From: a virus
DNA: 21,679 bases
Strand: one strand, 5' to 3'
IMG/VR virus record: IMGVR_UViG_3300027784_001062
Location: 1 to 21,679 of that record
Of this stretch, positions 1 to 21,679 are shown in pieces. The position numbers were made by a program, and so were the translations under genes. Each line of letters starts with the position of its first letter. Within the stretch, counting starts at the first letter, position 1. The notes beneath the pieces are model-generated. The model had not been told where the DNA came from. It made no database searches and worked only from the letters and a program-made list of their open reading frames with translations.

Positions 1-141
1 CCAGGAAAAGGTACCTACGAAGTACAAGATCGAGGCGGTGCTATAGGCAATAAAGACTTGGACCTGACTACAGAAACAACGAGCCGAGCTTTCGGTTTTG
101 GAGTCCGAGAGAAAGAAGTTATAATCATAAAACCAGATTAA
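1..141 (+). CDS. 3D-domain cell-wall protein, C-terminal fragment
   Basis: Only the last 46 residues are in the window, because the gene enters from the left edge. The reading frame is open from base 1 and stops at TAA 139-141, just before the ribosome binding site of the next gene. The fragment contains DRGGAIGNKDLDL followed by an Ala/Phe-Gly segment (SRAFGFG) and a final beta strand (EVIII). This matches the end of the 3D domain, named for its conserved aspartates and related to the MltA lytic transglycosylase barrel. The domain is common in cell-wall-active proteins of Bacillota and their phages. D10 and D21 of the fragment are the candidate conserved aspartates. A role in peptidoglycan cleavage or lysis is inferred from the family; the N-terminal part that would settle it is missing. 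Confidence 0.6.
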   Translation, partial: PGKGTYEVQDRGGAIGNKDLDLTTETTSRAFGFGVREKEVIIIKPD

Positions 142-155
142 AAGGAGGGATAAAA

Positions 156-332
156 ATGGAATTTAGAGCATCTGCCCAAAGATGCCCACAGTGTAATAGG
201 ACCACACGGGTCCTTGCTGACGAGGTAGGACTTCATGCTTGTCCACACTGTGGCTATGATCCTTTTTATGACGAAGAGGAAGAAGAGCTTGAACTTGAAG
301 ATGAAGAGGAAGAAGAGGAGGTGGAAGAATGA
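156..332 (+). CDS. Small zinc-ribbon protein with polyacidic tail
   Basis: This is a 58-residue protein with a textbook ribosome binding site (AAAGGAGGGA at 141-150, six bases before the ATG). Residues 10-32 hold two CxxC knuckles (C10-PQ-C13 and C29-PH-C32), a probable structural zinc ribbon. Residues 39-58 are an acidic tail with 17 Asp/Glu out of 20. The codons of that tail (GAGGAGGTGG, 315-324) also serve as the ribosome binding site of the next gene, whose ATG overlaps this stop as ATGA. No family is recognised. Zinc ribbons with acidic tails often contact nucleic-acid enzymes, and the tail could mimic DNA or bind a basic partner, but both ideas are inference. Reality of the gene is supported by the start site, the cysteine spacing and the translational coupling. 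Confidence 0.75.
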   Translation: MEFRASAQRCPQCNRTTRVLADEVGLHACPHCGYDPFYDEEEEELELEDEEEEEEVEE

Positions 333-616
333 GCACGGAGAACATAGTTACACAGATTGCAGAAATTAAAATGTCAAACATAGGCGAAGATGAGTTAAGA
401 TTTCTGAAAAATAAGGGCAACGAAGTTATGGATCTTATGCAGGATATGGACATTGGACAAATTGCAGCTACCATGGTGCTTATTCTAATCGCTTACGATG
501 ACGCAATGAAACACATCATAGCAGCAGAAAACAGGGAAGAAAAAGAATTTACCAGCAAAGAAGAAAGAGAAATAATACTGGATATGCTGGAGAGGCAGGA
601 TCCCAAGAAAAATTAA
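329..616 (+). CDS. Hypothetical 95-residue helical protein
   Basis: The ATG at 329 overlaps the upstream stop by four bases and uses a strong GAGGAGGTGG site five bases away, so translation is probably coupled. The protein is predicted to be almost all helical. An amphipathic first half is followed by a hydrophobic stretch at about residues 43-55 (IGQIAATMVLILIAY) and a highly charged C-terminal half. The hydrophobic stretch is short for a membrane span and is followed by DDAMKH, so a buried helix of a soluble bundle is more likely. No family is recognised. It sits at the head of the replication region, before the promoter at 638-666, so it is probably an early accessory gene. Confidence 0.7.
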   Translation: MSTENIVTQIAEIKMSNIGEDELRFLKNKGNEVMDLMQDMDIGQIAATMVLILIAYDDAMKHIIAAENREEKEFTSKEEREIILDMLERQDPKKN

Positions 617-620
617 AAAT

Positions 621-638
621 TAGGACTAAAGTAGGACT
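621..638 (+). repeat. Direct repeat TAGGACT x2 in intergenic region
   Basis: Two exact copies of TAGGACT lie at 621-627 and 632-638, starting 11 bases apart, about one helical turn. They stand just upstream of, and touching, the putative -35 box at 638-643. Two same-face half sites next to a promoter suggest an operator, possibly for the ribbon-helix-helix or AbrB-like protein encoded immediately downstream. That assignment is inference. Confidence 0.35.
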
Positions 639-666
639 TTACAATCATAATACAATATGCTAGCAT
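638..666 (+). promoter_or_regulatory. Putative sigma-70/sigma-A promoter with extended -10
   Basis: TTTACA (638-643) matches the -35 consensus at five of six bases. After a 17-base spacer comes TAGCAT (661-666), four of six matches to TATAAT, with TGC directly before it as an extended -10 element. It lies in the only untranslated gap (617-699) of the first part of the operon and would drive the genes from 700 onward. Confidence 0.45.
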
Positions 667-699
667 TTAAAGTACCATATACTAAAAGGAGGGGATAAA

Positions 700-951
700 A
701 TGAAGGAACAGGCAGAGAATAAAAGCCCAAAGAGAAGGCAGGGAAAAGCGGTCACATTTGAGATGGATCCGGAGGTCCTGAAAGGACTGCACGAAGTGGC
801 AGACAGCAGGGGAATTTCTTTGAACCAGTTTCTGCGGAGGCTTACGACCTGGGCGAGCCAAAAGGAAGGATTGGAGCTGGCAAAACTGGGCGTGGATCTG
901 CCCGTCTATATCAGAGAGATGACATATTATGAAAAAGATAGCAACCATTGA
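700..951 (+). CDS. Ribbon-helix-helix (CopG/Arc-like) DNA-binding protein
   Basis: This 83-residue protein starts at an ATG preceded by AAAGGAGGGG. A basic N-terminal arm (SPKRRQGK, residues 9-16) leads into a short strand (AVTFEMD, 17-23), helix A (about 24-37, DPEVLKGLHEVADSRG) and helix B (40-54, SLNQFLRRLTTWA). The 'strand, D/P-x-x-hydrophobic helix, G-x-S, helix' layout is that of MetJ/Arc/CopG proteins, in which a dimer puts its two-stranded sheet into the major groove. Being the first gene after the promoter at 638-666, it may regulate its own operon. It ends inside the next gene, with a 23-base overlap in a different frame. It is a regulator by family; its target site is inferred. Confidence 0.7.
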   Translation: MKEQAENKSPKRRQGKAVTFEMDPEVLKGLHEVADSRGISLNQFLRRLTTWASQKEGLELAKLGVDLPVYIREMTYYEKDSNH

Positions 952-1153
952 GTTTAGAGAAAGCCAGCAGCGAGTTTACATCCCACCCGAACTGCATTTC
1001 TTCAATGGAATTGTTCAGATGAAAAACACTCCAGAAGGTATTTTGATTCAACAATCAAATAAGGCGTGCCGATTATGCGGAAACTTTGCAGTTTTCAGCT
1101 ACAGGCACGTTTATCTTTGCCCAATGTGTAAAGATTTAATAAAGGAGGGATAA
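929..1153 (+). CDS. Small AbrB-like protein with CxxC zinc knuckles
   Basis: This is a 74-residue protein. Residues 6-41 (ATIEFRESQQRVYIPPEL and what follows) resemble a SpoVT/AbrB swapped-hairpin strand pattern. Residues 46-68 carry two CxxC pairs (C47-RL-C50 and C64-PM-C67), as in AbrB-type regulators that add a C-terminal zinc finger. The start lies within the 3' end of the preceding gene, 23 bases before its stop, and no strong ribosome binding site is visible, so translation probably depends on the upstream gene. The last residues, Lys-Glu-Gly, are encoded by the ribosome binding site of the following gene (AAGGAGGGA) and the stop TAA is part of the same cassette. DNA binding is inferred. 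An unrelated zinc protein is the main alternative. Confidence 0.65.
   Translation: MKKIATIEFRESQQRVYIPPELHFFNGIVQMKNTPEGILIQQSNKACRLCGNFAVFSYRHVYLCPMCKDLIKEG
1142..1153 (+). promoter_or_regulatory. Ribosome binding site fused to upstream stop codon
   Basis: AAGGAGGGATAA is at once the Lys-Glu-Gly-stop end of the AbrB-like gene and the ribosome binding site of the RuvC-like gene. Its position supports the unusual TTG start at 1157. The same 12-mer occurs at 142-153 and 4309-4320. Confidence 0.75.
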
Positions 1154-1156
1154 ATA

Positions 1157-1609
1157 TTGCCGAGAAAAAATGTTTTAGGGTTGGATCCAGGCAAGACCAC
1201 CGGAGCTTGTTTTGTTAAGGTAAGCACCACAGACAGCACGTTCAAGCAGCCTTACCACAGTACAGAGTTACCATTGACGCAGTTAACTGCAGATACAGTC
1301 GAGGCTATGATAAAAACATACAACGCAGAAGAGGCAGTTATAGAGGATGTGGTGAAGTCAGGGCATTTATCAAGGGACAAGTTTAACCAGATAAGAGCGT
1401 TCGACCGGTGCGTTCAGGGATGTGAAAAGGCAAGTATTGACTACCAGATTATCACACCGGAATCTAGGAAACGAGGACAAGAACCTGCTCCAAAGTCTAT
1501 CGAAGGAAAGCACGCAAAAGATGCGTACCTAATTGCAGTCAGCACTACTGCTGGAGGGGATAACAATGCAACATCCGAGACTTCACCTGCTGAAGAAGAA
1601 GAAACTTAA
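1157..1609 (+). CDS. RuvC-like RNase H-fold nuclease (putative Holliday junction resolvase)
   Basis: This 150-residue protein starts at TTG, chosen because AAGGAGGGA lies seven bases upstream and the first strand of the fold follows at once. Residues 6-16 (VLGLDPGKTTG) give the first catalytic Asp (D10) with the glycine-rich turn of RuvC/RNase H-like nucleases. AVIEDVV places an acidic residue at E63, and KHAKDAYLIA near the C-terminus supplies H119 and D122. Together these fit the four-acidic-residue metal centre of the superfamily. The last 20 residues are an acidic Ser/Thr-rich tail. Given the neighbours (helicase, nuclease, recombinase), it probably resolves four-way or branched junctions made during recombination-dependent replication and before packaging. 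A general structure-specific nuclease is the alternative. It overlaps the helicase gene by 44 bases. Confidence 0.7.
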   Translation: MPRKNVLGLDPGKTTGACFVKVSTTDSTFKQPYHSTELPLTQLTADTVEAMIKTYNAEEAVIEDVVKSGHLSRDKFNQIRAFDRCVQGCEKASIDYQIITPESRKRGQEPAPKSIEGKHAKDAYLIAVSTTAGGDNNATSETSPAEEEET

Positions 1610-3272
1610 ACTGGGATTGTCAATCCCGCCGAGTGTAAACGGGGCAGCGAAGAGAATTGGAGGCAAGTGGGACAAAAAGAAAAGAATGTGGACGTTCCAG
1701 CCGGACCCGAACGTAATTCGTGAGATTCGGAGAAAAATTCCGAATCTCAAATTAACCCAAGAAGTAAATGATTGGCTAAAAGGAATAAAATCTGTACAAG
1801 ATAGAACAATGGACGCTGCCGAAGATTACAGGCAGATAGACGAGCACTTGTGGAGCTTTCAGAACGGGTCAGTTCGGTTTCTTTTGGAAGCGAAACGGTG
1901 CATACTTGGACACGAAATGGGACTCGGAAAAACCGTCATAACAATTTCTGCGATCAAAACAGAAAACCTGGGCAAAATTTTAGTAGTTTGCCCGGATCAC
2001 CTAAAGTGGACCTGGGGAGAACATTTCAAAAAGTGGGGAAATTTTGACCCAAAACAAATCACAATACTAGAAAGCCACAGGATAAGCAAAGGCAGTGATA
2101 TACAGTACAACATGATTTCAGGGAACACGACAAAAAGAGCAGAAAAACTACCGTCCGTACTCCACAGACAAAACGGCCCGGTCATTATGAATTACGATCA
2201 AATGCGGCTCCACAGCAAGATTTTACAAAACTTTCCGTACGATGTGATTATATTCGACGAAGCTCACAGGCTTAAAAATCGAAAGGCAAAGAGAACCCAG
2301 GAAATGTTCAAGATAGCCAAAAACACGGATTTCCTGTGGTTTCTAACAGGAACTCCAATCAGGACCTGCTATACAGATATTTGGACGTTGCTACACGCCT
2401 GCGATCCAGAAAGATTCGGAGCTTACTGGGATTTTGTGCATCTTTACACCGAAGCACTCGAAGCATTTCACGGCGGTATTGAAATATTGGGGCTCAGAGA
2501 TAAAGAAATATTTAATAGAACACTGTCCTGCTATATGCACCGAAAGACAAAACACGAAGTCATACCGGATCTTCCGGAGAAAATATTTGAAGAAATAAAC
2601 GTGCCGCTAAAGGGCGACCAGAAGCAAACCTACTACAAAATGGAGAAAGAATTTATTGCTGAAATCACGAAAAAAATGCAGGACGGTACAGAAATAGAGG
2701 ACATACTCACAGCTCCGAATACTATCTCGCAGATAACGAGGCTCCGGCAGATAGCACTTCATCCACACATTGTAAGTGCCAAGGGTAAATCGGGGAAGCT
2801 CGACATAATAGAAGAATTGATAAACGACATAAACGATCAACTGCTCGTATTCACATGGTACAAATCTTTCGTGCCGTTTATCGAATCGAGGATGGAAGAA
2901 ATGGGGGTTACGTACAGGTCAATAACTGGAGGGGTTACAAGCCAACACAGAAAACAATACGAGCAGGAATTTAACGACGATAAAGTGCAGGTAATAATAG
3001 GCACGATTGCAGCAATGGGAGAAGGGCTGAACCTGCAGAAATCTAAATACTCTATATTTACAGACATTGACTGGGTGCGGGCAACAAACAAACAAGCAGA
3101 GGATAGGATTCACCGTGGTAATATAAAAACGTCGCCCACAATCATAAGACTTTTGCACCCGAACACAATCGACGTTGACATTAAGAACAGTGAGCTGAAA
3201 AAGGAAAAGATAACGAATGAAAGCATGGGCAGGGTGGAAGCAATTAGAAATATGCTTTCACGAAGAAGTTAA
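1566..3272 (+). CDS. SNF2-family DEAH-box helicase/translocase
   Basis: This is a 568-residue superfamily 2 helicase of the SNF2 group. The start at 1566 is chosen for TGGAGGGG seven bases upstream; a TTG 33 bases earlier lacks a site. Residues 20-46 (including KWDKKKRMWTF) resemble the N-terminal accessory segment of SMARCAL1/HARP-type proteins. The motor contains motif I GHEMGLGKT (115-123), motif II DEAH (231-234), motif III LTGTP (260-264) and, in the second RecA-like lobe, the GEGLNLQ segment of motif V and motif VI with Q510, R514 and R517. Such enzymes track along duplex DNA using ATP and can anneal strands or regress forks. Next to the nuclease and recombinase genes, it probably remodels forks or joint molecules. 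The family call is firm; the exact substrate is not known. Confidence 0.92.
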   Translation: MQHPRLHLLKKKKLKLGLSIPPSVNGAAKRIGGKWDKKKRMWTFQPDPNVIREIRRKIPNLKLTQEVNDWLKGIKSVQDRTMDAAEDYRQIDEHLWSFQNGSVRFLLEAKRCILGHEMGLGKTVITISAIKTENLGKILVVCPDHLKWTWGEHFKKWGNFDPKQITILESHRISKGSDIQYNMISGNTTKRAEKLPSVLHRQNGPVIMNYDQMRLHSKILQNFPYDVIIFDEAHRLKNRKAKRTQEMFKIAKNTDFLWFLTGTPIRTCYTDIWTLLHACDPERFGAYWDFVHLYTEALEAFHGGIEILGLRDKEIFNRTLSCYMHRKTKHEVIPDLPEKIFEEINVPLKGDQKQTYYKMEKEFIAEITKKMQDGTEIEDILTAPNTISQITRLRQIALHPHIVSAKGKSGKLDIIEELINDINDQLLVFTWYKSFVPFIESRMEEMGVTYRSITGGVTSQHRKQYEQEFNDDKVQVIIGTIAAMGEGLNLQKSKYSIFTDIDWVRATNKQAEDRIHRGNIKTSPTIIRLLHPNTIDVDIKNSELKKEKITNESMGRVEAIRNMLSRRS

Positions 3273-3291
3273 GAAGAAGGGGGGAATCACT

Positions 3292-4320
3292 ATGGAATTT
3301 GACAGCTTTAACAATCATGTCGAACCATCGAATACAATTATTTTGCGGGCGAGCGAACTGCCTAAATTCCGAGAGTGTCCACGAAACTGGTACTTTCAGA
3401 ACGTCATGCGGCTTGAACCGTTGAGAAAAGATAGAAAACTCCGGTTTGGTGCCTGCCTTCACGAAGCACTTGAACAGTATTACAAAACTTATGAAATCGA
3501 ACAAGCAAAAGGTGTATTCATTAGGGAAACAGACAAGGAACTGGAAAAACTGATGGAGAACTTGGGTCCTGAAATTTACGAAGCAGAGAAAGATAACATT
3601 CAAGAGGACATAGACTTGGGCGAAGGACTGCTGGATTTGTACCCAGAAAAGGCAGAAGAATTGGACCCGCCGGACAGCGAGTTGCAAATAATTGAAACAG
3701 AATACCGGTTTCTCGTACCTATCGGAGAGTACGCAGACAATACAGTTTATCTGGCAGGGAAACTGGATGCGATAGCAAGAGACAGCTACGGCGGCGTGTG
3801 GGGTATTGAACACAAGACTATGAGCAAATCATCGGATGTGGAAAACCCAGAAAACTTGGTGCTGGACCTGCAAACGACGATACAGATAATGCTGCTTTCT
3901 ATATATTTCCACAATGCTATGGGCGGAGCTCAAAATGTTATGGGAGATTTGTATAACTTGATAAGAAAACAAAAACCCGGGGATAGAGTTAAGAAAAAAA
4001 TATATGGTCGGCACAGGATAAAAAGAACAATGACGGAACTTCAAATACTGCACAATCTAATATTGAACGAGGACACTCCAAGGATAGAACAAATTAAGTC
4101 AAAACCTGTGGAGAGGGTTCCTTACAATCCACAAATATTCGGACGCTGTGCTTGGGGATGTAGTTACAGAGATCTATGCGAGTCAGTTATCAGGGGAGAA
4201 GATACAGAATACCAAGTGAAAACGAACTATAGAGTCAAACAGAAATCAATTTACGAAACACTGCAGGACGAACTGGCAGGTCAAGAACCCTTATGGGAAA
4301 AATGGGAAAAGGAGGGATAA
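3292..4320 (+). CDS. Cas4/RecB-like PD-(D/E)XK nuclease with Fe-S cluster motif
   Basis: This 342-residue protein starts at 3292, after the site AAGGGGGGA; an ATG inside the end of the helicase gene has no site and is not used. The catalytic core is H57 (GACLHEAL), D159 (GKLD) and E173-x-K175 (IEHKT), the order seen in RecB/AddB/Cas4 nucleases. One early cysteine (C29 in FRECPRNW) and three late ones (C286, C290, C296 in GRCAWGCSYRDLC) form the split four-cysteine pattern that holds a 4Fe-4S cluster in AddB and Cas4. The protein is probably a single-strand exonuclease or end-processing nuclease that makes substrates for the Sak4-like recombinase gene downstream. Its C-terminal Lys-Glu-Gly is encoded by the next gene's ribosome binding site. 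No CRISPR locus is nearby, so a role in spacer acquisition is not suggested. Confidence 0.88.
   Translation: MEFDSFNNHVEPSNTIILRASELPKFRECPRNWYFQNVMRLEPLRKDRKLRFGACLHEALEQYYKTYEIEQAKGVFIRETDKELEKLMENLGPEIYEAEKDNIQEDIDLGEGLLDLYPEKAEELDPPDSELQIIETEYRFLVPIGEYADNTVYLAGKLDAIARDSYGGVWGIEHKTMSKSSDVENPENLVLDLQTTIQIMLLSIYFHNAMGGAQNVMGDLYNLIRKQKPGDRVKKKIYGRHRIKRTMTELQILHNLILNEDTPRIEQIKSKPVERVPYNPQIFGRCAWGCSYRDLCESVIRGEDTEYQVKTNYRVKQKSIYETLQDELAGQEPLWEKWEKEG
4309..4320 (+). promoter_or_regulatory. Ribosome binding site fused to upstream stop codon
   Basis: AAGGAGGGATAA encodes the final Lys-Glu-Gly-stop of the nuclease and serves as the ribosome binding site for the ATG at 4324. It is identical to the cassettes at 142-153 and 1142-1153. 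Confidence 0.75.
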
Positions 4321-4323
4321 ATC

Positions 4324-5091
4324 ATGGCAGAAGAGCAGGCTAGACAAGTGCCAGAACTTCCGTTTATGGAGAATTTGGGAAGAGGTGGGGAAGAAGTTAC
4401 CCACAAGGATCATTTGATTTTTGGCCGAAGCGGTGCCGGTAAAACTTACTGGATAAGCACAGCACCACAGCCCATTTACTTAATCTCGATAGACCCTAGG
4501 GGACACATGACATTTCCCTACCAAACGCCAGGATTTGTAGCACAGAATGTGAACCAAGTCTTGCAAGCACTGGCAGCACTAGAAGCAGGAGCAGGAAAAG
4601 AAATTTCCACCGTAGCATTAGATGGGTGGGATTGGTTCTACAATATGTTAACGAGAGAAATGGGATGGTACCTGCACAACGAAGAAGGAACAAAAGACCC
4701 CGATTTAATGCCTATACATGGATACAAAAAGGTAAACAATTTACTGTTCAACACAATCCGGAGGTTTGTAAATCTTACACAGCTACACGATAAAGAAGCA
4801 AGAGTACACTTTATCAGCACCGCACTGGACGAAAGACTAAAAGAGGACGACGAGGCAGAGTTTTTGGTGAGGCCGAATGTAGGTTCTGATACTGTAAACA
4901 ATCAAATAGTAAAACTGTTCTCTATTGTGACTTACATCTGGCCGCTTGGAAAAGATAACAAGGGGAACGAAACTGATGACCGTGGCGTAATAGCTGATGA
5001 AGTATCGTACATTCAGGCCAAAGACAGGTTTGGTATCTTCCCAAAAATGGGCGTGGCAGGTAAGCTGGAAGAATTATATAATCAAAATTAA
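4324..5091 (+). CDS. Sak4-like RecA-fold ATPase (phage single-strand annealing recombinase)
   Basis: This is a 255-residue AAA/RecA-like ATPase. Walker A is GRSGAGKT (34-41) and a Walker B strand ends at D100 (STVALDGWDW). The short single-domain RecA core and the position directly before a DUF669 gene match the Sak4 group of phage recombinases. Members pair homologous single strands with help from their partner ssDNA-binding protein. Expected partners here are the upstream nuclease (which makes single strands), the DUF669 protein and the RuvC-like nuclease. The ribosome binding site lies inside the end of the nuclease gene, which couples the two. A generic phage AAA ATPase of unknown role is the weaker alternative. 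Confidence 0.82.
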   Translation: MAEEQARQVPELPFMENLGRGGEEVTHKDHLIFGRSGAGKTYWISTAPQPIYLISIDPRGHMTFPYQTPGFVAQNVNQVLQALAALEAGAGKEISTVALDGWDWFYNMLTREMGWYLHNEEGTKDPDLMPIHGYKKVNNLLFNTIRRFVNLTQLHDKEARVHFISTALDERLKEDDEAEFLVRPNVGSDTVNNQIVKLFSIVTYIWPLGKDNKGNETDDRGVIADEVSYIQAKDRFGIFPKMGVAGKLEELYNQN

Positions 5092-5105
5092 GGAGGAATG
5101 TTTCT

Positions 5106-5735
5106 ATGTCACTTAAAGAAAAGCTAGGGAGTATTGACTTTACAGGGGTACAGCCAGCCGGTGGAGCACTGGTAGATAAGGGCAGATACCCTGTAGAAAC
5201 GACAAGATGGCGTGCATACGAAAAAGAGGACACAGGAAACGTAGTTATTATGATTAACTACAAAATAATCGACGGCAAGTTTAAAGGCGAAGAACTGGTA
5301 GATTTTCAGGTAGTAACCGGGGAAGAAGATAACAAGAGATTTCTATTGGCACTGTTCAGCAATTTAGGGATAATTACAAGAGAAGAAATTTCGCAGGACG
5401 GTTTGAAATGGGAGTTTACTTTTGGCGACCAAGACGAGAACGGTAGAACAGAACTGACCGGTGCTAAAGTAGCTGGAGAAAAGCGATCCATTATCGGCAG
5501 GAAAGCAATCGCACAGGTAGGTCACAGAACTGATAACGAAGGAAACAAGAGAAACGATGTGCGGCGTGTGGAAGCATACAGGGAGAACTTCAAGCCGGAG
5601 ATAGATAAAGAGCAGGCATCTCCACTGGGTGGACAGCCACCTAACCAAAACACTGCACCTGGAGACGGGAACGCATCTGGACAAGCACAGACTCCCTGGA
5701 GAACCACACCTCCAAAAGACGGGATGCCTTACTAG
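5106..5735 (+). CDS. DUF669 single-stranded DNA-binding protein
   Basis: This 209-residue protein follows a strong AAGGAGG site. Residues 1-115 show the DUF669 pattern: GRYPVETTRWRAYEKED, then the strands VVIMINYKIIDGKFKGEELV, then NKRFLLALFSNLGI. The family acts as a phage single-strand DNA-binding protein and usually accompanies Sak-type recombinases, as here. Residues 170-209 form a low-complexity linker rich in Gly, Pro, Gln and Asn. The chain ends KDGMPY, which resembles the DDxPF tip by which bacterial SSB recruits partner enzymes, although the run of acidic residues is missing. The gene is followed by a hairpin terminator, so the first part of the replication operon ends here. Confidence 0.82.
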   Translation: MSLKEKLGSIDFTGVQPAGGALVDKGRYPVETTRWRAYEKEDTGNVVIMINYKIIDGKFKGEELVDFQVVTGEEDNKRFLLALFSNLGIITREEISQDGLKWEFTFGDQDENGRTELTGAKVAGEKRSIIGRKAIAQVGHRTDNEGNKRNDVRRVEAYRENFKPEIDKEQASPLGGQPPNQNTAPGDGNASGQAQTPWRTTPPKDGMPY

Positions 5736-5758
5736 CTGGAAAATAGAAAACTAAATAG

Positions 5759-5796
5759 GGAGCTAGGTATCCAGCCTAGCTCCTGTTTATTTATTT
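5759..5796 (+). terminator. Rho-independent terminator inside the replication operon
   Basis: A perfect 9-bp stem, GGAGCTAGG (5759-5767) with CCTAGCTCC (5775-5783), has a 7-base loop and is followed by the T-rich tail TGTTTATTTATTT. It separates the recombination genes from the primase and polymerase genes. No clear promoter is seen between it and 5815, so it probably attenuates rather than stops transcription. Confidence 0.85.
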
Positions 5797-5814
5797 CAAG
5801 AGGGGAGGATAGAT

Positions 5815-7776
5815 ATGCGTGATTTGTGGGAAAACATTCTGCACAAAATATGGGGAGATCAAGGAGAAGGATTTGCGTTTATAGCTTACAGGATGTCCAG
5901 CGGGTATTTTAAACAAACACCATTTCCTTATCCGGACCACATGGGAGCACTTCTGGATCACCTGGAAGAAGCAAACAAGTGGGCAGATATTTACTTTTGC
6001 CCGCACCTGTTTACAGAAGCTAGAAGGCAAAAAGATGCAGTTAAACATCTGAATGTTCTGTGGGTAGATAAGGATAAAGGAAAACTTCAGGATATACAAG
6101 AGCCAAAACCTACATTCTTGTGGGAAACTTCTAAAGGAAAATACCAGGCAATTTGGAAAATAAAACAGTTAGAAGATCCCAAAAGGGTAGAAAGACTCAA
6201 TCAATATCTTACTTACAAAACCAATTCGGATTCCGGTGGATGGCACTTGGGAAAGTTCTTGCGATTGCCCGAATCTCTAAACCACAAGTACAGTCCACCA
6301 CAGGAAGGGAAATTAAAAACAAAGAACGGTCCTGAATACGTGATTGAGGATTTAGAGCCTACCGAAGATGATATGAAAGACCTGATCGAAGAATATAAAG
6401 GATCCGACAAAACAGAAATGCCGGAATCACTCCCCCCACTAGAACAGATATTCCTACAGTACGGTAAAGATATACCCCCAATCGCATGGAAAATTATAGA
6501 GACTGAACCAAAAGAAGGCGACGATTGGAGTGCACAACTGTGGCGGTTGGAAAGGCTTTTAAGAGAAGCTGGACTGCCGCTTGAAGCAACATTTCAACTG
6601 GTGAAAAACTCACCGTGGAACAAGTACGCAAGGGATAACAGATCAGATAAGGATTTGTGGAATGATGTTTCCAAAGCGTACAGGTATGGGGCACCGGAAG
6701 AATTTAAGGACGGCATGAATTGGAGCAATATCGGTGATTTGATATTGTACCAGGAAAAACCAGAATGGCTTGTGGACGAAATTTGGATGGACAAAAATGT
6801 GGGGTGGCTTGCAGGCGTTGGTAAATCTTATAAAACTGTGCTTTCGCTCGATCTTGCACTCTCTATCGCCAGTGGCAAACCTTTTTTGGGAAAGTTTCCG
6901 GTGAACAAGCCCGGATCTGTATTGATGATACAGGAAGAGGATCCCAAGTGGCGGCTTGCCCACAGGGTTAGAATCATGGCGGATCAGAAAGGGATTACCA
7001 CGATGAAAACAGAGTTCATGCCGAACAAACTGGTGGTAGAATATGGCGGGTTGAGCATCCCTTTTTACACAGCTGTGGGGCAAGGATTTTTGTTTGAGGA
7101 CCAAGAGAAAATACAGGCTGTAGAAGAAGCGATCGAAGATTACAGACCACAGATGGTTATATTTGATCCACTGTTTATGATGACTCCAGGTTACGATGAA
7201 TACAAATCTGGAGAAATCACCAGGGTTCTGAACCAGCTAAAATACTGGAGAAATGTTTATGGCTGCAGTATATGTGTGGTACACCATTTCAATAAAGACT
7301 CGCAGCAGGGAGATTATACACAGAGATTGTACGGGAGCATGGCTCTCTATGCGTGGAGCGAAAATTCGCTGTTTGTGGAGAAACAGCGTGATAGCAATAT
7401 AGCTATGATTCAAAGAGATATTAAAGACGCACTGGTGAGCGAAAAAATATCGGTTGAATTTTTAGAACTGGACGACCGGTACGAGTTTGAAGTACGAGAT
7501 GATCTAGCTAAAGCAGAAGGATACGATAAAAACTCTAACAAGGGGAAGGTCATCCGATACCTTATGAACCACACGCCTGGAAGCTCAATTACGCACAAGC
7601 AAATAAAGCAGGCTCTAAATGTGGCTGATCGGAGCCTGCGTGATATAGTAGATGAGCTAGAAAGTGAAAACGTAATAATCAAAGAGCGTAAAGGCAGAGG
7701 CGGTCAAACAGTCATAACCACGACCACAAGATTATTCGACGAATACGGAGAAAGGGGGTTGGATTTAAGGTGGTAG
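5815..7776 (+). CDS. Primase-helicase fusion: AEP-type primase plus RepA-like RecA-fold helicase
   Basis: This 653-residue protein starts after AGGGGAGGA. The N-terminal third resembles archaeo-eukaryotic primase/RepB-type primases: LWVDKDKG gives D85 and D87, followed by ETSKGKYQAIWKI and RLPESLNHK, both characteristic of phage and plasmid prim-pol proteins. The middle is an AAA_25/RepA-like helicase core. Walker A is AGVGKSYKT (333-341), Walker B ends at D451 (MVIFDP), and VVHHFNK follows as a sensor-like motif. The tyrosine at 339 replaces the usual glycine of GK[ST]. Residues 573-640 look like a winged-helix domain that could bind the origin or a partner. The protein would unwind phage DNA and lay down primers for the polymerase gene downstream. 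The helicase assignment is firm, the primase assignment somewhat less so. Confidence 0.85.
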   Translation: MRDLWENILHKIWGDQGEGFAFIAYRMSSGYFKQTPFPYPDHMGALLDHLEEANKWADIYFCPHLFTEARRQKDAVKHLNVLWVDKDKGKLQDIQEPKPTFLWETSKGKYQAIWKIKQLEDPKRVERLNQYLTYKTNSDSGGWHLGKFLRLPESLNHKYSPPQEGKLKTKNGPEYVIEDLEPTEDDMKDLIEEYKGSDKTEMPESLPPLEQIFLQYGKDIPPIAWKIIETEPKEGDDWSAQLWRLERLLREAGLPLEATFQLVKNSPWNKYARDNRSDKDLWNDVSKAYRYGAPEEFKDGMNWSNIGDLILYQEKPEWLVDEIWMDKNVGWLAGVGKSYKTVLSLDLALSIASGKPFLGKFPVNKPGSVLMIQEEDPKWRLAHRVRIMADQKGITTMKTEFMPNKLVVEYGGLSIPFYTAVGQGFLFEDQEKIQAVEEAIEDYRPQMVIFDPLFMMTPGYDEYKSGEITRVLNQLKYWRNVYGCSICVVHHFNKDSQQGDYTQRLYGSMALYAWSENSLFVEKQRDSNIAMIQRDIKDALVSEKISVEFLELDDRYEFEVRDDLAKAEGYDKNSNKGKVIRYLMNHTPGSSITHKQIKQALNVADRSLRDIVDELESENVIIKERKGRGGQTVITTTTRLFDEYGERGLDLRW

Positions 7777-7871
7777 CATTTTCTTACTGCCCTATTTGCA
7801 ACTGCAAAGATTTTGTGTTTCAAGAAGGTTGTGTTAAGTGTGCAAATTGTGGATACTCCCTTTGCGGATAG
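7770..7871 (+). CDS. 33-residue zinc-knuckle peptide
   Basis: A GTG start at 7770 lies about nine bases after GAAAGGGGGTTGG and opens a 33-codon frame ending at TAG 7869-7871. The peptide holds seven cysteines among 33 residues, in the order CPIC, NC, GC, KCANC and LC, ending in CGYSLCG. That is a compact zinc-ribbon pattern and far from random. It overlaps the end of the primase-helicase gene by 7 bases and fills the gap before the polymerase, so it fits the operon. The function is unknown. A small zinc subunit or adaptor for the primase or polymerase is one possibility, by position only. Confidence 0.6.
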   Translation: MVAFSYCPICNCKDFVFQEGCVKCANCGYSLCG

Positions 7872-7906
7872 TTACTAACAAAACTAACAATTTTGGGAGT
7901 GGTTTT

Positions 7907-10303
7907 ATGGTTATTGAGAGCAGGAAGATTGAGCCTTTGTTCGAGCCAGCATACTGTAGTAGCTGCAGTTTGCAGAGTGAGAAGAACATCATCCCAAAAG
8001 GAAACAAGAACGCTAAACTTTTTATTGTAGGAGAGGCTCCTGGATACTGGGAAGGCGAACTTGGACTCCCCTTTGTGGGGAAATCGGGCAAACTTCTGGA
8101 TCAGATTATAGATTTTTGTGGTATAGATTATAACGACTGCTATTTTACCAATGCCGTTATGTGCAGACCGGAGGGGAACAGAAACCCTTCTGCAAGTGAG
8201 TTAAAATGTTGCCTAAACAGGTTGAAACTGGAACTTGAAACAGTAGATCCTGATTTAGTGCTGATTCTTGGAGCAGTTTGCGGAAGGATGTTGATTAATG
8301 ACTACACTAGAATGAACGATGAGATCGGAAAAATAAAACAGACAGTCACAGGACACGATTCCCTTATGTGCTACCACCCGGCAGCAGTATTGTACCCTAA
8401 AGGAGAAGATAAATTTTTAACAGTCACACATATATTCCACAGGGCAAGACGGTTAATATACGGTGAACATTCAAAACACAAATACAATGGAACTAAAGTT
8501 CACCACATCCATGACAGAGAAGAATTGAAAAAATCGTTTGACTTCTTGGAGCAAAACGCCACAGAAATTTCTTACGATTGGGAAACTTTTGGCGTGGGTT
8601 ATGCAAGTGCAGAAGGAGTTTATCTAGGAATGGCTTGGGAACCGGGGAAATCCATTGCTTTCCACAAATCTCTTATGGATAGCGAACTCCGAGAACAGTT
8701 TAATAAATTAATGCGTGAAAAACGTACGATTGCATTTAATGCGTCGTTCGACTCCAATATTAACATACTGGAAGGACTAGAACCCGGGCTGGACGAAGAT
8801 CCCATGCTTATGCACCACGGGTTGGACGAACGTCCACAGAAAAGGAACTTGGAATCTCTGGGAGAACTGTATTTAGAAGCACCAAACTACGAATCTGAGA
8901 TGCTTCAAAAGTACAACACGACCAAAAACCAGTTTATGCACGTTGTGCCAGAACAGGAGATACTGGAGTATGTAGGTATAGATGCTGACATAGGACTGCG
9001 GTTAAAGCACTGTTTTCAAGAAGAATTAGAAAAACCTAAAAACGATCGAGTCCAAAAGTGCTACCAGAACTTGGTTATTCCAGCAGCTTCTGTTTTTCGT
9101 GACGTGATGCGGTACGGTATGTATGTAAACCAGGAAAGATTGACAAACAAGATAGAAGAAGTTTTTTGGAACGTGAATGAGTACAGGAATGAAATTAGAG
9201 ACATTGTAGGAGACGAAAATTTTAACCCTAACTCGCACAAGCAGGTACAGGAATACCTATGGGATACCTTGAAACTGAAAGAGCCCAACATATACGGCAG
9301 AAAATCAAGATCGGCAGATCAAGAAACAAGAGAAGCACTTATGCAAATGTACCCAGAAAACAAGTTTGTTAGAGCACTCCACGATTACAAAGATGCCTAC
9401 ACTTATTACAGCAGGTACTTAAAAAGTCTCGGGCAACATATAGAAGATGACGGCAGGGTGAGGGCAAACTTTCACTTGGACAGAACAGAAACAGGCAGGT
9501 TATCTACCACGTCTCCCGCACTACATCAAATGCCTAAAGCGTACGGTATCAAATCTATCTTTGGAGCTCCAGAAGGTTCTAAACTAATCCAAGCAGATTA
9601 CGAACAAATCGAGATCAGGATGGCAGGACACATAGCACAGGATAAAAAACTAGCAGAGCTCGTAAATTCTGGAGTAGATTTTCATACAAAAATGGCGAGT
9701 GAGGCGTTTAATACCCCTGTGGACGAAGTGACAAAAGATATAAGAGGAGCTGCGAAAGCAGTCTCTTTTGGACTATTATACTTGATGACCGAAGAAAAAC
9801 TGGCAGATTCTACAGGATTGTCACAAAAAGATGCTAAAGAGTTTGTCAAAAACTATAAAAAGTTAATGCCTTCAGTAATGAAATGGATCGAGGCAATCAA
9901 ACAGCAGGTCCGAGAGAAAAAATACGTAGAAAGCATATTTGGACGCAGGCGTAGATTCCCGTTTATACACAAAGGCAATATCCACGGCATTGAAAGGGAA
10001 GCTGTAAATATGCCAATTCAATCTAGTGCCAGCGATCTAACTTTGTGGAGCACAGTTAAACTGCACAATATTTTTAAGCAATACTACAGAGAGAAAGTTA
10101 AAATTGTATTAACCGTACACGACTCTATTATTATTGAATGTCCAGATGAATATGTAGAAGAGGTATGCCAATTGGTAAAAGATGTAATGGAATCACCACC
10201 TTTTAAAAGTAACTTCGAATTTGAAACAGAAATTAAGGTGGGTCAACATTGGGAAGAGGGTGAAATATGGACACCTGATATAAAAGAACGTGTAGCACAG
10301 TAA
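7907..10303 (+). CDS. Family A DNA polymerase with N-terminal family-4 uracil-DNA glycosylase
   Basis: This is a 798-residue fusion. The ATG at 7907 follows GGGAGTGG; an in-frame GTG 69 bases upstream has no site and would add residues outside the fold. Residues 1-190 are a family-4 uracil-DNA glycosylase: the iron-sulfur cysteines C17, C20, C86 and C101/C102, the active-site motif GEAPG (42-46), LPFVG (54-58) and the YHPAA motif (156-160) are all present. Residues 195-375 are a DnaQ-like 3'-5' exonuclease with DxE (D224, E226), N278/D282 and Y355-D359. The rest is a Pol I palm/fingers: TGRLSTTSP, motif A D564-Y-E, motif B R613/K617/F621/Y625 and motif C H738-D739-S. It is the replicative polymerase of this phage. 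No intron or intein interrupts it. Confidence 0.95.
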   Translation: MVIESRKIEPLFEPAYCSSCSLQSEKNIIPKGNKNAKLFIVGEAPGYWEGELGLPFVGKSGKLLDQIIDFCGIDYNDCYFTNAVMCRPEGNRNPSASELKCCLNRLKLELETVDPDLVLILGAVCGRMLINDYTRMNDEIGKIKQTVTGHDSLMCYHPAAVLYPKGEDKFLTVTHIFHRARRLIYGEHSKHKYNGTKVHHIHDREELKKSFDFLEQNATEISYDWETFGVGYASAEGVYLGMAWEPGKSIAFHKSLMDSELREQFNKLMREKRTIAFNASFDSNINILEGLEPGLDEDPMLMHHGLDERPQKRNLESLGELYLEAPNYESEMLQKYNTTKNQFMHVVPEQEILEYVGIDADIGLRLKHCFQEELEKPKNDRVQKCYQNLVIPAASVFRDVMRYGMYVNQERLTNKIEEVFWNVNEYRNEIRDIVGDENFNPNSHKQVQEYLWDTLKLKEPNIYGRKSRSADQETREALMQMYPENKFVRALHDYKDAYTYYSRYLKSLGQHIEDDGRVRANFHLDRTETGRLSTTSPALHQMPKAYGIKSIFGAPEGSKLIQADYEQIEIRMAGHIAQDKKLAELVNSGVDFHTKMASEAFNTPVDEVTKDIRGAAKAVSFGLLYLMTEEKLADSTGLSQKDAKEFVKNYKKLMPSVMKWIEAIKQQVREKKYVESIFGRRRRFPFIHKGNIHGIEREAVNMPIQSSASDLTLWSTVKLHNIFKQYYREKVKIVLTVHDSIIIECPDEYVEEVCQLVKDVMESPPFKSNFEFETEIKVGQHWEEGEIWTPDIKERVAQ

Positions 10304-10329
10304 ACCCTGCACAAAATTAAGCCACAGTG

Positions 10330-10378
10330 CTTTCTAAAATAGGAAAGAATGGTTATGGTCGCTTACAAGTTTAGAAAG
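10330..10378. repeat. Inverted repeat CTTTCTAAA / TTTAGAAAG
   Basis: A perfect 9-base inverted repeat (10330-10338 and 10370-10378) encloses 31 bases in the gap after the polymerase. It is AT-rich with a long loop, so it is weak as a hairpin. It could be a protein site, part of the 3' end structure of the early transcript, or chance. Confidence 0.3.
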
Positions 10379-10423
10379 ATTCTAGGGGCAATTTTGAGCT
10401 TCTGTGGGACAAAAGCCAAAAAA

Positions 10424-10458
10424 GAGCCGGGAAATTAATCCCGGCTCCAATATTTTAT
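10424..10458. terminator. Bidirectional terminator between convergent operons
   Basis: A perfect 9-bp stem, GAGCCGGGA (10424-10432) with TCCCGGCTC (10439-10447), closes a 6-base loop (AATTAA). Read on the - strand it is followed by TTTTTTGG, a strong tail for the virion operon. Read on the + strand it is followed by CAATATTTTAT, a weaker tail for the replication operon. It lies exactly between the two gene blocks. Confidence 0.88.
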
Positions 10459-10474
10459 GGGTAAAAGGAGGGAA

Positions 10475-13400
10475 TCACTCCATTGTATGGTGAATTCTGG
10501 AAAATGTTGTGTTGTATTCCCAACTGTTGTTCGGCTGTATTCTTTGTAAAAGTGGAACCCTGAAAGATTCTGGAATACTTTGAGCTCTTCTCTCCCTAGC
10601 ATCCTGTTGCCTAAACTCAACTTCCTGCTCTATATCGTGTGGTTCTATCGCCTGTCCAAACATACCGAGCAGTTTGCTCTGAAGTTCGACAAACCGTTCG
10701 TAATCTTCGTCCATGTAAGCGTCCACAGCCATACGTCTCATTCTTCGGTAAGCATCTTCGTGCTCCCGAATCTCATTCAAATCTTCCCACCGTTTTCTGC
10801 TCTCCGTAGTCGGTCCGATAAAACCTCTTACAGCTTCTCCTGGAACACCGGTAGCTCTGTAAATAGGACCTTCTCTCGCCATTTTAGACTGAAGCCTTCC
10901 CCTATCGTCGTAGTGCCTGTAATCATTTAAAATTGCTTCTAGGTTGTCCATAGCTCTTTCTCTGGCAGCCATAAATGGTCTAATATTATTAGCAGCGTCC
11001 ATAAAGTGGTCAAAAGCTACTTCTCTAGCTCCAGGTTTTCCAGCCCATAGTTCACTAATACCGTCTCCTACTGATTGAGCAAAATCTTCAACTATCGGTC
11101 TCCTTCCTTCTCCCATTGCAAAAGATACTGGGAGATAACCTTTCGCTGTTTCCACAGGGTGAATCGAGCTAAAGTCTATACCTGACTTGGACATAATTTC
11201 TGAACCATAAGCCATACCTACTACAGTTTGTATAGCACGCCATGCTGATTTACTGCTGCCCTGTTCTTTTAGCAAATTGGCAAAGTTTATCGGCCAACTT
11301 TGAAATACGCCTAAAATTCTTCCCACAGGGTTTTGGAATAATCCAGGAGAATCAATTCCGTACATATACTGTGTTGCCATAGAGAAAGAGTAAGCCTCTT
11401 CAAACGCCTGCTGGATAGAAGCACCACGTTCTATCGAATCGATGTATTTCATCATGTGGGAAGTCATTACGTTGTTTCTATCCGCTTTGGAGAACATTGA
11501 GAAAGCTCCCCTGTGTGCCTTTTCGTATGCCTGTCCTACTGGACCGGGCAGTTTACTCGAAAGTACAGTACGCTGTGCATCTAACCCCTGTGCGGGTTGC
11601 CTAGATGTAAGCTGTGGTGACATTTTTGCTGTCATCTTACCAGTCGGGGTCATCATAGCTCTCTTGGCTTCTGCCCATCTTTGAACGCCTGTAAGCGGGT
11701 TTTCAAAGTTAGCTATCGGGAGTATCTGCTGTGTTAAGTTCTTCAGAGCAGTGAACGGGTTAAACCCAATACCACTGGCATAAAATAGTTCTGTCAAAAA
11801 GCTGGATATTTCTTTGGTATATCTTTGCTGTCTATCTGCACCAAAAAGTGTCTTGGCTAAACTGTGGATAGTAGCGTCCACAGATCTTTCTATTTCGTGC
11901 GGCTGTCCTAAAAGTTTTCTTTTCAATACATTTTCGTAATAATTATATACTCCTTCTCCTACTTGGTCTGATCTCATCAATGGATTTACTTTCTCCAACA
12001 TTGGATAGACGTGCTTTTTCTTGGCACCACCTCTAAAGTAATCTGCTAAAACCTTAAAAGCGTCATCTTCCTGCGGGTGCAAATAGCCTGTCCGCATCTG
12101 CTCTGCAAACCATTCGTATTTTGGAGGCAGTTCTACGTTTCGATCTGTGGATACTCCCATAGCTTTCCTAAACGCTGTTTCTGGTTGGTCTATTCTCTCT
12201 GGCTGTGCCAGTATTCTGGGAAAATAGTTTTCCAGCCACAGTTCTTCTGGTATATCAAAATCTACTTTGGCTTCATCCAGCAGATTTCTGGAAATCCGTG
12301 CGGCATCTCTCACCTTTTCACCGTACCTGGAAGCAAGTTCTTCATCACTGTATCCACGCATACCTCTCAAATTGTTCCGAATGGCTCTTCTCGCCTCCGT
12401 CTTTTGAGCTCTTTTTCCTGGCCCCAAAAGCCCTGCCTTCTTGAAGGCTTCGTATAGGTGACCTTGGTAATAGTCTAAAGTTTTACGCTGTCCTGCCTGT
12501 GCTACCCTAAATTCTCTCGCCACAGGTTCTCCAACTATTTTTCTCGGCAGTCCTATTATCCGTTCTATAATCCCTAAATGATCCCTAGCTACAAGCTCAT
12601 CGTCCAAGCTGGTACCCATTTTTACATCGGGAAGTGCCAGTAAATCTTCACGCATCTGCATAGCTTCGTCGAATGTAATATTGTCGGGGTGCATTGTGTA
12701 ATGATAGTCTCTAGGTTTTACACCCATACGTTCTAACCTGGCAAACTCCGAATCAAATTCCTGTAGCCCTCTTCTGGAATATCTCTGTAGCTGCTCTCTA
12801 CTCCTGGCACCGTATTTTCCTAATATTCCTTTCAAGTTAGGGTGCAAATCTTCGATAGTACCGTATATTTGACCTCGGACCTGACGCATTTCATTCTGCC
12901 ACTGCTCGGTAAAGATAGCACTTGCAACTTCTCCCGATCTAGCCCGTCCGAGTGCATCTTCCGCACTAGGTTTCAACATAGTCATCCTAACTTCGTCTAG
13001 ATTATCTATATCACGCTGTAGTTTTGTGTATCTTTGAAGCGGTCGTCCGGTTAAATAAGCTGGTTCGTCTATACCGGCTCTTTCTAATAGAGCCTGCTGC
13101 CTTTGCTTTAAAGTTTTAAACCCTTCATCAACTTTATTTATCTGTTCTGCAAGCGTTAAATTGTCAAAGTTCTCATCTTTCCAATTTCTAAAATATCCTA
13201 CGTCCTTATTTTTGAGCTCTCTGGTTACTCCTTTTACACCGGGTTCCTCTCCGAGCCGTCTTATTTGGTTGTGATAATCAGCGTGTTTTGCTGATCCCAT
13301 GCTGTCGAGTGAAAATTTTCCTTGTAGCTTGTTCCAATACCTAAAGAAAGGCTTAAATGCTGATTCAACTTGTACGTCCCTATCTATCATATCTGCAGCC

Positions 13401-14482
13401 AGCCGAAGTTTTTCCCTTTGAGGCAAATCTTGAATACGTACGCCTCTTTCAACTAACCGCATACCAGCATCGTCCGAAGCGATAAAACTGGGGAGCGTTT
13501 GGTTTTTATAGCGTTCAATCCTGGGAATAATCTGGTTATAAAGCTCGCCAATTTTCTGCTCGGACAAATCACGCATTGCCATTTGAGTTTGACGACCTGT
13601 GGGTTTGGGCATACCGCCCCGTGCCCTTCTTGCAATGTCACCCATGTTTTGGATTGCATCTTGGACAGGTATCGACCTGAAAGCTCTGCCGATACCTTCA
13701 AAAGCTGGAGGTAAAACTGAACCCACACCACCTGCTATCAATGCTTCTCTTAAAATGCCTTCAGAATCTTTACCATCAGCCCATCCTGAATAAGCACCTA
13801 AAGCAGAACTGGTTACACCGGCATGAGCCATTTTACCTGCCATACTTTTACCGGCAAAACCTTTAGTCCCTGCTTTTGCACCTGCAAGTGCTCCGGCACC
13901 TATCCCCATTTTTGCAAGCGGTGCAGCAGCCGCACCTCCTGTGGCTCCAACTAGACCTCCCACAATTGCACCAGGAACAATCCACCCTGCAAGGTTTCCG
14001 GCTCCAAAAGCCAACTGTTCGCCCCAGGTTTCTGGTTCGGGTGCAGGATCGCTTTCATATAGTCCTATCCTTTCTAATCCTTTGGCAGCGGGTTCTACAA
14101 GTCCTTCTCGAAAGTATCCAGCCAATCCTACATCGTCTAACCTTTCTCCAGCTTTAGGTGGAGTTTCTGCCTGATCGACCGGTCTTATAGAACCCATACC
14201 TCTCTGCATAAGTCCCTCTGAGGGGCTAACATCGGGCACTAGGCTTCCAGAACCTGATTGAAATTGTCTGTACTCTGGTTGCTTTTGTGGGAACATTTTC
14301 TGTTGGCTAGGCATACCCGTACCGGGCATAGGTCTGTCAGCAATACCCGTATCGGGTATCAAACCACCTGCCCTTCTTTCGGGTTCGTCCACAGCTCCTA
14401 CCTGTCGCAAAACTGTGTCCAGTTCATCTTCTTGTGGTATATCTCTTATTCCTAAAGCTCTCCTGACTAAATCCATAGCCAT
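10475..14482 (-). CDS. Large internal virion (ejection) protein, 1335 residues
   Basis: This is the last and largest gene of the virion operon. Its ATG follows GGAGGGG, which also encodes the end of the 1022-residue gene. Residues 1-155 are Pro/Gly/Gln-rich and probably disordered, and include LRQVGA at 25-30. Residues 158-235 form a hydrophobic Gly/Ala-rich zone (such as PGAIVGGLVGATGGAAAAPL) typical of glycine-zipper membrane-inserting segments. The remainder is long, charged and mostly helical, with a second hydrophobic stretch (FYASGIGFNPFTALKNL) near residue 940. Size, place at the end of the tail genes and a membrane-active zone match gp16-type internal virion proteins of short-tailed phages, which leave the head and form a channel across the cell envelope. 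No lytic transglycosylase motif is seen; the neighbour carries the wall-cutting domain. Sequence identity to a named family was not recognised. Confidence 0.7.
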   Translation of the reverse strand: MAMDLVRRALGIRDIPQEDELDTVLRQVGAVDEPERRAGGLIPDTGIADRPMPGTGMPSQQKMFPQKQPEYRQFQSGSGSLVPDVSPSEGLMQRGMGSIRPVDQAETPPKAGERLDDVGLAGYFREGLVEPAAKGLERIGLYESDPAPEPETWGEQLAFGAGNLAGWIVPGAIVGGLVGATGGAAAAPLAKMGIGAGALAGAKAGTKGFAGKSMAGKMAHAGVTSSALGAYSGWADGKDSEGILREALIAGGVGSVLPPAFEGIGRAFRSIPVQDAIQNMGDIARRARGGMPKPTGRQTQMAMRDLSEQKIGELYNQIIPRIERYKNQTLPSFIASDDAGMRLVERGVRIQDLPQREKLRLAADMIDRDVQVESAFKPFFRYWNKLQGKFSLDSMGSAKHADYHNQIRRLGEEPGVKGVTRELKNKDVGYFRNWKDENFDNLTLAEQINKVDEGFKTLKQRQQALLERAGIDEPAYLTGRPLQRYTKLQRDIDNLDEVRMTMLKPSAEDALGRARSGEVASAIFTEQWQNEMRQVRGQIYGTIEDLHPNLKGILGKYGARSREQLQRYSRRGLQEFDSEFARLERMGVKPRDYHYTMHPDNITFDEAMQMREDLLALPDVKMGTSLDDELVARDHLGIIERIIGLPRKIVGEPVAREFRVAQAGQRKTLDYYQGHLYEAFKKAGLLGPGKRAQKTEARRAIRNNLRGMRGYSDEELASRYGEKVRDAARISRNLLDEAKVDFDIPEELWLENYFPRILAQPERIDQPETAFRKAMGVSTDRNVELPPKYEWFAEQMRTGYLHPQEDDAFKVLADYFRGGAKKKHVYPMLEKVNPLMRSDQVGEGVYNYYENVLKRKLLGQPHEIERSVDATIHSLAKTLFGADRQQRYTKEISSFLTELFYASGIGFNPFTALKNLTQQILPIANFENPLTGVQRWAEAKRAMMTPTGKMTAKMSPQLTSRQPAQGLDAQRTVLSSKLPGPVGQAYEKAHRGAFSMFSKADRNNVMTSHMMKYIDSIERGASIQQAFEEAYSFSMATQYMYGIDSPGLFQNPVGRILGVFQSWPINFANLLKEQGSSKSAWRAIQTVVGMAYGSEIMSKSGIDFSSIHPVETAKGYLPVSFAMGEGRRPIVEDFAQSVGDGISELWAGKPGAREVAFDHFMDAANNIRPFMAARERAMDNLEAILNDYRHYDDRGRLQSKMAREGPIYRATGVPGEAVRGFIGPTTESRKRWEDLNEIREHEDAYRRMRRMAVDAYMDEDYERFVELQSKLLGMFGQAIEPHDIEQEVEFRQQDARERRAQSIPESFRVPLLQRIQPNNSWEYNTTFSRIHHTME
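13778..14011 (-). other. Glycine-zipper membrane segment in the 1335-residue protein
   Basis: Residues 158-235 contain repeated GxxxG/AxxxG spacing in an otherwise Ala-rich hydrophobic run, with a few Lys residues in the second half. This is the likely membrane-penetrating part of the ejection protein. Confidence 0.55.
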
Positions 14483-14485
14483 TAC

Positions 14486-17400
14486 TTAACCCCTCCATTC
14501 TCTTTCAGGGCCCACATCAACGTGTACGTGTCCATCTTCATAGATTCCTATGCCTGGAAAGTATTCCTCGGCTGCGTCTGCTAATTCTTCTGGGCTTATA
14601 CCTTCAGCTACTATATCTGCTGCCTCTCCGGTAATGTGTCTGGATTGATCTGCTCCTCCTATTTGTTCGTTATACTCTGGAGTTCTGTACCCTGAAGTTA
14701 CGTGGATAGGAACTCCAAGATCCTCCCTGAGCTGGTTAAGTCTAGTTATCAAATCTGTAGAAACCTTTACCTCCCCTGTATCTGGAGAAGCAAATTCTCT
14801 AGTGTCAAAGTATCCTATTTGTCTCGGCTCAGTGATAGTTTCCCCCACTTCATCGCCGTTAACGAAACCCAAATCATCCTCCGGTGGTTCGTATTCTACA
14901 TCATAACCTTCTCGTGTAAAATGTTCACGACGTAAAGGTTGTTCTACTTCATCCAAGTTAAATATTGCACCTGTCATTTCACGAAAAGTTTCTGTGGCAT
15001 CCACTGCTTTATTTCCTGACTGCCTTCTCAACTCCGGATCTATCTGTGGGCTTTGAGCTTCGTTTATATCCTGTTTAATGGTTGCTACCGACTGTCTTAT
15101 CGGACTTGCTACATCTTGTGGTAACTGTGCCTGTGCGTATTGTGATAAAATATCCAATCTGTTTACTGCACCGGAAAAGTCTGCATCTGCTGGATCGTCG
15201 TATTCTTCCATCTGTTCTTGGACTGCTTGCCCTATCATTCCTAACTCTTGTTCCATCCACATAGCTAGTTCAAACTGTTCTGGGCCGAACTGTGCTGTTG
15301 CATCTGCTGCGTCTTGGATTTGTTGTTCTTGAATATCTAACTGCCGGGAATATTTTTCCTTTTCCATCTCTAATTCTTTTTCTCTAAATTGAAGTCCTGC
15401 TATAGTTTCTAGCTGATTTAACTGGTGATCTGCTACCATAAAGGCATTTTCTATCTCTCGCTGTTTCTTTTGACTGTCAAATTCCATAAAGTCTATGAGA
15501 GAATTTACTGTACCCGCTTTTTGTGCTACGTTCATTTCCATCAAATCCTCTTTACTCATACCCACCTCTCTCAATTCCTGCTCCACGGAAGGATGGTGAA
15601 CGAGAGAAGCTACGCCTGACATTTCACCTTGCTGTACTATCCAATCACGTTCCGCCTGTACTTCTTGTGTACGCATACGCCTATCTTCCATTGCCAGCTG
15701 TGCCTCTTTGTACCACTGATCTAGCCTCATTTGATCGGCCCAACGTGCAACTTCCATGTGCATATTAGCCAATCTTTCCCTGCGTTGTCTCTCTTCTGCC
15801 ATCATCTCTCTTCTGACAACTTCTTCTTCTAGGACAGCCCACTGTTCTATATCCCTTAAATCAGCACGAAGTTCTGCTACTTGGTTTGCTGCATCCCTAG
15901 AAATTTCAGCTATTTCTTCCTGTGCCTGCTGATCCAGTTCTGTAAGCGAATTTGCCATAATCGAGCTGTAGAACATACCTCTGGCTGACATCTCTTCCTG
16001 AACGTCTGTCTGCATCTCTTGGGTTACACTTTGGATATTTTCTTTAGCTTGCTGAAACTCTTCCGGCCATTCCCGCTTGAACCTATCCAGCTCTCTTTTG
16101 ATAGGTTGTTTCTTGTCCTGTGCCTGCCTTTCCACAATCGCCCTTGCATGTTCTTGTATTTCTTCACGGCTTCTCGGTTCTAAACCGTACTGTTGAGCCA
16201 TTTCATTAAAGAAATTTTCATCTACTGTAGGTTCAGGCGGTACGTAATCGTCCATAGGTGCTTGTGTTAAGTATCCGGGTTCAGCAAAATCCATCCCCTC
16301 TGATATTTCTTCTACTTCCGGGTCGAACTCTTCCGCAGGGGTAGGTGGTTCTATGACACCTGCTGTTTCCAGTATTCTTTCCATTCGATCCCTGTGGGCA
16401 TACGCTCTGCCATCTCTTATCACATCAGTTCTAAATGTTACATCGTCCTCTGGTCCGCTTATTGTTATTTGTTCAGTTTCGGGGTCCCATTCCACATCAG
16501 CACCTGCTGCCTCTGCTACTTCTCTAACTGGCGTTTCCACATCTTCGGGATCTGCACCTACCTGTCTGAGTATATCTCTGAACGGATCTTCTTCAGGTAC
16601 TTCTGCTGGAGCCACGGGTTCTTCTATACCCATTGTTGACCTTAAAACAGCGTCTAACCTGTCGCCTGTAACGAAAGCCCTTCCGTCCTGTATTTCGTCC
16701 GGACTTACAGTTCTTGCACCTTCAGGACCTTCCACAGTTACCTGCCTCGTGTCGGGGTCCCAATCTACCCGGGCTCCCATCTGTTCTGCTATTTCACGAA
16801 TTGGAGCTTGATCCTCTCTTGTAACACCTACCTGCCTGAATGTTTCATCGACGGGATCTGGTTCTGCGGTTTCTTCTACTTGTGGCTGTGTGTCGTGTAC
16901 CTGTGCTTCTCTTAATGCTTGTTCTGGTCGCTGAACATCTTGTAATGTTGTCCTCTGCATCTGTTGAACCTGTTGTCTTATTTGATCCTGCATCTGTCCC
17001 GTTTGCTGATCTGCCACTTGACCTGCCTGTTCAAATTCTTCCTTTATTTCTTCCTTTATTCTATCGGCACCTATTTGCCCCATACCACGTAGTTTTTGCA
17101 GTCCTTCTTCTACGGATTCATCAGCATAAATGGGTTCGCCTCCAAGCTGTTTAATCTGCTGCCTCAAATTGTTCGCTGCCTGTTCTAACTGCCTTGTTCT
17201 TTCTTCGTCATCCTCCCTGTGGATAGCAATTTTGTGCGATAAAATTGCTTCATTTAGCTGGTCGATAATACGTGGGGTCATATCACCTGGATCTACGTCA
17301 ATTTCTCCTTCTTTGCCACGTTCACGTCTTAATCTTTGTTCACCTATATCCTGAAGCTGTTCGGAAAACTCGTCTCTCGGCTCTTTATCTAGGTTATCTA

Positions 17401-17554
17401 AATTCCTTCTACCTTGATGTCTTTGCGGCCCTCTTTGTACTCCTGCTCTTCTTTTGTCCTGTTTCATTCTTGATCTTCTTTGAGTTTGCCTGTTCGGATC
17501 CACAGACCCTGTATCCCGTAGATAGTTCATAATGTTGTCTATAGGATCTGGCAT
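14486..17554 (-). CDS. Internal virion protein with duplicated stalk domain and C-terminal M15 peptidase
   Basis: This is a 1022-residue protein. The ATG directly abuts the stop of the gene upstream (TAAATG), with GGAGGGTGG as binding site. Regions in order: a basic Arg-rich N-terminus (22-80); Gln/Glu-rich helices (100-230); two tandem copies of a copper-amine-oxidase-N-like domain (235-310 and 323-400), each with P[IV]RE[IV]AE..GA.V.WDP; an acidic Pro-rich linker (400-445); a very long Glu/Gln-rich coiled coil (450-790); and a D-Ala-D-Ala carboxypeptidase-like M15 domain (933-1020). Zinc ligands H973 and D980 (SRHITGEAADI) and H1011 (HVHVDVG) are intact. It probably leaves the virion with the 1335-residue protein and cuts peptidoglycan cross-links during DNA entry. 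A tail-tip lysin with a structural stalk is the alternative. Confidence 0.75.
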   Translation of the reverse strand: MPDPIDNIMNYLRDTGSVDPNRQTQRRSRMKQDKRRAGVQRGPQRHQGRRNLDNLDKEPRDEFSEQLQDIGEQRLRRERGKEGEIDVDPGDMTPRIIDQLNEAILSHKIAIHREDDEERTRQLEQAANNLRQQIKQLGGEPIYADESVEEGLQKLRGMGQIGADRIKEEIKEEFEQAGQVADQQTGQMQDQIRQQVQQMQRTTLQDVQRPEQALREAQVHDTQPQVEETAEPDPVDETFRQVGVTREDQAPIREIAEQMGARVDWDPDTRQVTVEGPEGARTVSPDEIQDGRAFVTGDRLDAVLRSTMGIEEPVAPAEVPEEDPFRDILRQVGADPEDVETPVREVAEAAGADVEWDPETEQITISGPEDDVTFRTDVIRDGRAYAHRDRMERILETAGVIEPPTPAEEFDPEVEEISEGMDFAEPGYLTQAPMDDYVPPEPTVDENFFNEMAQQYGLEPRSREEIQEHARAIVERQAQDKKQPIKRELDRFKREWPEEFQQAKENIQSVTQEMQTDVQEEMSARGMFYSSIMANSLTELDQQAQEEIAEISRDAANQVAELRADLRDIEQWAVLEEEVVRREMMAEERQRRERLANMHMEVARWADQMRLDQWYKEAQLAMEDRRMRTQEVQAERDWIVQQGEMSGVASLVHHPSVEQELREVGMSKEDLMEMNVAQKAGTVNSLIDFMEFDSQKKQREIENAFMVADHQLNQLETIAGLQFREKELEMEKEKYSRQLDIQEQQIQDAADATAQFGPEQFELAMWMEQELGMIGQAVQEQMEEYDDPADADFSGAVNRLDILSQYAQAQLPQDVASPIRQSVATIKQDINEAQSPQIDPELRRQSGNKAVDATETFREMTGAIFNLDEVEQPLRREHFTREGYDVEYEPPEDDLGFVNGDEVGETITEPRQIGYFDTREFASPDTGEVKVSTDLITRLNQLREDLGVPIHVTSGYRTPEYNEQIGGADQSRHITGEAADIVAEGISPEELADAAEEYFPGIGIYEDGHVHVDVGPEREWRG
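14495..14758 (-). other. M15 peptidase (VanY/DD-carboxypeptidase-like) domain
   Basis: Residues 933-1020 of the 1022-residue protein read as the M15A fold: VTSGYRTPEYN, then SRHITGEAAD, then GIGIYEDGHVHVDVG. All three zinc ligands and the following Asp of HVD are present, so activity against cell-wall peptide is expected. Confidence 0.8.
16355..16588 (-). repeat. Stalk domain copy 2 (copper-amine-oxidase-N-like)
   Basis: Residues 323-400 of the 1022-residue protein: DILRQVGADPED, then PVREVAEAAGADVEWDPET, EQITISG and DGRAYAHRDRM. It aligns along its whole length with the copy at 16625-16852. Confidence 0.7.
16625..16852 (-). repeat. Stalk domain copy 1 (copper-amine-oxidase-N-like)
   Basis: Residues 235-310 of the 1022-residue protein: ETFRQVGVTRED, then PIREIAEQMGARVDWDPDT, RQVTVEG and DGRAFVTGDRL. 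The 'P-[IV]-R-E, G-A, W-D, DGR-A' pattern is that of the copper amine oxidase-like N-terminal stalk domain, widespread in surface proteins of Bacillota. Confidence 0.7.
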
Positions 17555-17746
17555 TTATCCACCCTCCTCTCCTTGAGAGGTATCTTCTACCTCTTTAAAG
17601 TCTGTTACAGGTTTCTCCAGGTCTGAGGCTATACTCATAAACATAGCATTTTCTCCTCTACCCTGGATTGTTACTCTGTCGAGAAAAGCTAAAAGTGCTT
17701 TCCTCTTTCGTTCGGTTGTTTTGATAATAACTTCTTGGTCTTTCAT
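17555..17746 (-). CDS. Hypothetical 63-residue protein
   Basis: Two in-frame ATG codons lie near the start, at 17752 and 17746. GGAGG (17754-17758) is one base from the first but seven from the second, so the second is chosen. The protein begins MKDQEVIIKTTERKRKALL. It has a basic helical first half (residues 10-30) and an acidic C-terminus ending GEEGG, part of which is encoded by the binding site of the 1022-residue gene. No family, cysteine motif, signal peptide or membrane segment is seen. Tight spacing between the tail-fibre-like gene and the ejection-protein gene suggests a small virion or assembly protein, by position only. Confidence 0.65.
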   Translation of the reverse strand: MKDQEVIIKTTERKRKALLAFLDRVTIQGRGENAMFMSIASDLEKPVTDFKEVEDTSQGEEGG

Positions 17747-17761
17747 TATCATACCTCCAGT

Positions 17762-18583
17762 TTACAATCCGCTAGTTATGAGACCGCTTGATACATATAT
17801 AGTATTATCGTTTCCGTCGGTAAAACTTCCAGAAGGAAGAGATGTGCCTCCTAGATATAAAGAACCATCTGGTAAGTTAACATAGCTTGAGTTTCCCATA
17901 AGAACGTCTTCTTCAAACTCCACATGATCTTCAAAAGTAGTATTGGAATGAACTGTCAAGCTATCAGTGTATATTCCTGTAAAATCATTTCCTAGAGCAC
18001 CAATGTAGATATTATTAGATACAATATCCATTCTATTTAATGACCCCAGACTAGAATCTGCTATAGCAAAAGTTTCTCCTCCTGAAGTATAAACTGTACT
18101 AAGAGCCACATCGGTTTCTCCTCCAACAAGTATGGTGTCTGCTATAAGATCTCCGTCAAAACTCCCGTATATACCAATAACTTCTATAGCCTCTAAAGTA
18201 CCTGTGGTTATATTTCCAGCATCTATATTAATTATACTGGCCTGCGCTGCGTCTATTGTGCCTGCAGTAATTTCTCCTATATTAGCACTAATAGAGGAAA
18301 GTTCTTCTACATCTATTTTCTCTGCTGTAATAGCTCCTGCTTCTATCTTATCGGCTGTAACAGAGTTCGCTGCTATCTCCTCTGCTGTTACTGCCTCTTT
18401 TTCAAGCCTGTCTCCTTTAATACCTCTTTCCTGCATATTAACAAAGTCTAAATTACCGTATAGAAGGCGTTTTACCTTATCAAAATTCTTGTTTGAATCA
18501 TTTATCACTCTATCTACTGCCTCATAGATTTCTTCATGTTCGGGATGTGATCTTGGGATTTTCTTAATTAAAAAACTAGGCAT
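17762..18583 (-). CDS. Tail-fibre-like protein with TAEKI repeats
   Basis: This 273-residue protein starts two bases after the upstream stop, with AGGGAG ten bases before. Residues 1-60 are charged and helical (possible virion-attachment part). Residues 62-130 hold tandem repeats of about ten residues, TAEEI (66-70), TADKI (76-80) and TAEKI (86-90), passing into ITAGTI and ITTGTL. This is the pattern of trimeric phage tail-fibre shafts. Residues 135-273 are rich in Gly, Ser, Thr and Asn with short beta strands. It looks like a short tail fibre, spike or head fibre. No enzyme domain or intramolecular chaperone is seen, so the cell-binding tip may be a different protein. Confidence 0.7.
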   Translation of the reverse strand: MPSFLIKKIPRSHPEHEEIYEAVDRVINDSNKNFDKVKRLLYGNLDFVNMQERGIKGDRLEKEAVTAEEIAANSVTADKIEAGAITAEKIDVEELSSISANIGEITAGTIDAAQASIINIDAGNITTGTLEAIEVIGIYGSFDGDLIADTILVGGETDVALSTVYTSGGETFAIADSSLGSLNRMDIVSNNIYIGALGNDFTGIYTDSLTVHSNTTFEDHVEFEEDVLMGNSSYVNLPDGSLYLGGTSLPSGSFTDGNDNTIYVSSGLITSGL

Positions 18584-18584
18584 A

Positions 18585-20021
18585 TTATTCCAACTCCCTC
18601 GGCAGGAATGTAATAACCATATCCAAAATCCTCAAATTTTGATCTTTAGATTTGTTTTCTATCTTAAACTGAATCGACCTGCAGGACTTTCCTATAGGAA
18701 TTCTTATTTTCTTATAATCACCTTTATTTCCGGCTATAGATTCGTTGGCTACCCATTCCCAATCCGATTTATCCAAACTGTAATAAACTGTTAAGTCCGT
18801 TGGTTCTTTAGTACACCAAATCCCTAGGTATAGGTTGTTAATCTCCTTTTCCTGTTCAGGTGCTCCCATGTGGTACTCTATAGTTTCAAGCTCTGATTCT
18901 ATAGGCTCACCGCCATCGTTCACACTGTCAGTCTCCAACTGATAAACTGAACCCTCTTCGCTTGGTTTTACGAAATGGAATGTGCCTTCCTGTTCGTGGT
19001 GAAGAAGTGCAGATACTTTCATGTGTGTATCCCACGATCGCCACCTATCTCTCACTGTATCGTAAGCTAAAGTCATATAACCTCCGTCTTTGTGCGGAAG
19101 TGATAATACGTATTGGTGCCTTTGAAATATGACTGCTGTTGCTTTATGGATATTCGGCCAGTCCACTTTGTCTATATAATCTTTAACAGGCGTTGATATT
19201 TTTTCTGGCATTGCACCGGATTCAAGCCTGTATATTCCTCCATATTTATCGGGGAAGTAAACAACATTCCTCATAACTCTGGCAGCCCAGTGTGAACCTA
19301 AACCTATATTTCTATCTAATGGAAATACAGCAAAATCTTCTGTGGTAGTACCTGTTAGGGCATGAAGCGATCTTTCCTTACCTATAAGTACAAAGTCGTC
19401 TAACTGTGCAAGCCCAGTAATAGGCTGGCTGTCCCCTGTGTAAACTTCAAAAGCTCTCGAACCTTCTTCGCCTGGGTCCCACATGGTAGGGTCCCCAGGG
19501 TGCGATACTCTTAAAACTAAGGGATCGTCCTGCATCCCTGCTGTAACTGCTCTAAATCTAAACTCTGTTAGATATTTTCCTTTAGGAAACTCTTCTGGTT
19601 CATCCAGTGAACTTCCATCCCATACCATAGAATCGTCTTTCCCATTAACAATAAGCAACTGCCCACCCAATTCTGTGAAATCAAAGAAACCTTCTGAATC
19701 TAGCCCACTTTTGAGTGTCGTTGTACTCTCTCCAAATTCGCTAATATAAACCAGCTCGGAACCCTGCCCTACAATAATATAAATCTCTTGGCTTTCAGGC
19801 TCTTTATATTCCCACAGTCCATTTATGGTACTGCCAAAAGACTGCCTTTTCTTTAGTCCAGGTCTTTTCCTTATTAGTCCTTGCACCTCATCAAAGTCCA
19901 TATTGAAAAGTTTCCTAGTATAGCCTTCTTCCTGTGGAACGATTGTGATAGGAAATGCTGATACCATTCCCTCATCAAGTGCCGGCACTCTAAGTCTAGC
20001 TTTTGATCCCTGTCCTTCCAT
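18585..20021 (-). CDS. Tail nozzle/hub protein candidate (beta-propeller-like)
   Basis: This is a 478-residue protein with no signal peptide. Near the N-terminus, NMDFDEVQGLIRKRPGLKKR (40-59) resembles the opening of short-tailed phage nozzle or stabilisation proteins (T7 gp12- and P22 gp10-like), in which each gene product begins with an 'R-x-G' strand. The rest is nearly all beta: repeated strand-turn units such as LWEYKEPESQEIYIIVG, LGGQLLIVNGKDDSMVWDG and LDDFVLIGKERSLHALTG suggest propeller blades. The C-terminal 100 residues (TVYYSLDKSDWEW) look like a jelly-roll. The location directly after the adaptor gene supports a role as the tube that closes the tail. The fold is inferred from pattern, not from a search. 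Confidence 0.65.
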   Translation of the reverse strand: MEGQGSKARLRVPALDEGMVSAFPITIVPQEEGYTRKLFNMDFDEVQGLIRKRPGLKKRQSFGSTINGLWEYKEPESQEIYIIVGQGSELVYISEFGESTTTLKSGLDSEGFFDFTELGGQLLIVNGKDDSMVWDGSSLDEPEEFPKGKYLTEFRFRAVTAGMQDDPLVLRVSHPGDPTMWDPGEEGSRAFEVYTGDSQPITGLAQLDDFVLIGKERSLHALTGTTTEDFAVFPLDRNIGLGSHWAARVMRNVVYFPDKYGGIYRLESGAMPEKISTPVKDYIDKVDWPNIHKATAVIFQRHQYVLSLPHKDGGYMTLAYDTVRDRWRSWDTHMKVSALLHHEQEGTFHFVKPSEEGSVYQLETDSVNDGGEPIESELETIEYHMGAPEQEKEINNLYLGIWCTKEPTDLTVYYSLDKSDWEWVANESIAGNKGDYKKIRIPIGKSCRSIQFKIENKSKDQNLRILDMVITFLPRELE

Positions 20022-20030
20022 ATATCACAC

Positions 20031-20186
20031 CTACCTTCTGGGTCTTACTCCCCTACTTCCCTGTACTCTCCTGTCCACAGGTGGTTCGTGCCTCGGATTT
20101 TCTCGTCGCTCTCCTGTAATTCGGTCAAATTCTTTTGCCTGCTCTACAATTTCTCTGTTTGTGGTTATCTTACCTGTTATTCTCAT
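20031..20186 (-). CDS. Small Arg-rich protein, 51 residues
   Basis: The ATG at 20186 overlaps the stop of the adaptor gene (ATGA) and has GGGGGT as a binding site. The frame ends at TAG 20031-20033, just before the nozzle gene. The first 20 residues look helical (ITTNREIVEQAKEF); from residue 21 on the protein is basic and probably disordered, with 10 arginines in residues 22-51 and the ending GVRPRR. No family is recognised. Its place between adaptor and nozzle genes and the coupled start support a real gene; an assembly peptide or DNA-contacting virion peptide would fit but is unproven. Confidence 0.6.
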   Translation of the reverse strand: MRITGKITTNREIVEQAKEFDRITGERRENPRHEPPVDRRVQGSRGVRPRR

Positions 20187-20869
20187 TGTGAATTACCCCC
20201 AGGGTTTGTATCTGATCTTTTTACAAAATAATCCCCGTTAAGTGCGGGGAAGTAGCTGTCGTCTATTGCCAACCCTTCTCCCCTCGTTTCCTGTGGAACG
20301 CCACGGTTTACAATAGACTCGAACTGGTTTTGGTAAATACTGTAATGGAAATTTGCTCTTTCGTAGTCCCTAATCTCCCTATAGCAAGCAGATACTGCGT
20401 ACTGCTTTATCGCCTTATCGCAGTAGTACGGTACTTCTGGTTCATCTTTACGGTTTTTCAAAGTTTTAGGTGCCCTAGTTACCCACAGCTCTATAGTTTT
20501 ACCCTGCTCTACCTCACCACGTAGAAATAATTTACCGCCCCAGTAGGACCAGGTATCTACCTGCCCTTCATCCACATTTTTTAGGTTCATGTACTTATTT
20601 ATAGGAATAGAATCTAGTATGTTGCCATCGTAAAGAACGTATATTATGTTCTCAATTTTCACGTCCTCTTCGTCTAAATCGTATCCGTTTTTCCCTGCTT
20701 CTGACTCAATTTCCATTACGTCTTTCACTGGGAAAAACTCAGCTAGATCCTTTATTGCCTCGTTTACAGCTTCCTCAATAAACAGGTCTGATACGCCCCC
20801 ACCGTCAGGGCCTTCTATCCGTACCTCTTCTCTGATTAATCTAACTAAAGTTTCAAGGTCTCTTCTCAT
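20183..20869 (-). CDS. Head-tail adaptor protein candidate
   Basis: This is a 228-residue protein. It opens with RRDLETLVRLIREEVRIE and then FIEEAVNEAIKDLAEFFP, the helical start of podovirus adaptor proteins (T7 gp11-like; also annotated 'phage adaptor'). A beta-rich middle (about 60-130, with SYWGGKLFLRG) and a helical segment (150-185, YCDKAIKQYAVSACYREIRDY) complete the typical layout. Such proteins form a ring under the portal and carry the nozzle. The gene starts in the TAATG overlap with the gene upstream and its stop overlaps the next start. The order adaptor, small protein, nozzle supports the assignment. Confidence 0.7.
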   Translation of the reverse strand: MRRDLETLVRLIREEVRIEGPDGGGVSDLFIEEAVNEAIKDLAEFFPVKDVMEIESEAGKNGYDLDEEDVKIENIIYVLYDGNILDSIPINKYMNLKNVDEGQVDTWSYWGGKLFLRGEVEQGKTIELWVTRAPKTLKNRKDEPEVPYYCDKAIKQYAVSACYREIRDYERANFHYSIYQNQFESIVNRGVPQETRGEGLAIDDSYFPALNGDYFVKRSDTNPGGNSQ

Positions 20870-21228
20870 TACTCTTCACCCCCTGGTGTGGGAGTCCCAA
20901 TTATACCTAGCCTACCGATATAGAAGGGCCATTCTTCTTCTAAATCTGTTTTCAGGAGCAGTATAAAGTCATACCCTCTGGCTACTAGCTCCCTCGTATC
21001 GTCTGGTTCTAGTACAAACCTTACTTTTCCTGTCTCTTCATCAACAATGTGACCTTCTACCTCTAGTACAATCTCTTCATCTGTCCAGGACTTTGCTATC
21101 CTCATTAGAGGAGTTTCTCCGTCTATAGGGTACAGGTCCCCTCTCTCGTCTTTCACCTCTACCCGTATATCTTTGGATGACCCTCTATAAACATCTACAC
21201 TAACTGCTGAGGCTTGTATAAGTGTCAT
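20869..21228 (-). CDS. BppU-N-like beta-sandwich virion protein
   Basis: This 119-residue protein starts in an ATGA overlap, with GGGAGG eight bases upstream. The pattern VDVYRGSSKDIRVEVKDERG (11-30), then G-K-V-R-F-V-L-E-P-D-D-T (about 68-79) and a final YDFILLLKT strand, matches the N-terminal beta domain of phage baseplate upper proteins (BppU-N) and related Ig-like virion domains. Here the domain stands alone, without a fibre part. It is probably a structural protein of the neck or tail; a head decoration protein is the alternative. Confidence 0.6.
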   Translation of the reverse strand: MTLIQASAVSVDVYRGSSKDIRVEVKDERGDLYPIDGETPLMRIAKSWTDEEIVLEVEGHIVDEETGKVRFVLEPDDTRELVARGYDFILLLKTDLEEEWPFYIGRLGIIGTPTPGGEE

Positions 21229-21679
21229 CTATCGAGCCTCCCTTTGAGGTCACTCCAGCGTTTAAGAGTACCCTGTAATATTGGTTTTGCCCACACTCTG
21301 AGCCTTCCAATAGCTGTTGTATAGAACTTCTTGGAGTAGCTTGCTACTTCTGTGGTGAGGAGTTTAACTAACCTGGTAGTAAACTTTTTGCTGTAGGAAG
21401 TAACTAATAAGACCACAGAGGTTAATGTTTCTGTATAGAACTTATCTGAATAACTAGCCATGTGAGACTCTGCCTGCTTTGTGAGCCTTGACTTAAATGG
21501 TCTTGCAAACGAAGTTACATTGAGCCCAAAACCAAAAGATACAATTGCTTCAGCATAGAATTTTTTAGCATAAGATACTACCTTTGAGATTATTGATACT
21601 TGGGTAGCTCCTTTGAATTGTCTGGAAAAAGATTCCATAAGTCTATCGAATGTTGTCTGAGAGTTATAAGTTGTTTGAT
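21225..21679 (-). CDS. 19-residue-repeat protein, incomplete at the window edge
   Basis: The frame stays open to the right edge, so the gene probably begins outside the window; the ATG at 21638 has no ribosome binding site and is unlikely to be the start. Counted from that ATG, the visible 137 residues contain six copies of a degenerate unit S-[FY]-[SA]-x-x-F beginning at residues 3, 22, 43, 62, 81 and 100, i.e. a 19-residue period with one 21-residue step. The units are mixed basic/hydrophobic (such as SYSKKFYTT). The last 25 residues are basic (KRWSDLKGRLDR). No family is recognised. It leads the visible part of the virion operon and overlaps the next start by four bases, so a structural role is inferred. 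Confidence 0.65.
   Translation of the reverse strand, partial: QTTYNSQTTFDRLMESFSRQFKGATQVSIISKVVSYAKKFYAEAIVSFGFGLNVTSFARPFKSRLTKQAESHMASYSDKFYTETLTSVVLLVTSYSKKFTTRLVKLLTTEVASYSKKFYTTAIGRLRVWAKPILQGTLKRWSDLKGRLDR
21285..21632 (-). repeat. Degenerate 57-bp coding repeats, six units
   Basis: Each unit encodes about 19 residues led by S-[FY]-[SA]-x-x-F. Copies 4-6 (starting at residues 62, 81 and 100) are the closest, as SYSDKFYTE, SYSKKFTTR and SYSKKFYTT. More copies may lie beyond the right edge. Confidence 0.65.

Follow-up and report, generated by a model that had tools for sequence, protein, structure and literature searches.

The window, as we refer here to the entire stretch of DNA analyzed, is a 21,679-base linear record from a virus of microbes, in which the replication module is encoded on the + strand and the structural genes on the - strand. 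ORF analysis of the window delineates a single open frame for a protein of 798 amino acids that starts with the ATG at 7907 and ends with a stop at 10303, with an alternative upstream start, GTG 7838, possible within the stop-to-stop frame (Table 1). As proposed in the initial annotation, this one frame joins a uracil-DNA glycosylase (UDG) to an exonuclease and a polymerase, in that order. The Pfam matches to the UDG (PF03167, aa 30-169, E 2e-27) and to the polymerase (E 7e-90) exclude chance similarity for these two domains.

Table 1. Features of the polymerase gene and the adjacent replication genes in the window
Feature	Coordinates	Strand	Evidence
SNF2 helicase, Cas4-like PD-(D/E)XK nuclease, Sak4-like ATPase, DUF669 protein (rest of replication/recombination module)	1533..5735	+	Profile matches
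Primase-helicase-like protein (RepB primase / AAA_25), directly upstream of polymerase	5815..7776	+	PF13481, weak PF16793
Candidate ribosome-binding site GGGAG for ATG 7907	7895..7899	+	Shine-Dalgarno-like, putative, read from the sequence
UDG-exonuclease-family A DNA polymerase fusion, 798 aa	7907..10303	+	Single ORF; Pfam PF03167+PF01612+PF00476; AlphaFold2
Family-4 uracil-DNA glycosylase domain, aa ~15-187	7949..8467	+	TIGR00758, PDB matches by sequence and fold, residue mapping
3'-5' exonuclease domain, aa 200-375	8504..9031	+	PF01612 E 1.6e-6
Family A polymerase domain, aa 412-784	9140..10258	+	PF00476 E 7.3e-90; Foldseek

The exonuclease and the polymerase had been described as intact, and the catalytic motifs, as read by eye, agree with this assessment: the exonuclease residues D224/E226, D282 and D359 are all in place and are invariant in alignment A4, and the polymerase motifs DYEQIEIR (564-571), RGAAKAVSFGLLY (613-625) and VHDS (737-740) are uninterrupted. 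The AlphaFold2 model of the full protein is confident (mean pLDDT 91.5, pTM 0.88), and the Foldseek matches of the polymerase domain are to Klenow/Bst Pol I (best E 4e-37). The 798-aa protein is most likely the replicative family A polymerase of the phage, with the UDG located where cellular Pol I has its 5' nuclease.

By sequence and by model, the N-terminal domain is a family-4 UDG with an apparently intact active site. Its domain score against the NCBIfam model TIGR00758 (UDG_fam4) is 131.9 bits, above the cut-off of 125.3, and the top PDB matches by sequence are 1ui0, 1l9g, 1vk2 and 4zbx, family-4 UDGs of Thermus, Thermotoga and Sulfolobus. Structure prediction and comparison with family-4 enzymes, suggested earlier as a check on this region, recovered the glycosylase fold: the AlphaFold2 model of the domain alone is confident (pLDDT 89.5), its best Foldseek match is 1ui1 (E 1.7e-17), with 1ui0, 1l9g (TM 0.79/0.82) and UdgX close behind, and the fold match to the UDGa of Thermus, Thermotoga and Sulfolobus has a probability of 1.00. 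The earlier delimitation of the glycosylase to residues 1-200 is right in that the domain is N-terminal, whereas its end has to be moved to near 187, as residues 1-200 include the linker to the exonuclease.

All four Fe-S cysteines (C17, C20, C86 and C102) are present and align with positions 13, 16, 84 and 100 of Thermus UDGa, and the GEAPG and YHPAA motifs are found at 42-46 and 156-160, respectively. The uracil pocket of Thermus UDGa is lined by E41, E47, F54, N80 and H155 (PMC5387724); the equivalent set in the window protein, E43, E49, F56, N82 and H157, is complete, and N91, the counterpart of the water-positioning N89, is kept as well. Substitutions in Thermus UDGa lower k2/Km from ~7-fold (N89A) up to >1000-fold (H155S) (PMC5387724), and because the pocket residues concerned are conserved, the UDG of the window is predicted to be active. 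The motifs, TIGR00758, the pocket mapping and the fold thus all concur with the initial annotation of an apparently active family-4 UDG with four Fe-S cysteines, and the protein probably excises uracil and carries an Fe-S cluster. Identity with UdgX, which is distinguished by GEQPG with Q53 and a KRRIH R-loop (PMC10359453), was rejected: the domain has GEAPG instead, contains no KRRIH stretch anywhere, and scores 97.8 bits against TIGR03914, below the cut-off of 189.95.

The nearest relative is encoded in IMGVR_UViG_3300027784_000588 (L106), a short fragment from an uncultured virus, and is 41% identical across the full protein. Every pocket residue in L106 is the same as in the window, and the gene order matches on both flanks of the polymerase, including an identical arrangement of the SNF2 helicase, Cas4-like, Sak4-like and DUF669 genes. 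An orthologue of the primase-helicase neighbours the fused polymerases of both L106 and a shorter fragment, L024, in which it is directly followed by a UDG-bearing frame. In the window, 130 bases separate the primase-helicase from the polymerase. A 33-codon frame with a GTG start (7770-7871, + strand) lies between the two genes and encodes the cysteine-rich peptide CPICNCKDFVFQEGCVKCANCGYSLCG, which matches the C-terminal end (last 28 residues) of a ribonucleotide reductase family in PHROG (E 2e-5) and reads as the zinc-ribbon tail of such an enzyme, encoded here on its own; a pattern search found no similar motif in the other loci. We also observe a small protein (1157-1609, + strand), conserved in L106, with a weak match to the Holliday-junction resolvase family phrog_1770 (E 4e-5), and, among the structural genes, a large protein (14486-17554, - strand) with an M15 peptidase at its C-terminus in addition to copper-amine-oxidase-N-type matches. 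Neither an AP endonuclease nor a dUTPase was recognized within the 21.7 kb fragment.

In a tree of fused and other polymerases, of the kind called for in the initial annotation, the window is sister to L106 (100) amid mostly fused phage polymerases, and the two pair again in the UDG tree, which suggests that the two halves of the protein travelled together. The window falls outside the SPO1-type polymerase clade and, with its cysteines and pocket intact, is not SPO1-type. For related fused pairs where the ratio was computable, the window not being among them, dN/dS of the UDG domain is ~0.03-0.31, a rough guide only because dS is saturated between many pairs. In the clade of L028, L039, L040, L047, L052 and L068, dS of the UDG part is often 2-3x lower than that of the polymerase part (0.80 versus 1.68 for L047/L052), which could be due either to exchange of the UDG segment by recombination or to an error caused by saturation.

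The statement that the fusion is not unique, with SPO1-type phages as the relatives, holds in that SPO1 does carry it, and understates the case. When IMG/VR was searched with the exonuclease-polymerase part only, so that the query did not favour the UDG, a UDG was recognizable in the polymerase frame of 55 of the 78 further nearest polymerase loci; a few of the remaining loci are cut by contig ends. Among annotated records, the fusion is present in SPO1-like, Serratia, Pseudomonas, Yersinia and Brevundimonas phages and in Thermus phage phiLo, as well as in uncultured spring phages and one methanogen virus. A scan of contigs in genome assemblies identified 80 UDG ORFs, none of which is fused to a polymerase. 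Searches with the window protein alone or with an alignment of pocket-altered proteins yielded few matches.

Across 117 distinct fused ORFs, the residues equivalent to E41, E47, F54, N80 and H155 are all kept in 83, at least one is altered in 28 and 6 are not classifiable, proportions that lean towards intact pockets because the UDG-alignment search relied on a peptide pattern that includes F54 and was ranked by likeness to the window. The intact or altered label changes ~10 times on the polymerase tree, a rough number given that the tree was built quickly and many of its forks are weak. The four cysteines are retained in 24 of the 28 pocket-altered proteins; H155 is lost in 15 proteins, two of which belong to the six unclassifiable ones, and 14 of these 15 still have all four cysteines. 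Because the cysteines outlast the catalytic pocket, the UDG domain probably has a further function that does not depend on catalysis and for which it is maintained, such as holding DNA; the conservation of the pocket in most of the other fused proteins points to excision as well.

In a clade of fused polymerases that consists of L141, L150, L153, L156, L175, L181 and L116, the four cysteines of the UDG are present, (S/A/G)RSPG replaces GEAPG and NP replaces HP; these domains could be specific for another base, or for no base at all. The SP-15 contig (L101) has two UDGs in one genome, a family-4 enzyme encoded by a gene of its own and a degenerate domain attached to the polymerase. UDG and polymerase have been joined separately a second time in Rhizobium phage RHph_N1_15 (L019:3001-6489), in which a DNA polymerase III alpha-like protein ends in a degenerate UDG-like domain (residues ~1007-1144).

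We lean, with modest confidence, towards a dual role of the replicase UDG, as a DNA-binding arm and as an enzyme that excises uracil near the fork. Under this scenario, the domain would be a permanent additional DNA-binding arm of the replicase, and in the window lineage it would remove uracil close to the replication fork, where uracil might arise through cytosine deamination in exposed single strands or through dUMP incorporation. The resulting abasic sites might then be handed to host repair or to the Sak4/Cas4-like recombination module of the phage itself. The gene, its domains, the predicted fold, the intact pocket and cysteines, and the conserved genomic setting form the basis of this reading; we infer the DNA-binding role, the timing and the hand-off of abasic sites, and the dual role is in part deduced from proteins of other lineages. 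An argument against it is that an active glycosylase on a single-stranded template would create blocks for its own polymerase, and the lack of a recognized AP endonuclease or dUTPase in the 21.7 kb fragment also counts against it. If excision is real, the replicase brings its own base-excision starter, and the polymerase must avoid copying over the abasic sites that are made.

A purely structural role also has to be considered, and we view it as doubtful. The domain would then be only a structural or processivity module, by analogy with the poxvirus replicase, where vaccinia D4 is a known glycosylase that serves as part of the processivity factor (PMC5682278), and the intact pocket would be an inherited relic with excision unimportant. 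The repeated alteration of the pocket, in most cases without loss of the Fe-S cysteines, would fit such a scheme, as would the persistence of SPO1-type domains from which both cysteines and pocket are gone, but a complete pocket in the majority of diverse fused proteins and in L106, at the level of divergence noted above, is not expected of a relic. The survey provides matched intact-pocket and altered-pocket fused enzymes, the direct comparison of which could separate catalytic from non-catalytic roles. A more elaborate idea, which we put forward as an unlikely one, is that the UDG is gated by the polymerase, such that it excises only in certain replication states, and that the pocket has been rebuilt repeatedly (for example, SRSPG+NP versus GEAPG+HP) so as to accept a different base or solely to bind DNA, which would make it a replicase-borne base-scanning domain of changing specificity.

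Archaeal family B polymerases have a uracil pocket that binds template uracil and thereby stalls the polymerase. The fused UDG might similarly act as a read-ahead sensor that binds uracil in the template and stalls the polymerase with little or slow excision, and its physical linkage to the polymerase and intact recognition residues are compatible with such a function; however, the catalytic residues H157 and N91 are retained too, although they would be dispensable for mere sensing, and we regard this possibility as improbable. Finally, we consider it highly improbable that the fused UDG serves phages with replaced thymine or large dUMP pools, with the pocket state following a thymidylate-synthase/dUMP-hydroxymethylase cassette: the first altered-pocket proteins found all adjoined one of these genes, and Serbin/PMBT14-type and SPO1-type phages do combine the cassette with an altered pocket, but in the larger locus set the pocket is intact in 18 fused polymerases that have a cassette, many altered-pocket ones lack a cassette, no association is seen among independent pairs in the tree, and the search of the window, L106 and L024 fragments found neither such a cassette nor any relative of thymidylate synthase, deaminase or dUTPase.

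Among characterized systems, Bacillus phage SPO1 gp31 and its relatives have the same domain order in one gene as the window. Unlike in the window, the Fe-S cysteines are lost, F54, N80 and motif 1 are changed and most of the pocket is gone, and gp31 lies near a dUMP hydroxymethylase gene. Being degenerate, the SPO1 domain is a poor model for the intact window protein and the wrong protein for activity testing. The polymerases of Serratia phage Serbin, Pseudomonas phage PMBT14 and Yersinia phage P744 show the same fusion as the window, with the cysteines and the histidine kept, and have related primase-helicase and Cas4-like neighbours (and an SNF2 helicase in PMBT14), but their pockets are altered (GD-PN, F54 to G, N80 to P). 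In addition, the space between the primase-helicase and polymerase genes, which in the window is just the short gap, holds a thymidylate-synthase/deaminase cassette in Serbin-type phages. In our literature search, the fusion was explicitly described only for Pseudomonas phage PaBG gp205 and the Lupandier group, reported in 2020 to have an N-terminal UDG, a 3'-5' exonuclease and a polymerase, with the UDG modelled on 1ui0 (PMC7412058). These phages are likened to the window from their description and, unlike it, are jumbo phages in which the 5'-3' exonuclease is a separate protein and Pol III clamp/clamp-loader-like genes are present (PMC7412058). The polymerase of Thermus phage phiLo is a solved UDG-family A fusion (PDB 9qhs), entitled 'phiLo family-A DNA polymerase with modified template', for which a literature search found no paper; its pocket is intact except for N89 to S, whereas at 1142 aa and with a remote sequence it differs from the window protein. 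In vaccinia D4/A20/E9, a glycosylase is likewise tied to a replicase (PMC5682278), a likeness in principle only, as these are separate proteins with a family B polymerase and a UDG of another family. The architecture is thus already known and common among phages, and the window protein is a well-preserved instance of it.
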